From NCBI GenBank assembly GCA_903913215.1, contig CAIWKE010000026.1, positions 1 to 64,000 on the forward strand: a stretch of DNA of 64,000 nucleotides, written 5' to 3'. Numbering within the stretch: the stretch's first letter is position 1; every line of letters starts with the position of its first letter. The translations under genes and the position numbers were made by a program. This document shows positions 1 to 64,000 of the stretch, piece after piece. The stretch is from an uncultured Holophagaceae bacterium. Lineage in GTDB: Bacteria; Acidobacteriota; Holophagae; Holophagales; Holophagaceae. The notes beneath the pieces were generated by a model, which worked only from the letters and a program-made list of their open reading frames with translations, made no database searches and was not told the DNA's origin.

Positions 1-27
1 CCAGTATTGACTCGGTCTTATTAATGT

Positions 28-57
28 TGACCGGTCTCTGACCGGTTTATGACCGGT
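28..57. repeat. Three 8-bp direct repeats at one-turn spacing
   Basis: TGACCGGT occurs at 28-35, 39-46 and 50-57, exactly 11 bp apart, so all copies lie on the same face of the helix. A further GACCGGT lies at 460-466, just before the helicase gene. Phased short repeats upstream of a replication gene look like iterons or an operator for an element-encoded protein. The binding partner is unknown; the function is inferred from spacing and position only. Confidence 0.55.
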
Positions 58-105
58 AATGGAAAACCAGAAAACCAACCAAACTACAGGGCATGAATTG
101 CTCGT

Positions 106-156
106 GAGGCAGTCGAACTGCGGTCGGGCTACGCCCTCCCTGCGTCCGACTGCCTC
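106..156. repeat. Inverted repeat able to form a long hairpin
   Basis: GAGGCAGTCG at 106-115 is matched exactly in inverted orientation at 147-156. The 31-nt interior holds a second small stem (GGGC 126-129 with GCCC 133-136). It lies in a gene-free leader. It could be part of a recombination site, a structured leader or an insertion-sequence remnant. It does not carry the RYYYAAC/GTTRRRY ends expected of an attC site. Confidence 0.45.
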
Positions 157-164
157 AAATCTGG

Positions 165-208
165 GGGGTCAGGAGTTTTGTCGCGAAGAGGGGTCAATAG
201 TTTTGTCG
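165..208. repeat. Pair of 19-bp direct repeats, IS21-end-like
   Basis: Two 19-bp copies (165-183 and 190-208) share 17 bases, with pattern GGGGTCA-NN-AGTTTTGTCG, at a 25-bp period. Read on the minus strand they give CAAAACT..TGACCCC repeats close to a TGTCAA start. That style of repeated end resembles IS21-family termini, but no istA or istB gene is present here. From 209 to 523 no convincing gene is visible. Remnant status is an inference. Confidence 0.35.
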
Positions 209-523
209 GTTGACAGTGATGGCATCGACCTGCCTGAAGGGCCTTCCTGAGTGCAGATTATTTGGGCCCATGATGGCGGCGGCGAAAATAAATTTTTCGA
301 AGCATGGTTGAAAGATTTGCTTTAGACCCCTCCGAGGAGCCCTCGGCGGGGCATCCAATGGGCCCTGAATCATGATTTTCACCTTTCCTTGAAGGCCGGA
401 TTTGACCTGCCTCCGAGGACGCATCCCTCATGGACCACTTCGATAAACCTCCTCATAGCGACCGGTGTCTGGGCTTGACCCAGGATGCGACAACCGGGAT
501 GGGGAGGCCTTCGGAGGTCTGAG

Positions 524-2248
524 TTGACTCTAGATAAGTACCAATTTGAACCTGCTGGGGTCTTCATTCTGGATGCCCCTGAAGAACACGCCGAAAAAAT
601 ATCGGACGTCACTAAGTTCGTAGAGGAAAGGGGAGGAAGCTGGAAGTTCTGGCGCGGATCCCTTTCAGTCCACATAGATGGCCAGAAAGCCAATGTGATC
701 ATCTGTAAGCAGATGAAGAAGGAAGCGGAAAATCTTCTACGTACTTTCAACTACATCGTTTCAGTCAAAGATTGGGAAGAGCACACCCCCGAAGAGAAAC
801 AGAAAGCCTTGGCCGGTATCCCAGATTGCATCTATGACCTGACCAAGGACTGGTTGGCCTACGCGACCTATGGGGCGGGGAAGCAACGCCGACTGTTAGT
901 ACGACAATCTTTAGTGGCCAACACTTGGCGCGTAGTTGAAGACCCGATCGGATTCCTTGGAAGCCTTCGCTATGAGGGTGGTCTGGTTCTCGACTACCTT
1001 GATGCCAAACTGGCGGAACTACATCGAGAAGGCGTCACCAGATGGGGCATACATGCCAAGTTGGGGGTGCTGGACTTCACTCGGGCCTTCACCGAGTTTG
1101 ATCTGCCAACCCGCATCCTAGACGATAGGCGCTACTACAAGGAGCTAATCCCCTTCACCAATGACCCCAATACTCCAGCGGAGGCCTACTTCCCTTGTGA
1201 TGGTGGAGGAAATATGGCAGGCACATGGGACGCATGGGCTAGGTTTGAGACGCAGATCCCCCCAGCCCTAATCCCAACTTGGAGGGCGGCAATTCGCGGC
1301 ATCATCGATGCTAGAAACAAAAGCCGCCAGATCATCTATCTTTATGACCAAGGCTACACAGCCAAAAGTCAGGTAGCCTCTGCCATCCATACCGTCATGG
1401 AAGGCCTATCGGCCACGCTAGATGAGGATGCATTAAACTCCGCATTCTGGTTCAGCGGAATATATGGTGCCAGATTTATAAATTTGCCGGATGTAAAGGA
1501 TCAGGAGCTACTAGACAACCCCAAGATAAAGCGAATCACAGGTGGGGATTATTGCCGCCATGAGGGTAAAGGGGACACAGCCTTTGATACTCAACCCAAT
1601 TGCAGACTTATGGCAGAGGCAAACGCTCCGCAGAAGGTGGATATAACGAAACTCTCAGAGCTTCTTCGTTTCCTATTTTTCCCACTCCAGCGTAACGATG
1701 ACCCTGAATTCGTAAAGCCTTTCGTGGTGCAAGATAAGGATGGTAACCCCCTCAGATATGAGTCTGGAATCCGCAAAGGCACTTGGAAATACAAGGGCAA
1801 TCCGCAATACCAGAAAGACCTTATCGTTCAGTTCTGGGACTACATGGTTGTCTGTGAGCCAGATTACAATAGGCTCTGCCCCACTCACGGTGACATAGCT
1901 GCACCCGAAGAAATGCTGGACATGATCGCAGAGAAGTGTGCGACCGGTGAGTCAATCGCATTCTTAGAAATGATTGATAATCTGCTTGAATTTGGGAAGG
2001 ACAAGCGACTCTCAAATTTAGAGCTTCGTGCAATCCTCAAGCATAGTGATATCCCTGAGGATCAATTTACCGACATCCGCAAGAAGCTACTGGATAAGAG
2101 AGGCGTCCGTGACGGCGGAGCCGCCAAGGTCAAGGGGCAGAGATGCCTAATCGGTGTTGGCCTTCGCCCTGGCGTGACCGTCAACATGGGCAATGTGACC
2201 TTCGCCCACCAAGCAATATCCACCTCTCATGAGGACGCGGGTCTATGA
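524..2248 (+). CDS. SF3-type helicase, phage/plasmid replication, degenerate Walker A
   Basis: Probable superfamily 3 (D5/P4-like) replicative helicase of a mobile element, 574 residues. The region after residue 270 follows the SF3 order: a beta-strand and P-loop-like YDQGYTAKS (about 275-282), an acidic strand NLPDVKD (about 320-326), the family signature KRITGGD (about 336-342) and a motif-C-like asparagine in ANAP (about 367-370). The P-loop keeps Lys-Ser but the two usual glycines are Asp and Ala, so ATP binding may be altered. The N-terminal 250 residues carry no primase motif or zinc cluster that I recognise. I chose TTG at 524 because GGAGG sits 6 nt upstream; an in-frame ATG at 485 has no such site. 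The stop overlaps the polymerase start by 4 bp, so translation is probably coupled. Confidence 0.7.
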   Translation: MTLDKYQFEPAGVFILDAPEEHAEKISDVTKFVEERGGSWKFWRGSLSVHIDGQKANVIICKQMKKEAENLLRTFNYIVSVKDWEEHTPEEKQKALAGIPDCIYDLTKDWLAYATYGAGKQRRLLVRQSLVANTWRVVEDPIGFLGSLRYEGGLVLDYLDAKLAELHREGVTRWGIHAKLGVLDFTRAFTEFDLPTRILDDRRYYKELIPFTNDPNTPAEAYFPCDGGGNMAGTWDAWARFETQIPPALIPTWRAAIRGIIDARNKSRQIIYLYDQGYTAKSQVASAIHTVMEGLSATLDEDALNSAFWFSGIYGARFINLPDVKDQELLDNPKIKRITGGDYCRHEGKGDTAFDTQPNCRLMAEANAPQKVDITKLSELLRFLFFPLQRNDDPEFVKPFVVQDKDGNPLRYESGIRKGTWKYKGNPQYQKDLIVQFWDYMVVCEPDYNRLCPTHGDIAAPEEMLDMIAEKCATGESIAFLEMIDNLLEFGKDKRLSNLELRAILKHSDIPEDQFTDIRKKLLDKRGVRDGGAAKVKGQRCLIGVGLRPGVTVNMGNVTFAHQAISTSHEDAGL

Positions 2249-4425
2249 GCCAATTGGGGCCTGTCTCGTTTGATACGGAATTTAATCGGACCAACCAAGA
2301 ATTCCAGAATGTGGTCTGCGGCGTATGCATCGTAGATGAGGTTGAGTTTCGCTACTGGCTATTGGAGGTAGCGGAAAGAGATCGCTTCCATCGGGACTGG
2401 GATCGCTGGATGGCTGAAGGTCGGGCCATCATCTGCTTCAACGCGACAGCGGAAGCCCGAAGCCTTCTAGCACTCGGCTACACCTTCGTGCAGATGTATA
2501 GGTGGATTTGGGTTGACACCTATATTTGGTGGAAAATGTTGGTCCTAAGTCACCCATGCCACCGCTGGGGTGCCAAGTTTGTCACTCGTGATGGCAAGCG
2601 GGTGGCAATCCTGACGACTCCCCCACCTGATGGTGAGCTAGACGAAGACACTTTCACGGAGGATGGCTCCGGTGGGTTGGTGCTCATGAAAGCCAAGGAG
2701 CGCTACAAGGCGCATACAGCCAGTCTAGCGTCAGCCCTGGGGCACTTATTCCAGGTGGATATCAACGAGGAACACAAGGAAGCTATGGTCCATTTGATCC
2801 TTGAGGGTGGCAAGGACTTCACTCCAGAGCAACGTGAGCAGATCCTGGCCTATTGTGCTGAAGATGTGAAGTATCTACGGCCCCTGGCACGAACCTTAGT
2901 GGATGTCGTGAAGCAGGAGACAGGAGGCGCCATCGGTCTGGACCACCTCAAGTACCTTTCTGTCTATTCAGTGTGCAATGCCCAGATTGAAAACAATGGG
3001 ATTCCCCTGGATGTCAAGAAAGCCAAGATGCTATCCAGCAACATACCATTCGCAGAAGATGCCCTCATTTCCGAATGTGTTAAGGCATATCCGTTCTATG
3101 GCAAAGAGAAACTGACCTCAGAGGACAAACGGAGAGGTAAAGTCGGAACCCATAAGTGGGTTGAGAAAAAGGATAAGTTCATGTCCTATATCGATTCACT
3201 CGGTATGCGCGAAGCATGGCCCAAGACCGCCAAAGGTGGTCTTAGGGCGGATGTGGAGACCCTGAAAGATTACAGTGGTGACAAGATACTAGCCACCTAC
3301 CGCACCTGTAAGAAATCCCGCAACAACTTGCGCTACTTTGGGCCCGATAAGTGGAAAAAGATGGAAGGGAATGTTGGGGATGACTCTCGCATACGCCCTG
3401 GTCTTCGTCCCTTCGGGACCGTGACCAGCCGCCACACCCCGCAGCCCAGCAAGGGCTACATTCTCGCCATGTCGACTTGGTTGCGTACTTTGATCGAAAA
3501 GAAGGGCAGTGTGATCCTGTCCTGTGATTACTCCTTCGAGGAAATGGTCCTTCAAGCATGGGCCTCAAATTGCCAGAACCTCATGGACGCATGTCAATCT
3601 GGTGACCCATATTTGTGGCTGGCTCAATACTGTGGTGCCATCAATCCCCTATACCGCAGGACCCCTGAAGGTTATGTCAATGAGCGGGGTGAGGTTCTAG
3701 ACAAGGACGGCCAGAAATCAACTCATGCTATACGAGGCACCTACAAGAGTTTGATGTTGGGCCTAGGCTATGGAATGGGCCCCGAGTCTCTCAGCATCAG
3801 ACTCACGCAGACTCGCATGGCGAACATGCTTACTTCCGATGAGCAGGACGTCATTAGCAAGGCCAGATTTGATTCGGACCCAACGATACAAGCGCAGGCC
3901 AGCGTACTACTGGATCGAGTTCAGATTGTCCCAAATGGCGCTGGGATCCCTGCAGAGAAAAAGGCTGTCACCTATCGCGACTACCACCGCGCCACATTTA
4001 GCCAGTACTGGGATTGGCGTGAGAACTTCGTGAGAGCTTTCAGGGCGCAGGGATGGGCATCAACACCGGATGGATGGTGCGTATTTTCCTGGGTAACAGA
4101 TCAAACAGCGAAGAACTTTTACATCCAGGGGACCGGACAGACCATTTTAAGACGGGCTGTGCTTCGCTGCCTTTTGCGCGGGTTGCGCGTGGCCTCCCCA
4201 TTGCACGATGCCCTGTATGTCGAGTCCACACCCGAAAACCAGCAGGCGGATATGGCGATGCTGGTGGAAGAAATGACCCAGGCGGTAACTGACATCTGCG
4301 GCAGCCCAATCATCAGGGTTGACCCGAAGGTCATCCATACCGACTGGGAGAAGGGGGTTTCCGACTGGACGGCCGACAAACAGGAAAAGGAATTTGCTAA
4401 GCTTTCCAAGTACATGCTTTTTTGA
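2245..4425 (+). CDS. Family A DNA polymerase with 3'-5' exonuclease domain
   Basis: DNA polymerase of the PolA family, 726 residues, phage/plasmid type: it lacks the 5' nuclease domain of host Pol I. Exonuclease motif I is FDTE (10-12) and motif III is YCAED (203-207). At motif II the usual Asp is replaced by Glu (NATAE, 66-70). Polymerase motif A is CDYSFEE with Asp428, motif B is R497..K501..YG509-510, and motif C is LHDAL with His654-Asp655. All three polymerase motifs are therefore intact. The start overlaps the helicase stop (ATGA). Together the two genes form a replication module, but no primase or initiator is visible beside them. Host polA is normally larger and is unlikely to be this gene. 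Confidence 0.9.
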   Translation: MSQLGPVSFDTEFNRTNQEFQNVVCGVCIVDEVEFRYWLLEVAERDRFHRDWDRWMAEGRAIICFNATAEARSLLALGYTFVQMYRWIWVDTYIWWKMLVLSHPCHRWGAKFVTRDGKRVAILTTPPPDGELDEDTFTEDGSGGLVLMKAKERYKAHTASLASALGHLFQVDINEEHKEAMVHLILEGGKDFTPEQREQILAYCAEDVKYLRPLARTLVDVVKQETGGAIGLDHLKYLSVYSVCNAQIENNGIPLDVKKAKMLSSNIPFAEDALISECVKAYPFYGKEKLTSEDKRRGKVGTHKWVEKKDKFMSYIDSLGMREAWPKTAKGGLRADVETLKDYSGDKILATYRTCKKSRNNLRYFGPDKWKKMEGNVGDDSRIRPGLRPFGTVTSRHTPQPSKGYILAMSTWLRTLIEKKGSVILSCDYSFEEMVLQAWASNCQNLMDACQSGDPYLWLAQYCGAINPLYRRTPEGYVNERGEVLDKDGQKSTHAIRGTYKSLMLGLGYGMGPESLSIRLTQTRMANMLTSDEQDVISKARFDSDPTIQAQASVLLDRVQIVPNGAGIPAEKKAVTYRDYHRATFSQYWDWRENFVRAFRAQGWASTPDGWCVFSWVTDQTAKNFYIQGTGQTILRRAVLRCLLRGLRVASPLHDALYVESTPENQQADMAMLVEEMTQAVTDICGSPIIRVDPKVIHTDWEKGVSDWTADKQEKEFAKLSKYMLF

Positions 4426-4448
4426 AACTTGACGAATGGTCGGATATT

Positions 4449-4468
4449 GGGCGGCGTATGCCGCCCTT
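4449..4468 (+). terminator. Hairpin after the polymerase gene
   Basis: GGGCGGC (4449-4455), loop GTAT, then GCCGCCC (4460-4466), followed by only two T residues. It lies 23 bp after the polymerase stop. It is a strong stem but a poor U-tract, so termination may be partial or factor-assisted. Confidence 0.45.
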
Positions 4469-4476
4469 GCCATGCA

Positions 4477-4770
4477 CGGGACAGTACATGGCCGTACTGG
4501 TCCAATTGACTTATTTATTAGACTTATATAAAAAAGGACACAGTACAGGATTTTGTGGGTTGTGTGGAATGTGTCATCTCATCACATCATCCTACTTTTT
4601 TATATCAATCATTTTTTTTGATAAATAATTCAATAAATGGAATGTTATCAACAGAAATGCACATGATGATGATCATCTCCCACGAGACCCATGAATTCTT
4701 GTACTGTGTACTTTTGTAGTTAAGTTATTTGTATGCTTATTTAAGACTAGTACAGCCATGTACGATCCCG
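4477..4770. repeat. 294-bp inverted repeat with AT-rich centre, possible origin
   Basis: Two 91-bp arms (4477-4567 and 4680-4770) align without gaps in inverted orientation. Two blocks are strongly conserved: GTACATGGCYGTACTRGTC (left copy 4484-4502) and an ACACAGTACA block (left copy 4538-4547) that extends to TGGGT and GTGG. The 112-bp centre is very AT-rich and contains TTATCAACA (4645-4653), one base from the DnaA-box consensus. An AT-rich spacer flanked by inverted binding blocks directly after a helicase/polymerase pair suggests a replication origin of the element. Alternatives are a pair of regulatory sites or an old transposon. Confidence 0.5.
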
Positions 4771-4999
4771 TCCATTGAAGGGCCGACACATGATGCCCAC
4801 TGCGTGGGTGGCTACGGTAACTGGCCCCCCAGGGGAGCAGGTCGAATCGGGATTTGGAGACACTCCGCGCTACGGCCCGTAGGCCGCTGCGCCGACCACC
4901 GAGAAGGTCACTGAATCTGCGGCAAAGGGCCGATGCGATCAAGCCTAGTTTGGCCCTAGCCCCTGCGGGGCCTGGGCCAGAGAATCCGATCCATGTTGC
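4771..4999. other. Gene-free spacer with a strong hairpin
   Basis: No convincing reading frame or RNA gene is visible. A stem of 12 bp with a two-base internal mismatch lies at 4952-4978 (GGCCC..GCCCC, TGC loop, GGGGC..GGGCC). It sits just past the stop of the minus-strand gene at 5000 and could end its transcript, although no T-run follows on that strand. Confidence 0.35.
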
Positions 5000-5329
5000 T
5001 TAAGCCCGTAGGATGCGGTCCAGGGCCTCCCCCGAGTCATTATCTGCCCAGATGGTCGACTCCCACTCCCAGGAACGGTTGGTAACTACTGGAGTAGGCT
5101 CTGAGGGGCCATTGTCACCAGTCTTGGTGCCATAGGTCATGCCGCCGTTATCCGAGTTCCGCTCCCCGCTGGATGGTGTCTTAGGCGCAGAACTAGGCGA
5201 AGACTTTGGCGTGGATGCAGATCCACCAGGGATTGCCGTGGGATTGGTCTTCTTCGTGGGCCCCGCACCGGATCTTCCAGATTGGAATGCCTCGGGTGCC
5301 TTCATGAGCAATTTGGATACACGCAGCAT
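5000..5329 (-). CDS. Small protein with Pro/Ser/Thr-rich linker, unknown function
   Basis: Encodes 109 residues. The start is well defined: AGGAGG lies 6 nt upstream of ATG at 5329. The protein has a short basic N-terminus (MLRVSKLLMKAP), a long low-complexity middle rich in Pro, Ser, Thr, Gly and Lys (about residues 18-80), and an acidic C-terminus with WEWESTIWADND. The layout of ordered ends and a flexible linker resembles small DNA-metabolism or scaffold proteins of mobile elements, but no family is recognised. It is divergent to the recombinase and is transcribed towards the polymerase module. Confidence 0.55.
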   Translation of the reverse strand: MLRVSKLLMKAPEAFQSGRSGAGPTKKTNPTAIPGGSASTPKSSPSSAPKTPSSGERNSDNGGMTYGTKTGDNGPSEPTPVVTNRSWEWESTIWADNDSGEALDRILRA

Positions 5330-5477
5330 ATGAGCCTCCTCTATAGCAAAAGGGAAACGCTCCATCTGTTTGCTTCGGGCTTACTCGCAGGGTCCCATCC
5401 GATTTCCGAATGGATGCCACTCAGAGGGCGCTTCCGAAAAATCAGGAAGTCCGCCCCCTCTGGAAGTTCCTTGGCTT

Positions 5478-5625
5478 GAATACGAGTTGACCTCGAAAAG
5501 GAGGCTCTTCGCCTCCCCTCGCAGAGATCTGCACAAAAAGTTGTTCAGTGGCCAGTCTGAATACAGGTTGACCCCACCTTCTGATCAGAAGGTGGCCCAT
5601 GGCTGGGAGGGGGTCAACTCGTATC
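5478..5625. repeat. Repeat cluster with 22-bp perfect palindrome
   Basis: The motif RATACRRGTTGACC occurs three times: direct at 5478-5492 and 5559-5573, and inverted at 5610-5625. Between the last two lies a perfect 22-bp palindrome at 5574-5595 centred on TGATCA. A small hairpin (5500-5505 with 5511-5516) is also present. The cluster is 100-300 bp upstream of the serine recombinase, where a resolution (res) site or operator could lie. Repeat ends with GTTGACCCC also occur in IS21-type elements, so a remnant of such an element is possible. Confidence 0.5.
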
Positions 5626-5726
5626 CGTCAAATCGGGGTATAGACAGGCTTGGCATTTCGATTTCTCTAAGCCTGCTTGATTTCTTTGGCTTTCCTGTGT
5701 CAAGCCAGGGTGCAAAATGATTCTCT

Positions 5727-5755
5727 TGACACTTTCCAATCAGGATCTTATACTT
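5727..5755 (+). promoter_or_regulatory. Near-consensus sigma-70 promoter of the recombinase gene
   Basis: TTGACA (5727-5732) and TATACT (5750-5755) are separated by exactly 17 bp. The expected start of transcription is about 20 bp before the recombinase ATG. The -35 box overlaps CTTGACAC, which has an imperfect inverted partner at 5697-5705 (GTGTTCAAG), so autoregulation by a bound protein is possible. Confidence 0.7.
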
Positions 5756-5782
5756 TGATCTGACACATTGAGGGAGATCATC

Positions 5783-6337
5783 ATGGCGCAGGTCGGATAC
5801 ATCCGGGTTAGCTCAAATGGCCAGAACACCGAGCGCCAGCTTGAGGGGGTGCTCCTGGACGAGACCTTCACGGATAAGGTCAGCGGGAAGTCCCTGGACC
5901 GCCCCGCCCTTCAGGATTTGCTCAGGTATGTTCGGAAGGGAGATGAAGTAATTGTTCACTCCATGGACAGGTTGGCCAGAAACTTGTCCGACCTGCTAAA
6001 GCTGGTCACAAACCTGACCAGCAAGGGGGTCAGGGTGAGCTTCAAGAAGGAATCACTCACCTTCACTGGTGAAGATTCACCGATGGCAACCTTGATGTTG
6101 TCAATTATCGGTGCAGTAGCTTCTTTTGAGCGATCCATGATTCATGAACGCCAGTTGGAAGGTATCGCCATCGCCAAGGCAAAAGGCATTTACAAGGGGG
6201 GAAAGCCCAAGCTCTCCCCTACCCAGGCCGAGCAGCTACGCTGCAGGGCCCAGGCGGGGGAGCCCAAGGCCAAGCTGGCAAGGGAGTACGGCGTCTCCAG
6301 GGAAACCGTCTACAGCTATCTCCGAAGCGCCAGTTGA
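5783..6337 (+). CDS. Serine recombinase, resolvase/invertase (DNA-invertase Pin-like)
   Basis: Site-specific recombinase of the small resolvase/invertase class, 184 residues. The nucleophile is Ser10 in YIRVSS with Arg8 beside it; the catalytic DRLARNL motif holds Asp62, Arg63 and Arg66. The long dimerisation helix follows (about 100-125), and a helix-turn-helix of the resolvase type occupies about 145-183. ATG at 5783 is preceded by AGGGAG; an upstream TTG in frame is less likely. The gene has its own strong promoter. Its stop lies only 24 bp from a truncated attC site, so it may mark the event that broke the cassette array. Its natural target site is not known. Confidence 0.93.
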   Translation: MAQVGYIRVSSNGQNTERQLEGVLLDETFTDKVSGKSLDRPALQDLLRYVRKGDEVIVHSMDRLARNLSDLLKLVTNLTSKGVRVSFKKESLTFTGEDSPMATLMLSIIGAVASFERSMIHERQLEGIAIAKAKGIYKGGKPKLSPTQAEQLRCRAQAGEPKAKLAREYGVSRETVYSYLRSAS

Positions 6338-6360
6338 GCTTTAGGCAATGCAGGCGGGGG

Positions 6361-6383
6361 CCGACTTGAGCGGAGGGTTAGGC
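6361..6383 (-). other. Truncated attC site (R''-L'' half only)
   Basis: On the minus strand the sequence starts GCCTAAC, then CCTCC, then GCTCAAGTCGG. It is the same arrangement as the 5' halves of the two complete attC sites at 7312-7379 and 7883-7983. The expected opposite half ending in GTTAGGC is missing; about 24 bp further on the recombinase gene ends. A degenerate TTGAGC..TTTAGGC lies at 6334-6346 and may be a second relic. This site would have been the 3' end of the cassette encoding the 301-residue protein. Confidence 0.6.
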
Positions 6384-6400
6384 TGTATGACCTATGGAAT

Positions 6401-7306
6401 TCATTGCTCTAGACGACGAAAGACACGCGGTTCACTTCTTTGACTGGTGTCCGTAAGGTTTTCAGCAAGTGGTTGTTCAGTCACTATTAATTCACCATCC
6501 TCATTGAGAACAAAAAAAAGGTCTCTATCGGAAGGACCTGGCCCTGTCCGCATCCACCATCGATTAGTGCCCCATGGGATGAAGGATCCATTTTTCCATA
6601 GAGTTGTTGTTTTGTTAGGCCGTCCAGCCGTTAGCGAAGTCGAGGCGTACCGAATCTCCATTGGTGTTCCTGGGGGTGTCGGCTCGATGTCCATGTTCCA
6701 AGTAGTGCCATGGTTGGGTAGAGACATCCACTTACCAACCAAGGCAGGGGGGGTGAGGTTATGTTTGAAATGAAATTCCAAACGATATGGACCGGGACGA
6801 GGGGTAACTCTTCTATAAATACGAGTCCGCTCTGGTCTTTCTACGACACTTTCAAGTGTAAAAACACCCTCAGTGATTTTTAGTGTGGAATCATCCACGA
6901 GAATGATCTCACCGACTATCCATGCAGAAAAAAAGCCTAAGGACAGGTAGGACCACTGTCGATCCCCCACTTCATTGAAGTGGATGTCGCGTTCTCCGTA
7001 CTCTATCGGGAGCGAGTTGCGTTTTGGAGAAAACACATCCAACGACTGGACTTCGTACAATTTGCGATCAGTAAAATACAAAAAATTGGAGTATTGACGC
7101 TGATTGGGTTCTGAAACGATCCAGGCACCTTGAAGAATTTCAGGTGGGTAGTGAACCCTGTATGATCCTATTTTTTCAGAATACAGTTCAGCCTTTTGAA
7201 GGTGGTCATTGACCTGCGCCTTGCCTGCACTGACTAAAACGAAAAGCAGAATGAAGGTTATGGCAATCTTCATTTTTATTTGCCATTTCGGATGAATAGT
7301 GTCCAT
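6401..7306 (-). CDS. Cassette-encoded secreted protein, unknown function
   Basis: Encodes up to 301 residues. A signal peptide is clear: MKIAIT followed by a hydrophobic stretch ending in SAGKAQ. ATG at 7306 starts 6 bp from the attC core, as is common for cassette genes. A second ATG at 7273 gives a more classical signal peptide, and neither has a good ribosome site. The mature part is rich in Trp and Pro with two similar halves (LQGAWIV.. near residue 60, LVGKWMSL.. near 190). This suggests a duplicated lipocalin-like or META-like fold, but I do not recognise a family. GC is clearly lower than the core genes to the right. Confidence 0.65.
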   Translation of the reverse strand: MDTIHPKWQIKMKIAITFILLFVLVSAGKAQVNDHLQKAELYSEKIGSYRVHYPPEILQGAWIVSEPNQRQYSNFLYFTDRKLYEVQSLDVFSPKRNSLPIEYGERDIHFNEVGDRQWSYLSLGFFSAWIVGEIILVDDSTLKITEGVFTLESVVERPERTRIYRRVTPRPGPYRLEFHFKHNLTPPALVGKWMSLPNHGTTWNMDIEPTPPGTPMEIRYASTSLTAGRPNKTTTLWKNGSFIPWGTNRWWMRTGPGPSDRDLFFVLNEDGELIVTEQPLAENLTDTSQRSEPRVFRRLEQ

Positions 7307-7311
7307 GGAGT

Positions 7312-7379
7312 GCCTAACGGAAGAAGTTAACCGGACCAGGCGCTTGCGCCTGGGTCTGGGTTGAACGGAGGGTTAGAGC
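7312..7379 (-). other. Complete attC site (68 bp)
   Basis: Read on the minus strand: GCTCTAAC (R''), spacer CCTCC, GTTCAACCCAGACC (L''), hairpin tip CCAGGCGCAAGCGCCTGG, GGTCCGGTTAAC (L'), CTTCTTCC and GTTAGGC (R'). L'' and L' pair with single unpaired bases left on one side, the extrahelical bases that define the strand used by integron integrases. It ends the cassette of the 159-residue lipoprotein. The CTAAC/GTTAG core boxes and symmetric L boxes are directly visible. Confidence 0.85.
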
Positions 7380-7397
7380 GCGAAGCGGGCACATGGG

Positions 7398-7877
7398 TTA
7401 ATACCTCAACCTTACCGAATCGGCCGACTCGAAGCTGGATGAATCGATTTCTCCGGGAATGCTGGACTGAAAATCCGCGAAGCCTGACTCCAAAGTGAGT
7501 CGGCCATTCTCGAAGCCCTTAACGCTGCTCAGATGGGAATACATACCGATGAACTGGTTTGACTGGTCGAAAACGAGGAGTCGATTCGTTGCCCGACATG
7601 ACCCGCCCCAGACCGTGCTGAAAAGGACAAGGTGAACGGGTTTGGCTGATTGAGTGATGCCGAGGTATTTGAACTCTTGTTCATGGAACTGGCCCTTGGC
7701 CCACAGCGGAACTTTAGTGGCTTTGAGGCTCTTCCAGAGCGAATGAATCAATGGCTTTGGGCCTATAAACCTGCGAATTGAAGCGCCGTCGCTGCAATCA
7801 GGAACTTGCTGCCCCTGTGCGGGCAGAACCGAACAGCCCAGCAGCCAGAGTGAAGCAACAATTGCGAGAGGGGACAT
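7398..7877 (-). CDS. Cassette-encoded lipoprotein, unknown function
   Basis: Encodes 159 residues. The N-terminus is a lipoprotein signal: MSPLAIVASL then LLGC with the lipidated Cys at about position 15. The mature part has two further Cys residues that could pair and no family that I recognise. The ATG lies 5 bp from the core of the preceding attC site and the gene ends 19 bp before its own attC site. This is the compact layout of an integron gene cassette with no room for a separate promoter. GC is lower than the chromosomal backbone. Confidence 0.7.
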   Translation of the reverse strand: MSPLAIVASLWLLGCSVLPAQGQQVPDCSDGASIRRFIGPKPLIHSLWKSLKATKVPLWAKGQFHEQEFKYLGITQSAKPVHLVLFSTVWGGSCRATNRLLVFDQSNQFIGMYSHLSSVKGFENGRLTLESGFADFQSSIPGEIDSSSFESADSVRLRY

Positions 7878-7882
7878 CGAGC

Positions 7883-7983
7883 GCTCTAACGTAGGAAGCT
7901 AACCGGCCCAACCGTGGACCAGGAGCAGCGGTGATGGAGTGCGTTGTTCACGGTTGGGTCCGGGTTGAGCGGAGGGTTAGGGC
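7883..7983 (-). other. Complete attC site (101 bp)
   Basis: Read on the minus strand: GCCCTAAC (R''), CCTCC, GCTCAACCCGGA (L'') continuing into CCCAACCGTG; a variable end of about 30 nt; CACGGTTGGG, GCCGGTTAGC (L'), TTCCTAC and GTTAGAGC (R'). The arms pair over more than 15 bp with three unpaired bases on one side, the extrahelical bases typical of attC. It ends the cassette of the 173-residue protein. The R''-spacer-L'' block is nearly identical to that of the other sites here, as expected within one array. Confidence 0.87.
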
Positions 7984-7999
7984 GATCAGGCGTAGGGGA

Positions 8000-8521
8000 T
8001 TAATCATTAGGCGAATGATCCCAGGCATACCCATTTCTCTTTGGGAGTAAAAGCATGCCTTCTGATTCGAAGCCACCAACCAGCAGTCGGTAGGGTTTTG
8101 GGCGAGGCGAGCCATAGAAAAGCCCTTGCCCAGCTAGGTCTAGGTATTCAGAAGCAAAGGCGGGCTTGTGAGGTTGATTGCCAGGGAAGGGCCCATTGAA
8201 GACGAGTAGTTGAAACCGCTTGGATGCGGTAACAGGGGCGATTACTACGATGGCGAGATCTTTTTGACCATCACCATTGAAGTCGCCAACCATTAAATAG
8301 GGTTGGTAATTTGGGACAGCTTTCCAGGCGCCACCAATGCCTCGTCGAAGGGCCTGGATTTGCTCTTTGCAGTCGCCACAGTCGGATTCCGTGGCTAGTC
8401 GGAAACCCGTATGACCTTTCAGCCAGGTATCGACAACCTGCTGGTGAGCCGGTTGGAGTTTCTGACCCGTCGGAGTTGCTGCGACGGATAGGACGGCTGA
8501 AAGAAAAAGAGTCGGGATCAT
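8000..8521 (-). CDS. Cassette-encoded secreted FG-GAP-like protein
   Basis: Encodes 173 residues with a signal peptide ending near AATPTG. The middle contains VGDFNGDGQKDLAIVV (about residues 77-92), the Asp-rich calcium-binding loop of FG-GAP/VCBS-type repeats, followed by a strand. Two Cys residues in SDCGDC (about 47-52) could form a disulfide or bind a metal. Such single-repeat proteins are usually exported; a precise role cannot be assigned. The ATG lies 12 bp from a lone recombination core (8533-8541) and the stop 17 bp before the attC site. Gene, core and attC together form one cassette. Confidence 0.7.
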   Translation of the reverse strand: MIPTLFLSAVLSVAATPTGQKLQPAHQQVVDTWLKGHTGFRLATESDCGDCKEQIQALRRGIGGAWKAVPNYQPYLMVGDFNGDGQKDLAIVVIAPVTASKRFQLLVFNGPFPGNQPHKPAFASEYLDLAGQGLFYGSPRPKPYRLLVGGFESEGMLLLPKRNGYAWDHSPND

Positions 8522-8763
8522 GTTGAGGGAGCGCCCCTAACTAGGGATTCTGCGACAGGGAGGTTTGCATAATTGTCGTAGAACCCCGGAAGAGAAACAT
8601 CGGAAATGCTGCCATTCGGATTCTTCCATTCTTGGGTTCTAATTACGCAAGCGTAATGATTATCGGATACAAGGGCATCGAGCGAAATTTTACAGTGCTT
8701 TGGTTTGCCATCCATTCTTGCACCACTTAGACGGCTGATGTCAGTAAACCGAGGTGCTTCCAT
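8518..8763 (-). CDS. Possible small or truncated cassette gene
   Basis: An 81-codon frame from ATG at 8763, with a TTG alternative at 8778. The stop (TGA) overlaps the ATG of the next gene and the frame reads straight through the recombination core at 8533-8541. The translation (GARMDGKPKHC, GFYDNYANLPVAES) looks protein-like but matches nothing I know, and no ribosome site is visible. It may be the 3' end of a cassette gene fused to the core after loss of its attC, or a chance frame. Confidence 0.35.
   Translation of the reverse strand: MEAPRFTDISRLSGARMDGKPKHCKISLDALVSDNHYACVIRTQEWKNPNGSISDVSLPGFYDNYANLPVAESLVRGAPST
8533..8541 (-). other. Isolated integron core site
   Basis: GTTAGGGGC on the minus strand matches the R' core of the neighbouring attC sites and sits 12 bp before the ATG of the first recognisable cassette. 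No L boxes or partner R'' box are found to its right. It could be the recombination point of an attI site or the surviving end of a deleted attC. Confidence 0.5.
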
Positions 8764-8808
8764 CGCATGAAGGGCCAATCTGCTGCGGCAGGCAAGCCAA
8801 GCAGGGGG

Positions 8809-9027
8809 TTACTGAGAGGTTTTGGACCAAGTGGCGATGGTTGTCCAAACAGCAATCCCCACTAAGGCCCCTTCCTTCCGGCGAGGGGCGAGGGCCAGAC
8901 CGATTTCGATGACAGCCACCAAAAGGCATTCGCCAAGTTTTTGAACCAGGGACCATCTTGCAGATCTGCGTAGGGAGGCAGGCCTAGGACTGGCAAGCCA
9001 CCCTTTCTGGGTGGTTTCATTGAAACA
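8809..9027 (-). pseudogene. Open frame without start codon, probable gene remnant
   Basis: A frame of 72 codons is open from 9027 down to TAA at 8809-8811 but has no ATG. The translation has a basic segment (SLRRSARWS), a hydrophobic helix (GECLLVAVIEIGLALAP) and an Arg/Lys cluster followed by another apolar stretch (LVGIAVWTTIATW). This looks like the tail of a small membrane protein. I do not recognise it. It lies between the cassette array and the island boundary. Confidence 0.25.
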
Positions 9028-9116
9028 CTAACCAGGGTGTAAGAAAAAAATGTAGCCAAAATGTAGCATAATAAAAATATAATCAATTAAATATTGAAAA
9101 TAAAGGTTAACACCCC

Positions 9117-9194
9117 GGCAAGATCGTCCGCCGGGCCCTCAAGGCCGAGGCCCTCGGGCAGGATCCCGGGGATCTGAGCACGCTGGCGGATTAG
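9117..9194 (+). pseudogene. 3' remnant of an acyl-CoA synthetase (AMP-forming)
   Basis: Codons from 9117 read GKIVRRALKAEALG then PGDLSTLAD and a stop at 9192-9194. This matches the C-terminal signature of AMP-forming acetyl/acyl-CoA synthetases, where GKI-x-RR carries the catalytic lysine and GDxSTL is the usual tail. A TAA stands at 9108-9110 in the same frame and the DNA to the left is AT-rich. The composition returns to the high-GC backbone exactly here. The rest of the gene is absent, so the island replaced or displaced it. Confidence 0.6.
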
Positions 9195-9313
9195 GCTGGG
9201 GTTTGTACCGCAAGGAAATGGAACTGATCACCACCAGCATTCAGTTCGCCTTGTTTATCGGCGTAGCCGATACCAAGAGGAAACCAAGGCACCAAGAATT
9301 GACCTGATGTCGT

Positions 9314-9341
9314 GCCCCGCATTCCCGAGAGAATGCGGGGC
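9314..9341 (+). terminator. Perfect 11-bp stem-loop, likely terminator
   Basis: GCCCCGCATTC (9314-9324), a 6-nt loop and GAATGCGGGGC (9331-9341), followed by ATTTGGTTTT. It probably ended transcription of the truncated acyl-CoA synthetase gene. A minus-strand frame of unclear status overlaps (9191-9379); otherwise 9195-9481 shows no gene. Confidence 0.6.
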
Positions 9342-9481
9342 ATTTGGTTTTCATGCCTGGTCCGAAAAGCTACGTCCATGAAGCGGTGTCCATCGCGAAA
9401 TCGCCTGCCAAAGTCTGGGGCTTGGCCGAGGTTTATGCCTTGCCGAGCCTCTAGGTTGGCCCGCTCGGGCTACCATCACTG

Positions 9482-10714
9482 ATGCCCCGCCGCCGCCTTG
9501 CCGTCCTCCTCCTCCTGGGTTTCGCCTCGGGGCTGCCGCTCTACCTCACAGGGTCGACGCTGAAGGCCTGGATGACGGATGGGGGTTTGAGCCTGGGCAC
9601 CATCGGACTCTTCAGCCTCGTGAGCCTGCCCTACAGCCTGAAGGTGTTCTGGGCGCCGGTCCTGGACCGCTACGGCATCGCACTCTTCGGGCGGCGCCGG
9701 GCCTGGATGCTTGGCATGCAAGTGCTCATGGCGACGGCTCTGGTGCAGATGGCCTTCAGCCAGCCGCGCCTGGGCCTCACCCGCATCGCGGTCATGGCCT
9801 TCTGTCTGGCCCTCACCAGCGCCACCTTTGACATTGCCGTGGATGCCTGGCGCGCTGAGGCGCTGGACCAGAAGCACCTGGGTCTGGGCAACAGCATCCA
9901 CATCGCGGCCTACCGGGTGGCCATGCTGGTGAGCGGAGGCTTGGCCCTCATCCTTGCCCAGGCTTTCGGCTGGCGCTTCACCTACCTGGCTATGGCGCTG
10001 CTCACGGCCCTGGGCATGGTGGGCACCTGGATGGCCACCAACACGGACGACTTGGCGCCAGCGCCCCGCACCTTCATGGAGGCCGTGACCGGGCCCCTTC
10101 TGGACCTGCTGAAGCGGCCGGGCATCGGCTACTTGCTGGCCTTCGCCGTGTTCTACAAGCTGGGGGACTGGCTGGCGGATTCCATGACCATCCCTTTCCT
10201 GCTGCGGGGCATGGGCTTCACCAAGATGCAGATCGGCACCGTTCAGAAAACCACGGCCATGGTCGCCATCATCATCGGCGGTCTCATCGGGGGCTGGCTG
10301 CTCACCCGCATAAGCCTGCGGAAGGCCCTGTGGATCTGCGCTTTCGTGCAGATGGGCAGCATCCTCGGGTTCTGGGCCATCTCTATGCTGGGTCGTCACC
10401 TGCCTCTGCTGGTGGCCGCTAACACGCTGGAGAACCTGGCCTTCGGCATGGGGGGCAGCGCCTTCGCGGCCCTGCTCATGGGCAGCTGCAATCGCTCCTA
10501 TACCGGCACCCAGTACGCCCTCTTCAGCGCCCTCATGGCGCTGCCCCGCTCCATCTTCTCGGGCCTCACGGGCTTCATGGCCGACTGGTACGGCTGGAAG
10601 CTCTACTTCCCCATCTGCGCCGCCGCCGCCATCCCGGGCATGCTGCTGCTGTTGATGTACAGCCGCTGGGGGCTGCCGGAAGGGGAAGATCTGGGATTGC
10701 CGATCGATCAGTAG
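9482..10714 (+). CDS. AmpG-like major facilitator permease
   Basis: Inner-membrane MFS transporter of the AmpG type, 410 residues, about 12 hydrophobic segments. The first helix, LGFASGLPLYLTGSTL, and the following loop with PYSLKVFWAPVLDRYG match the family's conserved N-terminus. AmpG imports anhydro-muropeptides for cell-wall recycling. In this protein the substrate is inferred from family only, and other AmpG relatives may carry different solutes. The gene stands alone and converges on the rhodanese-rluD-lgt operon. It is the first intact backbone gene to the right of the island. Confidence 0.85.
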   Translation: MPRRRLAVLLLLGFASGLPLYLTGSTLKAWMTDGGLSLGTIGLFSLVSLPYSLKVFWAPVLDRYGIALFGRRRAWMLGMQVLMATALVQMAFSQPRLGLTRIAVMAFCLALTSATFDIAVDAWRAEALDQKHLGLGNSIHIAAYRVAMLVSGGLALILAQAFGWRFTYLAMALLTALGMVGTWMATNTDDLAPAPRTFMEAVTGPLLDLLKRPGIGYLLAFAVFYKLGDWLADSMTIPFLLRGMGFTKMQIGTVQKTTAMVAIIIGGLIGGWLLTRISLRKALWICAFVQMGSILGFWAISMLGRHLPLLVAANTLENLAFGMGGSAFAALLMGSCNRSYTGTQYALFSALMALPRSIFSGLTGFMADWYGWKLYFPICAAAAIPGMLLLLMYSRWGLPEGEDLGLPIDQ

Positions 10715-10867
10715 GCCCATTTTTGATCCCCGTCCATCCCCGTGAATCCCCGGCCAATATGCCTTTTCTGAGGCACAGCCCGCAGTGTGTGGTTTCAAGA
10801 AGGGGGGGCCGTTGATGAGTAGGGTAAACGGTGGCCAGGCAACGGCCCTGCCTGTCACACCTACGCC

Positions 10868-10890
10868 GTCACTGCGCAAAACACAGTGAC
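10868..10890. terminator. Weak stem-loop between convergent genes
   Basis: GTCACTG (10868-10874) and CAGTGAC (10884-10890) form a 7-bp stem between the converging permease and rhodanese genes. No T-run follows. The rest of the 197-bp gap shows no gene. Confidence 0.3.
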
Positions 10891-10911
10891 CCGGAGCATC
10901 AGCGGCCTGAC

Positions 10912-11403
10912 CTACTTCGCCAGGGGTCGGCCTTCGCGGCGCCATGCCTTCAGGCCGCCCTGCATGACGTGAACGTCCTGGAAGCCCCGGCTCAGCAGCA
11001 GGTCCAGGGCCAGGTGGGCACCCACGTCGCTTTCATCCACCAGCACCATGGCCCGCCGAGCCTTGGGATCGGGCTGGGTGAAGCGGTCGGACAGCTCCCG
11101 GTGGGGCACGTTCAGGGAGCCTCGGATATGGCCCGTGCGGAAGGCCTCCGCCGTCCGCAGGTCCACTACCAGGGCTTCGGAGCCCACGGTGATGCTCTGC
11201 ACTTGTTCAGGGTCCAGAACAGGTCGGTGCTTCCCCCGGCGTCGGGAGGCGAGGCGGGGCAGCAGGACCAGCCACAGGAGCAGCAGGCAGAGCGCAGCGA
11301 AGAGGAGACCCGGGAGGTAGGGATGGGCCTCCAGCAGGGCTTCCAGTTCAGTGGGTTTCGGGATCAGGGCGAGCATGGGGGAACCCGGAATTGAGCTCAT
11401 CAT
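10912..11403 (-). CDS. Membrane-anchored rhodanese-like protein lacking the active Cys
   Basis: Encodes 163 residues: a transmembrane segment (about 30-50, LLFAALCLLLLWLVLLP), a basic stop-transfer stretch, then a rhodanese fold (about 72-160) with VVDLRTAEAFRTGHIRGSLN. The loop that normally holds the sulfur-carrying Cys reads VLVDESDVGAH, with no Cys. Sulfurtransferase activity is therefore unlikely, and a binding or regulatory role is more plausible. The architecture resembles YibN. It is the last gene of the lgt-rluD operon, 9 bp after rluD. Confidence 0.8.
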   Translation of the reverse strand: MMSSIPGSPMLALIPKPTELEALLEAHPYLPGLLFAALCLLLLWLVLLPRLASRRRGKHRPVLDPEQVQSITVGSEALVVDLRTAEAFRTGHIRGSLNVPHRELSDRFTQPDPKARRAMVLVDESDVGAHLALDLLLSRGFQDVHVMQGGLKAWRREGRPLAK

Positions 11404-11412
11404 GGTCGCGGC

Positions 11413-12399
11413 TCAGAAATCCGGCAATCCTAAGGATGCCGCCAGGGCGCGAAGGGTGTCGGGGATGGGGGCCACGGCCTCGATGCGCTCGCCGGTGATG
11501 GGGTGGTCCACCGAGAGCTTCCAGGCATGCAGGGCCGGGTGGGGCAGCAGCAGGGCCAGGCCGTCCACGTCCTTCCAGCGACCGGGGCCGCCGTAGAGGG
11601 GATCGCCCATGAGGGGCGCGCGCAGGTGCGCCAGGTGGACGCGGATCTGGTGGGTGCGGCCCGTAAGCAGCTCGCATTCCACCAGGGCCGCGCTGGTGGT
11701 GCGGGCCAAGACGCGGACGCGGGTCTGGGCGGAACGGCCACCTGCGGCCACCACCATGCGCAGGCGGTCGTGCTTGTGGCGGGCGATGGGCTCGTCCACC
11801 AGCAGGCTGCCCAGGGTGGGCAGGCGCGGCGAGTGGCGCACGATGGCCAGATAGCGCTTCTCCACGGTGCGGGCCTTGAACTGGGCCTGGATGCCCCGCT
11901 GGGCCTCGGCGGTCTTGGCGAGGCAGAGGCAGCCCGTGGTGTAGCGGTCCAGACGGTGGACCAGGCCGGGCCAGCCCGTGGCCAGCTCTTCGGCGTCCTC
12001 GGACGGTTCATCGGCATCGCTGGGATCCACCAGTACCGGCGCTTTGAGGCGATGCAGCAGGGCATTGACAATGGTGCCACTGGAGTGGCCAGGCCCCGGA
12101 TGCACGACCATGCCCGCGGGCTTGTCCACGATCCAGAGCTGGCTGTCCTCGAAGAGGGAATCGAGGTGAATGTCCTCGGCCTCCAAGTGGGCTGCCGGGG
12201 GAGCCACGGTCGGGGCCTCGGTCTCCACCAGATCCCCGGGCCGCAGGCGCACGCCGCCCTTGGTGACCGGCTCGCCATTCACCTTCACGACGCCGGTGCG
12301 GATGTGGGCGTCCCACTTGGCCCGGGGGAATTCGGGGAACTGGTCCGCCAGGTAGCGGTCCAGGCGGGGGGCACCCTCTTCGGCGCGCAGACTGATCAT
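11413..12399 (-). CDS. rluD: RluD-family 23S rRNA pseudouridine synthase
   Basis: RNA pseudouridine synthase, 328 residues. An S4 RNA-binding domain occupies about 8-65 and the catalytic domain about 85-300. The active-site motif is HRLDRYTTG with catalytic Asp151. A conserved GRTHQIRVH motif follows. RluD modifies helix 69 of 23S rRNA. Closely related paralogues (RluA, RluC) share the fold; the S4 domain excludes RluA but not every RluC-like enzyme. The start overlaps the lgt stop by 4 bp, so the two genes are co-translated. Confidence 0.88.
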   Translation of the reverse strand: MISLRAEEGAPRLDRYLADQFPEFPRAKWDAHIRTGVVKVNGEPVTKGGVRLRPGDLVETEAPTVAPPAAHLEAEDIHLDSLFEDSQLWIVDKPAGMVVHPGPGHSSGTIVNALLHRLKAPVLVDPSDADEPSEDAEELATGWPGLVHRLDRYTTGCLCLAKTAEAQRGIQAQFKARTVEKRYLAIVRHSPRLPTLGSLLVDEPIARHKHDRLRMVVAAGGRSAQTRVRVLARTTSAALVECELLTGRTHQIRVHLAHLRAPLMGDPLYGGPGRWKDVDGLALLLPHPALHAWKLSVDHPITGERIEAVAPIPDTLRALAASLGLPDF

Positions 12400-13190
12400 C
12401 GACTCTCCTTGTGGCGGTTCCAGAAGAGCCAGAGACCCAGGCCCAGCATCATGAATCCGATTCCTGTGAGGCGGCCCGTACTGAGCCAGGCCCAGCCCAG
12501 CCAGCCCGTGCCGCGATCCACATCCCCGCGCCAGGTCTCCGTGACCACCCGCCCCAGCCCTTCCACGAGGAAGTAGAGAGCGAAGATCTGGCCCTGGAAG
12601 GTCCGCTTGGGGCGAACCAGGAGCAGGACGGCCATGACGATGAGGTTGGCGAGGGAGTTGTAGAGCTGCACCGGGTGCAGCGCCAGGCCCAGGGGGGTGC
12701 CGCTGAAGGCCTGGGCCATCGGGTTGGTGAAGGTCACGGCCCAGGGTGCATGCGTCTCGGTGCCGTAGCAGCAGCCCGCAGAGAAACAGCCCAGGCGGCC
12801 GATGGCCTGGCCCAGGGCCACGCCGGGCACCAGGGCGTCCCCCGTGAGGCGCAGGGGCAGGCCCTGGCCTTTGCGGAGCTTCCAGAAGAAGGTGGCCGTG
12901 GCGGCGATGATGCCGCCATGGATGGCCCCGCCCGCCCGCAAAGTGGCGAAGGAGAAGACCTCCCGGAAGGGGGCCCCCCCGATGAGGTCCACCAGGATCA
13001 TGAGCAGCTTGGAGCCCAGGATGGCGGAAATGAGCATGGCGATGGCCAGATCCGTGATGGCCGCCGGCGCCAGGCCGTCCAGGCTCGCCTGTCGCTTGGC
13101 CAGGGCCGTGCCAGCGAAAAAGGCGATGGCCAGCAGCAGCCCGTAGGTGCCCAGGGGGAAAGAACCGATTTCAAAAAGGATAGGGTGCAT
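12396..13190 (-). CDS. lgt: Prolipoprotein diacylglyceryl transferase
   Basis: Integral membrane enzyme that adds diacylglycerol to the lipobox Cys of prolipoproteins, 264 residues, about seven hydrophobic segments. The Lgt signature is visible as GQAIGRLGCFSAGC with Arg132, together with the RAGGAIHGG loop and the C-terminal HPVQLY motif. The usual GRxGNF is GRLGCF here, with Cys in place of Asn. It is the first gene of the lgt-rluD-rhodanese operon and is divergent from lpxD across an 87-bp promoter gap. Confidence 0.93.
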   Translation of the reverse strand: MHPILFEIGSFPLGTYGLLLAIAFFAGTALAKRQASLDGLAPAAITDLAIAMLISAILGSKLLMILVDLIGGAPFREVFSFATLRAGGAIHGGIIAATATFFWKLRKGQGLPLRLTGDALVPGVALGQAIGRLGCFSAGCCYGTETHAPWAVTFTNPMAQAFSGTPLGLALHPVQLYNSLANLIVMAVLLLVRPKRTFQGQIFALYFLVEGLGRVVTETWRGDVDRGTGWLGWAWLSTGRLTGIGFMMLGLGLWLFWNRHKESR

Positions 13191-13277
13191 GCGGGACTCG
13201 GGTGTTCAGGTGGGCGGGCTGGAAAGTGGAAGCTGAAATGGGACACCGGATTGGGCGATGATGGACCCGGAGGCACC

Positions 13278-14279
13278 ATGGCCCGGACCGAGATGACCCT
13301 GACGGCACAGGACCTGGCCGATCGTCTGGGTGGGGTCCTCGACCATTGTCCCCCGGATCGCTGTATTTCCGAAGTGAAGCCGCTGGAAGAAGCTGGTGCG
13401 GCCTCCGTGTCCTTCCTTTCCAACCCCCGCTATGCGGCCAAGGCCAAGGAGAGTCCGGCAGGCCTGATCCTCGTGGATGGCGCCGCGGAGCTGGGTGATC
13501 GCCCGGTGTTGCGGGTGAAACATCCCTACTGGGCCTTCGCCCAGGCCATCGGCTGGCTGCACCCGGAGACACCCACTGAGTGGAGCGAAACCAACCTGAA
13601 CCCGTCTGCCCTCGTAGGCCCAGACTGCCACATCGCGCCCTCCGCCACCGTGGGGGCCCGCACGGTGCTGGGTCGGGGTTGCCGGCTCCACCCAGGCGTT
13701 CACGTGGGGGATGACTGTGTGCTGGGGGAGGACTGCGAGCTGTTCCCGGGTGTGGTGGTCTACCGGCGCTCCCAGCTGGGGAACCGGGTGGCGGTTCACG
13801 CCAACTCCGTGGTGGGCAGCGACGGCTATGGCTATGTGATGGTGGAGGGCCGCCACACCAAGATCGCCCAGGTGGGCTGGGTGGAACTGGGCGACGACGT
13901 GGAGATCGGGGCTTGCGTCTGCATCGACCGCGGCGTGCTGGGCCCCACGCGCATCGGCGAGGGCACCAAAGTCGACAATCAAGTGCAGATCGGCCACAAC
14001 GTGCAGGTGGGGAAGCACTGCCTCCTGGTGAGCCAGTGCGGCATCAGCGGCTCCACCAAGCTGGGCGACTACGTGACCCTGGCCGGTAAGGCAGGCGTGG
14101 TGGGACACATCGAGATCGGCAGTCGCAGCGTGGTGGGCGGCAACAGCGTGGTGGCCAAGAGCCTACCCGAGGGCAGCTTCGTCACTGGCTTCCCGGCGCG
14201 CCCCCACCGCGAGTGGACCGAAGCCCAGGCCGCCCTGAACCGCCTGCCTCGGCTGATGAAGCAGCTGCGGAAGGGCTGA
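13278..14279 (+). CDS. lpxD: UDP-3-O-acylglucosamine N-acyltransferase
   Basis: Third step of lipid A synthesis: N-acylation of UDP-3-O-acyl-glucosamine. The product has 333 residues: an N-terminal uridine-binding domain (about 1-100), then a left-handed beta-helix of hexapeptide repeats (about 105-300). The catalytic His240 sits in QIGHNVQVG, the position of His239 in E. coli. Start ATG at 13278 is preceded by GGAGG with 4-nt spacing, although the frame is open far upstream. It stands alone, away from lpxA/fabZ. It shows that the organism builds a lipid A outer membrane. Confidence 0.95.
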   Translation: MARTEMTLTAQDLADRLGGVLDHCPPDRCISEVKPLEEAGAASVSFLSNPRYAAKAKESPAGLILVDGAAELGDRPVLRVKHPYWAFAQAIGWLHPETPTEWSETNLNPSALVGPDCHIAPSATVGARTVLGRGCRLHPGVHVGDDCVLGEDCELFPGVVVYRRSQLGNRVAVHANSVVGSDGYGYVMVEGRHTKIAQVGWVELGDDVEIGACVCIDRGVLGPTRIGEGTKVDNQVQIGHNVQVGKHCLLVSQCGISGSTKLGDYVTLAGKAGVVGHIEIGSRSVVGGNSVVAKSLPEGSFVTGFPARPHREWTEAQAALNRLPRLMKQLRKG

Positions 14280-14282
14280 ACC

Positions 14283-14399
14283 GGAACCGCGAAAGGCGCG
14301 AAACCCGCTTCGGGCGCGCGAAAGAAAAAACCGATGGCAGCGCTTTCGTTCCCCGTGCTTTCCGTCCGAAGTAGCTTGTTTCGCGTCTTTCGCGGTTCC
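14283..14399. repeat. Near-perfect 22-bp inverted repeat between convergent genes
   Basis: GGAACCGCGAAAGGCGCGAAAC (14283-14304, shown in full as two 11-mers: GGAACCGCGAA, AGGCGCGAAAC) is inverted at 14378-14399 with one mismatch. The 73-bp interior contains a run of A. It lies between lpxD and the hybrid kinase and may be a bidirectional terminator or a REP-like element. Confidence 0.6.
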
Positions 14400-14409
14400 C
14401 TATTTCGGT

Positions 14410-16332
14410 TCATTCCCCCAGGCAGACCCTGATTTTCTGGATGAGGTCGCCGGGGCTGTAGGGTTTCTGTAAGAAATTGATGGGCATGTAGCGCTGAAGG
14501 TTGGCGGCCACGTCGCTGCTGCTGTAGCCGCTGGAGAGCAGGACGGGCACGGTGGCGCCGGGGGCCTCGCCGCTGCGGAGTTGGGCCAGAACTTCGTCCC
14601 CGCTCAGGATCGGCATGGTGAGGTCCAGCACCAGGGCCCGAATCCGGTCCGAATGCCGGTGGTAGAGGGAGAGTCCGTCCCGGCCGTTGCCGGCGGTGTG
14701 GACCTTGAAGCCGCAGCGCTCCAGGGTGGCGGTGGCCACGCTGCGCACTGCCTCCTCATCGTCCACCACCAGGATGTCGCCATGGCTCTGGTAGGCCTGG
14801 CCCACCTGGCTCTGCCACTGTTCCTCATCCAATACCCGGTTTGAGCGAGGGAAGAGCAGGCGGAAGGAGGTGCCCTCGCCGGGCTGGCTCTGAACCTGAA
14901 TGGCACCCTGGTGACCACGGACGATGCCCAGGACCGCGGCGAGGCCCAGCCCCCGGCCTGTGAACTTGGTGGTGAAGAAGGGATCGAAGATGCGCTGGAG
15001 GGTCTTGGGATCCATGCCCGTGCCCGTGTCCCTGATCTCCAGGAAGACGGATGTCCCGTCCGGCGGCGTACCCGCCAGACAGGGCGTCAGGGGCCCGGTC
15101 TCCATGGTCCCTGTGCTGATGGTGATGGTGCCCACCCGCTCGTCCAGGGCGTCCGAAGCATTGGTGATGAGGTTCATGATCACCTGCCGGATCTGGGTGG
15201 CGTCCCCCTCGATGGGCGGCAGGTCGTGGGCGAAGCGGTGTTCCAGTACGGCCTTTTTGGAGATCACCGTCTCCAGCAGGTTCTCCATCTCGTCCACCAG
15301 CCGGGAGAGGGATAGGGGCTCCACCTGGAACTTGCCCCGGCCCGAGTAGGCCAGAAGTTGATTGGTGAGGTCCGCGGCCCGGGTGGCTGCCAGTTCGATC
15401 TGGTGGAGCCGGGCCCGCAGAGGATGGCTTTCAGGCGTGTCCATGAGGGCCAGGCCCGCGTGGCCCATGATGCCCATGAGCAGATTGTTGAAGTCGTGGG
15501 CGATGCCGCCCGCCAGCACGCCCAGGCTCTCGAGCTTCTGGGACTGCTGGACCTTCTCTTCCATGTTCAGGCGCTCGATCTCCGCCTGCCGCCGCTCGGT
15601 GATGTCGCGGGCATTCACCACGATGCCGTGGACACCGGCCACCTCCAGGGCACTGTGGGTGACCGCCTCCAGGAGGCGGGTGTGGCCGTTCTTGTGGTAG
15701 ACCCGCAGCTCCAGGACCTGGGAACTGCCGGGCTCTGCAATGAGGCCAGCGAAGGTGGCCTGGAAGATCTCCCGGTCGTCAGGGAAGATCAGGTCCGTGA
15801 TGGTTTGGCCCAGGCGCTCGCCGGGCTGGTAGCCCAGGATACGGCCCGCGGAGGGGCTGCTGTAGGCCACCCGCCCGAACTGGTCGAGGATGACCACCAG
15901 GTCCAGGGCGTGCTCGATGATGGCGCTGAGCCTGGACTCGCTGGCCTTCAGCTCCCGCTCCATGCGGTGGCGGTAGAGGGCCATCTCCACGGTGGAGTGG
16001 AGGGTCCGCTCATCGAAGGGCTTCAACAGATAGCCGTAGGGGGCGCTCTCCTTGGCGCGAGCCAGGGTGCGGTCATCGGCGAAGGCCGTGAGGAAGACCA
16101 CGGGGATGCCCATGGCGTGGATCTGGTGGGCGGCCTCGATGCCGTCCATGCCGACCCCCAGGGAGATGTCCATGAGCACCAGATGGGGCCTCAGGTGAGC
16201 GGCAAGGTCCACTGCCTCCTCGCCGGTGGCGGCCTGCCCGGACACAAGGTAGCCCAGCTGCTGGAGCTGCACCTTGAGGTCCATGGCCACGATGGCCTCG
16301 TCTTCGACGATCAGGATGTCTGGTTGGGTCAT
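14410..16332 (-). CDS. Hybrid histidine kinase, REC-PAS-HK-REC
   Basis: Cytoplasmic signalling protein of 640 residues. The order is an N-terminal receiver (1-120, phospho-acceptor in LVLMDISLG near 55), a PAS domain (about 130-255), a kinase core with the His in GGIAHDFNNLL (near 285), an ATP-binding domain with N-box NLITNASDA and G-box FDPFFTTKFTGRGLGL, and a C-terminal receiver starting DILVVDDE (about 518-640) with Asp in VLDLTMP. A kinase flanked by two receivers can take phosphate in from one source and pass it on. Its start overlaps the stop of the MASE1 kinase gene by 4 bp, suggesting the two act in one relay. Confidence 0.9.
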   Translation of the reverse strand: MTQPDILIVEDEAIVAMDLKVQLQQLGYLVSGQAATGEEAVDLAAHLRPHLVLMDISLGVGMDGIEAAHQIHAMGIPVVFLTAFADDRTLARAKESAPYGYLLKPFDERTLHSTVEMALYRHRMERELKASESRLSAIIEHALDLVVILDQFGRVAYSSPSAGRILGYQPGERLGQTITDLIFPDDREIFQATFAGLIAEPGSSQVLELRVYHKNGHTRLLEAVTHSALEVAGVHGIVVNARDITERRQAEIERLNMEEKVQQSQKLESLGVLAGGIAHDFNNLLMGIMGHAGLALMDTPESHPLRARLHQIELAATRAADLTNQLLAYSGRGKFQVEPLSLSRLVDEMENLLETVISKKAVLEHRFAHDLPPIEGDATQIRQVIMNLITNASDALDERVGTITISTGTMETGPLTPCLAGTPPDGTSVFLEIRDTGTGMDPKTLQRIFDPFFTTKFTGRGLGLAAVLGIVRGHQGAIQVQSQPGEGTSFRLLFPRSNRVLDEEQWQSQVGQAYQSHGDILVVDDEEAVRSVATATLERCGFKVHTAGNGRDGLSLYHRHSDRIRALVLDLTMPILSGDEVLAQLRSGEAPGATVPVLLSSGYSSSDVAANLQRYMPINFLQKPYSPGDLIQKIRVCLGE

Positions 16333-18281
16333 GGGCGCTGGGGGCTGGGAGGAAACGTCAGGAGGAAGGAGGCACCCCTCCGTCTTTCGATTTCCAGGAG
16401 GCCTCCCAATTGATCGGTCAAGGCCTTCACCAACTGGAATCCTAGACCGCCGCTGTCCAGATCCTGGTCCGGGGGAAGGCCCTGGCCCGAGTCTGCCACC
16501 CGCAGCGTGATCCAGCCCCGGGCATCCTGGTCGATCTCGATGTCGAGGCTGCCGCCCTGGCCCGGTGGGAAGGCGTGCTGGAGCGCGTTGGAGACCAGCT
16601 CGTTGAGGATGAGGCCCAGAGGCACCGGCGCGTCGGGCCCGAGATCCACTTCGGCCACCTGCACCCGGAGGTCGATGAGGGCCGGTACGCTGGCATAGGT
16701 GCGCACCAGACGCTCTGCCAGGGTGCGCACGTAGTCCGGCAGGTCCACCTCGGAGAAGTTGGGGGCGTGCTTGAGCTTGTGGTGGATGAGGGCGATGGCC
16801 TGGACCCGCTCCTGGGCCTCCTGCAGGGCCCGCTGCAGGGCGGGTTCGGCATTGGAGGCCTGGAGGCGCAGCAAGCTGGAGACCACCTGGAGGTTGTTCT
16901 TCACGCGATGGTGGATCTCCCTGAGCAGGAGGTCCTTCTCCCGCAGCGAGGCCTTGAGCACGTTCTCTTCGGCCTCTTTCTGACTGTGGATATCGAAGAG
17001 GAAGCCCACCACCCGGCCCTTTGCGTGGCCCGGCTCCAGGCCGCCTGCGGCCCGCACCCAGTGGCCGCCGCCGTCGGGCTCGCTAAGGCGGAACTCGATC
17101 TGCCGGTCCGCGTCGGGCCGCCCCAGGGCCAAGAGGAATTTCAGGAAGCCCAGGCGGTCATCAGGGTGGATCACTTGGCCCCAGAAGGGCTCCTTGCGCC
17201 AGGCCTCCACGGGCCGCTTGAGGACCTCCTCCACGGAATGGCCCAGGTAGCCGCAGCGGCCGGTGTCCAGGTCCATCTCCCAGGGGATGGCCCCGCTACC
17301 CTCCAGGAGCTGGCCCAGGTGTCGACTGCGGCGGTCCCGCACCCGCAGGGCCGCCTCCTGGGCGCTGATGGCGGCGGCCAGGAAGAGGGCCGTCCCAAAG
17401 AGCAGAAGGAGGAAGGCCTGGATGCCCAGAATGGCGTCGCCATGCACCTGGGCCCGCAGGATCAGGGCCGTGAGGGCCAGGGTGAGGACGGGGAAGCCCA
17501 GGCTGGCCGCAGCCAGCCCACCGCGCACGACCAGCCAGGTCATGGGCAGGAAGAGCAGGTACTTCAGGTGCAGGGTGCCGGGCTCACTGAAGCGGACCAC
17601 CACCCAGGCGGAAAAGACCAGAGCCAGGCACTGGAGGAGGAACTCGCCGAGCCGGAAGCTGGCTTCCAGGCGCAGCAGGGACTTCCAGCCCAGCACGAGC
17701 ATGGGCCGCACCCAGAGGAGCAGGGCCGGGGCCAGGGTCAGGACCCCCAGGGCATCCGCCAGGAGGATGACCCGCACATCATCTACCAGGTGCAGGCCCT
17801 GGAGGGCGCCGGAGTGGCGGAGAATGAGGTAGGCGGGGAAGGAGGCCAGCAGCGGCCCCAGGAAGATGAGCAGCAGGAACCCGGTGACATCCCGAACTCG
17901 CCGCAAGCGCGGAGAGAAGCCGAAGCGGCGGAAGGCCCAGACGGCCAGGGCGTGGCCGCAGCCGTAGGCCAGGGACATGCCCACCATCGCCCAGGGCCCC
18001 AGGCCCAGGCTGTGGCCCAGAAAGTCCACAGGCAGAGCCGCCACGAAGACGGCGGGCAGCACGCGAGGCCCATAGGTCAGCAACAGGGCCACACTCAGGG
18101 CGGCGGGATAGAACCAGAGAAACACTCCGTCCCGGCTGCACAGGAGGCCAGCGCTCAGGTGCAGGAGGATGAAGATCACCCAGTAGGCCACCAGCACGGG
18201 CAGGAGACCCGGTCGTGGGAGGCGCCGCTCCTGGGCGGGAAAAAGTCCACTCTGGGCCTGTTGGAGGGGGAAGTCGCCCAT
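16329..18281 (-). CDS. MASE1-PAS sensor histidine kinase (HisKA_2 type)
   Basis: Membrane sensor kinase of 650 residues. Residues about 25-310 form a MASE1-like block of 8-10 transmembrane helices. A PAS domain follows (about 325-430), then a HisKA_2/HWE-type dimerisation helix with the phospho-His in EIHHRVKNNLQVVSSLL, and an ATPase domain with NELVSNALQHA and a GGLGFQLVK lid. No receiver is attached. The neighbouring double-receiver kinase overlaps it by 4 bp and is a likely partner. ATG at 18281 follows the upstream stop by 2 nt; a GTG at 18287 is the alternative. The ligand is unknown. Confidence 0.88.
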   Translation of the reverse strand: MGDFPLQQAQSGLFPAQERRLPRPGLLPVLVAYWVIFILLHLSAGLLCSRDGVFLWFYPAALSVALLLTYGPRVLPAVFVAALPVDFLGHSLGLGPWAMVGMSLAYGCGHALAVWAFRRFGFSPRLRRVRDVTGFLLLIFLGPLLASFPAYLILRHSGALQGLHLVDDVRVILLADALGVLTLAPALLLWVRPMLVLGWKSLLRLEASFRLGEFLLQCLALVFSAWVVVRFSEPGTLHLKYLLFLPMTWLVVRGGLAAASLGFPVLTLALTALILRAQVHGDAILGIQAFLLLLFGTALFLAAAISAQEAALRVRDRRSRHLGQLLEGSGAIPWEMDLDTGRCGYLGHSVEEVLKRPVEAWRKEPFWGQVIHPDDRLGFLKFLLALGRPDADRQIEFRLSEPDGGGHWVRAAGGLEPGHAKGRVVGFLFDIHSQKEAEENVLKASLREKDLLLREIHHRVKNNLQVVSSLLRLQASNAEPALQRALQEAQERVQAIALIHHKLKHAPNFSEVDLPDYVRTLAERLVRTYASVPALIDLRVQVAEVDLGPDAPVPLGLILNELVSNALQHAFPPGQGGSLDIEIDQDARGWITLRVADSGQGLPPDQDLDSGGLGFQLVKALTDQLGGLLEIERRRGASFLLTFPPSPQRP

Positions 18282-18283
18282 GC

Positions 18284-19168
18284 TCACCCCATGGCCTGCA
18301 GCGGGGGGCCCCCGGCCAGAGCGCGCAGATCCGGCAGTCCCTGGGGCAGGGGCAGGAGGCGGACGTCCACGGGGCGGCCCAGGGAAGCCAGTTCGGCCTC
18401 CAGTCCCGGCAGGCTGGCCTGGAGTTGGGCGGGATCCTGGGCCCAGAGCCGGACCCGCAGGCCCGTGGACCGCTGCTCGAGGCCCACGCGCACCTCACCC
18501 AGCCGCGTGAAGGGGACGCTGAGGAAGACTCGGTGGACCTTTTCAGGGCCTCGGTCTTGGCCCTCTTCCTGGTTCTCGATCCAGATCCGCATGGGCTGGG
18601 CGTCCGGGGCCCAGGGCAGGGGAACCTCAAAGAGGGCCGTACCCTCTTTGGCCTGGAGCTGGTGGAAGGGTGCCTCCGTGGGGGACTGAGCTGGATCGGC
18701 CAGGGTCTTCATGGCCGCCTTCATCCAGCCGGACCAGGCACTGGGTTCTTCAGGGGCGGTGGGGCCGGCCTGGAGCAGGCCGCGGAGCAGGGTGGCCAAG
18801 GCCGAGGTCGGGGCGGAACCCTGGTCCGTCTGTAGCCGGGCCAGCAGCTGGGCCGCCTCACCCTGGACCAGGGGGGCCAGCAGGGCGGGTGTCGGGGGCT
18901 GAGTGGCGCCAGTGACCTGGAGGCGCACCCCGGCGCCTTCGGGCAGGGGCAGGGCCTTCAGCTGCAAGGTGCTGCCCAGCGGAAAGGAGAGGTCGCCCTG
19001 GGCCTGGAGGGTGCGGCCATCCGGGAGGCGAAGCAGCAGTCCCTCGGGGAGGTTGGCTTCCAAGGTGGCTTCCAGGGTCTGCCCCACCAGGGTGTTGATC
19101 CAGGCCACAGAAGCCGGAGCGGCCGTGACCGGGATCTGCAGGGAGCCCAGGATGGCGGGCGTTTGCAT
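18284..19168 (-). CDS. FliK C-terminal-like protein
   Basis: Encodes 294 residues with no signal peptide or membrane segment. The last 110 residues (FLSVPFTRLGEVRVGLEQ onward, then a strand and ASLPGLEAELASLGRPVDVRLL) follow the pattern of the flagellar hook-length control C-terminal domain. The Ala/Pro/Gln-rich first half also fits that family. The assignment rests on pattern only; no other flagellar gene is nearby. The start shares one base with the cheB stop (TAATG) and the end overlaps the next kinase region, so it belongs to the chemotaxis-type operon. Confidence 0.5.
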   Translation of the reverse strand: MQTPAILGSLQIPVTAAPASVAWINTLVGQTLEATLEANLPEGLLLRLPDGRTLQAQGDLSFPLGSTLQLKALPLPEGAGVRLQVTGATQPPTPALLAPLVQGEAAQLLARLQTDQGSAPTSALATLLRGLLQAGPTAPEEPSAWSGWMKAAMKTLADPAQSPTEAPFHQLQAKEGTALFEVPLPWAPDAQPMRIWIENQEEGQDRGPEKVHRVFLSVPFTRLGEVRVGLEQRSTGLRVRLWAQDPAQLQASLPGLEAELASLGRPVDVRLLPLPQGLPDLRALAGGPPLQAMG

Positions 19169-20301
19169 TAGATTTTGAAGTGGCGGCGGAGGTGGCCTGA
19201 GATCTCACTCAGGGGGGCGACAACATCGACGCAGCCGCGCTCGACGGCGGCCCGGGGCATGCCGTAGACCACGCAGCTCTCCTCGGATTCAGCCAGCGTG
19301 TAGGCCCCTTTGCGCTTCAGCTGCTCCATGCCCTTGGCGCCATCGGAGCCCATGCCTGTGAGGATGCCCGCCAGCACCTGACCACGGAACAGCTCCGCCA
19401 AGCTCAGGAACAGCACATCCACGCTGGGGCGGTGCAGAGAGGACACGGGCTCAGGGCTCAGTTCGATGCAACCCTTTGGCCCCCGGGCGCTGTAGGTCAT
19501 GTGGATGCCGCCGGGGGCGATGTAGACCGTGCCGGCCTTGAGGGGCTCACCCTGCTCGGCCTCCTTCACGTGGACTTGGCAGAGGCCATCCAGTCGGTCT
19601 GCGAAAGGCTTGGTGAAAGTGCTCGGCATGTGCTGCACCACGAGGCAGGGCACGGGCAGGTCTGAGGGCAGGTTGGGCAGAATGTCCTGGAGGGCCTTGG
19701 GGCCACCCGTGGAGCTGCCGATTACCAGCATTTCGGCCATGGGCGAGGCAGCCAGGGTGGCTCCGCTGGGCGGAGCGGAGGCCTTGGGGGCCGACGGAAG
19801 CGTCCGGGGTGGCGCCTGAAAGGGCGAGGCCGGGTGCGATGGAGCCGGGTGTGAGGCGCCACCGGGAGCGGGATGGGATGCTTGGCCGGATTTCGGGAAG
19901 CGGGGGCTGGTGGCCAGGCGCCGCACTTTCTCCTGCAGATCGTGCTGGATCTGCATGATGCTCAGGCTGGCGAAGCCGCTCTCCTTGGCGATGAAGTCCA
20001 GGGCGCCGATGGAGAGGGCGTCCAGGGTGGACTGGGCCCCCTCCTGGGTGAGGCTGGATACCATGAGGACAGGCATGGGGTGTTCGGCCATGATCCGGCG
20101 CAGGCAGGTGAGGCCATCCATGCGGGGCATTTCGATATCCAGGGTGACGATGTCGGGCTTGTGCTCCTGGATCTTCTCCAGGGCATCGATGCCGTCCCGG
20201 GCCGTAGCCACCACCCGCAGGTCGGGGGCGCTCTCCAGCATCTTCTGCAGGGACTTCCGCATGAAGGGGCTGTCATCCACCACCAGAATCCGGATGGTCA
20301 T
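19168..20301 (-). CDS. cheB: Chemotaxis protein-glutamate methylesterase CheB
   Basis: Removes methyl groups from chemoreceptors and deamidates glutamines, 377 residues. The receiver domain (1-120) has the acceptor Asp55 in VTLDIEMPR. A Pro/Ala/Ser/His-rich linker of about 55 residues contains repeated SHPAP units. The esterase domain (about 190-375) carries the catalytic Ser in IGSSTGGPKAL, His in VQHMPSTFTKPFA and Asp in GMGSDGAKG. It is in one operon with cheR, two HDOD genes and two kinases. No CheA, CheW or receptor gene is in the window, so its substrate is elsewhere. Confidence 0.95.
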   Translation of the reverse strand: MTIRILVVDDSPFMRKSLQKMLESAPDLRVVATARDGIDALEKIQEHKPDIVTLDIEMPRMDGLTCLRRIMAEHPMPVLMVSSLTQEGAQSTLDALSIGALDFIAKESGFASLSIMQIQHDLQEKVRRLATSPRFPKSGQASHPAPGGASHPAPSHPASPFQAPPRTLPSAPKASAPPSGATLAASPMAEMLVIGSSTGGPKALQDILPNLPSDLPVPCLVVQHMPSTFTKPFADRLDGLCQVHVKEAEQGEPLKAGTVYIAPGGIHMTYSARGPKGCIELSPEPVSSLHRPSVDVLFLSLAELFRGQVLAGILTGMGSDGAKGMEQLKRKGAYTLAESEESCVVYGMPRAAVERGCVDVVAPLSEISGHLRRHFKI

Positions 20302-20312
20302 GGGTGCTTCTC

Positions 20313-21173
20313 CTACTGGAACGCCAGCTCGACGAAGGCGAGGGCATGGTCCACTTCATCGTCGATGGAGAAGGTGAGCCGCTCCACATCCAGTTCTTTG
20401 TGCAGGGCCCCGGCCAGCACCGCCTGGAAGGCGGGCATGGACTCCAGGGAGACGAGCAGGTGCTCGTCGGCGGGTCCCATGGGGATGCGGGTGCGGACCA
20501 GGAAATCCGCCAGATGGATGAGGTTGGGGAGAAAATCCGTGGCCGGGGGCTCGTGGTGGTCGCGGATCACTTCAATGATGGTCTGGGGGAAGGACCACTC
20601 AGCGGCCAGGAGGGCGCCCGCTTCAGCGTGGTCCAAGCCCAGTACCTCCCGCTCCGCGTCCAGGAAGAAGGCACCCTCCTGCACTTTCTGGAGCACCTCG
20701 GTGTAGGCCTCCGGGAAGCAGGTGTCCAGGGCGACCTTGCCGATGTCGTGGAGGAGGCCCGTGAGGAAGGCGGTCTCCGCCTGGCCGTGCCGCTTGGCCA
20801 GCACGCAGACGCCCTTGGCGGTGAGGCCCACGGCCACGCTGTGCTGCCAGAGCCGCGTGGCGTCCAGATGGGTGCCTCCGCGCAGGGTCTTGATGACGGC
20901 GGCGCCGGTGCCCAGGTTGGCCACGGCATCGAAGCCAAGGCGCTGGACCGCTGCGCGCAGATCCATGACCGTGGCGCCGCCCGCATACAGGGCGGAGTTG
21001 GCCAGTCGCAACAGGGTCGCGGAAAGCGAGGGATCCTTGGAGAGGATGCCGAGAATGCGGTCCAAGGTGCAGCGCTCGTCCTGGACGGCCTCACCCAGGG
21101 CCGCCACCGTGAGGGGCAGGCTCGGCAGTGACTTGGCCTTCAGACGCGAGATGAACTGCTCCTTGGTGACCAT
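20313..21173 (-). CDS. HDOD domain signalling protein
   Basis: Encodes 286 residues. The HDOD fold (about 10-210) is recognisable from SLPSLPLTVAALGEA, the helix KDPSLSATLLRLANSALY and the LLHDIGKVALDTCF segment. HDOD proteins lack a complete HD metal site and act as regulatory adaptors. ATG at 21173 overlaps the stop of the second HDOD gene, so the pair is translationally coupled. The two proteins are paralogues. Confidence 0.88.
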   Translation of the reverse strand: MVTKEQFISRLKAKSLPSLPLTVAALGEAVQDERCTLDRILGILSKDPSLSATLLRLANSALYAGGATVMDLRAAVQRLGFDAVANLGTGAAVIKTLRGGTHLDATRLWQHSVAVGLTAKGVCVLAKRHGQAETAFLTGLLHDIGKVALDTCFPEAYTEVLQKVQEGAFFLDAEREVLGLDHAEAGALLAAEWSFPQTIIEVIRDHHEPPATDFLPNLIHLADFLVRTRIPMGPADEHLLVSLESMPAFQAVLAGALHKELDVERLTFSIDDEVDHALAFVELAFQ

Positions 21174-22021
21174 CAGAACTCCGCGATCATCGTCTTGTCC
21201 TGCTCGATGGCACTTCGAACGCCCTCTTTGATGCCATCCAGGGCTTCGGGGCCCAACTTGAGAATCGCCATGGACTGGTTGGAGGCGTCCTCCAGGTGGT
21301 GGGGGTCGCCGATGCCGATCTTCTCCTCCAGGGCCAGGTGGTTGGCCAGGGCCACAATGGCAGCGAGATCCTGGAAGTTCTCGGGGGCGTGGATGGGGTC
21401 GTGGTGGAAGCGCACGGCAGCCTGGAGGCTGGGGGCCATGTTCCACTGACTCACCAGCGCCTCACCCACCATGGCGTGATCGAAGCCGAAGGTGTCCAGT
21501 TCCAGGTCAAGGCAGTTGGTGTTCTCGTTGTAGACCGTGCGGAGCAGGGCGCTGTAGCGCTCGGGGAACTTCACGCCCATGACAGACTTCCCGATGTCGT
21601 GCAGGAGGCCGCCGATGAAGGCCTCCTCGATGCGGGGGAAGCGGAAGCTCTTGGCGAAGGCCCGGCTGGCGATGGCCGAGACCAGGGCATGCTCCCAGAT
21701 CAGGCGCTCCTGGAGGCCCACCGTGCCGCGATGGTAGAGGTTCTTGGCGGAGCTGGCGATGACCACGCTCTTGATGGTGGAGAAGCCCAGGGTCATGATC
21801 GCCTGAGTCAGGGTGGTGACCTCGCGCATCATGCCGAACATGGCGGAGTTGGAGATCTTCAGGATCTGGCTGGTGAGGGCCTGATCCATGGAGATGATCT
21901 TGCGGAGATCCTCGGCCGTGGCATCGGGATCTGCGGATACACGCAGTACCTGGGAGGCCACCTGTGGCAGGGGCGGCAGGTCTCCGAGGTTCGCGATGAG
22001 TTCTTGGGGGGTGATGGGCAT
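21173..22021 (-). CDS. HDOD domain signalling protein
   Basis: Encodes 282 residues from ATG at 22021 (GGAGCGG upstream); in-frame codons further upstream overlap cheR and are less likely. The HDOD fold begins NLGDLPPLPQVASQVLR, continues SMDQALTSQILKISNSAMFG and includes GGLLHDIGKSVMGVKF. It resembles the next gene along its whole length. Placement between cheR and cheB suggests a link with a chemosensory array controlling something other than, or besides, motility. Confidence 0.88.
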   Translation of the reverse strand: MPITPQELIANLGDLPPLPQVASQVLRVSADPDATAEDLRKIISMDQALTSQILKISNSAMFGMMREVTTLTQAIMTLGFSTIKSVVIASSAKNLYHRGTVGLQERLIWEHALVSAIASRAFAKSFRFPRIEEAFIGGLLHDIGKSVMGVKFPERYSALLRTVYNENTNCLDLELDTFGFDHAMVGEALVSQWNMAPSLQAAVRFHHDPIHAPENFQDLAAIVALANHLALEEKIGIGDPHHLEDASNQSMAILKLGPEALDGIKEGVRSAIEQDKTMIAEF

Positions 22022-22043
22022 GTGCCGCTCCGGGTTATCGCCT

Positions 22044-22901
22044 CTAAGTTCGCTTCCGATATCCCATGGCCTTGCTGAAGTGCAGCAGCTCAAAGCCAGT
22101 GTTGAAAGCATGAATGCTTTCGCTGTGGCCTACCAGCAGATACGCCTTGGGGTGAAGCTGTCCGTGGAAGCCGTGGAGCACGGCTGATTTCACGGTTTCG
22201 TCGAAATAGATCAGAACATTGCGGCAGAAGATCACGTCAAAGCTGCCCAACTGCCGATAGGCGGGGTAGTCCACGAGGTTGAAGTTCTTCAGGGTGGCCA
22301 GACGCTGGACTTCGGGCTTCAGCTGGAAGAGGTCCTTCCCCAGGGGCAGGAAGTGGCGGGTGAGTTGCTCGGGCGTCAGGTTCCGCAGGGTATAGCTGTT
22401 GTAGACCGCGTCCTGGGCCTGGGCCAGCACCTTCTCGCTGATGTCCGTGGCCAGGATCTCCACAGAGAGACCCCGGAGGACCGTGTCCTTGAGTTCCTGG
22501 CAGATCATGGCGAGGGTGTAAGGTTCCTCGCCACTGGAGCAGGCGGCGGACCAGATCCGCAGCCGACTCTGGCCCCGCTCCCGGGCCTGTTTGGCCGCAT
22601 CGGGCAGGACGATGTTCTGGAAGGCCTCGATCTGGGGGGGGTTCCGCCAGAAGCTGGTCTCGTTCGTGGTGATCTCCACGAAGAGGCGCTTAAGTTCCGC
22701 GGGCCCCTGGCTGCCCTGAAGCAAAGAGAGATACTCCGCGTAACTGCGGAGTTTCAGCTCGCCGATTCGTTTGCTGAGCCGGTTCTCCAGGAAGTACTGC
22801 TTGGATTCGCTGAAGAAGATGCCCGACTTTGCATAGATGAAGTCCCGGAGGCTCCGGAACTCGGCGAGTGTCATTTGTTGTTTTGCCTGAAGAGGATCCA
22901 T
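22044..22901 (-). CDS. cheR: Chemotaxis protein methyltransferase CheR
   Basis: Transfers methyl groups from S-adenosylmethionine to receptor glutamates, 285 residues. An all-helical N-terminal domain (about 10-85) is followed by a Rossmann methyltransferase domain with RIWSAACSSGEEPYTLAM as the SAM-binding loop and SFDVIFCRNVLIYFD near 215-230. It is 22 bp upstream of the HDOD pair and 57 bp downstream of acpS. It starts the signalling part of the long minus-strand run. Confidence 0.95.
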   Translation of the reverse strand: MDPLQAKQQMTLAEFRSLRDFIYAKSGIFFSESKQYFLENRLSKRIGELKLRSYAEYLSLLQGSQGPAELKRLFVEITTNETSFWRNPPQIEAFQNIVLPDAAKQARERGQSRLRIWSAACSSGEEPYTLAMICQELKDTVLRGLSVEILATDISEKVLAQAQDAVYNSYTLRNLTPEQLTRHFLPLGKDLFQLKPEVQRLATLKNFNLVDYPAYRQLGSFDVIFCRNVLIYFDETVKSAVLHGFHGQLHPKAYLLVGHSESIHAFNTGFELLHFSKAMGYRKRT

Positions 22902-22958
22902 CGGGCCGTCCTCCTCCTGGGATCGGCAGGAGACACCCGGGCTTGAGTTTCTGACCGC

Positions 22959-23327
22959 TCAGCGTTCCAGGATGACCACGGCCAAGGCCAGATCCCCATC
23001 GTGGCTGAGGCTGCCGTGGAGGGCCTGGATGTCTCTGGCGACCAGCAGGTCAGCCAAGGCCCCCACGGCCCACAGGCGCCCATTCAGGAATCGGAGTTCC
23101 TTCCAGGACCAGCCATCCAATCCGATTCCCAGGGCCTTGCCGAAGGCCTCCCGCAAGGCCCAGCGGCCCGCCAGGCGTTCCGGCAGCCGCTCCCGGTTGC
23201 CCCTGAGCAGGTACTCCGCCTCCTCCGGGTCGAGGATGCGCCGGGCCATCTTCTCGGCCCCAAAGCGCTCCACCAGATGACGCCAGCGGCTGGGTGGGCA
23301 GATGTCCGTTCCGAGGCCGACGATCAT
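22959..23327 (-). CDS. acpS: Holo-[acyl-carrier-protein] synthase
   Basis: Attaches 4'-phosphopantetheine to acyl carrier protein, 122 residues, the usual length. MIVGLGTDI holds the metal-binding Asp8. The second metal ligand is the Glu of RWALREAFGKALG. SLSHDGDLALAVVI near the end is also conserved. ATG at 23327 overlaps the stop of the acetyltransferase gene by 4 bp; an upstream in-frame codon at 23348 is less likely. Confidence 0.9.
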   Translation of the reverse strand: MIVGLGTDICPPSRWRHLVERFGAEKMARRILDPEEAEYLLRGNRERLPERLAGRWALREAFGKALGIGLDGWSWKELRFLNGRLWAVGALADLLVARDIQALHGSLSHDGDLALAVVILER

Positions 23328-23809
23328 GATAGTTCCTTGGCGTACCACCGGTCGCAGCCGCCATGCCCAGTGCGGCCCAGGGGCGCGCAGAGGGGCTGGA
23401 AGCCCAGCTTGGCGTAGAGCTTCATGGCCTGGTCCATGCCCGTGAGGGTCTCCAGGTAGCAGCGACGATAGCCAAGGTCCCGGGCCACTTCCAGGCAGTG
23501 GCGCAGGAGGGCCTCGCCCAGGCCCAGGCCCCGGGCCGATTTCAGGAAATACATCTTCCGCAGCTCGCAGACACCCGGCTCGCCTCCAGCCAAGGCCGCC
23601 ACGCCCCCGCCGCCGACCAGACTGCCGGCCTCATCCACCACCACGAAGTAGGCCGCCCCGGGTCCCCCGTAGGCTTCAGCCATGTGGTCCACCTCCGGGT
23701 CATGGAGGGCGAAGCCCGGTCCGTCCGCGCCAAATTCCGGCATCACCTGCCGGATGATGGCAGCCAGGGCCGCGTCGTCCTCGGGGCGGATGGGGCGGAA
23801 GGTGAGCAT
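23324..23809 (-). CDS. GNAT family N-acetyltransferase
   Basis: Encodes 161 residues from ATG at 23809; a GTG at 23833 is the alternative. The GNAT core is visible as VCELRKMYFLKSARGLGLGEALLRHCL, where the R/Q-x-x-G-x-G/A acetyl-CoA loop is ARGLGLG. The YLETLTGM strand and a late KLGFQPL motif follow. The substrate is unknown. It is coupled to acpS by a 4-bp overlap. Confidence 0.85.
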   Translation of the reverse strand: MLTFRPIRPEDDAALAAIIRQVMPEFGADGPGFALHDPEVDHMAEAYGGPGAAYFVVVDEAGSLVGGGGVAALAGGEPGVCELRKMYFLKSARGLGLGEALLRHCLEVARDLGYRRCYLETLTGMDQAMKLYAKLGFQPLCAPLGRTGHGGCDRWYAKELS

Positions 23810-23836
23810 TGGGATAGGGTAGCCCAAGGCCACAGC

Positions 23837-26320
23837 CTATTCCGGCCAATGATGCTTGGGATAGCGCCGCGACAGGGCCGGCCGGAGTTCCTTGTAGACC
23901 CGCTGCCAGAAGCCGGCGAGGTCCGTGGTGACCTGGAGGGCGCGCATGTTGGGGGCCAGGAGGTGGAGGACGAGGGGCACGGCGCCGCCGGCCACGGCGG
24001 GGGTCTTCTTGAGGCCCCAGAACTCCTGGAGGCGGGCGGCGATCCAGGGGGGATCATCCTCGTAGTGGACCTTGGCGGGGCGGCCCTTGGGCAGTGGGAT
24101 GGCTTCCGGCGCCCAGGTGTCCAGGAGCCGCAGGACTTCCTGGGGGAAGGCTTGGCTTTGGGCGGCGGGCCAGTCCACGGCTTGCACCTCGCGCAGCGTG
24201 CTGCGCCCGGCGCATGCCCCAGCCAGGAGGGGCCCCAGCAGATCTTCGGGCAGGTCCAGATCACTACGGTGCTTGCGAAGGAAGGCCAGGCGGGCCAGGA
24301 AGCGGGCCGGAACCTCGTCCAGGGGCCGCTCCCGCAGACCCTCGGCTAGCAGAGGGGCCACCCGGGGATCGGCGGGGTCGGCAGGGCCTCGACTGCTGTC
24401 GATGACCAGGTCTTCAAAGCGGATCTCCGTGCGGCGCTCCACCCGACCCGCCGCAGCGTTGAAGGTCAGCTCGTCCACGTCCTCCAGGAGGTCCGGGAAG
24501 GCCTCCAGCAGCCAGTCCGCCTCGCAGCGAGAGCCCAGGCGGATTAGGGTGTGGCCGCCGGTGCCCAGCTTGGAGGCCTCGGCCTCCAGAGCCAGGATGA
24601 GACCCGGCCGCCGCACTCGGCTGCTGGGATCCAGCTTGGCGCCGCCACCGCCCGCGAAGGCGCAGGTACCGTTGGCGGAGAGTTGGCCCACGCGGTCCGG
24701 GTAGGCGGCCAGGAGGGCTTGCAGCAGGCGAGTCTCGGCTTTGGGCGGTTCCACAGGGGAGGGCAGGAAGCGCCCCAGGGACTGAACGGCCCTTCGGGCA
24801 CGCTGGATGGCCGATACGTCCAGGCCTGCGGCTCGGCAGGCCCCGGTGCCAAAGCCCGCAGCCTCGGCTTCCTCGAACTGATCCATGCGCAGCAGCAGGT
24901 CCGAGTCCGCGCCGTGGCCCGTGGCCATGGGACCGGTCTTCGCGGGGCCGCGGTCCAGGCCCTGGCGGGCCGAGAGGCTGCCGGTCTCCAGCAGAGCCGC
25001 GGCCCGCAGGGCCAGCTGGGGGATGCCCAGGTCCTGGCCCGCCACCGCCAGCCGGGCCAGGCGGGGATGCAGGGGCAGCTCGGCCATGCGGCGGCCCACG
25101 GAGCTTAGCGCACCCTTCTCCAGCGCCCCGAGGCGGGTGAGCAGGGTCTCTGCGGCGTCCAGGGCCAGGGTCGGAGGCGCCTCGAACCAGGCCAGGGCTC
25201 CCGGTTCACCGATGCCCATGCCGTGCAGGCTGAGCAGGGGCTCCGCCAGGTCCGCCCGCTGCAGCTCCGGTGTGTCGAAGGAGGCCCGGGCCTGGAAGTC
25301 AGCCTCCGTGAAGAGGCGCAGGCAGCGGCCTGGTCCCGTGCGGCCCGCGCGGCCCGTGCGCTGCACACAACGGGCCTGGGCGATGCGCACCGTGCGCAGG
25401 CCTGAGAGGCCAGACCAGGGCGAGTGGGAGGCCTCGCGACCCAGGCCCGAGTCCACCACGGCGCCGATGCCGTCCAGGGTGACGGAGCTCTCGGCCACGT
25501 TGGTGCTGAAGATCACCTTGGGTGTGTCCGAGGCGGCCAGGGCCTGGGCCTGGGCCTGGGGCGAAAGGTCCCCATGGAGGGGGCGCAGGCTCAGGCCCCG
25601 CCGCGCGGCCAGGGCTTCGCAGCCCCGAAGGCAGGCCCGAATCTCCGCGGCGCCGGGCAGGAAGACCAGCGTGTGGTTCTTGAGGCCTTCGGCGTAGAGG
25701 CGCTCCAGCGCATCCGCGACTTGCAGCTCGATGGGGCGGTCGTCAGGGCGGGGCAGGAAGGTGGTCTCCACCGGATAGGCGCGGCCTTCGCTGCGCAGCA
25801 CCGGCGCCTTCAGGTAGGCGGCCACGGGGCCCGGATCCAGGGTGGCGGACATGACCAGGAGCTTCAGATCTGGGCGGGACTGAAGTTGGAGCCTCCGCAG
25901 CAGGGTGATGGCCAGATCTGTGTGCAGGTGCCGCTCGTGGAACTCGTCCAGCACGACCGCTGAGATGCCCCGCAGCTGCGGGTCCCCCTGCAGGCGCCGC
26001 AGGAGCAGGCCCTCGGTGACATAGCGCAGGCGGGTGGCCTTGGAGACCTTCTGCTCGAAGCGCACGGCGTAGCCCGCCCGCTGGCCCAGGGCCTCGCCCA
26101 GTTCCTCCGCCACCCGGGTGGCGGCCAGGCGCGCGGCCAGGCGGCGGGGCTCCAGGATCCAGCACTCGTCGCCACCGAGCAGCCCCGCCTCCAGCAGGGC
26201 GGGGGGCACCCGGGTGGTCTTGCCGGCCCCGGGATCTGCCTGGAGCACCAGATTGGGCTGGGTCCGCAGGCTTGCCAGGATCCCCGGCAACTGAGCATCA
26301 ATGGGCAGGCTCAGACGCAT
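23837..26320 (-). CDS. hrpB: ATP-dependent helicase HrpB
   Basis: DEAH-box RNA-helicase-like protein, 827 residues, the family length. Walker A is ADPGAGKTTRVP near residue 30 and the DExH box is VVLDEFHERHLHTD near 125. The motif III strand reads VMSATLDPG, and motifs V and VI follow with IFSTNVAESSVTLDGI and QRTGRAGRTGPG. The C-terminal HrpB-specific domain is complete, ending RRYPKHHWPE. Its cellular role is not settled in any species. Its start overlaps the upstream membrane protein gene by 10 bp. Confidence 0.93.
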   Translation of the reverse strand: MRLSLPIDAQLPGILASLRTQPNLVLQADPGAGKTTRVPPALLEAGLLGGDECWILEPRRLAARLAATRVAEELGEALGQRAGYAVRFEQKVSKATRLRYVTEGLLLRRLQGDPQLRGISAVVLDEFHERHLHTDLAITLLRRLQLQSRPDLKLLVMSATLDPGPVAAYLKAPVLRSEGRAYPVETTFLPRPDDRPIELQVADALERLYAEGLKNHTLVFLPGAAEIRACLRGCEALAARRGLSLRPLHGDLSPQAQAQALAASDTPKVIFSTNVAESSVTLDGIGAVVDSGLGREASHSPWSGLSGLRTVRIAQARCVQRTGRAGRTGPGRCLRLFTEADFQARASFDTPELQRADLAEPLLSLHGMGIGEPGALAWFEAPPTLALDAAETLLTRLGALEKGALSSVGRRMAELPLHPRLARLAVAGQDLGIPQLALRAAALLETGSLSARQGLDRGPAKTGPMATGHGADSDLLLRMDQFEEAEAAGFGTGACRAAGLDVSAIQRARRAVQSLGRFLPSPVEPPKAETRLLQALLAAYPDRVGQLSANGTCAFAGGGGAKLDPSSRVRRPGLILALEAEASKLGTGGHTLIRLGSRCEADWLLEAFPDLLEDVDELTFNAAAGRVERRTEIRFEDLVIDSSRGPADPADPRVAPLLAEGLRERPLDEVPARFLARLAFLRKHRSDLDLPEDLLGPLLAGACAGRSTLREVQAVDWPAAQSQAFPQEVLRLLDTWAPEAIPLPKGRPAKVHYEDDPPWIAARLQEFWGLKKTPAVAGGAVPLVLHLLAPNMRALQVTTDLAGFWQRVYKELRPALSRRYPKHHWPE

Positions 26321-27309
26321 GGGTGGGCCAGGGCCGCGAGAAAGGCAGCGGGATCATCCACGGAGACCGCGAGCCGGGTCGTGGGTCGCCCCAGGCCCAG
26401 TAGGCCCAGCACCCGGACCGGCTCGGCGAGTCTCAGTTCCAGCATCGTGTTGCCCTTGGCCACCAGCTTCTCTAGGCCCTTCATGTAGTCATGGCGGGCC
26501 CAGTCGTCGTTGAAGTCGGGCAGGGGCGCCGCGGAAAGGACCGTTGCGAGGGGCAGCCTCACGGACTTCAGGAGGCCTTGGTGCAGCTCCAGTTGGCCGT
26601 CTCGGATCTGGTGGGGCCGGGCCTTGATGGTGGCGTAGAAGCCCACCAGCCAGAGCACCGCGTAGATCGTGGAGCCATGCAGGAAACAGCGGAGCCAGGG
26701 CGCCTGCCCTGAGAAGAGCGCCCGGGTCAGCAGGAAGTCGCCAGGGATCATCAGGGGCAGGGCGGGGAGGATGGCCCGGAGGGCGGCCTCACGATGGTGG
26801 CTGAAGCCCGTGGGGGCGGCCGTGCGGAAGCCGCCGCCCAGGAACCCGAAGGCGCTGCCCAGCATGACCAGTTCCAGGGCCAGGAGCCGGGCTGGTTGGG
26901 GAGGCACCAGAGCCTCGAAGGCCTCTGCCAGGCGCTCCTCGGGCCAGGTGTCGGGCCGGTGGCTGGCGCTGCGCCAGGCCCGGAAACCCAGCACCAGCAA
27001 CAGTATTTCCAGGCCCAGGGCCGTGCCCAGGCGCAGCCTCAGGGCCAGGCTGGAGACCTGGGTCAGGTCAAGGCCCAGGCCCTCCACCAGGATCAGGCTG
27101 GGCAGGAGCAGGCGGGTGAGGGGCACCTGACCCTGCCACCACTCCCGGACCATGGCCAGCACCCGCAAGCCCACCAGGATCAGGAGGCCCCGCGTGAGCC
27201 AGGGCAGGGCCGCACTCTCCGGGTGCCGCAGCCGCAGCCAAAGCACAACCCCACCTAGGGCCACGAAGAGGCCCCAGAGCAGGGCGGAGGGTCGAAAGCG
27301 CGAAGCCAT
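26311..27309 (-). CDS. Multi-pass membrane protein, unknown function
   Basis: Encodes 332 residues. Hydrophobic segments near 8-25, 38-55, 68-80, 90-110, 148-165 and 180-225 suggest about six membrane helices. A soluble C-terminal region (about 245-332) follows, with a DDWARHDYMKGLEKLV stretch that resembles a small PH-like or DUF fold. I recognise no family. It is the first gene of the long minus-strand run that ends with the hybrid kinase at 14410. Confidence 0.65.
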   Translation of the reverse strand: MASRFRPSALLWGLFVALGGVVLWLRLRHPESAALPWLTRGLLILVGLRVLAMVREWWQGQVPLTRLLLPSLILVEGLGLDLTQVSSLALRLRLGTALGLEILLLVLGFRAWRSASHRPDTWPEERLAEAFEALVPPQPARLLALELVMLGSAFGFLGGGFRTAAPTGFSHHREAALRAILPALPLMIPGDFLLTRALFSGQAPWLRCFLHGSTIYAVLWLVGFYATIKARPHQIRDGQLELHQGLLKSVRLPLATVLSAAPLPDFNDDWARHDYMKGLEKLVAKGNTMLELRLAEPVRVLGLLGLGRPTTRLAVSVDDPAAFLAALAHPCV

Positions 27310-27344
27310 CCCTACAGCCTAATGTCTTTGCACTTTCCATATGT

Positions 27345-27361
27345 GGATCGCGGAGCGATCC
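27345..27361. repeat. Small hairpin in the divergent promoter gap
   Basis: GGATCGC (27345-27351), loop GGA, GCGATCC (27355-27361). It lies between the divergent membrane-protein and transketolase genes and could be an operator. Confidence 0.35.
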
Positions 27362-27413
27362 GCACGGTTCCACCGGCGACTCGCGTAGAATAATTGATTC
27401 AACAGGAGTGGTC

Positions 27414-28382
27414 ATGGCGGGCTTGGAAACGGCAGGCGTGGGCGGCAAGGTGGGCGGGGTCATGGACAGCCTGCGGGATGCCTACGGCGAGACGCTGGTG
27501 GAGCTGGGCCAGGAGGGTGCCAACCTGATTGTCTTCGATGCGGATCTGGCGGGTTCCACCCGCACGAGCAAGTTCGCCAAGGCCTTCCCAGAGCGCTTCT
27601 TCAACATGGGCGCCGCGGAGCAGGGCATGGTGGCCGCCGCTGCCGGGGCCGCCACCACGGGCGTGGTGCCCTTCGTGAGCACCTTTGCCATGTTCGCCAC
27701 GGGCCGGGCCTATGAATTCGTGCGCCAGGCCGTGGGCGTGGGCCACCAGAACGTGAAGATCGTGGCCACCCATGCGGGGCTCACCGTGGGCGAGGATGGT
27801 GGCACCCACCAGTGCCTGGAGGATCTGGCCCTCATGCGAATGATTCCCGGCATGACCATCATCTGCCCTGCTGATGCCCGGGAGACCAAGCAGGCCGTGC
27901 GTTTCGCCTACGCGCACCAGGGCCCCGTCTACATCCGCCTCACCCGCGACAAGTTCCCCCGCATCCACGGCGAGGACTACCAGTTCCAGTTGGGCAAGGC
28001 CGTGGTCCTGCGCCCCGGCAAGGACGTGCTGCTGGTGGGCTGTGGCCTGGGCACCAGCATCTGCCTGGACGCCGCCGAGTTGCTGGCCGCCGAGGGCATC
28101 GAGGCCACGGTGCTGCACACCCCCACGATCAAGCCCTTCGACCGCGAGACCCTGGTGGCCCTGGCCAAGACCCACAAGGCTGTCGTCACCTGCGAGGAGC
28201 ACCAGGCCCACGGCGGCCTGGGCGGCATCGTCGCGGAGATTCTCTCCGAAGCCCATCCCATGCCCGTGCGCCGCGTGGGAGTGCAGGACCAGTTCGGCCA
28301 GAGCGGCAAGCCCGAGAAGCTGCTGGAGGCCTACGGCGTCACACCTCAGGCCGTGGCCACCGCTGCCAAGGCCGCCCTCTGA
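27414..28382 (+). CDS. Transketolase C-terminal subunit
   Basis: Encodes 322 residues corresponding to the pyrimidine-binding and C-terminal domains of split transketolases. NMGAAEQGMVAAAAGAA contains the Glu that activates thiamine diphosphate. The following VPFVSTFAMFATGRAYE and HAGLTVGEDGGTHQ are also typical. ATG at 27414 is preceded by AGGAG at 5-nt spacing. The partner holding the diphosphate-binding domain is normally adjacent but is not found in this window. A 1-deoxyxylulose-phosphate synthase-like role is less likely because the sequence lacks its N-terminal half. Confidence 0.88.
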   Translation: MAGLETAGVGGKVGGVMDSLRDAYGETLVELGQEGANLIVFDADLAGSTRTSKFAKAFPERFFNMGAAEQGMVAAAAGAATTGVVPFVSTFAMFATGRAYEFVRQAVGVGHQNVKIVATHAGLTVGEDGGTHQCLEDLALMRMIPGMTIICPADARETKQAVRFAYAHQGPVYIRLTRDKFPRIHGEDYQFQLGKAVVLRPGKDVLLVGCGLGTSICLDAAELLAAEGIEATVLHTPTIKPFDRETLVALAKTHKAVVTCEEHQAHGGLGGIVAEILSEAHPMPVRRVGVQDQFGQSGKPEKLLEAYGVTPQAVATAAKAAL

Positions 28383-28684
28383 TGGCCACGGAAAGTTTTT
28401 GTGCCAGCCGCTGGACCAAGGGCAACCACCTCTTCGCCACGGTCATCGAGGTGACAGAGGCTGCCGTGGTGCGTCGCAAGCGCGCCTGGTTCACGGTGAA
28501 CGAGATCAGCATCCACCTCTCCAAAGTCGCCAGCGTCCGCATCGACACGGGCCTCCTCTGGGCCGACATCCTGGTGGAGAGCACTGGCGGCAGTGATCCC
28601 CTCACGAGCCACGGCCACTCCAAGGCCGATGCCCGGCGCATCAAGGAACTCATCGAAGCTGCCCAGACGCGCGACCAGCGCTAG
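28382..28684 (+). CDS. Small PH-like (bPH2-type) protein
   Basis: Encodes 100 residues with no signal peptide or membrane segment. The pattern of seven short strands (FATVIEVTEAAVVRRKRAWF, NEISIHLSKVASVRID, WADILVEST) and a final helix (SKADARRIKELIEAAQ) fits the bacterial pleckstrin-homology-like fold. Its start shares one base with the transketolase stop (TGATG). The ligand is unknown. Confidence 0.65.
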   Translation: MATESFCASRWTKGNHLFATVIEVTEAAVVRRKRAWFTVNEISIHLSKVASVRIDTGLLWADILVESTGGSDPLTSHGHSKADARRIKELIEAAQTRDQR

Positions 28685-28697
28685 CTCAGGCCGGACC

Positions 28698-31502
28698 ATG
28701 CCGCCCAGCCAGGCCGATTCCTCCAACTCCGGGAGCCCCAGGTTCCCCGGGGCCGAAAAGTTGGCCCCAGGCACCGAGATCGGCCGCTTCCAGATCCGCC
28801 ATCTGCTGGGCCAGGGCGGCATGGGGGCCGTGTACCTGGCCTGGGACCCGGTGCTGGAGCGGAAGGTCGCCCTCAAGGCCATCCGCTTGGGGCAAGATGG
28901 CCAGGTGGCCAGCCAGGGCCGCTTCCGCCGCGAGGCCATGGCCCTGGCCCAGCTCAACCACCCCAACGTCTGCCAGGTCCACGACTGGGTCGAGGCCCGG
29001 GGGAGCGCCTTCATCGCCATGGAGTTCATCGAAGGGGAAACCCTCTCGACCCTGGCGTCCAGCATGGACCTGCACCACAAGCTGAAGGCGCTGCGCGACA
29101 TCGCCAAGGCCTTGGAGGCCGCCCACGCCAAGAACATCGTCCACCGGGACCTGAAGCCCAGCAATGTCATGATCGACGCCGCAGGGCAGGTGAAGGTGCT
29201 GGACTTTGGTCTGGCCAGGCTGGTGGACGCCAGCTACGCCGACAGCCAGGTGAGCACCGACGCGGTGCCCAACCTCTCGCTACTGGCGGCTCAGCAGGAG
29301 GCCGGTGTCACCCAGGTCGGGCCCAGCCCCGAGGCCCGGGAGCTGACCCAGCTGGGCTCGCCCACGCCCAGCGCAGGTTCTCCCTCCATTTGGGGCGAAC
29401 TCACCGAGATGGGGACCTTCATGGGCAGTCCCACCTACGCCTCGCCCGAGCAGATGAAGGGCAAGCGTGTGGGTCCCCCCAGCGACATCTTCTCCCTGGG
29501 CGTGCTGGCCTGGGAGTTCCTCCTGGGGGACCACCCTTTCCCGGGCGAAGGACGGGAGCGCATGACCGCCACCGCGGAGGGCGCCCTCAAATCTCTGCGC
29601 GGCCGCAAGCTGCCCCGACGCGTGGGTGCCCTGTTGCGAGCCATGCTCCAGAAGGAAGCTGGCCATCGCCCCAGCAGCCAAGAGGTGGCTGCGGTCCTGA
29701 GCCGACAGCTTGCCCACACCCCCGCGGCCTGGTGGGTGGCGGGGGGCCTGGCTGCGCTGCTGTTGATCCTGGGGCCCGGCTACTACTTTTTTGGTCGCAG
29801 CATCATCGCGGATCTTGGGCGGGAGCAGACGCCCCGCATGGCTGTGATGCCCATCCGTAACCTGACCGGAGACGGCAGTCTGGATGCCATGGTGGGTGTG
29901 GGCATGACGGAGCTGCTGGCCAATGCCCTGCATGGTTCGACCCGCCTGGCGGTGGTGGAGCCGGAGGCCGTGAGCCGGGTCATCACAGGCTTTCGCCTGA
30001 ATCCCGCCGAAGCCCTGGAGCCCACCGGTCAGACCCGCATCGCCCAGGCCCTGGGCGCCCGCCTGGTCCTCCGCGGCACCCTCAGCGAAGGACCAGGCGG
30101 CACCTCGCACCTGCTCAATTACGAGCTAGTGGATCTGGGGGGGCGCATCCGTGCTGCGGGCACGGTGACGGCCCCACGCATGGGCGCCTTCGCCCCCTAT
30201 GCCCTGGTGGACCCCGCCGCCCAGGACCTGCTGCACAAGGTGGATCCGCTGCGCTCCACCACCATCCGGAACCAGCCCATTCCCGCAGAGGTCTTCGCAG
30301 CCTACGCCAACGGCAAGGCCCTCTTCCTCAAGGGGGACTTCAAGGCCAGCGAGCCGTTTCTGCGAGAGGCCTCCATGCAGGCCCCGGGGTTTTCCGGCGC
30401 CGTCTCTGGCTACGCTGCCTGCCTTCGGCGCCTGGGGCGGGACCAGGCGCCCGCCATCGCCAACTGGGCCCTCATGTCGGCCCGGGCCACGGGCGACCGC
30501 TGGGCTGAGGTGCGAGCTCTGGGCCTCAAGGCCTACCTGGCCAAGGACCTGGGACACCTAGACGAGGCCCAGCGGTTGCGCGAGGCCTCCCTGGCCCTGG
30601 CTCAAGAGATCGGGGACAAGGACGGCCAGACCATCGCCACCAACCACCTGGGTCTCATCGCTGCCGAGCGGGGCCGCAGCGTGGAGGCCACAGAATTTTA
30701 TGAACGTTCCCTGCGCCTGAGCCTGGAGACCGGCGACCAGGTCTACCTCTCCCTGGCCCAGAACAACCAGGCCAACCTGGCCCTGAAGCATGGAGACCTG
30801 GGCAAGGCCGAGGCCCTCTACCGGAAGAATCTCAAGCTGCAGCAGGATCTGGGCAACCGCTGGGGCGAGGCCCTGGCCCTCAACAACCTGGGGGTGGTCG
30901 CCCTCATGGCCCGGGATCTGGGGGGTGCTGAGGGCCTGCTGAGTCGTGCCCTCCAGGCGCGGGAGACGCTCGGTGACAAGGGCGGCCAGATCTCCAGCCT
31001 GCGCAACCTTGGCATCCTGGCCCTCATGAAGGGGCAGATCCAGGATTCTGGGGATTTCCACGGCCGGGCCCTGCGGTTGGCCCAGGCCGCGGGCCTCAAG
31101 ACCGTGGAGGCGGAGTGCCAGTTCTACGGCTCGGAGCTGAACCGGCTGCAAGGACGCTTCAAGGAGGCCCGGGAGGGCTACGAGCATGTCCTGGAACTGT
31201 TGCCCGAGGGGGTCACACCTGAGGTCCGGGTCAACGCCAAGGCCGCCCTGGCGGAGTGCCTCCTGCGCCGCCCCAGGCCCGACCTCCAGGCGGGGGCGAA
31301 GCAACTCGCTGATTTACCTGCCGGCGATACCGATTCCCCCTACCTGCACCGGGCCAAGGCCTGGTCCGCCTTTCAGGTTGGCCAGCGGGAACTGGCCCTT
31401 GCAGAAGTGGCCAGGGCCCTGACCGACGCCCGCAGGCAGGCCCCGGAAATCCGGGGCGAGCTGGAGGCCATGCGGGTGCAGTTTTCAGGTCGGGCGGACT
31501 AA
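28698..31502 (+). CDS. Serine/threonine protein kinase with TPR domain
   Basis: Membrane-anchored Hanks-type kinase of 934 residues. The kinase domain (about 28-330) is complete: glycine loop LGQGGMGAVY, Lys60 in VALKAI, catalytic HRDLKPSN with Asp151, DFG at 169-171 and the SPEQMKG activation segment. A transmembrane helix lies near 340-360 (VAGGLAALLLILGPGYYFFG, 20 residues). The external part has a TolB/adenylate-cyclase-associated fold (MAVMPIRNLTGDGSLDAMVG onward) and 8-10 tetratricopeptide repeats (about 550-900). Such kinases are numerous in Acidobacteriota. The start is ATG at 28698, 13 bp after the PH-like gene. The substrate is unknown. Confidence 0.92.
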   Translation: MPPSQADSSNSGSPRFPGAEKLAPGTEIGRFQIRHLLGQGGMGAVYLAWDPVLERKVALKAIRLGQDGQVASQGRFRREAMALAQLNHPNVCQVHDWVEARGSAFIAMEFIEGETLSTLASSMDLHHKLKALRDIAKALEAAHAKNIVHRDLKPSNVMIDAAGQVKVLDFGLARLVDASYADSQVSTDAVPNLSLLAAQQEAGVTQVGPSPEARELTQLGSPTPSAGSPSIWGELTEMGTFMGSPTYASPEQMKGKRVGPPSDIFSLGVLAWEFLLGDHPFPGEGRERMTATAEGALKSLRGRKLPRRVGALLRAMLQKEAGHRPSSQEVAAVLSRQLAHTPAAWWVAGGLAALLLILGPGYYFFGRSIIADLGREQTPRMAVMPIRNLTGDGSLDAMVGVGMTELLANALHGSTRLAVVEPEAVSRVITGFRLNPAEALEPTGQTRIAQALGARLVLRGTLSEGPGGTSHLLNYELVDLGGRIRAAGTVTAPRMGAFAPYALVDPAAQDLLHKVDPLRSTTIRNQPIPAEVFAAYANGKALFLKGDFKASEPFLREASMQAPGFSGAVSGYAACLRRLGRDQAPAIANWALMSARATGDRWAEVRALGLKAYLAKDLGHLDEAQRLREASLALAQEIGDKDGQTIATNHLGLIAAERGRSVEATEFYERSLRLSLETGDQVYLSLAQNNQANLALKHGDLGKAEALYRKNLKLQQDLGNRWGEALALNNLGVVALMARDLGGAEGLLSRALQARETLGDKGGQISSLRNLGILALMKGQIQDSGDFHGRALRLAQAAGLKTVEAECQFYGSELNRLQGRFKEAREGYEHVLELLPEGVTPEVRVNAKAALAECLLRRPRPDLQAGAKQLADLPAGDTDSPYLHRAKAWSAFQVGQRELALAEVARALTDARRQAPEIRGELEAMRVQFSGRAD

Positions 31503-31586
31503 AAGAAAAACATACAACTGATCAACACCAAGACTCGAAGGCACCATGAAAAGAAAGGCACAGGAGGAGCCCTGTGCCCAGAATCT

Positions 31587-31691
31587 GTGCTTCAGCGCCT
31601 CCAAGATTGGTATATCAATCTGTGCAATGAGGACTGGGAACACAGGTGCGATGTGTCGGTCGATGCCCTCGGCAATCCTCGCTGGGTCCTC
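31587..31691 (+). pseudogene. Imm53-like immunity protein remnant
   Basis: The frame from 31587 reads LQRLQDWYINLCNEDWEH then DVSVDALGNPRW. This matches the start of Imm53-family immunity proteins, whose hallmark is a WY..C..DWEH segment followed by NPGW. A full Imm53 is about 100 residues, but here similarity ends after about 35 codons and the frame runs antisense into the next gene. There is no good start codon in this frame (GTG at 31587 only). No toxin gene is visible nearby. I judge it a decayed orphan immunity gene. Confidence 0.5.
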
Positions 31692-31704
31692 GGGAGTGGT
31701 GAAC

Positions 31705-32013
31705 CTAGCTCAGTCGTGCCACAGCCTCATCTTCGTCCGTGCCGGTCAGCTTCTGCACGACGGCCTGCAGGTCATCCGTGGCTCCGAGGTGATGCTGGCG
31801 CTTCTTTCCGCCGCAGGCCAGGGCCACGCAGAGCTTTCCGACGGGGCAGTTCTGGAGGCAGTCCTCCCGGAGCACCACCAGTCCTTTCAGGCGCCTCTGC
31901 TTCAGGAGCAGGCGGGTGAGGCAGCTTAGGGCCTCGGCCATGGCCTTGCCCTTCCGGGGGCGGCGGAGGGTGTGCTGCTCGCACTTGGCGCAGATGGTCA
32001 GTTGGGCTGGCAT
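31705..32013 (-). CDS. DUF1636-type putative metal-binding protein
   Basis: Encodes 102 residues with Cys pairs in CAKC (8-11) and DCLQNCPVGKLC (51-62). The spacing and thioredoxin-like pattern fit the DUF1636 group, which probably binds an iron-sulfur cluster or zinc. The role is unknown. It is followed upstream by the enoyl-CoA hydratase gene on the same strand, 53 bp away. Confidence 0.65.
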   Translation of the reverse strand: MPAQLTICAKCEQHTLRRPRKGKAMAEALSCLTRLLLKQRRLKGLVVLREDCLQNCPVGKLCVALACGGKKRQHHLGATDDLQAVVQKLTGTDEDEAVARLS

Positions 32014-32066
32014 AGAAATAATTTGCCATGCCTTTGCCTGGTATTTACAAAAATCTACGCCATTGG

Positions 32067-32855
32067 CTAGCTGAATCGGGGCGCTCGTTTCTCAAGGAAA
32101 GCATTCAGGCCCTCCCGGGCGTCAGCCTGGCGCATGGTGGCCTTCATTTGGGCGCCTTCAGCCTGGAGGAGCGCCAGGAGGCTGTCGGAATCGAGGCCCT
32201 GGTTGCGCAGGAGGGTGGCCTTGATGCGGGCAAAGGTCTCACTCGGTCCGGCGGCCAGCCGCTGTGCCAGGGCGTGGACGGCCTCCTCCAACTGGTCTGC
32301 AGGCACCACCTGGTTCAGAAGGCCCAGGGCCTGGGCCCGGGTGGCGTCGAGGGGGACGCCGGTGAACATCAACTCTGTCGCGATGGCCGGGTTCACCAGT
32401 CGGGAGAGCATGACGCTGCCGCCCCAGTCCGGGTGCACGCCGATCTTCACGAAGGCCATGCCCAGTACCGCCTCGGGGGTGGCTAGGCGCAGGTCGGCGC
32501 AGAGGGCCAGACTCAGCCCCGCCCCGGCGGCGGGACCGTGCACCACGGCCACCACGGGCTTGGGCAGGGTGGCCAGGCCGTGGGCCACGAAGACACCCAG
32601 ATCCAGCAGCACCTCCAGGTCGGCCAGGCGCCCCTCAGCCAGCCCCCGGGCCATCCAGCCGATATCACCCCCAGCACTGAAGGCCCGCCCCGCCCCGCGC
32701 AGGAAGAGGACCTTCACATCCGGCTCTGCGGCCCGCGCCAGGGCCTCCTCGAAGCCCTCCTTCATCTCGGGGACTAGGGCGTTCAGCTTATCGGGCCGGT
32801 TCAGCGTCAGCGTGGCGACGCGGTCATGAATCTCGAAGCGGAGGGGGGCGGGCAT
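32067..32855 (-). CDS. Enoyl-CoA hydratase/isomerase family protein
   Basis: Crotonase-fold enzyme of 262 residues, full length. The oxyanion-hole segments are visible: GRAFSAGGDIGWM (about 56-68) and the HGPAAGAGLSLALCADLRLA helix (about 105-124). At the usual catalytic Glu positions, the sequence reads VKIGVHPDWGGS. The position normally held by Glu164 is Trp/Gly-like, so the reaction could be isomerisation or another crotonase chemistry rather than hydration. The role is beta-oxidation or amino-acid degradation. It is 23 bp downstream of the peptidase gene. Confidence 0.85.
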   Translation of the reverse strand: MPAPLRFEIHDRVATLTLNRPDKLNALVPEMKEGFEEALARAAEPDVKVLFLRGAGRAFSAGGDIGWMARGLAEGRLADLEVLLDLGVFVAHGLATLPKPVVAVVHGPAAGAGLSLALCADLRLATPEAVLGMAFVKIGVHPDWGGSVMLSRLVNPAIATELMFTGVPLDATRAQALGLLNQVVPADQLEEAVHALAQRLAAGPSETFARIKATLLRNQGLDSDSLLALLQAEGAQMKATMRQADAREGLNAFLEKRAPRFS

Positions 32856-32878
32856 GCAGGCTCCAACAGAGAGCGGAA

Positions 32879-34990
32879 CTACTTCAGGGTCTTCCAGAGG
32901 AAGGCGTAGGTCAGGGCGTTGAAGTGCGCGGCCTGGCGGTTGTCGGCGCCGGCGCCGTGGCCACCCTCGGTGTTCTCGAAGTAGCGCACATCGCAGCCCA
33001 GCTCCTGCATCTTCGCCATCATTTTCCGCGCGTGGCCTGGGTGCACCCGGTCATCGCGCGTGGTGGTCATGAAGATCACCGGAGGGTAGGCGGTGCCCTT
33101 CTTCAGGTTGTGGTAGGGCGAGAACGTCTGAATGTAGGCCCACTCCTCGGGCTTGTCCGGGTCGCCATACTCGCCCATCCACGAGGCGCCCGCGAGCATG
33201 TGGGAGTAGTTCTTCATGTCCAGCAGGGGCACCTGGCAGACCACTGCGCCAAAGAGCTCCGGGTACTGGGTGATCATGTTGCCCACCAGGAGGCCGCCGT
33301 TGCTGCCGCCCACGCAGCCCAGGTGCTTCACAGCGGTGACCTTGCGCTTCACCAGGTCCTGGGCCACCGCGGCGAAGTCCTCGTAGGCCTTGTGGCGGTT
33401 CTGCTTCAGGGCAGCCTGGTGCCACTGGGGGCCGTACTCGCCGCCGCCGCGGATGTTGGCAACCACGAAAACGCCGCCCTCGTTGAGCCAGCCGGGGCCG
33501 CGGGTGCCGCTATAGGAAGGCACGTTGGAAACCTCGAAGCCGCCGTAGCCCGAGAGCAGGGTGGGGTGGGAGCCGTCCAGCTTGAGATTCTTCCGGGCGA
33601 CCTGGAAGTAGGGGATCCGGGTGCCATCCTTGGAGTTTGTGAAGTGCTGGGTGACCTGGAGCCCGGTGGCGTCGAAGAAGGCGGGCGAGGCCTTGAGTTT
33701 TTCCGGGGCTTGGCCGACGGTGCCGAAGAAGAGCGAGTCTGGCGTGAGGAAGTCCGCGACCTGCATGAAGTATTCGTCGGACTGATCGGCGTCCACGGCC
33801 CAGGCCGAGGCCGTGCCGATGGCAGGGGCTCCCAGGAAGGGTTCCCGCTTCCAGGCCCCGGGGCCGGGTGTGAGGACGTAGAGCTTGTTCTTCACGTCAT
33901 CCAGGAGGTTGAGGATCAGGTGGTGCCGGGTCCAGGTGTAGGACTCCAGGGAGGTGGTGGGCGTGGGTTCGAAAAGCACGGTGAACTGGCGCTCCCCGGC
34001 CATGAAGGGCTCGAAGCGCGTGGCGAGGAGGGACCCGGCCGCATAGGTCCGACCGCCCGTGGTCCAGGGCGTGCGGGGCTTCACCAGCAGCCACTCGCGG
34101 TGGACGTCGCTTTCGGCGTCATCGGGCACCTGGACCCGCTGAGTCTCGCCACCCTTGCCCAGGAGGTAGAGCTCATGGGTGAAGAAGGTGGGGCTGCGGG
34201 TGGCGAAGTTCCGCTCAAAGCCGGGCGTCGCGTCGTGATGGGCCCCGGCGGCGATATCGGTCTCCCGGCCCTCGAAGACGGTCGTGGCTGAGGCCAGGGG
34301 TGTCCCACGCTTCCAGGCCTTGGCCACCCTTGGGTAGCCCGAGGTGGTGAGGGAGCCGGGGCCGAAATCGGTGCCCACGAAGAGGGTGTCCTGGTCGATC
34401 CAGCTCAGCTGGCTCTTGGCCTGGGGCAGCTCGAAGCCGCCCGGCACGAAGGCCTTGGTCTCCACATCGAACTCCCGCACCACGGAGGCGTCCGAACCGC
34501 CCCGGGAGAGGGACAGAAGGCAACGGCGGTAACCGGGCCTGAGGAACTGGGCGCCGTGCCAGACCCAGCTTTCCTTTTCGGCGGCGCCCAGGGCGTCCAG
34601 GTCCAGGACGATGTCCCAGGCGGGCTCGGCCTTGCGGAACTCCGCCAGGGAGGTGCGGCGCCAGAGGCCCCGGGGGTGCTTGGCGTCCCGCCAGAAGTTG
34701 TAATAATACTTCCCGGCTTTGGAGATGTAGGGGATCTTGGCCTCGGAGTCGAGGATCTTGAGGATCTCGGCCTCCCGGTTTTTGTAGGCGGCCCCGCCCT
34801 CCAACTCCGCGGCGGATTCTGCGTTGCGGGCCTTCACCCAGGCCATGGCCTTTTCGCCGGTGACGTCTTCCAGCCAGGCGTGAAGGTCTGCAGTGGGGGC
34901 GGGCTTGGCGGGCATGGTGTGGATCTCCGGGAGCGCGGTCTGGCCCAGGAGGGGCAGACCCAGCGCGAACAGCAGGGACAGGGGTTTCAT
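32879..34990 (-). CDS. Prolyl oligopeptidase family serine peptidase (S9A)
   Basis: Exported peptidase of 703 residues. A signal peptide (MKPLSLLFALGLPLLGQ) leads to an N-terminal beta-propeller (about 80-430) and the alpha/beta hydrolase domain. The catalytic triad is Ser563 in GGSNGGL, Asp near 647 in TTRDDRVHP and His678 in EGGHGAG. Family members cut after proline in short peptides. The gene continues into the enoyl-CoA hydratase gene with 23 bp between, though the functions are not obviously linked. Confidence 0.93.
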   Translation of the reverse strand: MKPLSLLFALGLPLLGQTALPEIHTMPAKPAPTADLHAWLEDVTGEKAMAWVKARNAESAAELEGGAAYKNREAEILKILDSEAKIPYISKAGKYYYNFWRDAKHPRGLWRRTSLAEFRKAEPAWDIVLDLDALGAAEKESWVWHGAQFLRPGYRRCLLSLSRGGSDASVVREFDVETKAFVPGGFELPQAKSQLSWIDQDTLFVGTDFGPGSLTTSGYPRVAKAWKRGTPLASATTVFEGRETDIAAGAHHDATPGFERNFATRSPTFFTHELYLLGKGGETQRVQVPDDAESDVHREWLLVKPRTPWTTGGRTYAAGSLLATRFEPFMAGERQFTVLFEPTPTTSLESYTWTRHHLILNLLDDVKNKLYVLTPGPGAWKREPFLGAPAIGTASAWAVDADQSDEYFMQVADFLTPDSLFFGTVGQAPEKLKASPAFFDATGLQVTQHFTNSKDGTRIPYFQVARKNLKLDGSHPTLLSGYGGFEVSNVPSYSGTRGPGWLNEGGVFVVANIRGGGEYGPQWHQAALKQNRHKAYEDFAAVAQDLVKRKVTAVKHLGCVGGSNGGLLVGNMITQYPELFGAVVCQVPLLDMKNYSHMLAGASWMGEYGDPDKPEEWAYIQTFSPYHNLKKGTAYPPVIFMTTTRDDRVHPGHARKMMAKMQELGCDVRYFENTEGGHGAGADNRQAAHFNALTYAFLWKTLK

Positions 34991-35016
34991 GGATTCCTCG
35001 GCAGAGTGGGAGGGGG

Positions 35017-35757
35017 TCAGGAGGCGGAAAGCCGGGCCGCGAAGGCGCGGAATAGATCCCGGGCGGCGTCGCCGGCGGGGCCCCTGAGGGTCACAAGGTT
35101 TTCAGGATGCCACTGCACGCCGAAGACCCAACGGGCCGGATCGGGGGCCTCCAGAGCCTCCACGATGGGGCCGGTCTCGGGGTGCACTGTATCCAGGTGC
35201 CAGCCCACGGCCACCAGGTCTGGGGCCACCCGCTTCACGGCCTGGTGGTGGCGGCTGTTCACCAGGAAGACGTCCTCGCCCAGCAGGGCCCGCAGGCGAG
35301 ATTGGGGGGCCAGCTGCACCCGATGGTGCATGTCGGGATGATCTGGTGTGCCGTGTTGATGTCGGGCGGACTCGCATCCGAAGTACTCGGGCACGTCCTG
35401 GATCAGGCTGCCTCCGAGGGCCACGTTGAGGGCCTGCTCGCCCCGGCAGATGGCCAGGATGGGTAGGTTGGCTTGCCAGGCGGCCCGGATGAGGGGCAGC
35501 TCGAAGGCGTCGCGTTCGGCATCGACCTCGGCCCTGGGGTGCACGGGTTCGGAACCATCCCAGTGGCTGGGATGGATGTCATAGCCTCCTGTGAGGAGCA
35601 GGCCCGTGACCCCGACGAGGCTGGGCTGGGGCTCCCCGGGGCCCACAAGGTCGGTGAGGCCGGTCCAGCCAGCCATTTCCATGGCCGGGAGGTAATGCTT
35701 CTCCGCACCGGACTTGTTTTTGCAGCTCACCAGGAGTTTTGAGTTGTCCCTTGACAT
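35017..35757 (-). CDS. Gamma-glutamyl-GABA hydrolase-like class-I amidotransferase (C26)
   Basis: Encodes 246 residues from ATG at 35757, preceded by GAGGGA. The Cys nucleophile is in LAICRGEQALNVALGG (nucleophilic elbow) and the catalytic His and Glu are in WHPENL near the C-terminus. GLLLTGGYDIHPSHW also matches the PuuD/peptidase C26 family. These enzymes hydrolyse gamma-glutamyl amides such as gamma-glutamyl-GABA in putrescine breakdown. No other puu gene is nearby, so the substrate is uncertain. Confidence 0.85.
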   Translation of the reverse strand: MSRDNSKLLVSCKNKSGAEKHYLPAMEMAGWTGLTDLVGPGEPQPSLVGVTGLLLTGGYDIHPSHWDGSEPVHPRAEVDAERDAFELPLIRAAWQANLPILAICRGEQALNVALGGSLIQDVPEYFGCESARHQHGTPDHPDMHHRVQLAPQSRLRALLGEDVFLVNSRHHQAVKRVAPDLVAVGWHLDTVHPETGPIVEALEAPDPARWVFGVQWHPENLVTLRGPAGDAARDLFRAFAARLSAS

Positions 35758-35851
35758 GACTTTCCCTCGGCGCAAACCTCATCACCCTACCACCCCCTCA
35801 GATGGTCTGAGTTGACGGTGAAGCGGAGAGCTCCGCTGACAGGAGGACAAC

Positions 35852-36325
35852 ATGTCCGGTTCCTTGAACAAAGTCATGCTCATCGGCAACCTCGGGCGCG
35901 ATCCCGAGCTGAAGTCCACCCCTTCGGGCCAGACCGTGGCCCGGTTCTCTGTGGCCACCACCGAGAACTGGAAGAACCAGGCCGGCGAGAAGCAGTCCAA
36001 GACCGAGTGGCACAACATCGTGGTCTGGGGCAAGCAGGCCGAGATCGCTGAGAAGTACCTGCGCAAGGGCAAGCAGGTGATGATTGAGGGCCGCATCCAG
36101 TACCGCGAGTACACGGATCAGGCCGGCGTCAAGAAGACCGCCTGCGAGATCCGCTGCGACAACTTCGTCATGCTCGGCCGGGCGGACGAGGGTGGCGGCG
36201 GCCGCGACAGCAGCAGCTACGGGAGCCGCAGTGGCGGTGGCCAGGACTTCGAGGACCATGGCGCCCCCAGCCCCTCCGGGAGTGGCAGTGGTGGCAGCTT
36301 CCCCGACGACGACATCCCGTTCTGA
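35852..36325 (+). CDS. ssb: Single-stranded DNA-binding protein
   Basis: Encodes 157 residues. The OB fold (about 1-108) starts MSGSLNKVMLIGNLGRDPEL and contains FSVATTENWKN. A Gly/Ser-rich linker follows, and the acidic tip DDDIPF is the docking peptide for replication and repair partners. ATG is preceded by AGGAGG. SSB coats single-stranded DNA in replication and repair. The length and tip are typical for a chromosomal copy. Confidence 0.96.
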   Translation: MSGSLNKVMLIGNLGRDPELKSTPSGQTVARFSVATTENWKNQAGEKQSKTEWHNIVVWGKQAEIAEKYLRKGKQVMIEGRIQYREYTDQAGVKKTACEIRCDNFVMLGRADEGGGGRDSSSYGSRSGGGQDFEDHGAPSPSGSGSGGSFPDDDIPF

Positions 36326-36358
36326 TTGGGGTTTGTTCCGCCGCTGAGTGTGGCACGG

Positions 36359-36393
36359 CTTCAAAACGGCGCCCAAAAGGCGCCGTTTTGAAG
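36359..36393. terminator. Perfect 15-bp stem-loop after ssb
   Basis: CTTCAAAACGGCGCC (36359-36373), loop CAAAA, GGCGCCGTTTTGAAG (36379-36393). The A-run on one arm and T-run on the other suit a terminator on either strand. It lies 33 bp after the ssb stop. Confidence 0.8.
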
Positions 36394-36414
36394 TCATGGA
36401 CAGATTTCAAAATA

Positions 36415-36461
36415 GGCGGCGAAGCCGCCCCTGCAAATCGTGCCCGCAAGGCGCGATTTGC
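36415..36461. repeat. Two more hairpins after ssb
   Basis: GGCGGC-GAA-GCCGCC at 36415-36429, then a 12-bp stem with one mismatch (36433-36444 with 36450-36461, loop CGCAA). With the ssb terminator they form three hairpins in a row in the 209-bp gap before the ABC-F gene. Confidence 0.5.
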
Positions 36462-36534
36462 AAGGCAGTCCCTACGAGAACACCCCTCGGAATCCCCCGA
36501 AAACTAAGGTAGAATATACGGTTCGGGAGATTCC

Positions 36535-38160
36535 ATGCTTGCTGTACAGAATGTCACCATGCGCTACGGCTCGAAGATCCTGTTCGAGGATGTGACCACG
36601 ACTTTCAATCCGGGGCGACGCTACGGTCTCACGGGACCCAACGGCTCGGGCAAGTCCACGTTCATGAAGATCCTCTCGGGCGAGCTCGAGCAGCAGATGG
36701 GCAATGTGATCCGCCCCCGCAAAATGGGCATCCTGCGCCAGGACCAGTTCGCCTTCGACGAATTCCGGGTCATCGACACGGTGATCATGGGCAATGCAGG
36801 CCTCTGGAAGGCCCTGCAGGAGCGGGACGCCATCTACGACAAGGCGGAGATGACCGACGAGGACGGCATGCGGGTGGCCGAACTGGAGGGCGTCGTGGCC
36901 GACGAGGATGGCTACACCGCCGAGAGCGATGCGGCCGTGCTGCTGGCCGGCCTGGGTATCCCCGAGGAACTGCATGACCGCAAGATGAGCGAGCTGCAGG
37001 GCGGCCAGAAGGTCCGCGTGCTGCTCTCCCAGGCCCTCTTCGGCGACCCCGGCTGCCTGCTGCTGGACGAGCCCACCAACCACCTGGATCTCGACTCCAT
37101 CCACTGGCTGGAGGAGTTCCTCATCCGGTACAAGGGCACCGTGGTGGTGATCTCCCACGATCGCCACTTCCTGAACAACGTCTGCACTCACATCGCCGAC
37201 ATCGACTACCAGACGATCATCCAGTACACGGGTGGCTACGACGATATGGTCATGGCCAAGATCCAGGTGCGCAGCCGTATCGAGTCCGACAACGCCCAGC
37301 GCGAAAAGAAGATCGACCAGCTGAACGAGTTCATCCAGCGCTTCGCCGCGGGCACCCGCAGCAGCCAGGTGAACAGCCGCCGCAAGGAAGTGGAACGCCT
37401 CCAGCCCAGCGACCTGGCACGCAGCAACATCCAGCGCCCCTTCATCAAGTTCAACCAGGCCAAGCCGGGGGGCCGCTACGCCCTGGAGTTCGAGGGTGTC
37501 AAGAAGGGCTACGACACGGACAAGTCCGGCAAGGGCGGCCGTCAGGAGGTCATCAAGGGCTTCTCGGCCATGGTGCAGCGCGGCGAGAAGATCGCTCTCC
37601 TGGGCCGCAACGGCATCGGCAAGACCACGCTCCTCAACGCCCTACTGGCCAATGCGCCCCAGGTCACCGAGCTGAACCTGAAGCTGGACGGGGGCGAGGT
37701 GAAGTGGGGCCACGATGCCAACGTGGGCTACTTCTCCCAGGATTTCGCCGAGAGCATCCCCAAGGGCTACGAGCTGGTCACCTGGCTGCATCAGTTCGAT
37801 CCCGAGGCCACCAAGGAGCAGATCCGCGGCGTCATGGGCCAGATGCTCTTCCGGGGTGAAGAGGGCAACAAGATGACTGAGGTGCTCAGCGGTGGTGAGT
37901 CCTGCCGCCTGCTCTTCTGCAAGCTCATGCTGCAGAAGCCCAACATCCTGGTGCTCGACGAGCCCACCAACCACCTGGACCTGGAGGCGGTCATCGCCCT
38001 CAACGATGCGCTCCAGCGCTACGAAGGCACCATCCTGCTGGTGACCCATGACGAGGACATCATCGACGAGGTGGCCACCCGCATCTGGCACCTTACGGAC
38101 GATGGCATCGAGGATTTCAAGGGCAACTACTCGGAATACAACGCGCCGACGGGACGCTGA
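36535..38160 (+). CDS. ABC-F family ATPase, YbiT-like
   Basis: Cytoplasmic twin-ATPase protein of 541 residues with no membrane domain. First cassette: Walker A TGPNGSGKST, signature LQGGQK, Walker B LLLDEPTNHLD. Second cassette: LGRNGIGKTT, LSGGES, LVLDEPTNHLD. The interdomain linker (about 240-320) carries the Arg/Lys-rich hairpin of the family, and residue patterns (MLAVQNVTMRYG start) fit the YbiT group. ABC-F proteins act on stalled or drug-bound ribosomes. This paralogue group has no single proven role. Confidence 0.92.
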   Translation: MLAVQNVTMRYGSKILFEDVTTTFNPGRRYGLTGPNGSGKSTFMKILSGELEQQMGNVIRPRKMGILRQDQFAFDEFRVIDTVIMGNAGLWKALQERDAIYDKAEMTDEDGMRVAELEGVVADEDGYTAESDAAVLLAGLGIPEELHDRKMSELQGGQKVRVLLSQALFGDPGCLLLDEPTNHLDLDSIHWLEEFLIRYKGTVVVISHDRHFLNNVCTHIADIDYQTIIQYTGGYDDMVMAKIQVRSRIESDNAQREKKIDQLNEFIQRFAAGTRSSQVNSRRKEVERLQPSDLARSNIQRPFIKFNQAKPGGRYALEFEGVKKGYDTDKSGKGGRQEVIKGFSAMVQRGEKIALLGRNGIGKTTLLNALLANAPQVTELNLKLDGGEVKWGHDANVGYFSQDFAESIPKGYELVTWLHQFDPEATKEQIRGVMGQMLFRGEEGNKMTEVLSGGESCRLLFCKLMLQKPNILVLDEPTNHLDLEAVIALNDALQRYEGTILLVTHDEDIIDEVATRIWHLTDDGIEDFKGNYSEYNAPTGR

Positions 38161-38219
38161 GACGGACTCCAAGATCGCTTGGCAATTTTGGAGTGGGGAA
38201 AAGGTATGAGGGGTGGGGC

Positions 38220-38247
38220 TTGCCTAGGCTTCGGATCCTATTATATT
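38220..38247 (+). promoter_or_regulatory. Probable promoter of the hybrid kinase gene
   Basis: TTGCCT (38220-38225) and TATATT (38242-38247) with 16 bp between, 41 bp before the kinase start. The region lies in an AT-rich patch. Confidence 0.4.
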
Positions 38248-38288
38248 GAGATGGAGTCTTATTATTCGGGGCTCTGTGGGGAGTCTAC

Positions 38289-39902
<1,614 letters not shown>

Positions 39903-39944
39903 GGCGCCAATATCGCTTTGCAATTATGGTGTGAGAAGAAGACT

Positions 39945-40691
39945 TCAGGCGGGTTCGGGAGCCGCCTGAAGGAGCATCCGCAGCACTTCTTCGGCCACCA
40001 TGAGGCCGACGATGGCGGGCATGTAGGAGATGGTGCCCACAGGGCGTCGGGCACGGCCGGGACCGCGGTGGGGCTCGATGTCCAGGGGGTTGGCCGGGCG
40101 CTTGTTGTCGGCGGGCTCCAGGGAATAGACGCAGCGGATGCCCTCGGTGATGCCCACCTTGCGGAGCTCCTTGCGGACGCGGGCCGCCAGGGGGCAGTTG
40201 CGGGTCTCGCTGAGGTCGCCCACGAAGAGCTGGCTGCTGTCTGTGCGGCCGCCGGCCCCCATCGCCGTGAGCATGGGCAGGCCGCTTTCATGGGCCGTGC
40301 GCATGAGAGCCACCTTGCAGGTCAGAGAGTCGATGGCGTCCACGATGACGTCGGGACGCGGCTCCAGCAGCTCCGGCAGAGTGTCCGTGTGAATGAAGGT
40401 GACGCGGGGTTCTACCTCGCAGTCGGGATTGATATCCCGCACCCGGGCCGCAGCCACTTCGGCCTTGGGTTGGCCCAAGGTGGAGCGCAGGGCGAAGAGC
40501 TGCCGGTTCAGGTTGCTGGGGCCTACGACATCGTGGTCCACCAGCCGCAGGTGCCCTACACCGGCGCGGGCCAGGGCCTCTACAGCGAAGGAGCCCACCC
40601 CGCCCAGGCCGAACACTGTGACCCGGGCTGCGCGGAAGCGCTCCAGGGCCGCCTCGCCGAGCAGCAGCTCACTGCGGGAATACCACCTCAT
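39945..40691 (-). CDS. tcdA: tRNA threonylcarbamoyladenosine dehydratase (ThiF/MoeB fold)
   Basis: Adenylating enzyme that cyclises t6A in tRNA to ct6A, 248 residues. The nucleotide loop is VFGLGGVGSFAVEAL, followed by the LVDHDVVGPSNLNRQ segment that defines the TcdA/YgdL group. Start ATG at 40691 overlaps the tatD stop by 4 bp. An in-frame upstream codon would place the start inside tatD. The alternative is another E1-like enzyme, but the sequence between 20 and 60 fits TcdA best. Confidence 0.88.
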   Translation of the reverse strand: MRWYSRSELLLGEAALERFRAARVTVFGLGGVGSFAVEALARAGVGHLRLVDHDVVGPSNLNRQLFALRSTLGQPKAEVAAARVRDINPDCEVEPRVTFIHTDTLPELLEPRPDVIVDAIDSLTCKVALMRTAHESGLPMLTAMGAGGRTDSSQLFVGDLSETRNCPLAARVRKELRKVGITEGIRCVYSLEPADNKRPANPLDIEPHRGPGRARRPVGTISYMPAIVGLMVAEEVLRMLLQAAPEPA

Positions 40692-41380
40692 GCCAGCAAC
40701 TCCTTGAAACACCGCTGGCCATTCTCCCAGGTCTGGGCCGCCAGATCCTCTGCGGTTCCGCCCAGGAGGGCTGCGGCGCCCGCGATCACGGTCGCCAGTT
40801 CCCCCCGGCCATCGGTTTCCAGCAACAGATGGTCAGGGTGCACGGCCCGCAGGGCCTCGCCCAGGGCAGCGCGTTCAGGCTTCAGCAGATCCCCGGAAAA
40901 AGAGAGGAAGACCCCCAAGGAATGGAGCGAACGGGCCACCTCGGGACTGCCGGAAAAGGCATGGACCAGGGCTCCCGCGGGCGGGACACCCTCCTCCCGG
41001 AGCAGGTCCAGCAGGGGCCCCCAGGCCCGGACCACGTGCATGGCCACAGGGCGGTGGAGCCTGTGCGCCAGGCGCAGCTGGTGGCGGAAGGCCGTTATTT
41101 GGACTCCGCGGTCGGTGGCCTTGCGGGAGAAGTCCAGGCCGCACTCCCCGAGGCCGGCCGGGTGATCCTGCAGGAGGCTCTCCAGGCGTCCCAGCCAGCC
41201 CGGCGCTGCCTCCGCCACGAACCAGGGATGCAGGCCAAGCATGGGCAGGGCCTGGCGCTCAGAAGCTGCGTGGGCCAGCACGGCCTCCCAGTCGCCCTCA
41301 GAGGTTCCGCACACCACGCGCAGCAGGTCCGGCGACCGGGGTTGATCCAAGTGGCTGTGGGCATCAAAGCGGAGTGACAT
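40688..41380 (-). CDS. TatD family metal-dependent hydrolase
   Basis: Encodes 230 residues from ATG at 41380. The metal-binding HSHLD motif (residues 7-11) opens the TIM barrel. GECGLDFSR provides the conserved Glu, HAFSG the later His and LLETDGRGE the late Asp. Family members are DNases or deacylases of D-aminoacyl-tRNA. This copy is shorter than the usual 250-265 residues. It is co-translated with tcdA. Confidence 0.82.
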   Translation of the reverse strand: MSLRFDAHSHLDQPRSPDLLRVVCGTSEGDWEAVLAHAASERQALPMLGLHPWFVAEAAPGWLGRLESLLQDHPAGLGECGLDFSRKATDRGVQITAFRHQLRLAHRLHRPVAMHVVRAWGPLLDLLREEGVPPAGALVHAFSGSPEVARSLHSLGVFLSFSGDLLKPERAALGEALRAVHPDHLLLETDGRGELATVIAGAAALLGGTAEDLAAQTWENGQRCFKELLA

Positions 41381-41565
41381 GGGCAGGGTGCCTAAGATTT
41401 CGTTGCGGCCTGAGCCTGGGAGCATGGGAAGGGAGGCCAGGATGGATGTTTAGCATCCTGCCACCAAAGGGGCGAGGGGCGCCGCAATCTAAAAGGCTTT
41501 GCTGCCTATTGGGCACAGAATTTAGACTTATCCGAACCTGCCTTATCGTGTCCCACGGAGCCCCC

Positions 41566-42531
41566 ATGCTGAGAGCCCCCATCACCATGCTGTTGTCCGC
41601 GCTGCTGGCCGCCCAGGCGCCGGCCCCCGTGAAGGCACCAGTTCCGGCTGCGGGCAAGCCCAGCCAGCCCAAGCAGGACATGGTTCTGGCCAAGCTGGGA
41701 ACGAAGATCATCCTGCAATCAGATTTCGACACCTTCCTCCGCCTGGTCTTCGCCGAGCAGCAGCGACAGCAGATGAGCGCTGCGCCTGGAGCCCTGGAGC
41801 GGGTACGGGCCGGTTTCCTCGACTCTCTGGTCATGGCCGCCAAGGCCCGGAAGGAGGGCCTGGATAAGACTGCTGACGTCAAAAAACAAATGGAATATGC
41901 GGGCATCCGCGTGCTCGCCACGACCCTTGCGGAGGGGCACAAGGAGGAGCTGAAGGCTCAGTCCGAGGTCCAGGATTCAGACTTGAAGGCCTACTACGAG
42001 AAGCACCCTGAGCAGTTCCAGGCCAAGTCCTCCTTCAGCGCCCGTCACATCCTCATCTCCACCAAGGGCTCCCAGCCCGGCACCAAAGGGCTCAGCGATG
42101 AGGAGGCCCTGGCCAGGGCGGCCCAGGCCATGGCGGAACTGAAAGCGGGGAAATCATGGCTGGAGGTGGCAAAGCAGTATTCCGATGACCCCGGGAGCAA
42201 GGACAACGGTGGGCTCTATGAAAACGTCCCCTATGGACGCTTCGTACCGGCCTTCGACGAGGCGGTGCGCAAGCAGGAACTCGGCAAGCCGGGCGAGGCC
42301 GTCAAGTCCAGTTTCGGCTATCACATCATTCAGGTGGAGACGCGTGGCGAGGCCGGGGCCCAACCTTTCGACACAGTGAAAGAGCAGGTCCGCCAAAAGG
42401 CGGCGGCCCAGAAGCTCGAGGAGGTACGCAAGGCCTTCCTGGAAGCCTGCCGGAAGGAGGTGGGCTTCGAGGAAGTGGTCCACAACGCCGAGCCAGCCAT
42501 TAAGGCCCAGGCACCCCATTCGGCACACTGA
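41566..42531 (+). CDS. Parvulin-type peptidyl-prolyl isomerase, periplasmic
   Basis: Encodes 321 residues from ATG at 41566, preceded by GGAG. A short signal peptide (ITMLLSALLAAQAP) is followed by a Pro/Ala linker, a helical chaperone region (about 45-155) and the parvulin domain (about 160-265) with FSARHILIST, the KQYSDDPGSKDNGGLYE motif and GYHIIQV. It probably folds outer-membrane proteins, as SurA or PpiD do. It begins after a 140-bp gap from the divergent tatD gene. Confidence 0.88.
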   Translation: MLRAPITMLLSALLAAQAPAPVKAPVPAAGKPSQPKQDMVLAKLGTKIILQSDFDTFLRLVFAEQQRQQMSAAPGALERVRAGFLDSLVMAAKARKEGLDKTADVKKQMEYAGIRVLATTLAEGHKEELKAQSEVQDSDLKAYYEKHPEQFQAKSSFSARHILISTKGSQPGTKGLSDEEALARAAQAMAELKAGKSWLEVAKQYSDDPGSKDNGGLYENVPYGRFVPAFDEAVRKQELGKPGEAVKSSFGYHIIQVETRGEAGAQPFDTVKEQVRQKAAAQKLEEVRKAFLEACRKEVGFEEVVHNAEPAIKAQAPHSAH

Positions 42532-43040
42532 CAAGAATCAGTTTTCCGATGCGCCACTCAAACCGTGGGGAAGCCCCGCAGTGAGAACCATGGATCCAGA
42601 GGGCGCTGAGGAAGTGCGGCTGTCGAAGGACGCCTTCCTTTCATTGAGGATATTTCGGTCTTCAGGTTGCAGATCACCTCGCGACACGCTGGTTGGTTGC
42701 AAAATACAGATGCATTGAGACTGATCGGGAGTAGGAAGGCCTTCTTTTCAGGCCGCTTGGCTCAAAAAAAACCGCTTAGCCAGGCTGTTTTCTCGCCTGC
42801 ACCGAGCCAAATCCCCTGCGCATGTATGGAAGATCTCCGGAGCCGCGGGCAACAGGCGTCGGTTCGAGCGCTGACTCGGCACGATCCTTGAACTGATCGC
42901 CCATCACCTCTGCTCCAGTGCGCCCGTTGTGGGCCATGTTCGCAACCACTGTGCTTGCCTGTGCTTTCTCGGCCTCTTCGCCGAATGGGCTCAACTTTTT
43001 ATCCCCACCCCACTGGACGCATAGTCCTAAGGAGAACTGC
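42532..43040. other. Gene-poor interval
   Basis: 509 bp with no convincing gene. A minus-strand frame (42776-43120) reads partly antisense to the next gene and has no recognisable motif. A run of eight A residues at 42765-42772 lies between CCGCTTGGCT and CCGCTTAGCC, a 10-bp near-repeat. A small RNA here cannot be excluded. Confidence 0.3.
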
Positions 43041-43670
43041 ATGGGTTCCATCAAACTTTCGTTCAGCATGATCTGGGGCGGCGCGCTCCTCAGCATGGGT
43101 GCCCTCCTCGTCGGCACCACGCTCGTCGCTGGCGAGACCCCTACTCCGGCTCAAAGGCGGACTGTCGTCTCCGGGAGTCCCCAGGTCTTGACCTTGAATG
43201 ACTTGGTTTCCGTGGGCCACTGTGACTGGGTGGCACAGCATCACTCTAATGCCGCGCTCCAGTCGGCCCACGGTCAGCACCTCGCTGCCGCCCACGATTA
43301 TCTGAGAGCCATAGCCAGCAAGAATGCCACCTCGATCGATGACGCTCGCCTGGTGCTGAACTCCGCCGCTCGAGCGTGCAGTGCAAGTCCTTCAGGTCCT
43401 GCGGAGGGGGGGCCTTCAAAGCCAAGCGCTTCCACCACGTCTTCGACAAGCGCACCAGCTGCTAGTCCTGTACCAACTGCAGCTCCGAAACCAGCTGCAG
43501 TCCAGACCCCCACCGCTGAGCAAAAGCCGACTCCTGCGCAAAAACCGACTCCCTCAACGGAGCCCACCCACAAAAAGCCCAAGGCCGAACCCAAGGTGGG
43601 GATGACCCACAAACCCGGTGAGGCCAAGCCCGGCAAGCCCTCTGGGCCAGGAACCACGCCGAAGCAATAG
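43041..43670 (+). CDS. Exported Pro/Lys/Thr-rich protein, unknown function
   Basis: Encodes 209 residues from ATG at 43041 with AAGGAG upstream. A hydrophobic N-terminal segment (SMIWGGALLSMGALLVGTTLVA) is a signal peptide or anchor. A short helical region (about 55-110) with HCDWVAQHHSNAALQSAHG comes next, then a long disordered tail in which TPAQKPTP-like units repeat. The tail is Pro/Lys-rich and would bind a negatively charged surface. I recognise no family. It precedes tRNA-Arg on the opposite strand. Confidence 0.6.
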   Translation: MGSIKLSFSMIWGGALLSMGALLVGTTLVAGETPTPAQRRTVVSGSPQVLTLNDLVSVGHCDWVAQHHSNAALQSAHGQHLAAAHDYLRAIASKNATSIDDARLVLNSAARACSASPSGPAEGGPSKPSASTTSSTSAPAASPVPTAAPKPAAVQTPTAEQKPTPAQKPTPSTEPTHKKPKAEPKVGMTHKPGEAKPGKPSGPGTTPKQ

Positions 43671-43747
43671 CGAAGGAAAACCTTAGCTGGTCCTTCTGGC
43701 AGGAAGCGCTGAAACCCAAGTCATAGTTGAGTTTCAGTGCTTCCAGC

Positions 43748-43823
43748 TGGTGGTCCCGGCGGGAATTGAACCCACGACCTACCGCTTAGGAGGCGGTCGC
43801 TCTATCCGCTGAGCTACGGGACC
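43748..43823 (-). tRNA. tRNA-Arg (anticodon CCT)
   Basis: The minus strand folds as a full cloverleaf: acceptor GGTCCCG/CGGGACC, D-arm GCTCAGCGGATAGAGC, anticodon arm ACCGC-CTCCTAA-GCGGT with anticodon CCT (reads AGG), and T-arm with GTTCAATTC. The discriminator is A and the CCA end is encoded. Length is 76 nt. Confidence 0.96.
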
Positions 43824-43895
43824 ATGCGGCAACAGGTTTCATTCTAGCCTGAGGCGCGGCAATTCTTGAGATGATGGAATCCACTCGAGGTATTC

Positions 43896-44327
43896 ATGGC
43901 CCGCGCGCACTTGAAGGACGAAGTCTTCATGAACATGGCCCTGGAGCTGAGCCGCCTGGGGACCTGTTGCCGCCTCCAGGTGGGCGCGGTGCTGCTGCGG
44001 GCGGATGGCGGTGTGGCCGCGGCGGGCTTCAACGGCGCCCTGCCGGGCATGGCCCACTGCACGCCGGACACCTGCAAACCCGGCCAGCGATGCCTCCACA
44101 CCAGCCACGCCGAGGAGAATGCCCTGGGCTTCTGCGACGGACCCGTGGCCACGGCCTACGTCACCCACGAGCCCTGCCTCATCTGTTGCCGCGCCCTGGT
44201 GCGCCGTGGCGTGCGCCGGGTGGTGTTCCGGCATCCATACACCAGTATCGCGGAGCAGGAACGCACCGAGCGCCAGCACATCCTCGACCACTTCCAGGTG
44301 CGCTGGGAGAAACTGCCCGAGGCTTGA
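43896..44327 (+). CDS. dCMP deaminase family protein
   Basis: Cytidine/deoxycytidylate deaminase-fold enzyme of 143 residues. The zinc site is HTSHAEENAL (His and catalytic Glu) with PCLICCRALV (two Cys ligands). The extra CTPDTCKPGQRC segment matches the ComEB/dCMP deaminase type. It converts dCMP to dUMP for dTTP synthesis; related enzymes work on other cytidines. It starts 72 bp beyond the end of the divergent tRNA gene. Confidence 0.9.
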   Translation: MARAHLKDEVFMNMALELSRLGTCCRLQVGAVLLRADGGVAAAGFNGALPGMAHCTPDTCKPGQRCLHTSHAEENALGFCDGPVATAYVTHEPCLICCRALVRRGVRRVVFRHPYTSIAEQERTERQHILDHFQVRWEKLPEA

Positions 44328-44380
44328 TTCCTCTCAGGCAACGCACCGTATGGACTTGCTTCCCGCGGAGCGTGGGGGCC

Positions 44381-44424
44381 CCGGGGGGACGCAGAGGCCG
44401 CTTGGGGCCTGGAGGTCCCCCCGG
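44381..44424. terminator. Stem-loop between convergent genes
   Basis: CCGGGGGGAC (44381-44390) pairs perfectly with GTCCCCCCGG (44415-44424); an inner GGCC/GGCC pair extends it. It separates the converging dCMP deaminase and hypothetical genes. Confidence 0.55.
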
Positions 44425-44430
44425 AGAGTA

Positions 44431-45381
44431 TTAGATCCCGCCGTGCTCCCAGGCGCGGCTGGCCTCGGTCTCAAGGGTCAGCTCGGTGCCGTCGTCGAGC
44501 ACCAGGGTGGCGGGTTCGCCAGAACGCACATCCACGATGGTGTGACCCAGCAGCCGCTCATGTTGGCCGTGGTGCCAGGAGATTCCTTCGGGGTAGGTGC
44601 GGCGGTAAGCGTCCAGAGGACCTTCCATGCGGTGACGGAGCGCGTCCAGGGCTGAGGTCAGGGCTCTTGTGAAGCCCTTGGGGAGCTGGGAATCCAGGCC
44701 TGCGGCGGCCAGGAAGGCTTCGGAGGGCAGCCGGTCGGGGCCGGCCCCTTCCACACACCAGCCCTGGTCTTCGCGAGCTGGGCATTGGCCCTCCAGCACC
44801 AGGGGATGCTCCCGGTGGATGCCCAACCAGAGAGAGACCCGGCCGCGGGGCCCCGTGCCCTCGAAGTCCAGAGGCGGTTGGGCGTCGTCATGGAAGACCA
44901 CGGCCCTAAGGGGCAGCCACTCGAAGGTCTCCACCACCTTGGCGCCCACGGGCCCCGGGTGGCCTCGGCGCAGGTCGGCCACGGCCTCGGCGAAGACTTG
45001 GCGCAGGCCTGCCAAGCTGAGGACACCTTCGGGCAGGCCCAGGGCATTCCAGGCCAGGGGGGCTTCGTGCCAGTCGGCGGCCAAGGCCGGCAGTACCTGT
45101 TGGAAGAGGATGAGGGCTGGATCCCAATCCCAGTGGTGGGCGGGCTGGTAGCCCAGTTCCCGGCAGAGGTCGAACCAGGCCCGGTGCGGGGCGTCGACCC
45201 CAGGATGGAAGATGGAGCGACCGTCCAGGAACAGCTCACAGGAGGGACCCAGGGCGGTGTCCCGGCGACAGAGCCCGATTTCGTGGCGGCCCAGGGTGGC
45301 CAGGGTGGCCTCGTGGTACGGATGATCCTCCTGCCGCAACACCTTCAGCGGCGCATCGAGGATCCAAGCGTCCAAACCCAT
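44431..45381 (-). CDS. Hypothetical protein
   Basis: Encodes 316 residues with no signal peptide or membrane helix. It is rich in Trp and His (AHHWDWDPAL near 85, EGISWHHGQHERLLG near 265). The gene has normal codon use and a plausible ATG, but I recognise no family. It sits downstream of the SpoIID gene on the same strand, 83 bp away. Confidence 0.6.
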   Translation of the reverse strand: MGLDAWILDAPLKVLRQEDHPYHEATLATLGRHEIGLCRRDTALGPSCELFLDGRSIFHPGVDAPHRAWFDLCRELGYQPAHHWDWDPALILFQQVLPALAADWHEAPLAWNALGLPEGVLSLAGLRQVFAEAVADLRRGHPGPVGAKVVETFEWLPLRAVVFHDDAQPPLDFEGTGPRGRVSLWLGIHREHPLVLEGQCPAREDQGWCVEGAGPDRLPSEAFLAAAGLDSQLPKGFTRALTSALDALRHRMEGPLDAYRRTYPEGISWHHGQHERLLGHTIVDVRSGEPATLVLDDGTELTLETEASRAWEHGGI

Positions 45382-45464
45382 CCCAACCCTCCTCTGGGAA
45401 GGGAAGCCTGGGTTCCCTGGGGCGGGTCGTCAATGCCCAGACTTGAAATACCGACAAAAAGGTA

Positions 45465-47576
45465 TCAATCGATCTTCTGGAGGATTGTGCCGGGGTAGTA
45501 GTGCTGGAGGATCTGCTGGTAGGGGGCACCTTCCAGGGCCATGCCATATGCGCCGGTCTGGCACATGCCCAGCCCATGGCCCCAGCCCCGGCCATAGAAG
45601 ATCCAACGGCGCTGGACGCCCTGGCCCACGGTCAGCCAGCGGAAGACGTTGTCCTTGAGGCCTAGGAGGCCGCGGATGTGCATGCCACGGACCCGGTGGG
45701 CCGTCCCCTTGGTGTCCACAAGGTTCAGGTCCTGCACCCGGCCCTGCTCGTTGTAATCCGCTTTCAGCTCGCGAATGCCGGGCACGGTGATGCGCTTGCG
45801 CACTAAGGCCAGCAGCTCAGCCTCGGTGTACTCCACTCGCCAGTGGGCCATGGGGTTGTACCGGTCCCAGGCGGCACCATCCGGGTCCAGGCGGCGCACC
45901 AGCACCTGGGCTCCACCCTCGCTGGCGATCCACTTGAGGCGGTCCCCCACCTGGATATCGCTGTGGCTGACCAGACGTAGGCTGCCATCGGGGCTCTCCT
46001 CGGCCAGCAGCAGGCCCGGCGCCAGGGCCAGGGGCTCGGGTCCGCCCCGCTTGCGGCGGACCTGACGGTCCAGGAGCAGGGTGCCCTCGTTGAGGTTGAG
46101 AGGCTCCAGTTCCAGCCAGAGCCGGCCCAGGGCTTGGAGGGCCTGGCGCAGGCTGAGGGTGGGACTGGCCGTCCAGGCCGAGGCGGGCACGACGCCGCGC
46201 CGGGTGAGGAAGGCGGCTAGGAGGCGGTCCTCGGTCAGGGCGCCAGGCAGGAAGTAGTCCGCATCCTGGGAGCGTTCCTGGCCCGCTACCACGTGCTGGA
46301 AGCCGAAGGCACGGGCGAGGGCCAGGAGCAGGTTGCCCGGGCTCAGGGGCTGTTGGGCCATGCCCAGGCGCTTCTGCAGGCTCTGCACGGGCCCAGCCAG
46401 AGCCTCCGCCGTGGCCGGCCGACCGAGACGCTCGGCGTTGAGCCAGTCTGGGGACAGGGGCCCGGTGGCCAGGCGGAGCAGTTCCCAGGTGAGTCCAGGC
46501 TGGGGCGCCTCTCCGTTTAGGGCGAGGTCGGAGCTGAAGGGCAGGGTCAGGGGCTTGGCCGGGTAGCAGGGCACGGCCTGCAGGTAGGGGGCGTTGCCGC
46601 CGAAGACCTGGGCCACATCCGTGGTGTGGCCCCCGCAATCGGCCATGAAGAGGGCCTGGATGGGCTTGCCGCCATAGGTGGCGAAGACGCCTGTGGTCTC
46701 CTGCACGGCCCGGTCCGTGAGGGACTGTTCGCCGTCGCGGCCACCGTACACCTGGTCGGCGATGGTGTCGCTCATGTCGAAGCCATCGGCGCCGCGCTTG
46801 CCGCGGTTGGCCACGGCATAGGTGCGGGCGGCCACGGCCTGGGCCTTGAGGGCCTCCACGTTGGGGAATTCCCAGGCACCCATCTCCTTGGGCACCACCC
46901 CCCGGAGGTAGGTCTCCAATTCGACGGTGTTCACCACCGTCAGGCGACCCTGCGCATTGGGGAAGATCTCCACCTTGCCACGGTAGCGGCCCTTGCCCTG
47001 GAGGTTCGTGAGCTCTCCAGCGGGCCGCAGCCAGACTCCGGCCAGGGGCAGGGGGCGGCGGTCGTAGCGGTCCGTGATGGCGTAGAGGGCCCGGCCCTTG
47101 TGGGGTGGCGCAGGTCGGGGCTCCGTGGCCACCCAGAGCTCATCGAAGCCAAGATCCTGGAGCTTCTGCAGCACGGGCTCTGCCTCGCTGGCCTCCTTGA
47201 AGCGGCCTGTGAGGACCCGCCAGGTGTCCGCGTCCGGCACTTTGACCCGCTCGGGCGCCTCCCCCTGTTCCTTCAGCCGGGCCAGCAGGGCCGTAGCCTC
47301 TGCGGAATTTTGCGGCTTGCCCACCTGGATGCGGTATTCCGAGGTGGGATCCGAAAGGCCCCGGCTATCCCACCAGATGCGCAGTTTCTCGTCCGGCGCC
47401 AGCTTCAGGAGCGGCTTGCCGCTACGGTCGCAGACCTGGCCGCCACCCTCCAGGGAGATGATCCACTCCAGAGCCTGAGTGTCGAGGCCGATGCGCAGGG
47501 GAGGCTGGGCCGCAGGACTGGGGGCGCAGGCAAGGATCAGCGCGGGGACCAGGAAGGGGGCGAGGAACGGCTTCAT
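45465..47576 (-). CDS. SpoIID/LytB domain lipoprotein with SPOR-like repeat
   Basis: Exported protein of 703 residues. The N-terminus is a lipoprotein signal ending LILAC (Cys at about 17). A SPOR-type peptidoglycan-binding segment (about 80-150) comes next, including TWRVLTGRFKEASEAEPVLQ. The SpoIID domain (about 165-470) carries the family motif YLRGVVPKEMGAWEFPNVEALKAQA (residue string shortened here: YLRGVVPKEM then EALKAQAVAARTYA) and DGFDMSDT. The C-terminal end has GRGWGHGLGMCQTGAYGMA. SpoIID proteins are lytic transglycosylases acting on stripped glycan. It overlaps the upstream serine hydrolase gene by 4 bp. Confidence 0.88.
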   Translation of the reverse strand: MKPFLAPFLVPALILACAPSPAAQPPLRIGLDTQALEWIISLEGGGQVCDRSGKPLLKLAPDEKLRIWWDSRGLSDPTSEYRIQVGKPQNSAEATALLARLKEQGEAPERVKVPDADTWRVLTGRFKEASEAEPVLQKLQDLGFDELWVATEPRPAPPHKGRALYAITDRYDRRPLPLAGVWLRPAGELTNLQGKGRYRGKVEIFPNAQGRLTVVNTVELETYLRGVVPKEMGAWEFPNVEALKAQAVAARTYAVANRGKRGADGFDMSDTIADQVYGGRDGEQSLTDRAVQETTGVFATYGGKPIQALFMADCGGHTTDVAQVFGGNAPYLQAVPCYPAKPLTLPFSSDLALNGEAPQPGLTWELLRLATGPLSPDWLNAERLGRPATAEALAGPVQSLQKRLGMAQQPLSPGNLLLALARAFGFQHVVAGQERSQDADYFLPGALTEDRLLAAFLTRRGVVPASAWTASPTLSLRQALQALGRLWLELEPLNLNEGTLLLDRQVRRKRGGPEPLALAPGLLLAEESPDGSLRLVSHSDIQVGDRLKWIASEGGAQVLVRRLDPDGAAWDRYNPMAHWRVEYTEAELLALVRKRITVPGIRELKADYNEQGRVQDLNLVDTKGTAHRVRGMHIRGLLGLKDNVFRWLTVGQGVQRRWIFYGRGWGHGLGMCQTGAYGMALEGAPYQQILQHYYPGTILQKID

Positions 47577-48523
47577 CCTGCGAATTGTCCCACGAATCCC
47601 GCGAGGGTCTCCCAGCGGCGGGCTCGGAGGGCCTCGGCGTCCAGCAGTTCCCCGTGGGGCCCGCAGCGATGCAGAAGCAGGGCGATGCAGCAGTCATCTG
47701 CGGGCCGATAGAAGAGGGCAGGGCCCGTGTAGCCCAGGTGGAACCACCAGACCGAAGGCGGGCCGGGATCCTCGCTCAGAGCGGGAGCCGGCGCGGGAAG
47801 CCGGTCTGTAGGATCCTGCAGCACATGGAGACCGGCGCCAGCTGGCATTTGAGACAGCAACTGTCCAAATCGGCCCGGGCCGGCGAAGGCCACCTGGAGG
47901 CCCAGGCCCCAGCGGGTGCCGCCCTCGCCGTCAGCAGCAGTCTGGGCCATGCGTGCAGGCCAGCCGGCTCCGATCCAGCGGGCCAGGACCTGGCGCAGCT
48001 GCGAGGCGGTGGCGGCGAAGCCCGCGTGGCCGCGCATGCCCCCCCGGGCATTGGCGTCCTGGGGGAGGAAGGGCGAGCGGGGCGGCAGGGGGATCTCCGT
48101 GGCCAGGGCCCAGGCCTCAGCATCGGGACCATCCGGCACCCACCTGGGTGCTGCGGGCCATGGCGCCGGGCTCAGGCCCGAGGCCGCGCCCAGCGACCGG
48201 AACGGCAGCCGGGTCTCAGCTTCCAGCAGCTCCGCCAGCAGGCGGTAGTTCAGGTCCGAGTAGGTGGCCAGGCCCGGTGTGGCGGGGCGCAGGAGAGGAT
48301 GCTGGGGCACCGCCCGGTGGAGATGGGCGGCCAGGGGCTCACCTGTGTAGGGACGCCAGGGCGGCAGACCGGAGCTGTGGGAGAGCAGCTGGCGCACCGT
48401 CAGCGTGGTTTCCCGCTCGGCAAGGCCCAAGGCCCAGCGGCGATCCGCGTCCAGGTCCAGGAAGGCCAGGGCCAGAGGCGCGGTCACCAGGGGCTTGGCG
48501 AGGGAGGCGAGGTCGTAGAGCAC
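47573..48523 (-). CDS. Beta-lactamase-fold serine hydrolase, short N-terminus
   Basis: Encodes 316 residues from a GTG at 48523. The active-site SLAK (Ser8-Lys11) lies almost at the N-terminus, with YSD near 90 and HLGYTG near 275 as the second and third motifs. Class C/PBP-type relatives normally have about 50 residues with two strands before SxxK, which are missing here. TAG stops the frame 4 codons upstream. The TAG is the stop of the oxidoreductase gene, which is in the same frame. A shortened but functional enzyme, or a damaged gene, are both possible. Confidence 0.75.
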   Translation of the reverse strand: MLYDLASLAKPLVTAPLALAFLDLDADRRWALGLAERETTLTVRQLLSHSSGLPPWRPYTGEPLAAHLHRAVPQHPLLRPATPGLATYSDLNYRLLAELLEAETRLPFRSLGAASGLSPAPWPAAPRWVPDGPDAEAWALATEIPLPPRSPFLPQDANARGGMRGHAGFAATASQLRQVLARWIGAGWPARMAQTAADGEGGTRWGLGLQVAFAGPGRFGQLLSQMPAGAGLHVLQDPTDRLPAPAPALSEDPGPPSVWWFHLGYTGPALFYRPADDCCIALLLHRCGPHGELLDAEALRARRWETLAGFVGQFAG

Positions 48524-48532
48524 GTGCCCGCC

Positions 48533-49498
48533 CTAGCCCTGGTTGATCTCCGCCAGGCTCTTGGCCACGGCTTTCTGCACCAGATCCGCCACGTGCATGG
48601 CTTCCTGGCCCTCCTCCCAGGTGACGCCATCCGTGCCAGTGCCCAGGCAGGCGGCGTGGAAGGCCTCAATTTCCAGGCGCAGGGGCTCGCCCTCTTCGAT
48701 GTCGGCGGTCTCGGGATGGACCTGGGGCCCCTCGGGTCCCATGACCAGGCGCAGCAACTCCAGCTTCTGGGTGGCGAAGTCCAGGCTGGCGTATTCCTTG
48801 TCGCCGAAGGCGCGGAGGGTGCGCTCCTTTTTGCGGGCCACTCGGCTGGCGGTGACCGTGGCGAAGGCCCCGCCCTCGAACTTGAGGCGGGCATTCACCA
48901 GGTCGGCGAAGGGCGTGAGCACGGGCACGCCCACGGCCTCCACATCGATGACGGGGCGGCCCACCAGGGCGCGGAGCAGATCCAGGTCGTGGATCATCAC
49001 GTCCATGACCACGTCCACCTCCAGGCTGCGGGCGGGGAAGGGCGAGACGCGCACGGCTTCCAGGAAGCGGGGCTTGAAGCCACGCTCCCGCAGGGCGGTG
49101 ACGGCGGGGTTGAAGCGCTCCAGGTGGCCCACCTGGGCCACAAGGCCGGGCTTGGCCACGCGGGCCTCGGCCAGGCCTGCCAGCAGGGCCTTGCCCTCCT
49201 CCAGGGAGGCGGCGAGGGGCTTTTCCATGAGCAGGTGCTTGCCGGCCTTGAGCGCCTGGAGGCCCAGGGCGAGGTGGAAGCCCGTGGGGGCGGCGATCTG
49301 CACCGCGTCGACCTGGTCCAGCACCTCGGCCAGGGTGGCGGCCCAGGGGGCGCCCACCTTGGCGGCGATCTCGGGCCCACGCACGGGATCAGGATCTACA
49401 ACGGCCACCAGGACCGCGTCAGGGGCTGAGCCTGCGATGCGGGCATGGTGCTGGCCCAGATGTCCCACCCCGACCACGGCCACGCGCAGCTTCGACAT
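48533..49498 (-). CDS. Gfo/Idh/MocA oxidoreductase, GnnA-like
   Basis: NAD(P)-dependent sugar dehydrogenase of 321 residues. The Rossmann loop is VVGVGHLGQHHARI, the substrate lysine is in LLMEKPLA, and the GHLERFNPAV motif fits UDP-GlcNAc 3-dehydrogenases (GnnA), which start the route to amide-linked lipid A. A GnnB aminotransferase is not in the window, so the assignment stays at family level. Its stop codon is in frame with the next gene. Confidence 0.8.
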   Translation of the reverse strand: MSKLRVAVVGVGHLGQHHARIAGSAPDAVLVAVVDPDPVRGPEIAAKVGAPWAATLAEVLDQVDAVQIAAPTGFHLALGLQALKAGKHLLMEKPLAASLEEGKALLAGLAEARVAKPGLVAQVGHLERFNPAVTALRERGFKPRFLEAVRVSPFPARSLEVDVVMDVMIHDLDLLRALVGRPVIDVEAVGVPVLTPFADLVNARLKFEGGAFATVTASRVARKKERTLRAFGDKEYASLDFATQKLELLRLVMGPEGPQVHPETADIEEGEPLRLEIEAFHAACLGTGTDGVTWEEGQEAMHVADLVQKAVAKSLAEINQG

Positions 49499-49562
49499 GA
49501 TGTCCTCCCGACGGTCCCAGCCTATCAGGGCTGCTACCCTAGAGCCTCTTCACGAGGCAGCC

Positions 49563-50024
49563 ATGAATTCGAAACTTGAAGCAGTGAACCTGGTCCGCTG
49601 GATGCACTTCATGGCGATCTCCTTCGGAGGCGGCGCCGCGGTGGTGGTCCTGCTCCTGTCGGGCTTCGAGGAGGGCCGCGAGGATCTCCAGGGCCTGGCC
49701 GCCACGGTCTGGGCCAAGGTCGTGGCCTGGTCCTTCCGCCTGGCCCTCATCGCGGGCCTCCTGCTGCTCATGATCATGATCCAGGGCGGTCAGAACCCCC
49801 TCAAGGGTGGCGCCTACTTCCACATCAAACTGGCCCTGGTCTTTGTGCTGACGGGCCTTTCGGAGATGACCCCCAAGGCCCTGGCCCGGGGCAAGCGGGG
49901 TTCGGCCCTGCTGGTGGTCTTCCTCTTCCTGGCCATCGCCTTCGTGGTGTTCAACAAGGGCCTCTTCCGCAAGAGTGTGGCCCCGCTCGCTCCGGAGCTG
50001 ACCGCTACCGTCACGGCCCGCTAA
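49563..50024 (+). CDS. Four-helix membrane protein, unknown function
   Basis: Encodes 153 residues with four hydrophobic segments (about 14-32, 58-75, 88-100, 113-128). ATG at 49563 has a weak GAGGC upstream; in-frame codons further left are antisense to the oxidoreductase gene. The layout recalls CopD/SirB-type small membrane proteins, with no diagnostic motif. It is divergent from the oxidoreductase gene and 3 bp before the peptidase gene. Confidence 0.6.
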   Translation: MNSKLEAVNLVRWMHFMAISFGGGAAVVVLLLSGFEEGREDLQGLAATVWAKVVAWSFRLALIAGLLLLMIMIQGGQNPLKGGAYFHIKLALVFVLTGLSEMTPKALARGKRGSALLVVFLFLAIAFVVFNKGLFRKSVAPLAPELTATVTAR

Positions 50025-50027
50025 GCG

Positions 50028-51677
50028 ATGCGGCGCCTGCTGCTGGGCCTGGCGGCCACGGGCTTGTTCGCAGGTTGGCCCCAGACCACACCTGAGCGCA
50101 CGGAGCTGCGGCGGACATCCACTGTGGCGGAGGTCCGCGCCTTCATGGCCGCCCTCACGAAACTGAACCCAGCGTTGGTGCCCTACCAGCCCAAGGGTGC
50201 CCCCCGAGCCACGGAAACGGGCAAGCCCCTGCTGGCCTGGCGCCTGAAGGGCACGGACCACAATGCCTTGCGGGTCTACGTAAACGCCAACATCCACGCC
50301 GGCGAGGTGGAGGGCAAGGAGGCCATGCAGCAAGTCCTCCGGGAGCTGCTCCAGGGCCGGCACCCGGCCCTGCGGCGGGGCCTGGACCTGGTGGTCATGC
50401 CCGCTTATAACGCCGATGGCACGGATGCCCTGGACCCGGCCATCAGGCCCTGGCAGCCCAACCCCACGGAGAGCGGCGTGGGGCGCCGCGAGAACGCCCG
50501 GGGTCTGGATCTCAACCGGGACCTCATGAAGGCCGCCGCCCCCAACACCCGCTGGCTGCTGGCGATGCTGGGGGACTTCGATCCCGCGGTGGTGCTGGAC
50601 CTGCACACCACCAACGGCAGCACCCACGGCTTCCACCTGACCCATGGGCCCGCCGTCACCCTGGGCGCCGATGAGGGGCTCCTGGCCTTCAACCGCCGCA
50701 TGCTGGTGGAGGTGCGGGAGCGCCTGAAGGTGGAGGGCATGCCCACTTACGACTATGGCAATTTCATTCCCTACAAGCCCACCGCCGAGCACCCCCCCAC
50801 GGCCTGGGAGACCTACGACGCCCATCCCCGCCTGCTCACCAACTACCCGGCCCTGCGCAACCGTCTGGCCGTGCTCTCTGAAAGTTACGTCTACCGCAGC
50901 TGGCCTGACCGCATCAGCGACACCCGCCACTTCGTCCTGGCCTGCCTGGGCTGGATGGCTGAGCACAAGGATGAGATTCGCACCCAGATCCGTCAGGCGG
51001 ACCAGCGCTGGTCCGACAGCTGGACCCACGGACCTGTATCCATGCCCCTGTCAGCGAAGCTGAAAGAAGTCGAACGCGCAGCGTTTGACTGGGTGGACCC
51101 CATCCGTGATGAGCAGGGCCACCTGATCGGCGAGAAGGGCCGCACCCACCTGGAGCTGCCCAGCTTCGTGGGATTTCAGGGGCAGGACTTCGTGGCGGCG
51201 CCGGCGGGTTACCTCATCGATCCCGCCTACCTGCCCATGGTGCTGCCCCTGCTCCAGGCCCATGGCGTGAAGGTCCAGATGGGCAGTAGCCGGCCCCGGC
51301 AGTTGCCCCTGCTCCAGTTTCAGGAAAGTGGCCGCAAGGTCTCGCCCTCGGCCTACCAGGGCATTTTCACCCTGGAGTTGCAGGGCGCCTGGACCACGGA
51401 ATCCACCCCGAAGAAGCTGCAGCAGCCCGGGAACGCCGCAGACCTGGACCGGGCCATCTATGTCCCCCTGGACCAGCCCCTGGGGCGCCTGGCCTTCTAC
51501 CTGCTGGATCCCCGCAGCACCGATGGCCTCGTCTTCTGGGGCGCTTTCCATAGCGCCCTCCTCCGCGGCGACGGCATGTGGGGTGAACCCCCCAGGTTCC
51601 CCATCCTGGCCCTCGGCCAGCCCGACCCCGCCCCTGTGATCACCCATTCAGCACCTGCGCCAAAGGCGCAGGAATAA
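50028..51677 (+). CDS. M14 family zinc carboxypeptidase, exported
   Basis: Encodes 549 residues. A signal peptide (MRRLLLGLAATGLFAGW) is followed by the carboxypeptidase domain. The zinc ligands are His and Glu in NIHAGEVEG (near 90) and His in LDLHTTNGS (near 190). ARGLDLNRDL supplies the substrate-binding Asn-Arg. Family members release C-terminal amino acids or amidate peptidoglycan peptides; this is one of several such peptidases in the window. It ends in a hairpin region. Confidence 0.88.
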   Translation: MRRLLLGLAATGLFAGWPQTTPERTELRRTSTVAEVRAFMAALTKLNPALVPYQPKGAPRATETGKPLLAWRLKGTDHNALRVYVNANIHAGEVEGKEAMQQVLRELLQGRHPALRRGLDLVVMPAYNADGTDALDPAIRPWQPNPTESGVGRRENARGLDLNRDLMKAAAPNTRWLLAMLGDFDPAVVLDLHTTNGSTHGFHLTHGPAVTLGADEGLLAFNRRMLVEVRERLKVEGMPTYDYGNFIPYKPTAEHPPTAWETYDAHPRLLTNYPALRNRLAVLSESYVYRSWPDRISDTRHFVLACLGWMAEHKDEIRTQIRQADQRWSDSWTHGPVSMPLSAKLKEVERAAFDWVDPIRDEQGHLIGEKGRTHLELPSFVGFQGQDFVAAPAGYLIDPAYLPMVLPLLQAHGVKVQMGSSRPRQLPLLQFQESGRKVSPSAYQGIFTLELQGAWTTESTPKKLQQPGNAADLDRAIYVPLDQPLGRLAFYLLDPRSTDGLVFWGAFHSALLRGDGMWGEPPRFPILALGQPDPAPVITHSAPAPKAQE

Positions 51678-51703
51678 CTCAGGGCGCCGATAGGCGCCCT
51701 GAG
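51654..51703. terminator. Two stem-loops at the end of the M14 peptidase gene
   Basis: CCTGCGCC-AAA-GGCGCAGG (51654-51672) overlaps the last codons, then CTCAGGGCGCC (51678-51688), loop GATA, GGCGCCCTGAG (51693-51703). The second, an 11-bp perfect stem, lies between the peptidase gene and the converging yebC gene. Confidence 0.6.
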
Positions 51704-51727
51704 GATGAACGGATCTACGTTGGAACC

Positions 51728-52459
51728 CTAGTCCTCAGGTTCCTCATACTCGCCGTTGTGCCACACATTCTGCACATCATCGTTGTCCTCCAGCAGGTCC
51801 ACGAGCTTGAGGAAGCTGGTGAGCTTGTTGCCCTCAAGGGCGGTGCTGGTGCTGGGATCCATGATGAGCTTGGCTTCCAGGACCGGGAGCTTGGCGGCGT
51901 CCACGGCGTCCTTCACGGCCTGATAGGATTCGGGGCTGGTCTTGATGACCCAGGCCTCACCCTCGTTGATCACGTCGTCGGCGCCGGCTTCCAGGGCCAC
52001 CTCCATGATCTTGTCCTCGGAGACCTCGGAGTCCACCACGATCTGGCCCATCTTGGTGAACAAGTAGGCCACAGAGCCCATGGCGCCCAGTTCGCCACCG
52101 AACTTGGTGAAGTAGCTGCGGACCTCGGGGGTGGTGCGGTTCTTGTTGTCGGTCATGGCCTCGACCAGGATGGCCACGCCACCGGGGCCATAGGCCTCGT
52201 AGACCACTTCCTCGTAGGTCACGCCTTCGAGTTCACCCGTGCCCTTCTTGATGGCGCGCTCCCAGTTGTCCTTGGGCATGTTGCTGCCCTTGGCCTGATC
52301 CACGGCCAGGCGCAGGCGGGGGTTGGCCGCCACATCGCCGCCGCCCAGGCGGGCTGCCACGGTGATTTCCTTGAGGATCTTCGTGAAGACCTTGCCGCGC
52401 TTGGCGTCAGCGGCGCCCTTCTTGTGCTTGATGGTGGACCATTTGCTGTGGCCTGACAT
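51728..52459 (-). CDS. yebC: YebC/PmpR family transcriptional regulator
   Basis: Encodes 243 residues, the usual length. ATG at 52459 begins the family hallmark [27 protein letters not shown] and NLLEDNDD-like acidic segments are also present, with an acidic C-terminus. Family members bind DNA and regulate genes, or promote translation past prolines (TACO1-type role). The frame is open further upstream but without similarity. It lies 53 bp downstream of the TPR gene. Confidence 0.93.
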
Positions 52460-52512
52460 GGTGAACTCCAGAGTGGTCGGATGGAACGGATGAATCGAAG
52501 GAGGTTCGGGCC

Positions 52513-53232
52513 CTACCCTCGCATGCCCTTGCGGGAGACCTTGGCGAAGGGCGGAGCTTCCTGGCGGATCATGGGGCGCTCCAGGAGGAACTGGTACCAC
52601 TGCTCGCCATAGACCTTCATCTTGAGGCTCTTGCCGTTCTGCAGAAGGTTGCGGTTGGTGATGAGGCGCTCGTCGCCCTGGCAGATGCTGAGGCCCTTGT
52701 TGAGGACCTCGATGGCCTTGTCCCGCTCGCTCATTTCCATCAGGACGTAGGCGTAGACGGCGTAGAGGAGACTCTCCTTCTTGCCGGCCTTCAGGGCCAG
52801 ATTGAACGTCTCCTTGGCCTTTTTCTTCTCGCCGCGCTTCCACGGGAGGATGCCCAGCATGGCCTTGGCGATGGAATGCTGCATGGAGGCGGAGACCAGG
52901 AGCGGTTCAGCCTCTTCGTTCTTCTTGCGCATGTACTGCACCACGCCGATCTGGCCGTCGATGCTGCTCTTCACCAGAAACTGGCGGGTGGAGAACTTGT
53001 ACCCCTCGCGCATGGTCTCGATGGCCTTGTCGAACTGCTGCTTCTTCATGAGGTCGCCGGCCCGGGTGAAGATCTTCTCGAGCTCCTGCTGGACCTTACG
53101 GCCCTGCCAGATGAAGAGCGCAGCGCCGGCCACGAGGCCCAGGGGGATGCCCACGGCCAGCCAGATGCCCAGCAACTTGGAGAGCACGATCACGGCAAGG
53201 GCGGCGCCCAGGCCGAGCAGGAGGTTGATCAC
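52513..53232 (-). CDS. Membrane-anchored TPR protein
   Basis: Encodes 239 residues from GTG at 53232, which has GGAG 5 nt upstream; a TTG at 53268 is an alternative. Two adjacent hydrophobic segments (about 2-40) form a membrane hairpin, then a charged helical region and four TPR-like helix pairs (about 55-220), including [17 protein letters not shown]. The function is unknown. It probably recruits partners at the inner membrane. It is downstream of ybeY and upstream of yebC. Confidence 0.7.
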
Positions 53233-53342
53233 GAAGACTCCGGATGGCGCGGCCCGAAGCCGGGCCAAAGGGCCATTTTATCGGCCTTTGGCTCCGTTTG
53301 CCACGTGGGGTTTGCGAGTCGGGGGTGTTGTGACCCGCGACC

Positions 53343-54071
53343 TCAGCCGATGACTCCGCTGCGGGAAGGGGCGGGACGGCGGCGGCGAAGCACCCGCTTG
53401 GGGGGCGCCGGGGCCGCTTCTTTACGGGGCCGACCAGGACCACGCTTGGGCGGGGCCTCCTTGGGCTTCACGGCCTTGCGGACCTTGACCTTCTTCTCCT
53501 TCTTGACGCGCTCCCGGCGGACCAGGGCCGCGGCGGCCCGACCGGTGACCACGACGCGGGAACCGTCCTTCAATTTCTTGACCTTGGAGCCGGGCTTGCG
53601 GCCGCGCTTCAGGCTCATGGCGAGGGGGGCCTCGTCTAGCAACTCCCGTTCGAGTTGGGCCTGCAGGGCCATCATCTCGCCGCGGTCAGTCTCGTGGTCG
53701 TGCCCGCAGAGGTGCAGGAAGCCGTGGATGACCAAGGTCTCCACCTCGCGTCGGCGACTCACGGCGAACTTCTTGGCCATTTTGTCCGCCATGGGCAGAC
53801 TGATCACGATGTCACCCAAGTGGGGGAAGGCCCCCTTCTCGGTGCTGGAAGGAAAGCTTAGGACGTCGGTCGTGATGTTTTTTCCGCGATGCTCCCGATT
53901 GAGTTTTCTCATGCCGCGATCGTCGACATAAGTCACGGACATGCCGAGTGCGCTCGGGGCCAATCGATCCCTGAGGTCATGCAGCAGTTTCCCTAGGGAG
54001 GTGTCACCAGGGCCCCGCATTTTGCTTCGGCTGGACCAATCAATCGTGAAAGGAGTCTTCGTCTGAGTCAT
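53343..54071 (-). CDS. ybeY: rRNA maturation endonuclease YbeY with basic AT-hook-like tail
   Basis: Metal-dependent RNase in 16S rRNA maturation and ribosome quality control. The YbeY core (about 1-150) ends with the zinc motif HGFLHLCGHDHE (His116, His120, His126). About 90 residues follow that YbeY normally lacks: Lys/Arg/Pro/Ala-rich, with two AT-hook-like cores, KRGRKPGSK (155-163) and RGPGRPRK (210-217). The tail could bind nucleic acid. The start at 54071 is clear. A 200-bp AT-rich gap separates it from rsmG. Confidence 0.9.
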   Translation of the reverse strand: MTQTKTPFTIDWSSRSKMRGPGDTSLGKLLHDLRDRLAPSALGMSVTYVDDRGMRKLNREHRGKNITTDVLSFPSSTEKGAFPHLGDIVISLPMADKMAKKFAVSRRREVETLVIHGFLHLCGHDHETDRGEMMALQAQLERELLDEAPLAMSLKRGRKPGSKVKKLKDGSRVVVTGRAAAALVRRERVKKEKKVKVRKAVKPKEAPPKRGPGRPRKEAAPAPPKRVLRRRRPAPSRSGVIG

Positions 54072-54271
54072 GGTTCGCTCCTTACAAGATCTACCAAAGG
54101 GAGCTCCCTGGGATGGATTTTGTATTGTTCAATGCTTCATCAATTCTAGGGACCAATAATTGATCCATGTTTTCAGTTGATAATTAGAACACCAATTCAT
54201 GGTTACATCATTAATAATGTTCAAAATATTGAAAACAATAATAGATACTACTGAATAAAGGAAAATAAACC
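54072..54271. promoter_or_regulatory. AT-rich divergent gap between ybeY and rsmG
   Basis: 200 bp of unusually AT-rich DNA in a GC-rich setting. It holds small palindromes (CATTAATAATG, TTCAA-AATA-TTGAA) and AAGGA before the rsmG ATG. It probably contains both promoters. No DnaA box was found. Confidence 0.45.
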
Positions 54272-54880
54272 ATGACCCCGGATCCCTGGCATCCTGGAGC
54301 CATGGATCCTCGCCTACCCAAAGAACTGGCCGCCCCGCTGGGTCGGTACCTGGTCCTCCTCGAACGCTGGAATCGAACCCACGCCTTGACGGCTCTTCCT
54401 GCCTCGGAGCGGAAAGAGGAGTTGTTGTTGGATGCAGCCGCCCTGCTGCCCTTCCTGGCCGACCTGCCCCCTGGCTCCCGTGTGGTGGATCTGGGCACGG
54501 GCATGGGCTCGCCTGCGGTGGTCCTGGCCCTGGCCCGGCCTGACCTGGAGGTGCTGGGGGTGGATTCGGCCGCGAAGAAGCTGGCCTTCCTGCGGCAGGC
54601 AGTCATGGAACTGCCGGTTCCCAACCTGAAGGCTGTGCAGGGACGCCTGGAGGACCTGCCCTCTCTGCAGGCTGACTGGGGCACCGCCAAGGCCCTGGGC
54701 TCCCTGAGCCAACTCACGGCCTGGTGGAGCCGACACGGTAAGCCTGGGGCACCTTTCTTCGCACTGAAAAGCCGAGACTGGGCCGCGGAAGCCCTCCCTG
54801 TTGGCTGGCAGGCCACCCCTCATCCCTACTCCCTGCCCACCCGTGGAGACCGGGTCGTGCTGGAACTCCGCGCAGAATGA
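54272..54880 (+). CDS. rsmG: 16S rRNA m7G527 methyltransferase
   Basis: Methylates G527 of 16S rRNA, 202 residues. The SAM-binding motif is VVDLGTGMGSPAVVLAL (usual VDIGSGAGFPG..) and the following VLGVDSAAKKLAFL is typical. The core is shorter than E. coli RsmG, and GKPGAPFFALKS replaces the common KG segment. ATG at 54272 has an AAGGA; a second ATG at 54302 is possible. Loss of this function can give low-level streptomycin resistance. It faces away from ybeY. Confidence 0.82.
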   Translation: MTPDPWHPGAMDPRLPKELAAPLGRYLVLLERWNRTHALTALPASERKEELLLDAAALLPFLADLPPGSRVVDLGTGMGSPAVVLALARPDLEVLGVDSAAKKLAFLRQAVMELPVPNLKAVQGRLEDLPSLQADWGTAKALGSLSQLTAWWSRHGKPGAPFFALKSRDWAAEALPVGWQATPHPYSLPTRGDRVVLELRAE

Positions 54881-54923
54881 CCAGGGCCCCTGTCTGGGGG
54901 CCTTGGCAGCGGTTTGGGCAGGC

Positions 54924-56096
54924 TCAGCGGGTGATGGTATCGCCGGTGACGATCTCTTCGCTGGCGCGGAGGATGCGGCAGGTGGCGGTACGGGCATCGG
55001 CCCGGACCACGAGCACTTGGCCGATGTAGTGGGCGAAGGTATCCTTGGCGGGCTTCTTGGCTCCGTCAGCCCCGATGGAGAAGGACCTGACGCGGGTGGA
55101 GAGCAGGACGTCACCTACCTTGAGGCCATCGTTGGCGCCGCGATCGATGATGATCATGTCGCCGGTGGCCGCATGCACCTTGGAATCCCGGGCGTAGATG
55201 ACCACTGCCGCCGTGGGGGCGACCTGGATCGGCTCGGTGATATCAGTACGGAGGGTCATGGGGATGCTGGCAGGTTCTGTGAACTTCACGAGGTGGTTGC
55301 CCACTTCCACAGTCTCCAGGCAGCGCTCGATGATGGCCACGGAACTCTTGGCCTGGGCCGTGATGACCCGGACCACGCCGGTCTGCTGAAGGACATCACC
55401 CATTTTCTGCTTGGGGTTGGTGGGGTGGACCAGCATCTGCTTGACGGACTTCAGAACCAGGAAGCGATCGCCCGCCTTGATGCCCTGGTCCACACCCCCG
55501 TTCACGTAGACCGTCTCGCCCTCGGCGAGATACTGGCGATCATCCCGCTTGTTGGCGGTGATGGTGAAGGCGCCGTTGGTCTTGAAATAGGACTCTGCAC
55601 CCGTGGGCGCCATGAAAGGCAACTGGATGAAGTCCTGGAACGCGAAACCCATTTCGGGCCGACGCATGGCACTGGGGTCAGCCTTGCGGGCCTGGTCGGG
55701 GGGCAGGTCGGCGATGGCCTCCGGCAGGGAACCGGCGTTGGCCACGCCCCGGGCCAAGTCGATGACCAGCGGATCCCCGGGATAGATCCAATGGGGATCC
55801 TTCACCCACTGGTTCAGTTCCCAGATCTGGGGCCAGGCGTAGGGATTTCCGAGGTACTTCCCAGAAAGATCCCAGAGGGTGTCGCCCTTCTCCACGGTAT
55901 GGGTTCGGGACCCCTCAGGCAGCTTCAGATCCTTCGGATAGTCCCACTTTGACTTGTGGGCTTCCACCTGGGGAGCAGGCTGGACGGTCTCCTGGGCCCG
56001 CAGGACTGGAAGCGCCAATGCCATGGCTGCCAAGAGGCCCGGGGCGGCCACAAGGGCGCGCATCCGGCCGACATGCAGGCGAGTGGGCAGGTGCAT
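54924..56096 (-). CDS. LysM domain exported protein
   Basis: Encodes 390 residues. A basic N-terminus and hydrophobic segment (LVAAPGLLAAMALALPVLRA, 20 residues) form a signal peptide. The LysM domain (about 60-115) begins THTVEKGDTLWDLSGKYLG and binds glycan, followed by regions with several beta-rich repeats near 160-390. The role is probably cell-wall association of an envelope protein. It is 31 bp after pfkB-type gene, in an operon with it and the Smr gene. Confidence 0.85.
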   Translation of the reverse strand: MHLPTRLHVGRMRALVAAPGLLAAMALALPVLRAQETVQPAPQVEAHKSKWDYPKDLKLPEGSRTHTVEKGDTLWDLSGKYLGNPYAWPQIWELNQWVKDPHWIYPGDPLVIDLARGVANAGSLPEAIADLPPDQARKADPSAMRRPEMGFAFQDFIQLPFMAPTGAESYFKTNGAFTITANKRDDRQYLAEGETVYVNGGVDQGIKAGDRFLVLKSVKQMLVHPTNPKQKMGDVLQQTGVVRVITAQAKSSVAIIERCLETVEVGNHLVKFTEPASIPMTLRTDITEPIQVAPTAAVVIYARDSKVHAATGDMIIIDRGANDGLKVGDVLLSTRVRSFSIGADGAKKPAKDTFAHYIGQVLVVRADARTATCRILRASEEIVTGDTITR

Positions 56097-56127
56097 CAGG
56101 TACCCCCGTATGAATTAATAGTGCCGA

Positions 56128-57039
56128 TTATAGGTCTTCGACGCGGATCATATCTGAAAATAATGACAATCGGTTGCGGACTTCGTCCTGCGAGATTTGC
56201 TCCAACCGCTCGGTGGAGAACTCCTCCACCGTAAAGCTGGCCATGACGGATCCCACCAGGGTGGCGTGCTTGAGGGCCGTGACGTCGATGCGCTCCACCC
56301 AGGCCAGGTAGCCCAGGAACCCGCCAGCGAAGGTATCGCCGGCCCCGGTTGGGTCGAAGACGTTCTCCAGGGGATAGGCCGGGGCGGCGAAGAATCCCTC
56401 CGGAGTGAAGAGGGCCACGCCGTATTCCCCCCGCTTGACCACCAGGATCCGGGGGCCAAGGGCTTGGATCTTGCGATAGGCCTTGATGAGGCTGTGCTCC
56501 TGGGTGAGTTCCCGGACCTCTGCGTCGTTCACCAGGAGGATGTCCACTTCCTTGAGGACCGCTTCCAAGGCCGGGCGGGCACCTCGGATCCAGTAGTTCA
56601 TGGTGTCCAGGGCAATCCACTTGGGACGTACGGTCATCTGGCGCACCACATCCAACTGCAGGACCGGATCAATATTCCCCAGGAACAGATACGGGGATTC
56701 CCGGTAGCTCTCGGGCAGGTCCGGGCGGAAATCTGCGAAGACATTCAGGTCCGTCGCCAGGGTCTTGGCCTCGTTCAGGTCGTAGCCGTAGGCCCCCTTC
56801 CAGTGGAAGCTGAGCCCCTTCACCCGGGACAGGCCTTTCAGGTCGATGGAGCGCCCGTCGAAGACCTTCATCTGGTCCGGGCCGAAGTCCTCGCCCACCA
56901 CGGCCACGATGCGCACCGGATGGAAACGGCTGGCGCTCAACGAGAAGTAGGTCGCCGAGCCCCCCAGGGCATGCTCCCGGGCCCCGAAGGGGGTTTCCAG
57001 GTCATCGAAGGCCACACTTCCAATGGCGAGCAGGGTCAT
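56128..57039 (-). CDS. PfkB family carbohydrate/nucleoside kinase
   Basis: Ribokinase-fold kinase of 303 residues. GGSATYFSLSASRF matches the substrate-side motif, and DPTGAGDTFAGGFLGYL (catalytic Asp in GAGD) is the ATP-side signature. The substrate (ribose, adenosine, fructose-phosphate or another) cannot be read from sequence. Its gap to the Smr gene is 22 bp, so they are co-transcribed. Confidence 0.88.
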   Translation of the reverse strand: MTLLAIGSVAFDDLETPFGAREHALGGSATYFSLSASRFHPVRIVAVVGEDFGPDQMKVFDGRSIDLKGLSRVKGLSFHWKGAYGYDLNEAKTLATDLNVFADFRPDLPESYRESPYLFLGNIDPVLQLDVVRQMTVRPKWIALDTMNYWIRGARPALEAVLKEVDILLVNDAEVRELTQEHSLIKAYRKIQALGPRILVVKRGEYGVALFTPEGFFAAPAYPLENVFDPTGAGDTFAGGFLGYLAWVERIDVTALKHATLVGSVMASFTVEEFSTERLEQISQDEVRNRLSLFSDMIRVEDL

Positions 57040-57061
57040 GTGAATCAGGCTCCAGGCAGGT

Positions 57062-58021
57062 TCAAGATTGGACGGAAGGCGCCGCGAAGTAGAGCAGCCA
57101 GGCCTGGTTCCCGCCCATGGGCACGGGCGCCTGGGCGTACCTAGCCACCATCGGAACCTGACCCGAAGCCATGAGATTCAGCAGACCTTCGTGCAGCAGG
57201 GGGTCCTGGCCAAGAGTCACCTGGAGGCTCCGCCAGCCCAACACCTGGCCATCACCCAGGCGGTCCTGGAGCCGGTCCAGGGCGTCGGCCAGGGAGTGCC
57301 CCCGGAGATCCAGAGTCCCATCCACCTCGATGGCCATGCCAGCCGCCAGCTGGAACCGGGTGGGCGCAGGGGGGCGGGCAGGGAGGGGCTCCGGTATAGG
57401 TTGGGAGATGCGGGGGGCTTCCACCTCCAGGACGGCCGGGGCGGGGGCTGCAGGGGCTGGGGGCTCCGGGAGCGCGGGGGGCGCTGGGGGTGACGGAAGG
57501 GGCTGGACCGGCTGGTCCCTGATGCCCTTGGCCATGGGCTTGAAGCCCCGAAGGCCCTGGATGGCCTCCTGGAAGGATTCCGGTGCGGGGAGGGGCTCAG
57601 GTTCAACCGGGGAAGGGCGGGGAATCTCCACCTCGATGACTGGAGCCGCAGTTGCTTGGGCCGGGGGTTCCGGGGGCGGCGGCGGGGCTTGGGCCAAGGC
57701 TTTGGGCTTGTCCGGCTGGTCCCTGAAGCCCTTGGCCATGGGCTTGAAGCCCCGGAGATCCAGGATGGCCTCCTGGAAAGATTCCGGGATCGGGCGGGGT
57801 TCTTCGGGCGGGGTTGCTGCCTGGGATTCGGTGGCTGCGGGGGCAGGGCGTTTCGGGGTCGGCTTATGGCCCATGGCGGAGAGAAACACCGCGTCTTCGT
57901 CATCCAGGACCAGAGGCCCCTCGGGTTTCGGGGCCAGTTTGGGTTTGAGCTTCCCGACCGGAGCGCTTTCCTCTGGGGCGAGCTGCTGTTTGAGTTTTGC
58001 CAGGTCCTGCTTCCACGCCAT
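57062..58021 (-). CDS. Pro-rich protein with C-terminal Smr-like domain and duplicated motif
   Basis: Encodes 319 residues. The N-terminal region (1-65) includes FLSAMGHKPTPKR, like the FxxAMxxVxP motif that precedes Smr domains. Two copies of a 24-residue unit follow (ESFQEAI..LRGFKPMAKG..RDQP) with Pro/Ala-rich spacers. The C-terminus (about 232-315) resembles an Smr domain, with DLRGHSLADAL and GGNQAWLLYF, though the catalytic HGxG segment is poorly kept (VTLGQDPLL). Smr domains nick or bind DNA/RNA. It leads the Smr-pfkB-LysM operon. Confidence 0.65.
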   Translation of the reverse strand: MAWKQDLAKLKQQLAPEESAPVGKLKPKLAPKPEGPLVLDDEDAVFLSAMGHKPTPKRPAPAATESQAATPPEEPRPIPESFQEAILDLRGFKPMAKGFRDQPDKPKALAQAPPPPPEPPAQATAAPVIEVEIPRPSPVEPEPLPAPESFQEAIQGLRGFKPMAKGIRDQPVQPLPSPPAPPALPEPPAPAAPAPAVLEVEAPRISQPIPEPLPARPPAPTRFQLAAGMAIEVDGTLDLRGHSLADALDRLQDRLGDGQVLGWRSLQVTLGQDPLLHEGLLNLMASGQVPMVARYAQAPVPMGGNQAWLLYFAAPSVQS

Positions 58022-58224
58022 GAACTGCCTCGTCCTGTCCAGAGTAGGCCATGCAGGCCCGAGCCCAAAGCCCGCCGTTGCAATCTCGCCACAGGCCGAG
58101 GCAATTCGCCGCAGGAAAGTCCCGCTTCAACCGGGGTAAGAATGCGCCCATCTAAGGAATGACGCCCCTTGGCGTAACCTGGTACATCCTTCGCACGTAA
58201 CCTGATCGATCCACTGGAGGTCCC

Positions 58225-58860
58225 ATGCGCCGCGCCGCCACCCTACTCATCCTTCCCCTGCTCCTGGCCTCCGGCCAGGTCCTACGGGCCCAGAGCCCCC
58301 ACCTGGGCTTCAGCGTGAACCTGACGATCCCCACCGGGGACTTCGCCAGCAAGACCTACCTGACGACCACGGGGCACGAGAAAGAGACCTACGATTTAGG
58401 GCTAGGTGGCAGCTTCACTGCCAGCTTCCCCGTGGATCGGAACCTAGCCTTCCGCCTGGACCTCAGCGGCTCCTCCGAGACGGGTGTCAACCGCGCTGCG
58501 GGATACTCGGACCTCAACCTCCGCCACTCCCTCTTCAGCGTGGGTGGCGACCTGCAGATCTTCCCCCAGGGCACGGCCTTCCGGCACCGGGGGCTCTACT
58601 TCGTGGCGGGCCTTTCCGCGGACTTCGAGCAGTTCAGCCGGGGCTATGGCAACGATTACTACTATTACAACAACAGCAGCAGCACCAGCAAGAGCCGGCT
58701 GGGTGGCAAGGTGGGTATCGGCCACAGCTTTGGCTTCGATGCGGGTCGGAAGTTCACCGTGGAAGCCACCTACCATACGACCCTCACATCCAAGGACGTG
58801 AACGCTGGCGATCCCCCCAGCACTGACTTCCTGAAGCTGGGCTTCGGCCTCGTCTTCTAA
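58225..58860 (+). CDS. Outer-membrane beta-barrel protein
   Basis: Encodes 211 residues. A signal peptide (TLLILPLLLASGQVLRAQS) is followed by alternating strands ending in GFGLVF with a terminal Phe, the signature recognised by the BAM insertion machinery. About eight to ten strands are expected. A Tyr/Asn/Ser-rich loop (DYYYYNNSSSTSKS) near 155 would face outward. The function is unknown. It is divergent from the Smr gene. Confidence 0.8.
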   Translation: MRRAATLLILPLLLASGQVLRAQSPHLGFSVNLTIPTGDFASKTYLTTTGHEKETYDLGLGGSFTASFPVDRNLAFRLDLSGSSETGVNRAAGYSDLNLRHSLFSVGGDLQIFPQGTAFRHRGLYFVAGLSADFEQFSRGYGNDYYYYNNSSSTSKSRLGGKVGIGHSFGFDAGRKFTVEATYHTTLTSKDVNAGDPPSTDFLKLGFGLVF

Positions 58861-58872
58861 TTGGCTGGTTTC

Positions 58873-58910
58873 AACAATGAAATGGCCCCGTTCGGGGCCA
58901 TTTCATTGTT
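58873..58910. terminator. Perfect 17-bp bidirectional terminator
   Basis: AACAATGAAATGGCCCC (58873-58889), loop GTTC, GGGGCCATTTCATTGTT (58894-58910). It lies between the converging barrel and coiled-coil genes and has A/T runs on both sides. Confidence 0.85.
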
Positions 58911-58922
58911 TGGGGTATCTGA

Positions 58923-59801
58923 TTACTGCGCCTTGGGCGCCGACTTCTTTTTAGTCTTCTTTTTGGGCTTCTCGGGTTCCTGCTCCTCGGTCTTGCCCAG
59001 GAGCCCGTTGACGAGGCGGGGAATTTCCTTGTTGGCGGGGTCCAGCTTCTGGAGGCGCCGGGCATAGGCAAGCCGGTCCTGCTTGGGACGCGCGTCGTCG
59101 GCCTTCACCTGCTCATATTTCTCGGCGACGTACTTGGTCAGGCCGCCGGCTTCAGTGACTTCGGCTTTTTCGGCAGCCAGGAAGGTCTGCCAGTCCGACA
59201 CCGCCTTCGTGGTGCTTTCCTTGGCTTGGCGCAGGCGCAGCAGGATGGCTTCGATGTCCTTGAGGGCCCGCTCACTGTGGGCGATAGCAGCCTGCTGCTC
59301 GTCCATGAAGATCTTCAACTGCTGCTTCAGACGCAGCTGATCCGCGCCGAGGCCGGGGGCCTCTTCCAGCTCCCGCAGGCGGGGCGCCTGCTTGGCCATG
59401 GCCTCGCGGAATTCCTTGAGCTTCTGCTCATGCTCGGCCCGGGTTTTGGCGAGCAGGGGTTCCGCCGTGCTGAGGTTCTCCTCGGCAGCGGCCTGGGCCT
59501 TCTGGAAGTGGGCCACGGCATCTTCCCAGCTGCCTTCGGACACGCAGGCCCTGGCGGCCAGACCGCGCAGGGCTACCAGGGCATGCATGTCGTTGTAATC
59601 CGAAGGGTTCACGGCCAGACCTTCACGACCAAGCAGGGCCTCCACGCCCTTGCGGACGGTGGGGGCATCGCCGCGCTCCAGCTGGAGCTCCCAGGGACCC
59701 CGAACCTCCTTGAAGCGGTCGGTGAGGCTTTGGGCCCCCAGGCTCGAGGTCCCGGCGGCCAGAGTCAGGGCGCAGGCGAGGAAGAATCCGAAGCGGGTCA
59801 T
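58923..59801 (-). CDS. Exported coiled-coil/TPR-like protein, Lys-rich tail
   Basis: Encodes 292 residues from ATG at 59801 (GGAG upstream). A signal peptide (FGFFLACALTLAAGTSSLGA, 20 residues) is followed by helical segments, long coiled coils (about 95-215) and a C-terminal tail of Lys/Pro/Ala (PKKKTKKKSAPKAQ). A repeated phrase near 260, LDPANKEIPRLVNGLLGK, is shared with the next gene. It is one of a tandem pair with similar architecture, 35 bp apart. The role is unknown. Confidence 0.65.
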   Translation of the reverse strand: MTRFGFFLACALTLAAGTSSLGAQSLTDRFKEVRGPWELQLERGDAPTVRKGVEALLGREGLAVNPSDYNDMHALVALRGLAARACVSEGSWEDAVAHFQKAQAAAEENLSTAEPLLAKTRAEHEQKLKEFREAMAKQAPRLRELEEAPGLGADQLRLKQQLKIFMDEQQAAIAHSERALKDIEAILLRLRQAKESTTKAVSDWQTFLAAEKAEVTEAGGLTKYVAEKYEQVKADDARPKQDRLAYARRLQKLDPANKEIPRLVNGLLGKTEEQEPEKPKKKTKKKSAPKAQ

Positions 59802-59836
59802 GGTCGCTCCTTTCACGGAGAGGCGGGCGGGAACGA

Positions 59837-60850
59837 CTACTTCTTAGGGGACTTCTTGCCCGACTTGGCTTCCTTGGCAAAGGGTTCCTTGCCGGCCTTC
59901 AGGTTGTCCAGGGCCTTGGTGGCCATGGCGTTGCCGGGGTCCAGCACCAGCAGGCGGTTCAAGAAGGCTGCCTGGTCCTCGGTGCTGCCCAGCTTGGTGA
60001 AGTTCTCGTGGTTGCGGAGTACCGCATCCACCCAGTTCTTCTTGCCGACGATCTTGACCTTCTGCATCACCTGCTTGGTGTTGAAGGCCGTGATCTCATC
60101 GTTCTGCTCGGTGACGACGGTCTTGGCCTTGACCACGGCCTCATCGGCGGCCTTGATCATGCCGTCCATCTCCTTGGTGTTCTCCCCGAGCATCTTCGCG
60201 ACCTTGGGGGCCGCATCCAGGTTCTGCTTGTGGACCGGGAGCGAGGCGTTGATCTGGGCCAGGTCCTGCTCATCCTGCTGGACCTTGGAGCCGCGGGCGT
60301 TGAATTCGTCCAATTCCTTCTTGGTCAGCTTGCGCTTGCCGGACTTGACCTCGGCGGAGACCGTGGCGAACTCGGCCTTGAAGGCCGCGATACCGGCCTC
60401 CAACTCCTTCTTCCGGGGCTCATTCTTGGCGATGTAGTCCCGGGATTCCTGGCTGACCTTGGCCCACTGGGCCAGGATGGGCGCCTGGACCTTGTCCTGG
60501 TCGGCCTTGATGGCCCGGGCGTCCGCGGCGCGCTTCTCCTGGACCTCAAGGGCCTTCTCCCAGAGCCCCGCCTCGGAGGTCACCTTGGCCTGGAGCTTGT
60601 AGAGGGACATCAGGCCCTGGGCGTTATCCAGGCTGGCGGACATGGCGGGGCCAGAGCTGACGTCAAAGCCGGGCCTTTGGGCGGGCATCAGGGCCTGGAC
60701 CTTGGCCAGGGCCTCCTGGGTCTTGAGTTCCTTGAGCAGCTGGGTGATGCCCGCGAGTTCGGAGTTGAACCGCTGGGCGAGGTTGGGGGTCGCCGGGGCC
60801 TGGGCGACCAGGACCACCGCAGGGAGGAGCAGGAAGGGCATTGCACGCAT
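59837..60850 (-). CDS. Exported coiled-coil protein, paralogue of the next gene
   Basis: Encodes 337 residues from ATG at 60850 (GGAG upstream). The signal peptide ends PAVVLVAQAPATP. The mature protein is almost entirely helical with charged coiled coils (about 100-260), ends with LDPGNAMATKALDNLKAGK like its neighbour, and has a Lys-rich tail (KSGKKSPKK). Pairs of this kind probably form a periplasmic assembly. No family is recognised. Confidence 0.65.
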   Translation of the reverse strand: MRAMPFLLLPAVVLVAQAPATPNLAQRFNSELAGITQLLKELKTQEALAKVQALMPAQRPGFDVSSGPAMSASLDNAQGLMSLYKLQAKVTSEAGLWEKALEVQEKRAADARAIKADQDKVQAPILAQWAKVSQESRDYIAKNEPRKKELEAGIAAFKAEFATVSAEVKSGKRKLTKKELDEFNARGSKVQQDEQDLAQINASLPVHKQNLDAAPKVAKMLGENTKEMDGMIKAADEAVVKAKTVVTEQNDEITAFNTKQVMQKVKIVGKKNWVDAVLRNHENFTKLGSTEDQAAFLNRLLVLDPGNAMATKALDNLKAGKEPFAKEAKSGKKSPKK

Positions 60851-60933
60851 GAACACTCCAGAAAAAGTCCAGGAACCAGGGTAGCGAAAAGGCCGGGTTC
60901 AGGGGCCGTCCTTCGGAAAATGTGACGGGTCGG

Positions 60934-62862
60934 CTAGTTTCCAGAGCGCTTATCTTCCAGTTCCAGCCATTCGTGCTCTAGCAGTTCCAGTTCCGCCAGG
61001 TGCGCCTCCCGCGCCTTCAGGGCCTCGTGGCCGGGGCTCTCGGGCCGCAGAAAGGAGGCCGGATCCGCCAGCACGGCGTCCAGGGCCGCGATCTGGGCAT
61101 GGAGGGCCGCCAGGGCCCGATCCACCTCGTCGAGGCGGCGCTGCTCCTTCTGGCTGAGCCCGGGCTTGCGGACCTTGGCGGTCTCGATGCGGGCCGTGGC
61201 GCGGGCGATCTCCACCTTTGCCGGGGCCTGGGCCGCAGCCCGGGCCTCGCGAAGGCTCTTCACGGTGGAAGGTGGGCCCTCGTAGAGCTCCCAGCGGGGG
61301 GTGCCCTGCTCGTTCCAGGCCAGGGTGTGGGTGGCCACCTGGTCCAGGAAGAACCGGTCATGGCTCACCAGCAGGAGGGTGCCCGTGAAGCCCTGGAGGG
61401 CCTCTTCGAGGTTCTGGAGTGTGGGGATGTCCAGATCGTTGGTGGGCTCATCCAGCACCAGCAAGTCCGCGGGGCTGAGCATGGCCTTGGCCAGCAGGAG
61501 CCGGTTCCGCTCGCCGCCGCTGAGGGTGGAGGCGGCCCGGTTCTGCTGGTCCACGGGGAAGCCGAAGCGGGTGAGGTAGACGTGGGCCAGCACCGTGCCA
61601 TTGCCCGTGTCAACCAGGGCCGCCCGGTCCGCGAGGTTGTCCAGGATACTGCGCCCCCAGTCCAGCTCACCGCGCCCCTGCGAAATGGCCGTGATGGCCA
61701 GCTTGGGATGGCGCAGGATCTCGCCCGTGACAGGCTCCAACTCCCCCAGCAGCAGCTTCAGCAGGGTGGACTTGCCACACCCATTGGGACCCAGCAGGGC
61801 GATGCGCATGCCTCGCTGGAGGCTGAGTTCCAGACCCCCCAGCAGCTCTGGGCCACCCGGATAGGCGAAGGAGACAACCTCCGCGCGGATGAGGGCATCG
61901 CTGCGGTTTGCCCCGGTGGCGAAGGTCAGGCCCTGGCGCAGGTCCAGGCGGGTGCGGTCATCCACATCGTCCTTGAGGTCCAGCACCTCCTGGATGCGGA
62001 GCTTGGACTTGCGGGTGCGGGCCTTGGCGCCGCGCCGGAGCCAGGCCATCTCGCGGCGCAGGCGGTTTTGCATGTGCTCTGTGAGTCGCGATTCCCGAAA
62101 CTCCCGGTCCGATTTCTCCAGCAGGTAGTCGCTGTAGCCGCCCTCGTAGCTGCGCAGGGCACCCTCGTCCAGTTCCAGCATCCGGGTCACCACCGCGTCC
62201 AGCAGATGGCGGTCGTGGGTGATCAGCAGCAGAGCGCCTTCATAGGCCTGGAGCCAGAGTTCCAGCTTCTCCACCTGCTCCGGATCCAGGTGGTTGGTGG
62301 GCTCGTCCAGGACCAGGATGTCTGGCTCCTTGAGCCAGGCCTGGGCCAGGGCCACGCGCTTGCGCCAGCCGCCAGAGAGGGATTCCACCTCGGCGCCCAG
62401 GTCACTCAGCCCCCAGGTGGTGGCGGCGGCCTTCAGGCGTGGCATGAGGTCCCAGCCCCAGTGGTCCAGATGGTGCTCGATGGTTTGCAGTTCGTCAAAA
62501 AGGCGAACATTGGCCTCGGTGCCCGCCTCGTGCAGCAGGTCGTGGATCTCCTGGTGACGCGCCAGGAAGGCCGCGTGGTCGGCCAGGGCCGCCTCCAGGG
62601 CCTGTTGCACCGTGGCGCCGGGAGTGAAATGAGGCTCCTGGCTGAGGCGGGAGATGCGCAGTCCCTGCGTCACCACGACCTCACCCGTATCGGTCTGCTC
62701 GTCGCCGGAAAGCAGTCGGAAGAGGGTGCTCTTGCCCGCGCCGTTCTTGCCGATGAGGCCCACCTTCTCACCCTGGAAGAGACCCAGGCTCAGTCCATCC
62801 AGAATGGGTGTCGCGCCATATCGTTTCGTGACATTGATCAAACTCAGCGCGATAGATGACAA
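60934..62862 (-). CDS. uup: ABC-F family ATPase, Uup-like
   Basis: Encodes 642 residues from TTG at 62862, supported by AGGAG six nt upstream. Two ATP cassettes have Walker A IGKNGAGKST and LGPNGCGKST, signatures LSGGWRKR and LSGGERNR, and Walker B LVLDEPTNHLD and LVLDEPTNDLD. The C-terminal region (about 560-640) is a coiled coil that binds branched DNA in Uup. It is implicated in precise excision of transposons and ribosome maturation. Its gene is divergent from the marR-type gene. Confidence 0.9.
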   Translation of the reverse strand: MSSIALSLINVTKRYGATPILDGLSLGLFQGEKVGLIGKNGAGKSTLFRLLSGDEQTDTGEVVVTQGLRISRLSQEPHFTPGATVQQALEAALADHAAFLARHQEIHDLLHEAGTEANVRLFDELQTIEHHLDHWGWDLMPRLKAAATTWGLSDLGAEVESLSGGWRKRVALAQAWLKEPDILVLDEPTNHLDPEQVEKLELWLQAYEGALLLITHDRHLLDAVVTRMLELDEGALRSYEGGYSDYLLEKSDREFRESRLTEHMQNRLRREMAWLRRGAKARTRKSKLRIQEVLDLKDDVDDRTRLDLRQGLTFATGANRSDALIRAEVVSFAYPGGPELLGGLELSLQRGMRIALLGPNGCGKSTLLKLLLGELEPVTGEILRHPKLAITAISQGRGELDWGRSILDNLADRAALVDTGNGTVLAHVYLTRFGFPVDQQNRAASTLSGGERNRLLLAKAMLSPADLLVLDEPTNDLDIPTLQNLEEALQGFTGTLLLVSHDRFFLDQVATHTLAWNEQGTPRWELYEGPPSTVKSLREARAAAQAPAKVEIARATARIETAKVRKPGLSQKEQRRLDEVDRALAALHAQIAALDAVLADPASFLRPESPGHEALKAREAHLAELELLEHEWLELEDKRSGN

Positions 62863-62937
62863 GAATGGCTCCTCAGACCTTCCAGAATCCCATGGATGGA
62901 GCGATCCTTGGCCCCAAAGTCACATACCGAGGCAACC

Positions 62938-63441
62938 ATGTCCCTTCAAGAAGAACTGCAGATGTCCAAGCTCCCCGCTCCGGGGGTTCAGCTCATGTTG
63001 CAATTGATGCTGACCCGCGAGGCCGTGGTGCGGGTCCAGGAGCATCTTTTCGAGGGGCACGGCCTCACCATCCAGCAGTACAACGTGCTCCGCATCGTGC
63101 GGGGGGGTCCCACCAAGGGCCACCCGATCTACGAGATCGAGCGCCGCATGATCTACCGCTTTGCCAATGTGACGCGACTGGTGGACCGCCTGGAGGTCCA
63201 GGGGCTGCTCAAGCGTGTGGCGGACCCCAAGGATCGGCGGGTGAGCCGGGTGGTGATCACGCCCAAGGGGCGTCGCCTCATGGAGCGCCTGGACGGTCCC
63301 GTCCAGCAGCTGGCGACCCGCATCACCGACTGCTGCGATGAGGCCGAGTGCCTGGCCATGGCCGACCGGCTGGAGCGGCTCCGCGAGCACTGCCTGACGG
63401 TGGGCGAGGATCAAGACTCGCTCGTCGCCGCCATCAGCTGA
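62938..63441 (+). CDS. MarR family transcriptional regulator
   Basis: Encodes 167 residues from ATG at 62938 (GAGG upstream). The winged-helix domain (about 25-130) has LTIQQYNVLRIVRGG, the recognition helix VTRLVDRLEVQGLLKR and wing DPKDRRVSRVVITPKGR. MarR proteins are dimeric repressors of drug-efflux or stress genes and respond to small ligands. The effector is unknown. Its 3' end overlaps the convergent transglutaminase-like gene by 31 bp. Confidence 0.9.
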   Translation: MSLQEELQMSKLPAPGVQLMLQLMLTREAVVRVQEHLFEGHGLTIQQYNVLRIVRGGPTKGHPIYEIERRMIYRFANVTRLVDRLEVQGLLKRVADPKDRRVSRVVITPKGRRLMERLDGPVQQLATRITDCCDEAECLAMADRLERLREHCLTVGEDQDSLVAAIS

Positions 63442-64000
63442 TCCAGCAGGTCATAGGCCTCCCGGTCGGAGACACCCTCCACTTGGAGCCAGCGTCCCTG
63501 GCCCAGGTCCATCCACAAGGTGCGGAGATCCTGGCGCCACCAGCCCGTGCGGAGCGAGTTCGGCCCCGCCAGGCGCTGGGCCCCTGTAAGCTGGGCCTCC
63601 CAGGGGCGGGTGGTGGCCTGGAGACGCCAGGGCCCCCCTTCGCCAGAGCGCAGGCGCAGCTCGCCTTTCAGCAGGCTCCAGCGGCCGCCGGGCAGGCGCA
63701 GCTGGATGCCGCCGGGGGCTGAGACGGTGTCCCCATGGATCGTGATGGCGTCCTTCCAGGTCCGTCCACCTTCCCGCTCAGGGATCCAGCGAGTCTGGGA
63801 GAAATCGTTGGCCACGCCCTCCCACTGCACGCTGCCCAGGTCCGCCAGGTCCGTATCCCCCAGCTTGATGCGCAACGCCGAGGCCGGGGCCTGGTCGAAG
63901 GTTGGATCGATAGGCACCCAGCGGTTTTCCAGGCGCACCTCCACCCAGAAGTGGAGGCCCAGCACCTCGCCCAGGCCCACCCAGCCCGTGACTCCGCGGG
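63411..64000 (-). CDS. Transglutaminase-like domain protein, C-terminal part (5' end outside the window)
   Basis: The visible 196 codons begin inside a transglutaminase-like domain. HFWVEV carries the catalytic His and WVPIDPTFDQ the catalytic Asp; the Cys would lie beyond the window edge. A beta-rich C-terminal region (about residues 60-196 of the visible part) follows. Such proteins cleave or crosslink peptides and are often exported in bacteria. The full length cannot be judged. Confidence 0.8.
   Translation of the reverse strand, partial: RGVTGWVGLGEVLGLHFWVEVRLENRWVPIDPTFDQAPASALRIKLGDTDLADLGSVQWEGVANDFSQTRWIPEREGGRTWKDAITIHGDTVSAPGGIQLRLPGGRWSLLKGELRLRSGEGGPWRLQATTRPWEAQLTGAQRLAGPNSLRTGWWRQDLRTLWMDLGQGRWLQVEGVSDREAYDLLDQLMAATSES

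Follow-up and report, generated by a model that had tools for sequence, protein, structure and literature searches.

The window analysed here is a stretch of 64,000 nucleotides whose base 1 is also the first base of its contig (C26), so that the sequence upstream of the gene pair described below ends there. The features relevant to that pair are as follows:

1–216 (no strand assigned): insertion-sequence (IS) end, IS21-like by appearance (TGTCAACCGACAAAACTATTGACCCC...), recognised as a repeat at contig ends
485–2248 (+ strand): divergent SF3 (DUF5906-type) helicase gene, with a probable start at TTG 524 and an alternative start at ATG 485
1346–1369 (+ strand): P-loop DQGYTAKS of the helicase (GxGGxGK[ST] in relatives), located by alignment with 11 phage relatives and by hhalign
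1529–1549 (+ strand): KRITGGD motif of the SF3 core, located by alignment and hhalign
2245–4425 (+ strand): phage-type family A DNA polymerase (PolA) of 726 aa with an N-terminal 3'-5' exonuclease domain, from the open reading frame and from Pfam and PHROG matches
4448–4799 (no strand assigned): imperfect palindrome of 352 nt, rich in GTAC, that follows directly on PolA (z = −6.8)
5768–6337 (+ strand): small serine recombinase of the resolvase/invertase type, a neighbour of the pair, from Pfam and PHROG matches
6401–7306, 7398–7877 and 8000–8521 (− strand): three ORFs split by attC-like repeats, integron-cassette-like

The helicase and PolA genes are a real pair of overlapping genes. The helicase frame encodes 587 aa from ATG 485, the longest frame, and 574 aa from TTG 524, which is preceded by a GGAGGT ribosome-binding site at 511–516. 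Its stop codon (TGA, 2246–2248) and the PolA start codon (ATG, 2245) share the sequence ATGA, confirming the 4 bp overlap described in an earlier note on this DNA. Both frames are intact, with 1313 codons open across the two.

The product of the upstream gene was first assigned by its family matches. Pfam DUF5906 matched residues 292–382 with E = 2.3e-4, below the gathering score, and phage primase/helicase PHROGs matched with E = 4e-7 to 7e-6. An hhalign comparison with a profile of six phage SF3 helicases gave a probability of 95.8% (E = 8e-9) over about 140 residues, and the resemblance to relatives is mainly confined to one core of this length. No Pfam match to D5_N or Primase_Cterm was obtained in the helicase at E ≤ 1, and AlphaFold2 returned no usable model with either one or six sequences (pLDDT about 34). 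Judged from its sequence, the 574-residue protein is a divergent SF3 homologue and not a standard member, because its core matches the SF3 profile while its Walker A loop departs from GxxxxGK[ST]. The profile search that the earlier note had proposed as a check thus placed the protein with SF3, with no D5_N match.

Next we compared the ATP site with those of 11 relatives (from 11 contigs, several of them near-identical), six further SF3 proteins and helicase-like ORFs of the viral contigs L173, L198 and L201. When DQGYTAKS is aligned on GxGGxGK[ST], glycines 1, 4 and 6 are replaced by D, Y and A, and the Lys and Ser are kept, in agreement with the replaced Walker A glycines noted earlier. KRITGGD and the Asn of ANAP are also kept, as had been claimed; this Asn (N367, motif C) and R382 of the 574 residues are invariant in the alignment. 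The acidic strand (Walker B), which the note had counted as kept, reads LPD, against LSE, VND or IEE in the relatives. The RR of the relatives, in the arginine-finger region, is reduced to LR. Both P-loop glycines are retained in every relative examined, the loops of the L173, L198 and L201 ORFs being GVNGCGKS, GLQGCGKT and GIPGAGKN, respectively. No second sequence with a DQGYTAKS-type loop was seen among the relatives examined and 99 related genomes; as far as these sequences go, the P-loop change is private to the window. Sequencing error was rejected as its source because several P-loop codons differ. The earlier note had read the modified ATP site as the mark of an element type. It had also named a normal GxxxxGKS in relatives as the finding that would refute it; all relatives checked have these glycines, so the altered site marks the window sequence and not an element type.

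One reading of this change is that the helicase is decaying, ATP binding having been lost with the glycines and the pair being left as a dead remnant. The retention of both glycines in all relatives examined is in keeping with this, as is a locus that an IS end interrupts and in which no phage partners were detected. However, neither frame is broken, a start codon, a ribosome-binding site and the ATGA overlap are in place, and the catalytic residues of PolA are kept, which makes decay rather unlikely. Furthermore, the P-loop Lys and Ser, the motif C Asn and one Arg remain in the helicase, and loss of ATPase activity is therefore not a given. An Ala before the Lys is also present in active MCM helicases (GDPGxAKSQ), whose P-loop ends in TAKSQ. 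Because of this Ala, and because the Lys-Ser is kept, a weak or altered ATPase would be as likely as none. It is possible, though doubtful, that the protein is an active motor with a lineage-specific, re-shaped nucleotide site of an MCM-like (...TAKSQ) kind. The intact ORF with its Lys and Ser, and the match of TAKSQ to the end of the MCM P-loop, would fit such a motor; the absence of a second sequence with this loop among those examined speaks against it. This reading is limited to the ATP site and can stand alongside the phage origin of the pair argued for below.

The downstream gene product matched phrog_17 with E = 3.5e-34 and Pfam DNA_pol_A with E = 2.3e-7. Its polymerase motifs are intact (D428 in motif A, R497 and K501 in motif B, H654-D655 in motif C), and these residues, like the 3'-5' exonuclease acids D10, E12, E70 and D207, are invariant in six phage-type sequences. 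In a phylogenetic tree, the window PolA groups with those of L173 and Silvanigrella-type phages (support 95/97), apart from host PolA; it forms a long branch (2.14) and is at most 30% identical to its relatives. Pfam, PHROG, the profile comparison and this tree agree on the SF3-type helicase and phage-like family A polymerase named in the earlier note. A phrog_17 search of the phylum gave matches to host PolA everywhere, and a scan of genome contigs for relatives returned only another phage-PolA clade, which is without this helicase. In L201 (5944–8951), an intein-like insertion splits motif B of a phage PolA gene.

Reading RxxxKxxxL in motif B places a Leu at the position of E. coli residue 762. 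A survey of Leu762 phage PolA modules reported them with SF2/SF1 helicases (SNF2, UvrD, RecB-like) and not with SF3 (PMC6302109). The window shares with those modules the Leu at the 762-equivalent position and a PolA near a helicase, but its helicase is SF3, a partner that departs from those the survey described (PMC6302109).

The same two protein families were then found together in tailed phages. Silvanigrella phage MWH-Nonnen-W8red 1 (CP017838.1; host Silvanigrella aquatica) carries both, and in the IMG/VR contigs L166–L172 and L174–L176 the helicase gene precedes that for PolA on the same strand, with 954 to 5415 bases between the open frames. L173 (IMGVR_UViG_3300035396_000245) has a VapE/DUF5906-type helicase and a PolA of the same deep clade as that of the window, joined by the same ATGA overlap; it differs in its GVNGCGKS P-loop and in being a phage contig that carries head and terminase genes. 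A 39.5 kb relative carries terminase, portal, head-protein and exonuclease VIII families and an endolysin, and no primase family was recognised in 17 other ORFs scanned there (weak or short genes could escape). Thus the Silvanigrella phage and L164–L176 resemble the window in that both proteins, a DUF5906-type SF3 helicase and a family A polymerase, belong to the same families as its own. They differ in that the window PolA is at most 30% identical to theirs and the helicase is matched in the core only, and in having canonical GxGGxGK[ST] where the window has DQGYTAKS. Their two genes are also usually 1–5 kb apart, on contigs with phage structural genes.

The survey for the same pair that the earlier note had suggested therefore succeeded in tailed-phage contigs and gave nothing in 99 related genomes, genus to phylum, 46 of them of the same genus; none was found in the plasmids searched. 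Single-sequence searches of viral contigs, phages, plasmids and about 100 genomes yielded only one phage and one weak helicase match of use, and a two-sequence PolA profile retrieved no relatives. A literature search on Geothrix prophages and the Silvanigrella phage yielded nothing usable.

The pair lies in a low-GC island: bases 1 to ~9400 are mostly 46–56% GC, against ~66% beyond. The pair itself has 51–53% GC against the ~66% of the backbone, and a GC3 of 0.56–0.62 against 0.90 in one host gene. The island, at the contig end, holds the IS end, the pair, the palindrome, the resolvase and the integron-like cassettes. Bases 76–215, a 140-base element end, recur at the end of contig C11 and the start of contig C13, and the contig break upstream of the pair is explained by this IS end being shared by three contig ends. 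Within the IS-end region, TGACCGGT occurs three times in 31 bases (28–58). The earlier statement that no primase or initiator is visible applies to the sequence from contig base 1, just upstream of the pair, onward; within it, no primase was recognised beside the pair. A search for RNA families gave nothing credible in 1–9600.

The pair is probably a DNA replication module of phage origin. Most likely it was captured as a fragment from, or is what remains of, a prophage with distant kinship to MWH-Nonnen-W8red 1 and its IMG/VR relatives. We favour this explanation because the helicase groups with phage SF3 proteins and PolA with phage PolA, apart from host PolA; because the same families recur in the same order and strand in L166–L172 and L174–L176, with the ATGA overlap in L173; because the 39.5 kb relative carries phage genes; because the pair is absent from the 99 related genomes and is low in GC and GC3; and because both frames are open with the polymerase motif residues kept. 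Phage origin rests on homology, since the surroundings of the pair, on a contig that ends just upstream, yielded no recognisable phage structural gene, and the genome has no terminase match in a search with the phrog_2 family. Against it stand the long PolA branch, the core-only helicase match, the lack of a usable fold model and the cut-off upstream context. In such a module, the upstream gene would supply an SF3-type motor, by its family presumably a hexamer, to open and unwind the DNA. The ATGA overlap probably couples translation of PolA to that of the helicase, and the downstream gene, with its catalytic residues in place, would provide a family A polymerase with proofreading for copying the strand that the motor exposes. 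Priming might fall to a transcript, to the primase of the host, to some factor past the end of the contig or to the unassigned first 240 residues of the helicase.

Among systems tested biochemically, the closest analogue of the pair is CCPol-MP-Cch2 of SCCmec, a replication module that joins a family A polymerase to a helicase related to D5 and has its origin just downstream (PMC7581432). The two are alike, by gene families, in combining such a polymerase and helicase on a mobile element without a classical primase (PMC7581432), and the pair may work in an analogous way. They differ in that SCCmec has a small MP gene, a D5_N/Primase_Cterm helicase and the reversed gene order; because the pair has neither an MP gene nor a match to D5_N, it is not counted as an SCCmec-type member. 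We also considered that it might serve to replicate an integrative element that is not a phage and works like SCCmec pattern 2, in which the D5/SF3-type helicase would open a nearby origin (perhaps 4448–4799) and PolA would copy, and prime with a partner, the excised element. The tested SCCmec arrangement, in which a helicase of the D5_N/Primase_Cterm type accompanies the family A polymerase and the origin lies just downstream (PMC7581432), lends this some plausibility, as do the structured palindrome directly after PolA, followed by a serine recombinase, and the lack of a phrog_2 terminase. The palindrome contains 7 GTAC against 1.4 expected and is a candidate origin or other structured site; it is all that is seen downstream where an SCCmec-type module would have an iteron origin bound by its helicase. 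However, the closest relatives of both proteins lie in tailed-phage contigs, no MP-like gene lies between the pair, the helicase gives no D5_N match, the gene order is the reverse of that in SCCmec, and the recombinase is of the small resolvase type and not a large serine recombinase. A non-phage integrative element is thus improbable. Still less probable, to the point of being a slim chance, is that pair and palindrome are a self-sufficient module of an uncharacterised element, with an SF3 motor on an MCM-like P-loop (TAKSQ) and a coupled PolA without a classical primase.

The suggestion that the locus marks a little-known element type was not upheld: because the same pair recurs in tailed-phage contigs and one named phage, and a D5-type helicase/PolA module has been studied in SCCmec (PMC7581432), it is not a new element type. 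It is a genuine, divergent phage-type replication pair of an ordinary kind, with the P-loop change as its one odd point. With the pair, a sparsely sampled phage module (SF3 motor and Leu762-type PolA, with no recognised primase) reaches one more host lineage, and there is now a natural SF3-type motor sequence without P-loop glycines that are usually regarded as essential. Were the motor active, it could show which parts of the Walker A loop a helicase of this kind can do without; were it inactive, it would be an ordinary remnant.

Beyond the palindrome, the integron-like cassettes are accompanied by no integron integrase match reaching the cut-off in the genome. Their attC-like sites read GCCTAAC...GTTAGAGC at 7312–7380 and CTCTAAC...GTTAGGGC at 7886–7984, and a half site lies near 6341–6385. 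Ahead of the resolvase gene, at 5726–5754, is a promoter-like TTGACA-17-TATACT, near-consensus and sigma-70-like.

Follow-up and report, generated by a model that had tools for sequence, protein, structure and literature searches.

A probable decayed integron that keeps its attI site in an uncultured Holophagaceae bacterium

Does a group of gene cassettes that stands without an integrase represent the remains of an integron, or was there never an integron at that place? Clusters of attC sites lacking an integron-integrase form the CALIN category of IntegronFinder (PMC9024848), and both CALINs and the loss of intI have already been described (PMC9024848, PMC8618304, PMC12444791). The origin of such arrays (off-target insertion, intI loss or rearrangement) is usually left open, because there are hardly any descriptions of attI sites other than those of class 1; such sites are poorly known and are not searched by IntegronFinder (PMC9024848). 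Acidobacteria are listed among the integron-bearing phyla (PMC8618304), and an attC model has been made for them (PMC8352920); for integrons of Geothrix or Holophaga, we found no more than passing mentions in the open-access literature. Here, we analysed a 64 kb stretch of DNA (the window) on contig C26 of a draft Holophagaceae genome (41 contigs, 95% complete), in which a first-pass annotation had proposed an integrase-less cassette array.

The ORF list and the sequence reveal three tandem genes on the minus strand of window positions 6343-8541 with inverted-repeat sites between them, as had been claimed. From right to left, the array comprises the following features:

7890..8540, minus strand: cassette 1, attI-proximal; core-to-core interval with gene 8000-8521 and its own attC
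8000..8521, minus strand: cassette 1 gene, 173 aa, with an apparent export signal and an FG-GAP-like GDFNGDG motif
7884..7982, minus strand: attC site 1, 99 nt, complete (R''-L''-L'-R'), 84.4 bits, E 6.1e-21 (the tool itself describes its E-values as rough; bit scores are unaffected)
7318..7889, minus strand: cassette 2; core-to-core interval with gene 7398-7877 and its own attC
7398..7877, minus strand: cassette 2 gene, 159 aa, with an apparent export signal and without family match
7312..7378, minus strand: attC site 2, 67 nt, complete, 65.5 bits, E 9.3e-16 (likewise rough)
6343..7317, minus strand: cassette 3, cut at its attC; a GTTAGGC core at its start, then the gene, R'' and half an attC
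6401..7306, minus strand: cassette 3 gene, up to 301 aa (alternative start 7273), with an apparent export signal
6343..6383, minus strand: third attC, left half (R'' and L'' arm), right half missing; no match with the covariance model

The gene starts had been placed within 12 bp of a recombination core. Measured from the R' core, the distances are about 5, 6 and 13 bp, so that this holds except for the attI-proximal cassette, which slightly exceeds the limit. The sequence block CTAACCCTCCGYTCAA, said to be common to all sites between R'' and L'', indeed occurs in three exact minus-strand copies (6366-6381, 7361-7376 and 7965-7980). With up to 3 mismatches allowed, it has 4 matches in the window against 0.65 expected, a number reached in none of 100 shuffles.

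We then scanned the window with an attC covariance model trained on 22 attC sites from other genomes of the same family, none of them from this genome. Among the training sites, 94.7% of cells conform to pairing of the assumed stems, and 32 double-sided changes were counted, compared with 11.1 in shuffles. The model found exactly two complete attC sites in the 64 kb window, both strong matches and 506 bp apart. The model alignments and the relatives' pair counts give both sites R'', L'', L' and R' with unpaired bases on one arm. Thus, the covariance scan proposed in the first-pass annotation succeeded, with a model built from relatives rather than IntegronFinder's own, and the claim that the sites have all their parts stands for two of them, whereas the third consists of its first ~41 nt. 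These two neighbouring sites reach the number of at least two close attC sites by which a CALIN is recognised, here as counted with the relatives' model and not with that of IntegronFinder. Single-stranded DNA folding is likewise in favour of the hairpins: the bottom (plus) strand gave z values of -3.8 for the longer attC and -1.9 for the shorter one. Moreover, a 66-nt attC nearly identical to attC site 2 adjoins the attI site of an integron of the same lineage (attI-B) in a relative (G046, L166).

Sites that lie between genes and fold well could also be transcription terminators, or repeats conserved between unrelated genes. This explanation can practically be dismissed: the sole terminator-like pattern of the array region (7580-7597) lies inside the cassette 2 gene and not at an attC, the sites carry R''/R' cores with bulged bases on one arm and a core complementarity specific to each cassette, and they have hundreds of counterparts in intI-linked arrays.

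In a genuine array, the sequence that follows a recombination point is already part of the next cassette, with complementarity to the R'' of that same cassette. The first bases of cassettes 1, 2 and 3 are complementary to the R'' of their own attC over 7, 10 and 7 bases, respectively; for example, cassette 2 starts with GTTAGAGCGC, which pairs perfectly with its own R'', GCGCTCTAAC. The same pattern is seen in 168 cassettes of relatives, whose mean match is 8.25 to their own site versus 6.8 to the left-hand site.

All three cassette products start with apparent export signals, recognised by eye from the sequence without a predictor. The 173-aa product matches FG-GAP with an E-value of 0.003, which does not pass the cut-off, and homologues 60-63% identical to it occur in 3 genomes (G005, G010 and G021). 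The homologue in G005 (contig C10 of that genome, L277) is itself a cassette with attC sites on both sides; near those in G010 and G021, no attC was found. The predicted structure of the 173-aa protein has a mean pLDDT of 67 and was therefore too uncertain for a structure search. Neither the 159-aa nor the 301-aa product has a family match, and the product of cassette 3 has no relatives in species-representative genomes and no solved structure.

The DNA to the right of the first cassette bears on the origin of the array. The first-pass annotation had ended the element at 8541, which proved too short, as an attI site runs on to about 8735:

8536..8735, minus strand: attI site of integron lineage B, by homology and position; recombination point G|TT between 8541 and 8540

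Positions 8536-8729 are 68-76% identical over ~195 bp to DNA in five genomes of the family (G019, G022, G015, G046 and G039); the homology covers a shorter stretch in G036, and related DNA is also found in G041. Conservation in the alignment reaches as far as the GTTAGG core, at the G|TTAGG junction, past which the sequences vary. Homologous DNA adjoins every intI of clade IntI-B that was found in the relatives. In G022 and G015 it lies between a full-length intI-B and the first cassette, the intI of G022 being divergently transcribed about 230 bp beyond attI, and attI-like cores adjoin the IntI-B genes of L187 and L188. By sequence search, G022 falls in the same genus as the genome of the window. 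The four intact IntI-B form one clade (support 1.0), apart from other Holophagaceae integrases in the tree. Judging from this homology, position and conservation, 8536-8735 is the attI site of the array. An ORF at 8518-8778 overlaps this site and was rejected as a gene upstream of the array, because it contains stops in relatives.

It should be noted that three loci (L056, L108 and L055) have ORF-poor units between attI and the first cassettes, which end in a second attI-like core (GTCCAA..TAGTTAGGC). These units are possibly attI-type cassettes or tandem attI sites.

The gene expected beside such a site is missing. No similarity to IntI-B was found in the 64 kb window, in agreement with the claim that no intI is visible there, and the 380 bp between attI and a duplicated gene end (described below) hold no intI remnant. 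The proposed whole-genome search for intI, with TIGR02249 as the cut-off for an integron-integrase, found none over the cut-off in the 41 contigs (95% complete). Other integrase matches considered as intI were XerC/D-like or phage-type recombinases. Apart from these, one 58-residue intI remnant lies on another contig, and 46 of 77 genomes of the family hold an intI over the cut-off. Decay of the gene is also seen in relatives: G019 has a truncated intI-B with a stop, and in G036 the gene is spread over two frames.

Elsewhere in the genome, two further arrays were found:

C3:403796 on (L035 7800-8130): intI remnant (first ~58 residues), adjoined by a thioredoxin-like gene, then by an attI-like site and decaying cassettes
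C27:146100-147600 (L034 6100-7600): second array without an integrase; two complete attC, an attI-like site and, at the end, half an attC

On C3, the 58-residue piece is the N-terminal part of intI and adjoins the attI-like site and cassettes; the array on C27 has the same attI-like site, and no intI was found there. As the C3 and C27 arrays are also without an intact intI, the genome therefore appears to hold three decayed integrons. In the whole genome, the covariance model gave eight attC matches in all; single sites away from arrays were observed at L039 5422-5520 (C11, complete) and L173 6293-6387 (C9, partial). In several genomes of the family, arrays have a dozen or more attC sites.

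Could intI be present in the organism and missing from the assembly? The genome is a draft in 41 contigs and 95% complete, and drafts inflate CALIN counts according to the authors of IntegronFinder 2.0 (PMC9024848). However, the array does not lie at a contig end, and an unbroken sequence with no intI in it runs from attI at 8536 to the neighbouring genes (9482 and beyond); the gene is thus absent from the very place where it belongs. On C3, again within a contig, the integron has a mere fragment of intI. We therefore regard an assembly gap as very unlikely.

A second possibility is off-target insertion, in which an IntI from elsewhere placed cassettes at a secondary attG-like site that was never an integron platform. 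This is one of the proposed origins of CALINs (PMC8618304), and isolated attC sites do occur in this genome, one complete on C11 and one partial on C9. Nevertheless, the 195 bp that precede cassette 1 have their homologue in lineage-B integrons, where it lies between intI and the first cassette, and the homology ends at the same base; this disfavours a random insertion site and leaves this origin with a slim chance at best.

Homology to the DNA beside intI-B, ending at G|TTAGG, points instead to a decayed integron. In our judgement, the array is very probably such a remnant: attI-B, two complete cassettes and one truncated cassette are present, and intI is absent from its place. A lineage-B integron that lost intI would account for it most economically. 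The term CALIN fits by attC counting and is incomplete in that attI is kept, indicating a former complete integron and not free-standing cassettes; of the components of a complete integron, attI is present by homology and position and the intI gene is absent. A once working lineage-B integron would have captured circular cassettes by attC x attI recombination through its IntI, the intI-B gene would then have been deleted, and the far end of the array would have been cut by whatever event put a resolvase gene beside it. As the genome has no detectable IntI, we expect a static array with a frozen cassette order, which only an IntI acting in trans could mobilise.

The cut end is marked by the broken third attC, which is 95% identical over 41 nt to the consensus attC of relatives before homology ends. 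Genes to its left include:

5783..6337, plus strand: serine recombinase (resolvase/invertase) gene, abutting the broken attC and ending 5 bp from it
485..4425, plus strand: primase/helicase-like gene, then family A DNA polymerase gene, by profile matches

The serine recombinase matches Pfam Resolvase (2e-35) and HTH_7 (3e-9) and a PHROG DNA invertase (6e-59). The gene is present in a single copy, and no extra copies of the resolvase region, which might reveal the ends of an element, were found in the genome. The primase/helicase-like gene has DUF5906-like and PHROG primase matches, and the polymerase gene DNA_pol_A and PHROG DNA polymerase matches; these genes may be cargo or a replication module of an island. 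The polymerase has one distant phage match and no plasmid or viral-contig relatives. A PADLOC match to a polymerase model was not taken as evidence of a defence system. Farther right in the window, ARAGORN called a tRNA-Trp of unusual length at 29054-29151, which has no Rfam support and is probably a false call.

Beyond attI, the sequence suggests the edge of an inserted element. Two features are relevant, one of them on another contig:

9115..9194, plus strand: acetyl-CoA-synthetase-like gene, duplicated 3' end; putative right attachment site (attR)
C10:731-1858 (L184), minus strand: tyrosine recombinase gene; immediately follows the intact acetyl-CoA-synthetase-like gene

Positions 9115-9194 share 74 of 80 bases, and the encoded residues, with the terminal part of the intact copy (C10:1988-3916). 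In relatives, an intact 643-aa acetyl-CoA-synthetase-like gene is followed by an MFS gene, the counterpart of the one at 9482 of the window; G011 and G034 represent the empty site, with the gene intact and the same MFS gene downstream. In the window, only the last 80 bp of the acetyl-CoA-synthetase-like gene precede the MFS gene, and GC content steps up at the junction from about 0.52 to 0.60-0.70. The C10 recombinase matches a PHROG integrase (1e-20) and Pfam Arm-DNA-bind_3 (2e-8), an arm-type DNA-binding domain. A duplicated gene end, a recombinase and a GC step are what one typically sees where an island has entered a gene at its 3' end. The proposed island has direct-repeat att sites at both ends, one of which restores the target gene, and a site-specific recombinase of its own near one end. 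We consider it probable, with somewhat lower confidence than for the decayed integron, that the array is located at the right-hand end of an island in the 3' end of the acetyl-CoA-synthetase-like gene, where the tyrosine recombinase encoded on C10 would have inserted it.

C10 and C26 are separate contigs, both ending inside the proposed island; as they are not joined, we infer this part. With the two halves on different contigs, the copied gene end could also stem from a local duplication or rearrangement, the array then being an ordinary chromosomal remnant. We find this unlikely, given that the duplicated 3' end is coding and matches in protein sequence, that a recombinase gene lies directly behind the intact copy, that the GC step falls exactly at the junction and that gene order is uninterrupted in relatives. 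It is also conceivable, with a rather low probability, that the locus is a mobile island of attI plus cassettes without its own intI, the cassettes being exchanged with related Holophagaceae integrons by the recipient's IntI in trans.

Read as a decayed integron, the array resembles CALINs (PMC9024848) in having at least two neighbouring attC and no intI nearby, and differs in its recognisable attI, which that category ignores. Similarly, chromosomal integrons of Xanthomonas have lost or truncated the ancestral integrase in some lineages and kept the arrays as CALINs (PMC12444791), whereas the window array comes from Holophagaceae (Acidobacteriota), is probably island-borne and belongs to one of two integrase/attI lineages within one genus. 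Cassettes in an integrative element are also known from SGI1 with In104 (PMC3285670), in which respect the two are alike, the continuity of the island being presumed here; the window array differs in that it has neither intI nor known resistance cassettes, and in its target, an acetyl-CoA-synthetase-like gene.

The closest counterparts are the chromosomal integrons of Holophagaceae (G022, G015 and others), which share the same attI-B and attC block and, in one case each, the near-identical 66-nt attC (G046) and a homologous cassette gene (G005); unlike the window array, G022 and G015 carry intI-B at full length. Intact relatives make the attI site recognisable here, so that loss of intI can be deduced for an individual array. 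These relatives offer a clear comparative system, with two integrase/attI lineages in one acidobacterial genus and integrases that are intact, broken or absent. To the first-pass annotation, our analysis adds the attI site, the integron lineage and a probable island; the array is a further example of an element of known kind, and its history is unusually well documented. In two further loci, L091 and L103, several cassettes of nearly equal size (~440 bp) start with GTTAGGCCTCGTTCGCC or a close variant and recur within and between arrays.

Follow-up and report, generated by a model that had tools for sequence, protein, structure and literature searches.

The window analysed here comprises the first 64 kb of contig C26, from a draft assembly of 41 contigs of an uncultured Holophagaceae bacterium. 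Comparison of IS ends places the right end of a multi-copy insertion sequence (IS), which interrupts both a genomic island and the assembly, at positions 1-215; its target duplication, GTGAT, starts at position 216. The right part of the island follows (216-9114), bounded by this IS end on one side and by an 80-bp stretch (9115-9194, plus strand) on the other. The GC content of this part is 51.7%, compared to 66.4% in the remaining DNA at 9195-64000, and at the boundary it changes from 25.3% (9016-9114) to 71.3% (9115-9194). A first-pass annotation of the sequence had described AT-rich DNA ending at a TAA; this holds for the last 99 bp, whereas over its full length the island is just moderately AT-rich. 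The TAA (9108-9110, plus strand) lies inside the terminal AT-rich stretch, in frame with a GGC at 9117, from which the frame continues as GKIVRRALKAEALGQDPGDLSTLAD up to a TAG stop at 9192-9194. These 25 codons, which have no start codon of their own, encode the C-terminal 25 residues of the acs product (643 aa) of the same genome (25/25 identical; tblastn E 3e-9). The earlier recognition of an acyl-CoA synthetase tail, rather than of an unrelated protein, was thus correct, as was the placing of the right edge of the island inside that coding sequence; the frame assigned from 9117 is also right, but the repeated block starts two bases further to the left, at 9115. Downstream lies a gene for an ampG-family MFS transporter (9482-10714, plus strand; TIGR00901), a chromosomal gene located after acs in relatives. 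A 40-bp stretch just beyond the right edge of the island (9221-9260) is 85% identical to an intergenic sequence elsewhere in the genome (C35:21078-21117), and is probably a small dispersed repeat.

A search of the organism's own genome with the boundary sequence revealed a second acs tail on contig C10, 80 bp in length and 93% identical to that in the window, which closes an intact gene of 643 codons. Its product scores above the curated cut-offs for acetate--CoA ligase (NF001208, TIGR02188), and the gene is therefore named acs rather than generic acyl-CoA synthetase; the class first assigned was right, and this is its more exact name. The genome holds no other acs match at E <= 1e-200. The first-pass annotation had taken the rest of the gene to be missing, and in this it was mistaken, as the intact acs lies at the other end of the island. 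When the body of the gene is joined to the window tail, the same 643 amino acids are encoded, so that the protein is identical with either tail. The gene has not been broken by the island, since the latter supplies a replacement 3' end. The situation therefore differs from "regulated gene integrity", in which the target gene is broken while the element is integrated; with a complete acs in both the empty and the occupied state, the element is not expected to regulate the gene by disrupting it.

The two contigs can be linked through the IS, within copies of which C10 ends and C26 begins. The left ends of this repeated element begin TATCGGGC and its right ends finish GGTTGACA, and all three right ends found pair with a left end by a 5-bp target duplication: GTGAT for C10/C26, GGGCT for C9/C13 and CTCCA for C17/C11. 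Because C10 and C26 share the GTGAT flank, and the same 5-bp rule applies in the two other contig pairs, one IS copy, absent from the assembly, most likely connects them. The 5' part of the gene, expected by the first-pass annotation to the left of the window, is in this manner located on C10. Without the IS, the island measures approximately 10.7 kb and consists of a left part that carries the integrase (C10:141-1984) and of the right part in the window (216-9114).

Sixty genomes were searched for acs, and 28 of them, the organism's own included, contain it at E up to 1e-200. In the 27 loci of relatives the island integrase is never present, and ampG is found downstream of acs in 16; the flanks retrieved for the remaining 11, which were short or different, showed no ampG. 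Relatives lacking the island, the comparison proposed along with the original annotation, thus display acs directly before ampG. The host probably belongs to the genus Geothrix, judging from a matching integrase hit in G. paludis SG195. Across 47 genomes of the genus, two full-length copies of the 80-bp tail occur in the organism's own genome only; 35 others hold exactly one each, and the remaining 11 have a partial, a short or no match to the window tail.

Six differences separate the two tails, all of them synonymous and at third codon positions (6/6); by simple arithmetic, the probability of six out of six at third positions is ~0.0014 if positions are random. The tail of the intact gene contains CTA, CTT, GCA and AGT. 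Within their codon families these have shares of 1, 3, 5 and 7% in chromosomal genes (a usage computed from hand-picked genes), as against 17, 20, 24 and 10% in genes of the island. At two of the six positions (CGC/CGG and CCG/CCC) the host uses both codons frequently, so these sites carry little information. The window tail fits chromosomal codon usage better than the tail of the intact gene by a factor of 10^4.7; with island usage the factor in its favour is 10^0.3. The window tail is also nearer than the tail of the intact gene to the tails of 23 out of 26 relatives, farther in one case and equal in two. As codon usage and the relatives agree, it follows that the 3' end of the intact gene is island-borne and that the native end lies in the window.

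The integrase is encoded on C10 by an open reading frame of 374 codons, which starts 132 bp after the acs stop. It matches Pfam Arm-DNA-bind_3 and the phrog_1 integrase family; there was no match to an NCBIfam model, and its catalytic domain remained below a Pfam match. R237, K264, H311, R314, H337 and Y346 are invariant when the protein is aligned with three relatives, and we take these to be the catalytic residues of tyrosine recombinases. Two TGTAGC repeats at the right end of the island (9051-9056 and 9062-9067, plus strand) are candidate arm-type sites of this enzyme, and similar repeats also lie upstream of the integrase itself and of three related integrases. In five segments, which either separate the target from the integrase or form the right end of the island, TGTWGC occurs 7 times, compared to a mean of 0.33 in 2000 shuffles. 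Three of these occurrences are in the island itself, where the motif had been picked by eye before scoring, and are therefore post hoc; the other four, from the three related loci, provide a fairer test. The two acs tails share two identical blocks of 19 and 32 bp, and the crossover would be expected to fall in one of them.

Matches to the integrase at E up to 0.001 were obtained in 11 of the 60 genomes, again including its own. Three matches in addition to its own cover most of the protein, with 38, 35 and 29% identity, and a scan of the genome collection with the integrase yielded the same three loci only, all of them in Holophagaceae. At none of the three is acs adjacent to the integrase. 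Two of these integrases, L008 (38%) and L009 (35%) in Geothrix, belong to the same family and also have TGTAGC-like repeats upstream, but are situated beside degenerate tRNA-Leu(TAA) remnants and not beside acs; an intact copy of this tRNA gene was recognised in G013, and these arrangements suggest undescribed islands at both loci. At the third locus (L010), the neighbouring gene end is found in one copy only, in an incomplete genome. Phage and plasmid collections contained 5 and 7 records, respectively, that match the integrase, at about 19-25% identity. When the 80-bp tail was compared with 50,697 phage records, 54 were matched and none covered 80% of the query; these matches are attributed to chance, since E is at least 0.2 among the best 20 of the 54 matches listed. 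A degenerate acs pattern hit four stretches in viral contigs, all four of which match acs, and in two of them (L101 and L102) an integrase lies near the gene; a second pattern, nearer to the Geothrix tail, had no match in these contigs. L101 and L102 were rejected as acs-targeting elements, because their integrase is unrelated to that described here, neither record contains a second acs tail, and acs is separated from the integrase by a tRNA-Ser gene. The island there probably uses tRNA-Ser, not acs.

The part of the island in the window encodes a primase/helicase-like protein (485-2248, plus strand) with a weak P4-type primase match below curated cut-offs, a phage-type family-A DNA polymerase (2245-4425, plus strand; phrog_17, E 3.5e-34) and a small serine recombinase of the resolvase/invertase type (5768-6337, plus strand; Pfam Resolvase and HTH_7, phrog_125); some of the remaining island ORFs have no Pfam match. 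The polymerase was present in one of the 60 genomes searched, its own, and the sole phage record that matches it does so at 27.8% identity. The pairing of a primase-like protein with a phage-type polymerase, the latter absent from the other 59 genomes and so distant from its phage match, indicates that the island may replicate itself. No phage structural gene was found among the seven island proteins scanned against PHROGs, which matched integration or replication families only, or none. The island proteins scanned gave no match to an AlpA-type regulator either, and the weak P4-type primase match is the only PICI/P4-like trait seen among them. The primase had no match in plasmids, scans of viral contigs with the integrase, polymerase and primase gave no confirmed relative, and Rfam had no match within positions 1-12000 of the window. 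PADLOC, applied to eight island proteins, produced a single match, of the polymerase to RTasPolA; a role in defence was rejected, as the protein resembles a phage replication polymerase (phrog_17). Two nested imperfect inverted repeats, of 55 and 46 nt and 75-76% complementary, follow closely on the polymerase gene at 4448-4799; they could be a relic or a structure resembling an origin.

Between the serine recombinase gene and the right end, the minus strand carries a cassette cluster (6345-8530) of three co-oriented ORFs (8000-8521, 7398-7877 and 6401-7306), of unknown family, separated by integron attC sites. Two of these attC-type sites are full and one is truncated. They resemble those of Geothrix chromosomal integrons, with up to 96% identity (G030), and sites of this type occur in 17 of the 47 genomes of the genus, the organism's own included; in four (G061, G023, G003 and G019) they lie on the same contig as an integron integrase that scores above the cut-off. 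A TIGR02249 match over the cut-off (265) is present in 29 of the 47 genomes. The organism's own draft genome has none, the best score being 74.9 bits among the matches listed, and no attC match was found in it outside the island. As in a CALIN, attC sites lie between co-oriented ORFs in a draft genome with no intI over the cut-off; the difference is that this cluster sits within an integrase-bearing island. attC sites have also been reported on phages (PMC9892861). Since this attC type recurs in Geothrix integron contigs, and the organism's own genome has neither an intI over the cut-off nor attC sites elsewhere, the island may transport integron cassettes of Geothrix. An 86-aa ORF next to the cluster (8518-8778, minus strand) has a 38% match over 65 aa in L113 (G030), close to the attC site that most resembles the one in the island.

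The window tail and the tail of C10 form an identity block at the two ends of the element (80 bp, 93%), an integrase adjoins one end, the target acs is intact, the site is uninterrupted in relatives and the contigs are linked. We consider it very probable, with little room for doubt, that this is a gene-restoring integrative island inserted by its tyrosine integrase in the 3' part of acs; the recombination reaction itself we infer. According to the proposed mechanism, a ~10.7-kb integrative island, together with one IS copy, would have entered the 3' part of the chromosomal acs of a Geothrix species through site-specific recombination by the tyrosine integrase, the attachment site of the island carrying a copy of the last 25 acs codons. 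attL would then be the complete acs ending in the island-borne tail and followed by the integrase gene, and attR would be the displaced native tail at 9115-9194, in front of ampG. Several observations count against this explanation: the tails are 93% and not 100% identical, the joining IS copy is absent from the assembly, 11 of the 27 loci have no ampG in the fetched flank, the tail of one relative is closer to that of the intact gene, and the integrase lacks an NCBIfam match and its catalytic domain a Pfam match.

The original notion that the island broke acs, leaving it truncated with the rest missing, agrees with the window contig holding the tail only, but is refuted by the intact 643-codon copy on C10, the sole match at the above threshold, and we give it almost no credence. 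A slightly higher, though still very small, probability is assigned to the idea that the second tail arose from faulty assembly or binning, or from a chance duplication of part of acs that had nothing to do with integration. The draft state of the assembly and the repeat at the end of both contigs speak for such an origin; yet the six synonymous changes mean that the two tails are not one sequence placed twice, ampG follows the window tail as it does in relatives, the integrase adjoins the other tail, and the contigs are linked by IS target duplications. The small serine recombinase, although encoded on the island within the window, is most improbable as the enzyme of insertion: at 189 aa, with Resolvase and HTH_7 domains only, it is of the small resolvase/invertase type, whereas an identity block that restores the gene end, with a tyrosine-integrase ORF at the edge, is the known tyrosine-integrase arrangement (PMC10111431).

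Islands and prophages that enter a protein-coding gene and bring a replacement 3' end, of the icd type, have long been known (PMC10111431), and 43.4% of catalogued islands are located in coding sequences (PMC12424338). As in the icd-type elements, an extended identity block is present at both ends, the gene is functional after integration, the integrase lies by one end and a displaced native fragment at the other. The differences are that the target here is acs, that the integrase has relatives in Holophagaceae only among the collections scanned, and that no phage structural gene was seen among the island proteins scanned. No report of acs as an integration target was found in the papers searched; this target gene may be new, and it appears unusual.

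A broader reading is conceivable, to which we assign somewhat less than an even chance. In it, acs would be an undescribed attachment gene, and a shift of target would have occurred within a small clade of Holophagaceae integrases, with a tRNA-Leu gene on one side and the end of a protein gene of central metabolism on the other. Selection would keep the gene-end copy functional while integrated, as synonymous changes only and foreign codons would reflect, and the element would ferry chromosomal-integron cassettes between Geothrix genomes, here into one without a full integron integrase.

Taken together, these results recast an apparent gene loss as a clear example of a mobile element protecting its target gene. 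They add acs as an integration target in Acidobacteriota, define an attB/attP pair for a new integrase, and suggest a possible vehicle for integron cassettes in Geothrix.
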